DNA of 9,144 nucleotides, from NCBI GenBank assembly GCA_009776565.1, contig WRNQ01000028.1, positions 4,782 to 13,925 on the forward strand, given 5' to 3'. Positions 1 through 9,144 of this stretch are shown here, one piece after another (the stretch's first letter is position 1; each line of letters opens with the position of its first letter). The notes beneath the pieces are model-generated. The model saw only the letters and a program-made list of their open reading frames with translations, did not search any database and was not told where the DNA came from. Source of the DNA: Synergistaceae bacterium. Its GTDB lineage: Bacteria > Synergistota > Synergistia > Synergistales > Aminobacteriaceae. A program made the position numbers and the translations under genes.

Positions 1-281
1 AGACAATTATCATCAGTTATAACATGGAGCACCACGGCAAGTTCATGATACCCTTCGTTTGTTATCATGGCTGCTGCTGCTGTCGTTCCGCCTATAACGC
101 AGCAGCCAAGTTCACGGTTGATGGCGGATGAGAGCTCGCTAATATCCATCTCCGGCTGCCCGTGTAAAATTGCAAAAGTATTCTTGCATAAACTAAACTT
201 ATCTCTTATTTGGCTTGTAAGCTCTTCTGTTGCGGCTGCGATGTCATCCAGTTCATAGCTAATGGCGGTTGCAGATTTCAT
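1..281 (-). CDS. FIST N-terminal domain-like sensory protein (5' part, truncated by window edge)
   Basis: An open minus-strand frame runs from an ATG at 281-279 through the window edge, giving 93 codons without a stop. A purine-rich Shine-Dalgarno sequence (AAGGGGG on the minus strand, about 8 bases before the ATG) supports the start. The translation begins MKSATAISYELDDIAAATEE. It continues with a hydrophobic strand (FAILHGQPEMD, about residues 36-46), a helix, and then GCCVIGGTTAAAA (about 59-71), followed by a second strand (ELAVVLHVI). This order (strand, 'sp..d..ell', 'viGgTTAge', 'GY..valll') is how FIST N domains read. FIST domains are ligand-sensing modules of signal-transduction proteins, proposed to bind small molecules such as amino acids. 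Only the first part of the domain is visible, so the output domain is unknown. The gene diverges from the redox operon. The family call rests on pattern recognition alone. Confidence 0.6.
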   Translation of the reverse strand, partial: MKSATAISYELDDIAAATEELTSQIRDKFSLCKNTFAILHGQPEMDISELSSAINRELGCCVIGGTTAAAAMITNEGYHELAVVLHVITDDNC

Positions 282-632
282 TATGTTTTCCCCCTTCTTT
301 ATCATACCATGTTGTGTAAAACAGGTTTGGGACGACCTCCCGGACGCCCATATTTTATGACTTCCGCTTCTATGGAGCGAAAACCAATTCAGTGGCGGTA
401 CTCATTCTGAGTATATTTGGCGCAACATGGATTGCGTCAAACGAATTGAACTATATGTATATCGGATAATATGTTTCTGGTATTCACCAAGGCAGTATTT
501 AATATATGAATTTCATAAACGAAATTGATATATAATAATATTCTGTTAGTAATTTTGAATTGCGTTTAATATATCCGATTTCCTACCGACAAAAAAATGA
601 TAAATTTCCTGTCAAAATAAAGAGGTGGCAAT
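282..632. other. Divergent intergenic region between the FIST-like gene and the redox operon
   Basis: These 351 bases hold no convincing protein gene. The left third (about 325-420) is GC-richer, and the right two thirds are very AT-rich. A small hairpin (CGCAA at 421-425, TTGCG at 432-436) and a long imperfect inverted repeat (502-533) are visible. The octamer ATCGGATA at 461-468 recurs inverted as TATCCGAT at 572-579. Promoters for both directions are expected here, but no -35/-10 pair is close to consensus. TATAAT at 531-536 is the best -10 for the rightward operon and lacks a good -35. Confidence 0.5.
502..533. promoter_or_regulatory. Imperfect inverted repeat, candidate operator upstream of the redox operon
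   Basis: The left arm ATATATGAATTTC (502-514) and right arm GAAATTGATATAT (521-533) are reverse complements at 12 of 13 positions, separated by ATAAAC. The right arm overlaps a TATAAT hexamer at 531-536 that could be the -10 element of the rightward promoter. The repeat lies about 100 bases before the TTG start at 633. Its placement and two-fold symmetry fit a binding site for a dimeric regulator. AT-rich DNA yields such repeats by chance more often than balanced DNA does, and no regulator is known from the window. Confidence 0.4.
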
Positions 633-2906
633 TTGCGTATAAAATGCTTTTTCATGTGTTTTCTTTTTTTACTTTGTAATATTTCAAATTCCTGGGCTTC
701 CGTTCATGATTACGATGTGGTTGTAGCGGGCGGCGGAACTGGAGGAATTATGGCGGCTATACAGGCGGCGCGGGACGGCGCCCGTGTTGCCGTATTTGAA
801 CCTTCGTCCTGGATCGGCGGACAAATGACAGCCGCAGGCGTATCAACTATGGATGATTTGAGCAGACAGAAAAGCGGGCTTTACCTTGACTTTATTTCGC
901 GAGTGAATAAATATTATGAAGATATGGGTAAGTCTACGGGTACTTGTTATTGGGATTCGCGTTCGGTTGCTTTTGAACCAAGTGTTGGGGAGAAAATACT
1001 TTATGAGATGATAAACGAAGTTCGCGCTCCCATAAAGAGGACGGGAAAACGCGTGGGAGAAAAAGAAAGCGGACGCGTACTTGATGTATTTCTGAACTCT
1101 TCGGTAGTCGAAGTGTTTCGCAAAGACAAAAAAATAACGGGCGTTAAATCTATTGTAAGAAAAAAATCGGGCATGAGGAAATTTTATGATCAACAGGAAA
1201 TGCAAGTTTCGTGCAAGGTACTTATAGACGCGACTGAGTACGGCGATGTGATACCGCTTGCTATGCTGCCTTATCGCGCGGGTAATTCATACTCTCCATT
1301 TATAAAGCTTGACGAATCAAAAATTCAGGATATAACCTGGACAGCGGTCATAAAATATTATCCCGGAGGAGCACCAAGAGATTTGATAGCTTACACCCCG
1401 TTATGGGGTTATGAAGAGGCAAAGCATAATTTTGAAAGTTACGTAACAGTCGATGGTAACGACTTTAAAGGAGTATTCCCGGTTGAAATGCCCGTTAACT
1501 TCGTAAGCCATAACGCATACCGCGCAATCCCTGATTCTTCAAGATACTACAGCTATGACGGCAATAGGCATAACTGGTCTTATATATCAAAAACCGGGGT
1601 AAACTGGGGTAACGATTATCCCGGGAAGCCGGGATGGAACAGCGGGAGAGCCGGACTGCCGGTGAGGTATCTGGAAGATTTGGATTTTCGTAAAAAAATG
1701 AATAAAGAAGCGTTTTTCAAAACACTCCACTTTATTTATTACATGCAGAACGAACTTGGCGATGCCGGCAGATATTGGTCAATAGCGGATGATGAATACT
1801 ATAACGAGGACATTCCCCCCGAAATCTTAAATGAGATTCCCATGGATTGGCTTGAGATAGCTAAGAGGATGCCCGTTATCCCATATGTGAGAGAGTCAAG
1901 GAGAATAATCGGGGAGCGCACTCTCACATCATCTGAGCTTTTAAAGAATTCTCTCAGCTACCGCGACGGAGAGACAGGCTTTGAGTTTCCGAACGCTGTA
2001 GCTATAGGAGGATATACGCTTGACCTTCATCATGCTTCGGAGGACGGAGATCTTGAATGGGAGTTCGGAGAAACTAACAGTTCCATAGCCTCCAACAGAC
2101 CGCGGGGAGCTTTTCAAATTCCGCTTAATATTATGATCCCAAAGGGTGTCGACGGATTTCTTGCGATTGAAAAAAACATGTCGATGTCCAGGCTTGCTGC
2201 CGGAGCTATACGACTTCAGCCAATAAGCATGATGACCGGACAGGCTGCGGGCGCACTGGCGGCGCTTGCGACCAGCCTACAAATGGAACTTCGTGAAATA
2301 CCGGCGATAAAAGTTCAAACAAGGCTTGTAAATAATGGAGTTTTCATTTCATTATGTAAATACTCTGATGTTACGCCCGAAAATCCTTTTTTCGGAGCTG
2401 TTCAGATTTCAAACCTTTATGGCTTATTTCAGCCTCTGGACTATCCACACGCGCCTTCATACAACATCTCAGACCTTGACGACCCAAAGTTAGCTATGGC
2501 AATACTCAGAGGCGCCGATAAAGGGATATTTGGAATTGAAGAGATGATTTCCAACAAAGATGCTGAGGACTCCGTTAAGAGAGCTTTAAAGGCTTTATCT
2601 CTTGAATATAATGGAATAAAGCCAATCAAAAATCCCGGAAGGCTATCGTCAAGAGCTGATTTTGTAAGTTATCTGACTGAAAGCTTCAGATTGAAAGATT
2701 TGGAAGAAAAGTCAAACGTACAGTTTTACTCTGACGTTCCGCCTGAACACAGGGCATTTGATGCGGTCAGTATACTACAAAAAATTGGAGTTCTTGATTC
2801 TGCGAAAGGGGCGAAATTTCATCCCGCAAGACCCATAACCCGTGGCGAGGCGGTAGAACTGCTTGTCAAAGTTATGGATTTTGCTTCGTTGAAAAAAGGA
2901 AAATAG
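633..2906 (+). CDS. Secreted FAD-dependent oxidoreductase with SLH-like C-terminal repeats
   Basis: This 757-residue protein begins with a Sec signal peptide (MRIK, hydrophobic core about 5-15, likely cleavage after SWA at residue 22), so it should act outside the cytoplasm. A Rossmann FAD-binding fold follows: DYDVVVAGGGTGG with G33-x-G35-x-x-G38, and E56 at the end of strand 2 for the ribose. Family landmarks are V419-RESRRIIGE and, at 496-546, IPLNIMIPKGVDG leading into MMTGQAAGALAALA. They match the FAD_oxidored type (PF12831-like) of flavoproteins. The C-terminus carries degenerate S-layer-homology-like units: YSDVTPENP (from 577), the stretch at 611-634, and FYSDVPPEHRAFDAVSILQKIG through ITRGEAVELL (698-751). 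The start is TTG at 633, preceded by AGAGGTGG at 621-628. The only later Met inside the signal peptide (residue 8) would remove its basic n-region. The electron acceptor and substrate cannot be read from the sequence. It is first in an operon with the molybdoenzyme 4 bp downstream. Confidence 0.85.
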   Translation: MRIKCFFMCFLFLLCNISNSWASVHDYDVVVAGGGTGGIMAAIQAARDGARVAVFEPSSWIGGQMTAAGVSTMDDLSRQKSGLYLDFISRVNKYYEDMGKSTGTCYWDSRSVAFEPSVGEKILYEMINEVRAPIKRTGKRVGEKESGRVLDVFLNSSVVEVFRKDKKITGVKSIVRKKSGMRKFYDQQEMQVSCKVLIDATEYGDVIPLAMLPYRAGNSYSPFIKLDESKIQDITWTAVIKYYPGGAPRDLIAYTPLWGYEEAKHNFESYVTVDGNDFKGVFPVEMPVNFVSHNAYRAIPDSSRYYSYDGNRHNWSYISKTGVNWGNDYPGKPGWNSGRAGLPVRYLEDLDFRKKMNKEAFFKTLHFIYYMQNELGDAGRYWSIADDEYYNEDIPPEILNEIPMDWLEIAKRMPVIPYVRESRRIIGERTLTSSELLKNSLSYRDGETGFEFPNAVAIGGYTLDLHHASEDGDLEWEFGETNSSIASNRPRGAFQIPLNIMIPKGVDGFLAIEKNMSMSRLAAGAIRLQPISMMTGQAAGALAALATSLQMELREIPAIKVQTRLVNNGVFISLCKYSDVTPENPFFGAVQISNLYGLFQPLDYPHAPSYNISDLDDPKLAMAILRGADKGIFGIEEMISNKDAEDSVKRALKALSLEYNGIKPIKNPGRLSSRADFVSYLTESFRLKDLEEKSNVQFYSDVPPEHRAFDAVSILQKIGVLDSAKGAKFHPARPITRGEAVELLVKVMDFASLKKGK

Positions 2907-2910
2907 CGCC

Positions 2911-4848
2911 ATGAATGAAGGATGGAAAATTACCGCTTGCCCGCATGACTGTCCAGGCGGCTGCACGATGAAAGCCCGCTTTATTGACGGTAAAATAGAA
3001 ATCGAACCGGAACGTTCAAACCCATACACAAAATTTATATGCGCAAATGGATTGCGTTGGAGGCAAAGAGCTCTCTCTGCAAATCGCCTGAAGACTCCTG
3101 TTTTACGTACAGCCGCCGGTTGGAAAGAAATATGTTGGGAGGAAGCTTGGAGTATTTGGGCGCAAAAAATAGAGGAGAGCATATCAAAATATGGCCCCAC
3201 ATCGTTGATGTTTTACAAAGGCGCAGGTTCCTTGTATTTCTCAAAGTTGCTGATGAAGCTGATTTTTCATGAGTTGGGAGGCTATACCGGAATGAAAGGC
3301 TCCCTTTGTGGAAGTATCGGAATTGAAGGACTAAATACCTGTACCGGTAAAAATAAAGGTTTGACGGAATTATCGCCTTTTGTGCCTGTTGAACATTTTA
3401 AGAGGGCAAAAGCAGTAATGCTCTGGGGCAAGAATATATATGAAACGCATCCTCAGTTAATTCCTGTTCTAAACGATATGAGGAATAATGGGACAAAAAT
3501 AGCTGCGGTAGAAATAAGAGAATCACCCACTGTCAAACACGCTGATAAATACATTAAAATAGCTCCCGGAAGTGACTGGGCATTAACCGCATGGTTATGC
3601 CGCGCGCTTGTTGAGCGCAATCTCACTGCTCCAAACTGGCGAAAGCGGGTAGTGAATTCCGCCGATTTTGAAAAATTTATTCTTGCGCTTGACAGCGATA
3701 ATCTGATTGCCATATCGGGATTAAAACGTTTTCAAGCGGAAGATTTACTGACGTGGCTAATTTCAAATAAGCCGGTATGTCACCTTCCTTCACATGGATC
3801 TCAGCGATATTTACATGGCAACCTGCAATTCATGTGGATATTTGCCCTGGTTGTTTTGAGCGGCGCTTTTGACGACCCTGCGGCGGCGCTGTCATTTGGG
3901 AAGGAAGAACATTTACTTTTTCCCGAAAGCCGGATATTTAATAACGTAAAATCTCCGGAAGTGAGAGAATTGCCCGTCGGATGCTGGAGCAATTTCATTG
4001 GAAGGATTACGCCTCCAATAGAAGTGCTCATGATAGCCAATGCCAATCCTCTGCGTCAGTCTCCAGATATTGCGGGTACAAAATCCGCTATGTCAAAAAT
4101 TCCTTTTAAGGTTTGCAGCGACCTTTTTATGACGGATACTGCAAAAATCTGTGATCTGGTGCTGCCGGCGTCTTCTTTTCTGGAAGACGAGGATTGGATT
4201 GCCTCTTATTGGCACAGTTACCTGGTAAGAAGCGAGAAAGTGATACCGCGCTATGCGGATTCAAAGTCAGATGTGGAGATATACGCAGGACTTTCGGACG
4301 CCCTAAAGCTTAATATTGATTTAATTGGGGCGAAACGTCGGATGGACAAGTCGTTGCTGGAGGATAAAAGACTTCGTTGTGTCAGCGACCGGGTTTATTT
4401 ATGCAATGAACAAAGTTACTGGCTTTCTGATTCAATAGCGGAACTTCCTGTGTCCATACCTGAAAATGATACAAAAGAAACTCAAAGTGAAGTCCGGCTT
4501 ATTACGGTGCATTGCAGGAAATATATAAACGGGCAGAGCGATGAACCGCATGTCAAAACAACTACCCGGGATGATTTTGGTTTTTTGGGTGAAGATGATA
4601 TAATTCCTGAAATTTATCTTAACCCGGATAAAATGAGAAAATTAAATATAAAATTGGGGCGGAAGATAAGAGTTGTATCATCAAATAAAAACGTTGTCCA
4701 TATGAAAGTGAAGGAAGATTCTTCCATTTCAGAAGAATATGCTATTGCTTATCAGGGAGGAGAGAGTATTAATTTGCTTACAAATGCGTATGAAGCTCCC
4801 GGAGGGGGCGCCCCATACGCAGAGTGCTTTGTACGGATTGATTCTTAA
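2911..4848 (+). CDS. Molybdopterin-dependent oxidoreductase with N-terminal [4Fe-4S] site
   Basis: This 645-residue member of the DMSO-reductase/formate-dehydrogenase superfamily (Mo or W bis-MGD) opens with the [4Fe-4S] motif C10-x3-C14-x3-C18-x25-C44. The pterin-binding region follows. GSLCGSIG places Cys133 where the metal-ligating Cys/Sec/Ser normally sits. Later landmarks are NANPLRQSPD (about 375-385) and TDTAKICDLVLPASSFLEDED (about 407-427), typical of pterin dinucleotide binding. A C-terminal dinucleotide-binding barrel (about 520-640) ends in NAYEAPGGGAPYAEC. The 4Fe-4S motif starts at residue 10 and there is no twin-arginine signal, so the enzyme looks cytoplasmic, unlike its exported partner. 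The ATG lies 4 bp after the upstream stop, with AAGGA at 2896-2900 inside the upstream gene. Length is at the short end for the superfamily, but all domains appear present. The substrate is not identifiable; no dedicated electron-transfer subunit follows. Confidence 0.88.
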   Translation: MNEGWKITACPHDCPGGCTMKARFIDGKIEIEPERSNPYTKFICANGLRWRQRALSANRLKTPVLRTAAGWKEICWEEAWSIWAQKIEESISKYGPTSLMFYKGAGSLYFSKLLMKLIFHELGGYTGMKGSLCGSIGIEGLNTCTGKNKGLTELSPFVPVEHFKRAKAVMLWGKNIYETHPQLIPVLNDMRNNGTKIAAVEIRESPTVKHADKYIKIAPGSDWALTAWLCRALVERNLTAPNWRKRVVNSADFEKFILALDSDNLIAISGLKRFQAEDLLTWLISNKPVCHLPSHGSQRYLHGNLQFMWIFALVVLSGAFDDPAAALSFGKEEHLLFPESRIFNNVKSPEVRELPVGCWSNFIGRITPPIEVLMIANANPLRQSPDIAGTKSAMSKIPFKVCSDLFMTDTAKICDLVLPASSFLEDEDWIASYWHSYLVRSEKVIPRYADSKSDVEIYAGLSDALKLNIDLIGAKRRMDKSLLEDKRLRCVSDRVYLCNEQSYWLSDSIAELPVSIPENDTKETQSEVRLITVHCRKYINGQSDEPHVKTTTRDDFGFLGEDDIIPEIYLNPDKMRKLNIKLGRKIRVVSSNKNVVHMKVKEDSSISEEYAIAYQGGESINLLTNAYEAPGGGAPYAECFVRIDS

Positions 4849-4873
4849 CATGTTTTTTCATAAATGCTATAAT
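4845..4873 (+). promoter_or_regulatory. Sigma-70-type promoter of the tolC-like gene, overlapping the upstream stop codon
   Basis: TTAACA (4845-4850; 5 of 6 matches to TTGACA) is followed after exactly 17 bases by TATAAT (4868-4873). A TG at 4865-4866 makes it an extended -10 as well. The -35 box overlaps the TAA stop of the molybdopterin gene. Transcription would start near 4880, giving a 5' leader of about 50 bases before the TTG at 4932. It is the best promoter in the window. No hairpin terminator separates the two genes, so read-through from the redox operon is also possible. Confidence 0.75.
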
Positions 4874-4931
4874 TATGTATAAAAGTGTTAAAATAATATT
4901 TCTCTCATTTTAAAAAAGGAGTGTTTTTATA

Positions 4932-6524
4932 TTGAAAATATTTTATAGGCTCTTGTTGCCGGCTATTATAGTTATTCTTATGGCATCCGATGCTAATGCG
5001 GCTCAATCGGTTAATGTCGAACAATATCTTAATCTGGTACGCATTCAAAATCATTCGTTGCTTGCTGCTGCTAAGAACGTTGAAGCGGCTTATTATCAAG
5101 TACTGGCTTCAGTGGGCTATCAGCGGCTTCGTGCTGGCATAAATGTTAATGCTAACTACAACACAGTGCAACAATCAGCGGGAGGTAATACATATAACCC
5201 TGTCGGATACTCAATTACGCCAAGTATATCTCAGACGATAGACATAAGCGGAGTTTTTAAACTGAGCGAAAGGCAGTCGATATTAGGATATGAGTCTACA
5301 AGAGTAGCGTTTGATAACTCTATCAACAATATTCTTGCTTCGGCGGAAGACGCTTATTGGGGTGTCGTTATGGCGCGCGATAATGTTAATTTGCAGAGGG
5401 ATATTTTGCGTCAGAGACAGGAAAACCTTCGTGTAACTGAAGAAAAGTATAATCAACAGCTTGTTCCAAAGCTTGATGTGATAAGAGCTACATCTTCGGT
5501 TTCCGACGCTCAAAACTCAATAGTAAACGCAGAAGGAACTTTGCTCAACCGGCTTGCGGTTTTAAGAAATTATGCCGGAGGAGTATTTATTGAGCCAAGT
5601 GTAACAAATTTCTATGTCCCCGAGCTTTCTATCAGCGTTAACGATGCTGTAGCCATAGAGAACCACCCAAGCGTTAGGCAAAGAAGGATTTTACTGGCGC
5701 AATCCGAAGTACAAAAGCAAATAGCGCAAAAAGGTATGGCGCCGACATTGGGAGCTTCCGCAAATTGGAATTTGTTGTATGGAACTTCCGCCGGCAGCAG
5801 TATGGAAAGAGGAGATAATGTTTCTGTGGGATTATCTTTGAATATTCCTATATCTGACGGAAATCAAACAAAATATGAAACTTTCAGCAGGTCGGCTGCA
5901 ACGCTGGCGGCAATGGAAGATTTAATAGAATCGGAAGCTTCAGTCATACTAAATCTCACTGTTGCGCTTAATGACTGGTATATGGCGAAATCTCTTGAAG
6001 AAAACATGAAGCAGCAAGTTGAACGCTCGAATGAGGAGCTCAAAATAACCGAGCTCATGTATAACGAGGGAATGGGAAGCCAATTGGATCTTATAACTGC
6101 TCAAACTGATAACCAGGCCGTAAGGACTAATTACATCAATGCCGTAATGGGAATGTATTCCGCTATAGTAAGTCTGCGTCAAGCTATGGGAGATTATGCT
6201 CCGGCCGTTGAGGGGACATGGAAGGACGCGCTTGTAAAATATGGAGTAAAAAAAGGTGAAAAAAGCGTCGATAAAAACAATGATAATGTTGAAATACTTC
6301 CTCAAAATGAGGAAATATTTATAAATGTACGAGGAATTGACATCCCGCTCTCTTCTGCCATTGAATGGCTTAGGGGCGGAGCGGAACCTTCAGAACTGCA
6401 AGGATCAAGTTCGATCAATATGCCACTCAGTAAGAAAAATCCTGACGGAACCTATGAAGCCGTCAAATTTAATGGAGGAAAGGAAATTTCGTTAGAAGAA
6501 GCTCTTGACTGGCTGGATAAGTAA
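4932..6524 (+). CDS. TolC-family outer membrane channel protein with C-terminal extension
   Basis: This 530-residue exported protein has a Sec signal peptide (MKIFYRLLLPAIIVILMASD, cleavage near ANA at 21-23). It shows the duplicated outer-membrane-efflux-protein architecture. The first helical hairpin (about 135-215) includes RQENLRVTEEKYNQQLVPKLDVIRA. The second (about 335-430) includes ERSNEELKITELMYNEGMGSQLDLITAQ. TolC trimers form the outer-membrane duct of efflux pumps and type I secretion. The start is TTG at 4932, with AAGGAGTG at 4916-4923. From about residue 432 the protein runs roughly 100 residues beyond the usual OEP core. This tail holds a charged linker, a motif of about 42 residues (460-501) shared with the transglycosylase downstream, and a short terminal copy (517-530, ISLEEALDWLDK). 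No membrane-fusion protein or transporter is adjacent, so the exported substrate is unknown. Confidence 0.87.
   Translation: MKIFYRLLLPAIIVILMASDANAAQSVNVEQYLNLVRIQNHSLLAAAKNVEAAYYQVLASVGYQRLRAGINVNANYNTVQQSAGGNTYNPVGYSITPSISQTIDISGVFKLSERQSILGYESTRVAFDNSINNILASAEDAYWGVVMARDNVNLQRDILRQRQENLRVTEEKYNQQLVPKLDVIRATSSVSDAQNSIVNAEGTLLNRLAVLRNYAGGVFIEPSVTNFYVPELSISVNDAVAIENHPSVRQRRILLAQSEVQKQIAQKGMAPTLGASANWNLLYGTSAGSSMERGDNVSVGLSLNIPISDGNQTKYETFSRSAATLAAMEDLIESEASVILNLTVALNDWYMAKSLEENMKQQVERSNEELKITELMYNEGMGSQLDLITAQTDNQAVRTNYINAVMGMYSAIVSLRQAMGDYAPAVEGTWKDALVKYGVKKGEKSVDKNNDNVEILPQNEEIFINVRGIDIPLSSAIEWLRGGAEPSELQGSSSINMPLSKKNPDGTYEAVKFNGGKEISLEEALDWLDK
6309..6434 (+). repeat. Shared envelope motif, copy 1 (TolC-like protein, residues 460-501)
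   Basis: This segment encodes EEIFINVRGIDIPLSSAIEW followed by LRGGAEPSELQGSSSINMPLSKK. It aligns with residues 29-71 of the downstream transglycosylase (EDISISSSNKDVPLDLALEW, then LRGETELPKELDEIPITVPL). Shared features are E-x-I-x-I, D-[IV]-P-L, A-[IL]-E-W-L-R-G, E-L and [MV]-P-L-x-K. The similarity is at protein level; codons differ, so it is not a recent DNA duplication. I do not recognise the motif as a named domain. Confidence 0.7.
6480..6521 (+). repeat. Shared envelope motif, short copy 2 at the TolC-like C-terminus (residues 517-530)
   Basis: The last 14 codons encode KEISLEEALDWLDK. This repeats the core of copy 1 (DIPLSSAIEWLR) and of the transglycosylase copy (KDVPLDLALEWLR) in the pattern [DE]-[IV]-x-L-x-x-A-[IL]-[ED]-W-L. 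It sits at the very end of the protein. It is short enough that convergence on an amphipathic helix is possible. Confidence 0.5.
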
Positions 6525-6807
6525 TACAGCCAAAAGTATTAACTATTTAAAGCATAAATAAGTTTTATTACAGTTTGTTATTACTAAATTCTTTCTTTAT
6601 CCCGCGTGAATGATATTCATCGAAGGAATATAGTGAGCATGTATGTTTTTTTGTGCTTTTTTAAAAAATGCAAACTGCAAAAGCATGTGTCACGCAATAA
6701 CTTTTAGCGCAAGTAGAAGGACGCGCCTACTAATATGAAATGTTTTTGAGTTTTGCATTGGTTAATACTTTCAAATAATGAAACAAATTGAAAGTTGGTG
6801 TAACCAA
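6525..6807. other. AT-rich intergenic region between the tolC-like and transglycosylase genes
   Basis: These 283 bases carry no convincing gene. A short inverted repeat (TGAAT, 3-base loop, ATTCA, about 6607-6619) and oligo-T/oligo-A tracts near 6645-6668 are visible, but no GC stem followed by a T-run, so a terminator after the tolC-like gene is not evident. TTGCAT at 6753-6758 with AATAAT at 6774-6779 (15-base spacer) is a weak promoter candidate. It would place transcription start between the two possible ATG codons of the transglycosylase. Confidence 0.35.
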
Positions 6808-7500
6808 ATGATTAAAAAAATTATTACTTTTATTGCAATGTTTATAGTATTTATAGCGCCGTGTTCGCCGGTTTACTCCTCCGGTTTGCCGGAGGATATC
6901 AGTATAAGTTCATCGAACAAAGATGTACCCCTTGATTTAGCCCTTGAGTGGCTGAGAGGAGAAACGGAACTTCCGAAAGAGCTTGATGAAATCCCGATAA
7001 CAGTTCCGTTAATGAAGCCTGATGAGAAAATCTTCAGTGAAAACTACCAGGTAAACGCAATTTCTCATGTGTTTTTACAGCATAATAAACAACTTGATAA
7101 CGTGACTGCAAATGAATATGCCAATATTATAAGGAACACAAGCGAGAAATTTGGAGAAGATCCGTTCATTATTGCGGCGCTCGTTGTTGTTGAATCAAGT
7201 GTACAGAATGATGCTCTTTCAAAAGGCGGAGACTTTGGTCTCATGCAGGTAAGATGGAAAGTTCATAAGAACAAATTAATTAAGAAATATCCTACGATAA
7301 AAACTGAAATAGACATGTTTAAGCCTAAAGAAAATATAACAGCAGGCACGGAAATATTCTCTAATTATAGAAAATCCGCCGATGGAGATATTAAAAAGGC
7401 TATGGTAGCATATTCCGGGGGGAGTTCAACCCACTGGACGAAAGTAAATAACGTGGTATCTCAGATTAAGGCTAAATATAACGAGTTTTCAAATGGGTAA
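6808..7500 (+). CDS. Secreted lytic transglycosylase (SLT/lysozyme-like fold)
   Basis: From the ATG at 6808 the protein has 230 residues. It starts with a classic signal peptide (MIKKIITFIAMFIVFIAPCS, cleavage near VYS at about residue 24). The mature N-terminus carries the motif shared with the TolC-like protein (residues 29-71). The SLT domain follows: the FIIAALVVVESS stretch contains the catalytic Glu129, then GGDFGLMQV (G144-V148), and a late AYSGG matching the family's AYNxG motif. Such enzymes cleave the MurNAc-GlcNAc bond of peptidoglycan with 1,6-anhydro product, often to make room for envelope machines. An ATG at 6778 would add ten residues before the signal peptide. I prefer 6808 because the signal peptide is then canonical and GGTG (6797-6800) lies 7 bases upstream, though that ribosome site is weak. 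It follows the tolC-like gene by 283 bases on the same strand. Confidence 0.85.
   Translation: MIKKIITFIAMFIVFIAPCSPVYSSGLPEDISISSSNKDVPLDLALEWLRGETELPKELDEIPITVPLMKPDEKIFSENYQVNAISHVFLQHNKQLDNVTANEYANIIRNTSEKFGEDPFIIAALVVVESSVQNDALSKGGDFGLMQVRWKVHKNKLIKKYPTIKTEIDMFKPKENITAGTEIFSNYRKSADGDIKKAMVAYSGGSSTHWTKVNNVVSQIKAKYNEFSNG
6892..7020 (+). repeat. Shared envelope motif, copy in the transglycosylase (residues 29-71)
   Basis: Encodes EDISISSSNKDVPLDLALEW, then LRGETELPKELDEIPITVPL and MKP, immediately after the signal peptide and before the SLT domain. It is the counterpart of the TolC-like C-terminal motif at 6309-6434. In one protein it lies at the N-terminus of the mature chain and in the other near the C-terminus, so it behaves like a portable module rather than part of either catalytic or channel fold. 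Confidence 0.7.
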
Positions 7501-7518
7501 CAACAAGCTGTTACAAAG

Positions 7519-7575
7519 GAAGTCTCCCGCCCCGGGCAGGCAGGGCGCTCAAAAAAGTCTGGCAGCGCGGGCTGG
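7519..7575. repeat. GC-rich patch with nested inverted repeats
   Basis: Directly after the transglycosylase stop, a strongly GC-rich stretch interrupts AT-rich DNA. It holds overlapping small inverted repeats: GCCC/GGGC (7529-7537), CGCCC/GGGCG (7528-7532 with 7543-7547) and GCGCT/AGCGC (7545-7549 with 7564-7568). None is followed by a good T-run on the plus strand. GCTGTTACAAAGGAAGT at 7506-7522 reappears with a three-base deletion (GCTGTAAAGGAAGT) near 7727-7740. It could be a remnant of a dispersed element or a weak terminator; I cannot decide. Confidence 0.3.
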
Positions 7576-7624
7576 AATATATTTGTTGCGGAATAAGGCG
7601 GAAAAATGTTTACGACCATTTTTC

Positions 7625-7633
7625 TGATATAAT
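7625..7633 (+). promoter_or_regulatory. Extended -10 promoter element upstream of the RNA region
   Basis: TGATATAAT is a perfect extended -10 (TG-n-TATAAT at 7628-7633). No good -35 lies 16-18 bases upstream, which extended -10 promoters can tolerate. Transcription would begin near 7640, where no convincing open reading frame starts. Its product could be a structured RNA or a precursor of the candidate 6S RNA. Confidence 0.5.
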
Positions 7634-7639
7634 ACAGGT

Positions 7640-7815
7640 TAGTTTTTATTGATCGAACGGTAACAATAACTTGGTATTCAAATGCCTGCCCCCTTTGCTG
7701 TTTTGTGCGCGTCCTCACGCAGACAGGCTGTAAAGGAAGTTCTGAAGGAGATTTGCAGCTCTTTTTGGGGAGACTGCGGAAGAAGTTTCCAATCGCGACA
7801 AAAGGCATTTTATGA
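7640..7815 (+). other. Non-coding stretch with potential RNA structure
   Basis: No credible protein is encoded here. Complementary segments are visible: AAATGCCT (7680-7687) with AGGCATTT (7803-7810) could close a domain of about 130 bases. Inside it, GCCTG (about 7684-7688) can pair with CAGGC (about 7724-7728), and GCAGCTC with GGAGACTGC forms a hairpin near 7755-7777. GGCAT (7804-7808) can also pair with ATGCC just downstream, competing with the 5' end of the candidate 6S RNA. The segment matches no RNA family I know; tmRNA, RNase P and SRP RNA signatures are absent. Confidence 0.3.
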
Positions 7816-7818
7816 GAT

Positions 7819-7992
7819 GCCCTGCGGTTTTTGTGCTCGTGTTTCAGTCTTGAGCCAACACTCGAACCTGTTGGATTTATTCTTTATTGATTGGATGACG
7901 GTAGATTTTACACTGACAGAAAACTTAAAGATAAGCCGTATTTTTAAAATTTAGGATCGGGTCAAGACACCCATGACACGTTATTGTGGGGA
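7819..7992 (+). ncRNA. ssrS: Candidate 6S RNA
   Basis: A segment of about 175 bases folds by eye like 6S RNA, the RNA that mimics an open promoter and binds the housekeeping RNA polymerase. A closing stem pairs CCCTGC (7820-7825) with GTGGGG (7986-7991, two wobble pairs). After an internal loop, CGTGT (7838-7842) pairs with ACACG (7976-7980). Then GTCTTGA (7847-7853) pairs with TCAAGAC (7962-7968), extended by two C-G pairs. The flanking text CAGTCTTGAGCC and GGGTCAAG resembles the conserved 6S strands CAGUCCCUUGAGCC and GGUUCAAGG beside the central bulge. A large bulge follows, then an AT-rich apical stem (CTTTA with TAAAG). A strong terminator follows immediately. The 5' end is uncertain, and the CCAACA/TGTTGG hairpin on the 5' bulge strand (about 7855-7874) is atypical. 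Confidence 0.55.
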
Positions 7993-7993
7993 T

Positions 7994-8021
7994 TGGCGTC
8001 GCCAAAAGCGACGCCATTTTT
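7994..8021 (+). terminator. Intrinsic terminator after the candidate 6S RNA
   Basis: GGCGTCGC (7995-8002) and GCGACGCC (8008-8015) form a perfect 8-bp GC-rich stem, extendable by T7994-A8016, with loop CAAAA. Five Ts follow (8017-8021). It ends a transcript that contains no plausible protein gene and isolates it from rpsO. Confidence 0.9.
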
Positions 8022-8033
8022 GGTAAAAAATAA

Positions 8034-8061
8034 TTGCAAATGTTATATTTTGTGGTATTAT
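8034..8061 (+). promoter_or_regulatory. rpsO promoter
   Basis: TTGCAA (8034-8039), a 16-base spacer, then TATTAT (8056-8061) with an upstream TG (8053-8054) giving an extended -10. Transcription would start near 8068, leaving a leader of about 65 bases before the rpsO start. S15 commonly regulates its own translation through such leaders, but I could not identify a specific binding fold here. Confidence 0.6.
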
Positions 8062-8134
8062 AACTACACCCATTACTCAGTTGTTTGCTTATGCTGCTTC
8101 TTAGTTCCGGGATTTTTAAATTGAGGAGAAAATT

Positions 8135-8401
8135 ATGATTACTAAGGAAAAGAAACAGGTTTTAATAACGGAATATCAAACGCATGAAAATGACACGGGT
8201 TCGCCTGAAGTACAGGTGGCGGTTCTTACGGAAAGAATAAGGGAACTTACCGAGCATATGAAAATTCATGTAAAAGATTTCCATTCGCGTCGCGGTCTTC
8301 TTAAAATGGTAGGGCGCAGACGCAAATTATTGCGTTACCTAAAAGATACTGATTTTGACCGCTACAAGAATTTAATAGGAAAACTAGGATTACGACACTA
8401 G
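8135..8401 (+). CDS. rpsO: 30S ribosomal protein S15
   Basis: This 88-residue protein is full length and near consensus for S15, a primary binder of the 16S rRNA central domain. It has the family signatures [20 protein letters not shown] (about 22-41), the RNA-contacting [19 protein letters not shown] (about 48-66) and the ending [12 protein letters not shown]. The ATG at 8135 has a strong GAGGAG ribosome site (8123-8128) 6 bases upstream. In many bacteria rpsO is followed by pnp. Here it stands alone between two strong terminators, followed by a convergent gene. Own promoter and terminator make it monocistronic. Confidence 0.98.
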
Positions 8402-8420
8402 TTTCAATAGGGGTAAGAAT

Positions 8421-8460
8421 AAACAAACCGCGCTCTTGAAATCAAGAGCGCGGTTTGTTT
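8421..8460. terminator. rpsO intrinsic terminator with perfect 19-bp stem
   Basis: AAACAAACCGCGCTCTTGA (8421-8439) and TCAAGAGCGCGGTTTGTTT (8442-8460) are exact reverse complements separated by two A residues. The core is GC-rich, and the outer stem supplies TTTGTTT on the plus strand and the same on the minus strand. It ends rpsO and could act in both directions. Confidence 0.9.
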
Positions 8461-8496
8461 GAAGGGGCGGTCCCTGTCCGCTAAAAGCAGCTGAAA

Positions 8497-8534
8497 AGGA
8501 CGGCGTCTGCACGTAACAGGGCAGACGCCGTCCT
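8497..8534 (-). terminator. Intrinsic terminator of the converging surface-protein gene
   Basis: AGGACGGCGTCTGC (8497-8510) and GCAGACGCCGTCCT (8521-8534) form a perfect 14-bp stem with a 10-base loop. Read on the minus strand, the stem is followed by TTTTC (complement of 8492-8496), the expected orientation for the gene ending at 8566. A smaller GCGG/CCGC repeat lies near 8467-8481, between the two terminators. Confidence 0.8.
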
Positions 8535-8565
8535 CGATAATTACCGAAAAGCAATAAGAATCGGA

Positions 8566-9144
8566 TTACTTTTTCCTTGTCGCTATTAACGGAATAAACG
8601 CAAATATAACTATCAACGGATATATAGCGTTGCATCCTTCAACATCATCGTCATCATCACCGCCGCCGCCAAATATTGATTTTCTGCCTCTGAATTCAAC
8701 TATTAGGAGCTGGTCGGCGCTATCATTTGAGCTGTTATTAACCAGATAAATCTCGGCTGTTCCGTATACAACATGTATTGTATTGAAGCGAGCTATAACT
8801 TTTTCTCCGTCAAATTCCAAGGAATAGCTTGCACCCGGTGTAACGGGGGTGACGTATGCTATTTTATAACCGTTAAGCATACTATTTGACAAAATAATTC
8901 CCTGATCCACGAACGGTTCTGACCAAACAAGCTTCTTACTTTCAATTTTTGCTCCTTCGGGAGCTTTTCCTCCAATAAGAACAACTTCAGGCGCTACGGG
9001 CTCAAAATCTTCCTCAGCTCTATAGCCTTTGAATTCAACTACCAGGATTTGATCGATACCGGCTGAACCTTCCTCGACCAGATATATCCTGGCTGTTCCG
9101 TCTGTCAGAGCCAGTCTGGTAAAGCGCGCTATTATTTCGTCTCC
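8566..9144 (-). CDS. Repeat-containing surface protein with Synergist-CTERM-like sorting tail (3' part)
   Basis: The frame is open from the window edge (9144) to the stop at 8568-8566, giving the last 192 residues; the N-terminus lies outside. An internal repeat is visible. Residues 1-40 (GDEIIARF, then GTARIYLV, DQILVVEFKG) match 113-155 (GEKVIARF, GTAEIYLV, DQLLIVEFRG), a period of about 112 residues. A flexible linker GGGGDDDDDVE follows, then GCNAIYPLIVIFAFIPLIATRKK. This Cys-Asn-Ala, hydrophobic segment and basic end resemble the Synergist-CTERM protein-sorting signal of Synergistetes, thought to anchor proteins at the surface after processing. The repeat function is unknown; the beta-rich, low-Cys sequence suggests an adhesin-like or structural extracellular domain. 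The valine GTG at 8910 inside the frame is not the true start, because the repeat continues upstream. Confidence 0.75.
   Translation of the reverse strand, partial: GDEIIARFTRLALTDGTARIYLVEEGSAGIDQILVVEFKGYRAEEDFEPVAPEVVLIGGKAPEGAKIESKKLVWSEPFVDQGIILSNSMLNGYKIAYVTPVTPGASYSLEFDGEKVIARFNTIHVVYGTAEIYLVNNSSNDSADQLLIVEFRGRKSIFGGGGDDDDDVEGCNAIYPLIVIFAFIPLIATRKK
8569..8637 (-). other. Synergist-CTERM-like C-terminal sorting signal
   Basis: The last 23 codons encode GCNAIYPLIVIFAFIPLIAT followed by RKK, right after a Gly4-Asp5 linker. The three-part layout (short conserved motif, membrane-spanning stretch, basic cluster at the end) is that of C-terminal sorting signals. The GCNA start is the form I associate with Synergist-CTERM. 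It is the main clue to the phylum. Confidence 0.7.

Follow-up and report, generated by a model that had tools for sequence, protein, structure and literature searches.

The window analyzed here, a stretch of 9,144 nucleotides from a Synergistaceae bacterium, encodes on its forward strand a TolC-family outer-membrane channel, followed by a lytic transglycosylase (TG) of the SLT family (Table 1). The channel protein is assigned to the TolC / outer membrane efflux protein family by its match to the OEP domain of Pfam (PF02321, E=3.9e-41) together with its TolC fold, and the enzyme to SLT family 1 by its match to the SLT domain (PF01464, E=1.9e-18), the catalytic Glu residue and the GLMQ motif. 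Judging from its N-terminal sequence, the TG is apparently exported. We adopted the start codon used by its homologs, most of the close ones beginning at an MIKK-like methionine; an ORF tool placed an alternative start at 6778, which would yield a protein of 240 aa. As the tolC and TG genes are 283 bp apart in the window, their co-transcription is not certain; the region 6480-6860 contains one promoter-like match, compared to 1.7 expected in shuffled sequences, and no terminator-like match. A search of NCBIfam for a Synergist-type C-terminal sorting signal, carried out for the minus-strand ORF and for a protein of the related locus L001, returned no family.

Table 1. Features of the tolC-TG locus, in coordinates of the window
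Feature	Position	Strand	Remarks
TolC-family outer-membrane channel, 530 aa	4932..6524	+	90-residue C-terminal extension, residues 441-530
Linker between TolC core and shared segment, residues 441-459	6252..6308	+	variable, low confidence
Shared segment, TolC copy 1, residues 460-502	6309..6437	+	BLASTP, profiles, hhalign
Partial second copy ending the TolC protein, residues 515-530	6474..6521	+	hhalign, predicted helix
Intergenic stretch from tolC to the homolog-type TG start	6525..6807	+	283 bp
Apparently exported SLT-family lytic transglycosylase (TG), 230 aa	6808..7500	+	start as in homologs
Shared segment, TG copy, residues 29-71	6892..7020	+	directly after apparent signal peptide
SLT catalytic domain, residues 84-230	7057..7497	+	invariant E129-S130, GLMQ 144-147, AYSGG 201-205

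The tail of the TolC protein and the N-terminus of the TG have in common a segment of about 40 residues with the pattern D-[IV]-P-L-x-x-A-x-E-W-L-[RK]-G ... [IV]-x-[VM]-P-L. The initial annotation had noticed this motif and located both copies correctly, and our comparisons bear it out. In a single BLASTP comparison, residues 460-505 of TolC and 39-82 of the TG (numbered along the 240-aa version) exhibit 47% identity (E=2e-6), and none of 300 shuffles of the TG N-terminus equaled the real score (z 10.7). The same test yielded z 8.3 and 9.6 for L001 and L002, the corresponding loci of two related draft genomes (G001, 2.1 Mb, and G002, 1.4 Mb, respectively). Among the 55 tolC-TG pairs tested, excluding L055, in which the TolC frame is broken, the segment was common to both proteins in three (the window, L001 and L002), which come from related genomes and hence are not independent trials; nothing comparable was found in the other 52, the next best z being 3.5. 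Profile searches between the families, with Z set to 20,000, succeeded in both directions: the profile of the TG copies alone matched 9 of the 13 TolC tails at E<=1 (three of them at E<=0.01, the best at 4e-4), and that of the TolC copies alone matched 17 of the 19 TGs at E<=1 (nine of them at E<=0.01). The TG-only profile was built without P0010, P0012, P0015 and P0019, and all four still matched. In profile-profile alignments with hhalign, the first TolC copy was matched to the TG copy with 97.2% probability, the C-terminal TolC copy to the TG copy with 95.2%, and the two TolC copies to each other with 94.5%; in each of these three comparisons 0 of 100 column shuffles equaled the real score. 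The C-terminal TolC copy is short, with 16-18 columns aligned, its single-sequence matches are weak (E 0.06 in G001), and P0039 was left out of its profile, as it lacks this copy altogether. We conclude that the TolC-tail and TG N-terminal segments are homologous.

Structure prediction adds some detail to both copies. The first TolC copy is predicted to comprise strands, then a helix around IDIPLSSAIEWLRGG, with INMPL as the end (block pLDDT 68-80 for residues 461-490 and 52 for 491-500), and the tail is modeled, with low-to-medium confidence, as a mini-domain (block pLDDT range 52-80) behind a linker at pLDDT 32-33 (residues 441-460). A further helix is predicted at residues 521-529, inside the partial second copy. 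In the TG model the copy appears as a short helix only (residues 42-49, block pLDDT 75), amid a low-confidence N-terminus. Thus the predictions yield a short helix on one side and a mini-domain of modest confidence on the other, rather than one clear common fold. The TolC core (residues 26-425) and the SLT domain (81-228) account for the entries of both VIA-align lists, which therefore do not probe the fold of the segment.

Among 30 TGs the segment is carried by the 19 best-scoring ones (P0001-P0019), one of which, P0012, has two; the remaining 11, as well as 91 further TGs among the listed matches (P0123-P0213), are without it, and the latter gave no match at E<=10 to any of three profiles. 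These further TGs come from a list of the best 120 of 213 matches. On the TolC side, the tail segment is present in 13 of 92 homologs, and P0042, a near relative, ends before the tail. Every one of the 13 clade TolCs extending this far has copy 1 (degenerate in P0040), and all 19 TGs have theirs. In trees calculated from alignment columns with at least 80% of the rows occupied, the carriers form a single clade with support 1.0 in either family (13 of 84 TolCs and 19 of 121 TGs); P0042 was dropped from the alignments and the tree, and P0116 from the tree. No TG could be assigned as partner to P0043 and P0044, the most divergent tailed TolCs. Both copies occur together in all seven carrier TolC/TG pairs matched by contigs of equal size (13925, 83303, 54877, 6286, 5745, 4001 and 2696) and in L002; the linkage of the two genes is seen directly in the window, L001 and L002, and indirectly, by the equal-sized contigs, in the other pairs.

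A profile search of 185 Synergistota genomes found the segment in two, G001 and G002, and there only in the tolC-TG pair: all five matches at E<=1 in these draft genomes fall in the TolC tail or in the TG. Nine other genomes gave weak matches (E 0.0135-0.0491), about nine being expected by chance at that cut-off, and a longer profile of the TolC tail recovered the same two genomes plus eight with weak matches (E 0.008-0.047). The hosts of the two carrier genomes, according to the host table of PMC7024585 and the isolate names, are the termites Neocapritermes taracua (Nt197) and Labiotermes labralis (Lab288). The segment is thus confined to a small clade of termite-gut Synergistaceae (two genomes of the 185 scanned), and most likely arose in the ancestor of that clade. 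The scores within the pair lie beyond chance. The Synergistota-specific envelope system that the initial annotation considered possible is not supported as a phylum-wide one, and neither G001 and G002 nor the scans of the phylum showed a module that also occurs at the C-termini of further TolCs or on further exported enzymes.

The gene pair itself is far more widely distributed. At each of the 55 Synergistota loci found through the TG, a TolC gene lies directly upstream on the same strand, and the opening of the TG frame ranges from 261 bases ahead of the TolC frame's end to 427 bases past it (frames were measured from stop to stop and start codons were not placed); in 13 other loci, mostly from Clostridia, no TolC was found upstream of the TG. 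A scan of the phylum with TolC yielded 98 matches at E<=1e-60, of which 82 were compared with 65 TG places: a TG is adjacent in 61 cases, from 59 genomes, and not adjacent in 21. Among the TolC matches of at least 592 bits, 58 of 60 have an adjacent TG, and the two strong exceptions, G021 and G144, lack a TG at the locus when it is read. The other non-adjacent TolCs are that of G044, broken over two contigs, and matches of 404-523 bits. When 28 lower-scoring TolCs, including most of the 16 matches omitted from the first comparison, were checked against the listed TG places of their genomes, none was adjacent, the nearest lying 4.6 kb away; where a TG place was listed, the only linked cases among lower-scoring TolCs were three fragments or partial frames (G034, G044 and G055). 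The adjacency count includes no TG place for G105, G147, G151, G154, G158 and G160. The tolC-TG linkage is therefore widespread though not universal. In some 57 of the 59 genomes with the pair the segment is absent, the TolC tails of the non-carrier loci being mostly short and often lysine-rich and their TG N-termini different. These counts show that having the TG behind tolC is a trait common to much of Synergistaceae, to which one clade has added the segment. The earlier interpretation is thus partly supported and narrowed to a clade-specific addition on a family-level gene pair.

It is tempting to consider the segment as a lineage-specific docking element that holds a dedicated TG at the TolC channel, a possibility which we judge to be little short of an even chance. 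The chain of known TolC structures exits the barrel and the helices at the equatorial, periplasmic region; since the TG copy directly follows the apparent signal peptide (in P0016, by inspection, almost at the mature start) and the TolC chain should end equatorially, we infer that both free ends are periplasmic. The segment would then have been placed on the free C-terminus of TolC and on the free mature N-terminus of the adjacent TG, so that an enzyme already encoded beside tolC in much of the family could be held at the periplasmic waist of the TolC trimer, through mutual binding of the copies or through attachment of both to a single periplasmic partner, and could open the peptidoglycan at the site where the channel crosses it. 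Direct pairing of the copies is attractive because duplication of a self-associating peptide would, presumably, provide the pairing at once. The equatorial domain of TolC has been proposed to interact with peptidoglycan (PMC13082787). The complete scenario, in which the TolC of Synergistaceae is built with a dedicated TG and, in the termite-gut clade, a duplicated peptide clips the two proteins together, mutually or via a shared periplasmic receptor, is more doubtful, and we would lean against accepting it in every part. The docking or targeting module of the initial annotation survives insofar as the segment is real, confined to the pair in the genomes searched and located on free ends of the products of linked genes, while the common partner that it postulated did not emerge. 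Against docking speak the degenerate copy 1 of P0040, the lack of copy 2 in P0039, the rapid change of the TolC tail relative to L002 and, compared with the core, to L001, the modest confidence of both segment models, the unpaired P0043 and P0044, the gap of 283 bp between the genes in the window, and the absence of the segment from nearly all genomes that possess the gene pair. If docking does take place, the TolC machine would bring along a cell-wall opener of its own. To our knowledge, it is poorly understood how TolC-type channels pass the peptidoglycan and whether they recruit cell-wall enzymes of their own, and the tolC-TG pair, together with a clade in which both proteins bear a common unannotated segment on their free ends, offers a concrete and testable case. 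A literature search pairing TolC with transglycosylase or Synergistota, which covered titles and the beginnings of abstracts and lay mostly outside subscription journals, returned no description of this pair or segment.

Alternatively, the copies could be recognition tags for one third factor, such as a periplasmic chaperone, a protease, a lipoprotein or a sorting machine, which would handle each protein separately and not bring them together. Their location on free termini, with a short predicted helix, is what may be expected of a peptide recognized in trans, and the repetition seen in TolC (a copy and a partial copy) and in P0012 is common in tags. However, a general tag should occur on more proteins, and none were found in G001 or G002; nor is a candidate partner gene known, long flanks being available for two motif-bearing loci, the window and L001. 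We therefore regard such a tag as unlikely.

It may also be that the segment was copied within the operon, from the 5' end of the TG gene to the 3' end of tolC or in reverse, and has since been tolerated without any specific role. The restriction of the segment to two adjacent genes, and the single clade of carriers in each tree, agree with such a neutral duplication, and the question becomes whether the copies are under constraint. In the TG family, mean pairwise identity is 0.76 in the helix core of the segment and 0.75 in the catalytic domain, compared to 0.46 in residues 26-38 before the helix and 0.23 in the linker formed by the next 11 residues; in TolC, it is 0.46 and 0.53 in the two copies, 0.22 in the preceding linker and 0.75 in the core. 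A comparison of the window with L001 gives dN/dS values of about 0.17 (TG segment) and 0.07 (SLT domain) on the TG side, and of 0.21, 0.10 and 0.45 for the TolC tail, core and linker, respectively, with a dN of 0.31 in the tail versus 0.09 in the core. Between the window and L002, the TG segment has the same dN/dS of 0.17, whereas dN in the TolC tail (0.47, over 67 codons) is as high as in the linker (0.46, over 12 codons), with dS near saturation. The identities and dN/dS values thus support constraint well for the TG copy, where it appears clear, and only moderately for the TolC copy, where it is apparently weaker. The fast divergence of the TolC tail, in one comparison as fast as that of the linker, is what neutrality would predict; on the other hand, a tolerated passenger would hardly be retained by every clade member that could carry it while the linkers around it decay, or keep, in the TG, a dN/dS well under 1. 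On balance, neutral duplication seems rather improbable to us.

Far less probable still is the reading of the segment as a piece of some known domain. The predicted order of strands and helix in the TolC tail recalls small alpha/beta domains, its profile matches bS16 in the PDB (E=0.0038), and 4 of 10 tails give matches to UBA_7, the best at E 0.0017. However, bS16 drops to E=0.56 once the TG copies are added, UBA_7 scores 12.6-18.7 bits, short of the cut-off of 27, and is covered at 9-14 of its 48 positions, and none of the 14 members of a 38-residue alignment matched any Pfam family. We rejected kinship with bS16, since only 2 of 10 tails match it, over 16 and 28 of 62 positions and scoring 14.0 and 11.9 bits where the cut-off is 27; the match to the site-2 protease of A. 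aeolicus (E=0.052, 16 residues) was judged to be due to chance; and UBA_7, Toprim_C_rpt, Flu_M1, DUF3140, DUF3892, NIL and similar weak Pfam matches to single tails are all under their cut-offs. The idea of an STN or secretin N0-like mini-domain, prompted by the strand-helix order, found no support in the sequence, STN being absent from the list of 11 Pfam families that the 10 tails gave. Finally, although the core is short and WL-x-x-G-x-P turns are present in unrelated proteins, a chance likeness of two amphipathic helices can hardly be credited in view of the reciprocal profile matches, the z values of 8-11 in three pairs with none comparable in 52, and the column shuffles.

Returning to the docking proposal, one of the closest known systems is TolC-YbjP of E. 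coli (PMC13082787; PDB 9v52, 9tg4), in which TolC likewise has an accessory periplasmic partner. In that system, however, the partner is a lipoprotein, whereas here an exported SLT enzyme is the candidate, with a duplicated terminal segment as the proposed site of contact; in the main text of that paper the word transglycosylase is absent. With MltF, MltC and Slt of SLT family 1 the TG shares the catalytic fold, but their listed matches align only from model residue 69-106 onward and none covers the segment (29-68). The ES, GLMQ and AY-x-G-type motifs of the TG are what we take to be the signature residues of this family. Enzymes of the EtgA type, small members of the SLT family encoded together with a trans-envelope machine, are said to help that machine through the cell wall. 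EtgA itself, in association with the type III inner rod protein EscI (PDB 8urn), represents a specialized secretion-system TG; the system described here, known from its sequence, differs in that the machine is a TolC-type channel and that both proteins bear the same segment. The gene linkage to a trans-envelope machine that marks secretion-system TGs of the EtgA or VirB1-like kind was found at all 55 Synergistota TG loci, with TolC directly upstream.

The pairing of the TolC-like channel gene with a gene for an SLT-family lytic transglycosylase is conserved across much of Synergistaceae, irrespective of the ~40-residue shared segment. The transglycosylase gene directly follows tolC in all 55 Synergistota loci found through the transglycosylase (L001-L055), and the phylum scan (genomes G001-G185) found the pair in 59 genomes. 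A third operon member beside these two may be a protein of ~370 aa, one family of which recurs in 33 of 56 loci, starting 7-8 bases past the end of the transglycosylase frame in the three examples listed (L013, L015, L022); a Pfam scan of two members gave nothing above the cut-off.

Related transglycosylases without the shared segment have a recurrent N-terminal stretch of their own, ERYDFP (loci L003, L016, L017; single homologs P0123, P0125, P0143, P0156), followed in several of them by PVKL-x-FP. No counterpart of ERYDFP was seen in the tails of the partnering TolC proteins. Some TolC matches lie inside open frames far above the usual length (686-1266 aa), which may represent either a real extension or no more than an open frame.

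The window and L001, both of which carry the shared segment, each encode a protein whose C-terminus runs from GCNA through a hydrophobic stretch to basic residues, either RKK or RKK-like. These C-termini resemble a Synergistota C-terminal sorting signal; an NCBIfam search with both proteins matched no family. Upstream of tolC, the window encodes a FAD-dependent oxidoreductase, whose C-terminal S-layer homology match falls slightly under the cut-off (E 8e-4; 19.7 vs 20.8 bits), and, between it and tolC, a molybdopterin oxidoreductase.

Locations of the features described here
Feature	Location	Strand
FAD-dependent oxidoreductase, upstream of tolC	window 633-2906	
FAD-dependent oxidoreductase, upstream of tolC	L001:5553-8012	
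Protein with GCNA-hydrophobic-basic C-terminus	window 8566-9144	-
Protein with GCNA-hydrophobic-basic C-terminus	L001:11312-13852	
~370-aa family member	L013:10457-11575	
~370-aa family member	L015:10677-11789	
~370-aa family member	L022:6137-7240	
Long open frame with TolC match	L003:3327-6959	
Long open frames with TolC match	G070, G071, G151, G160
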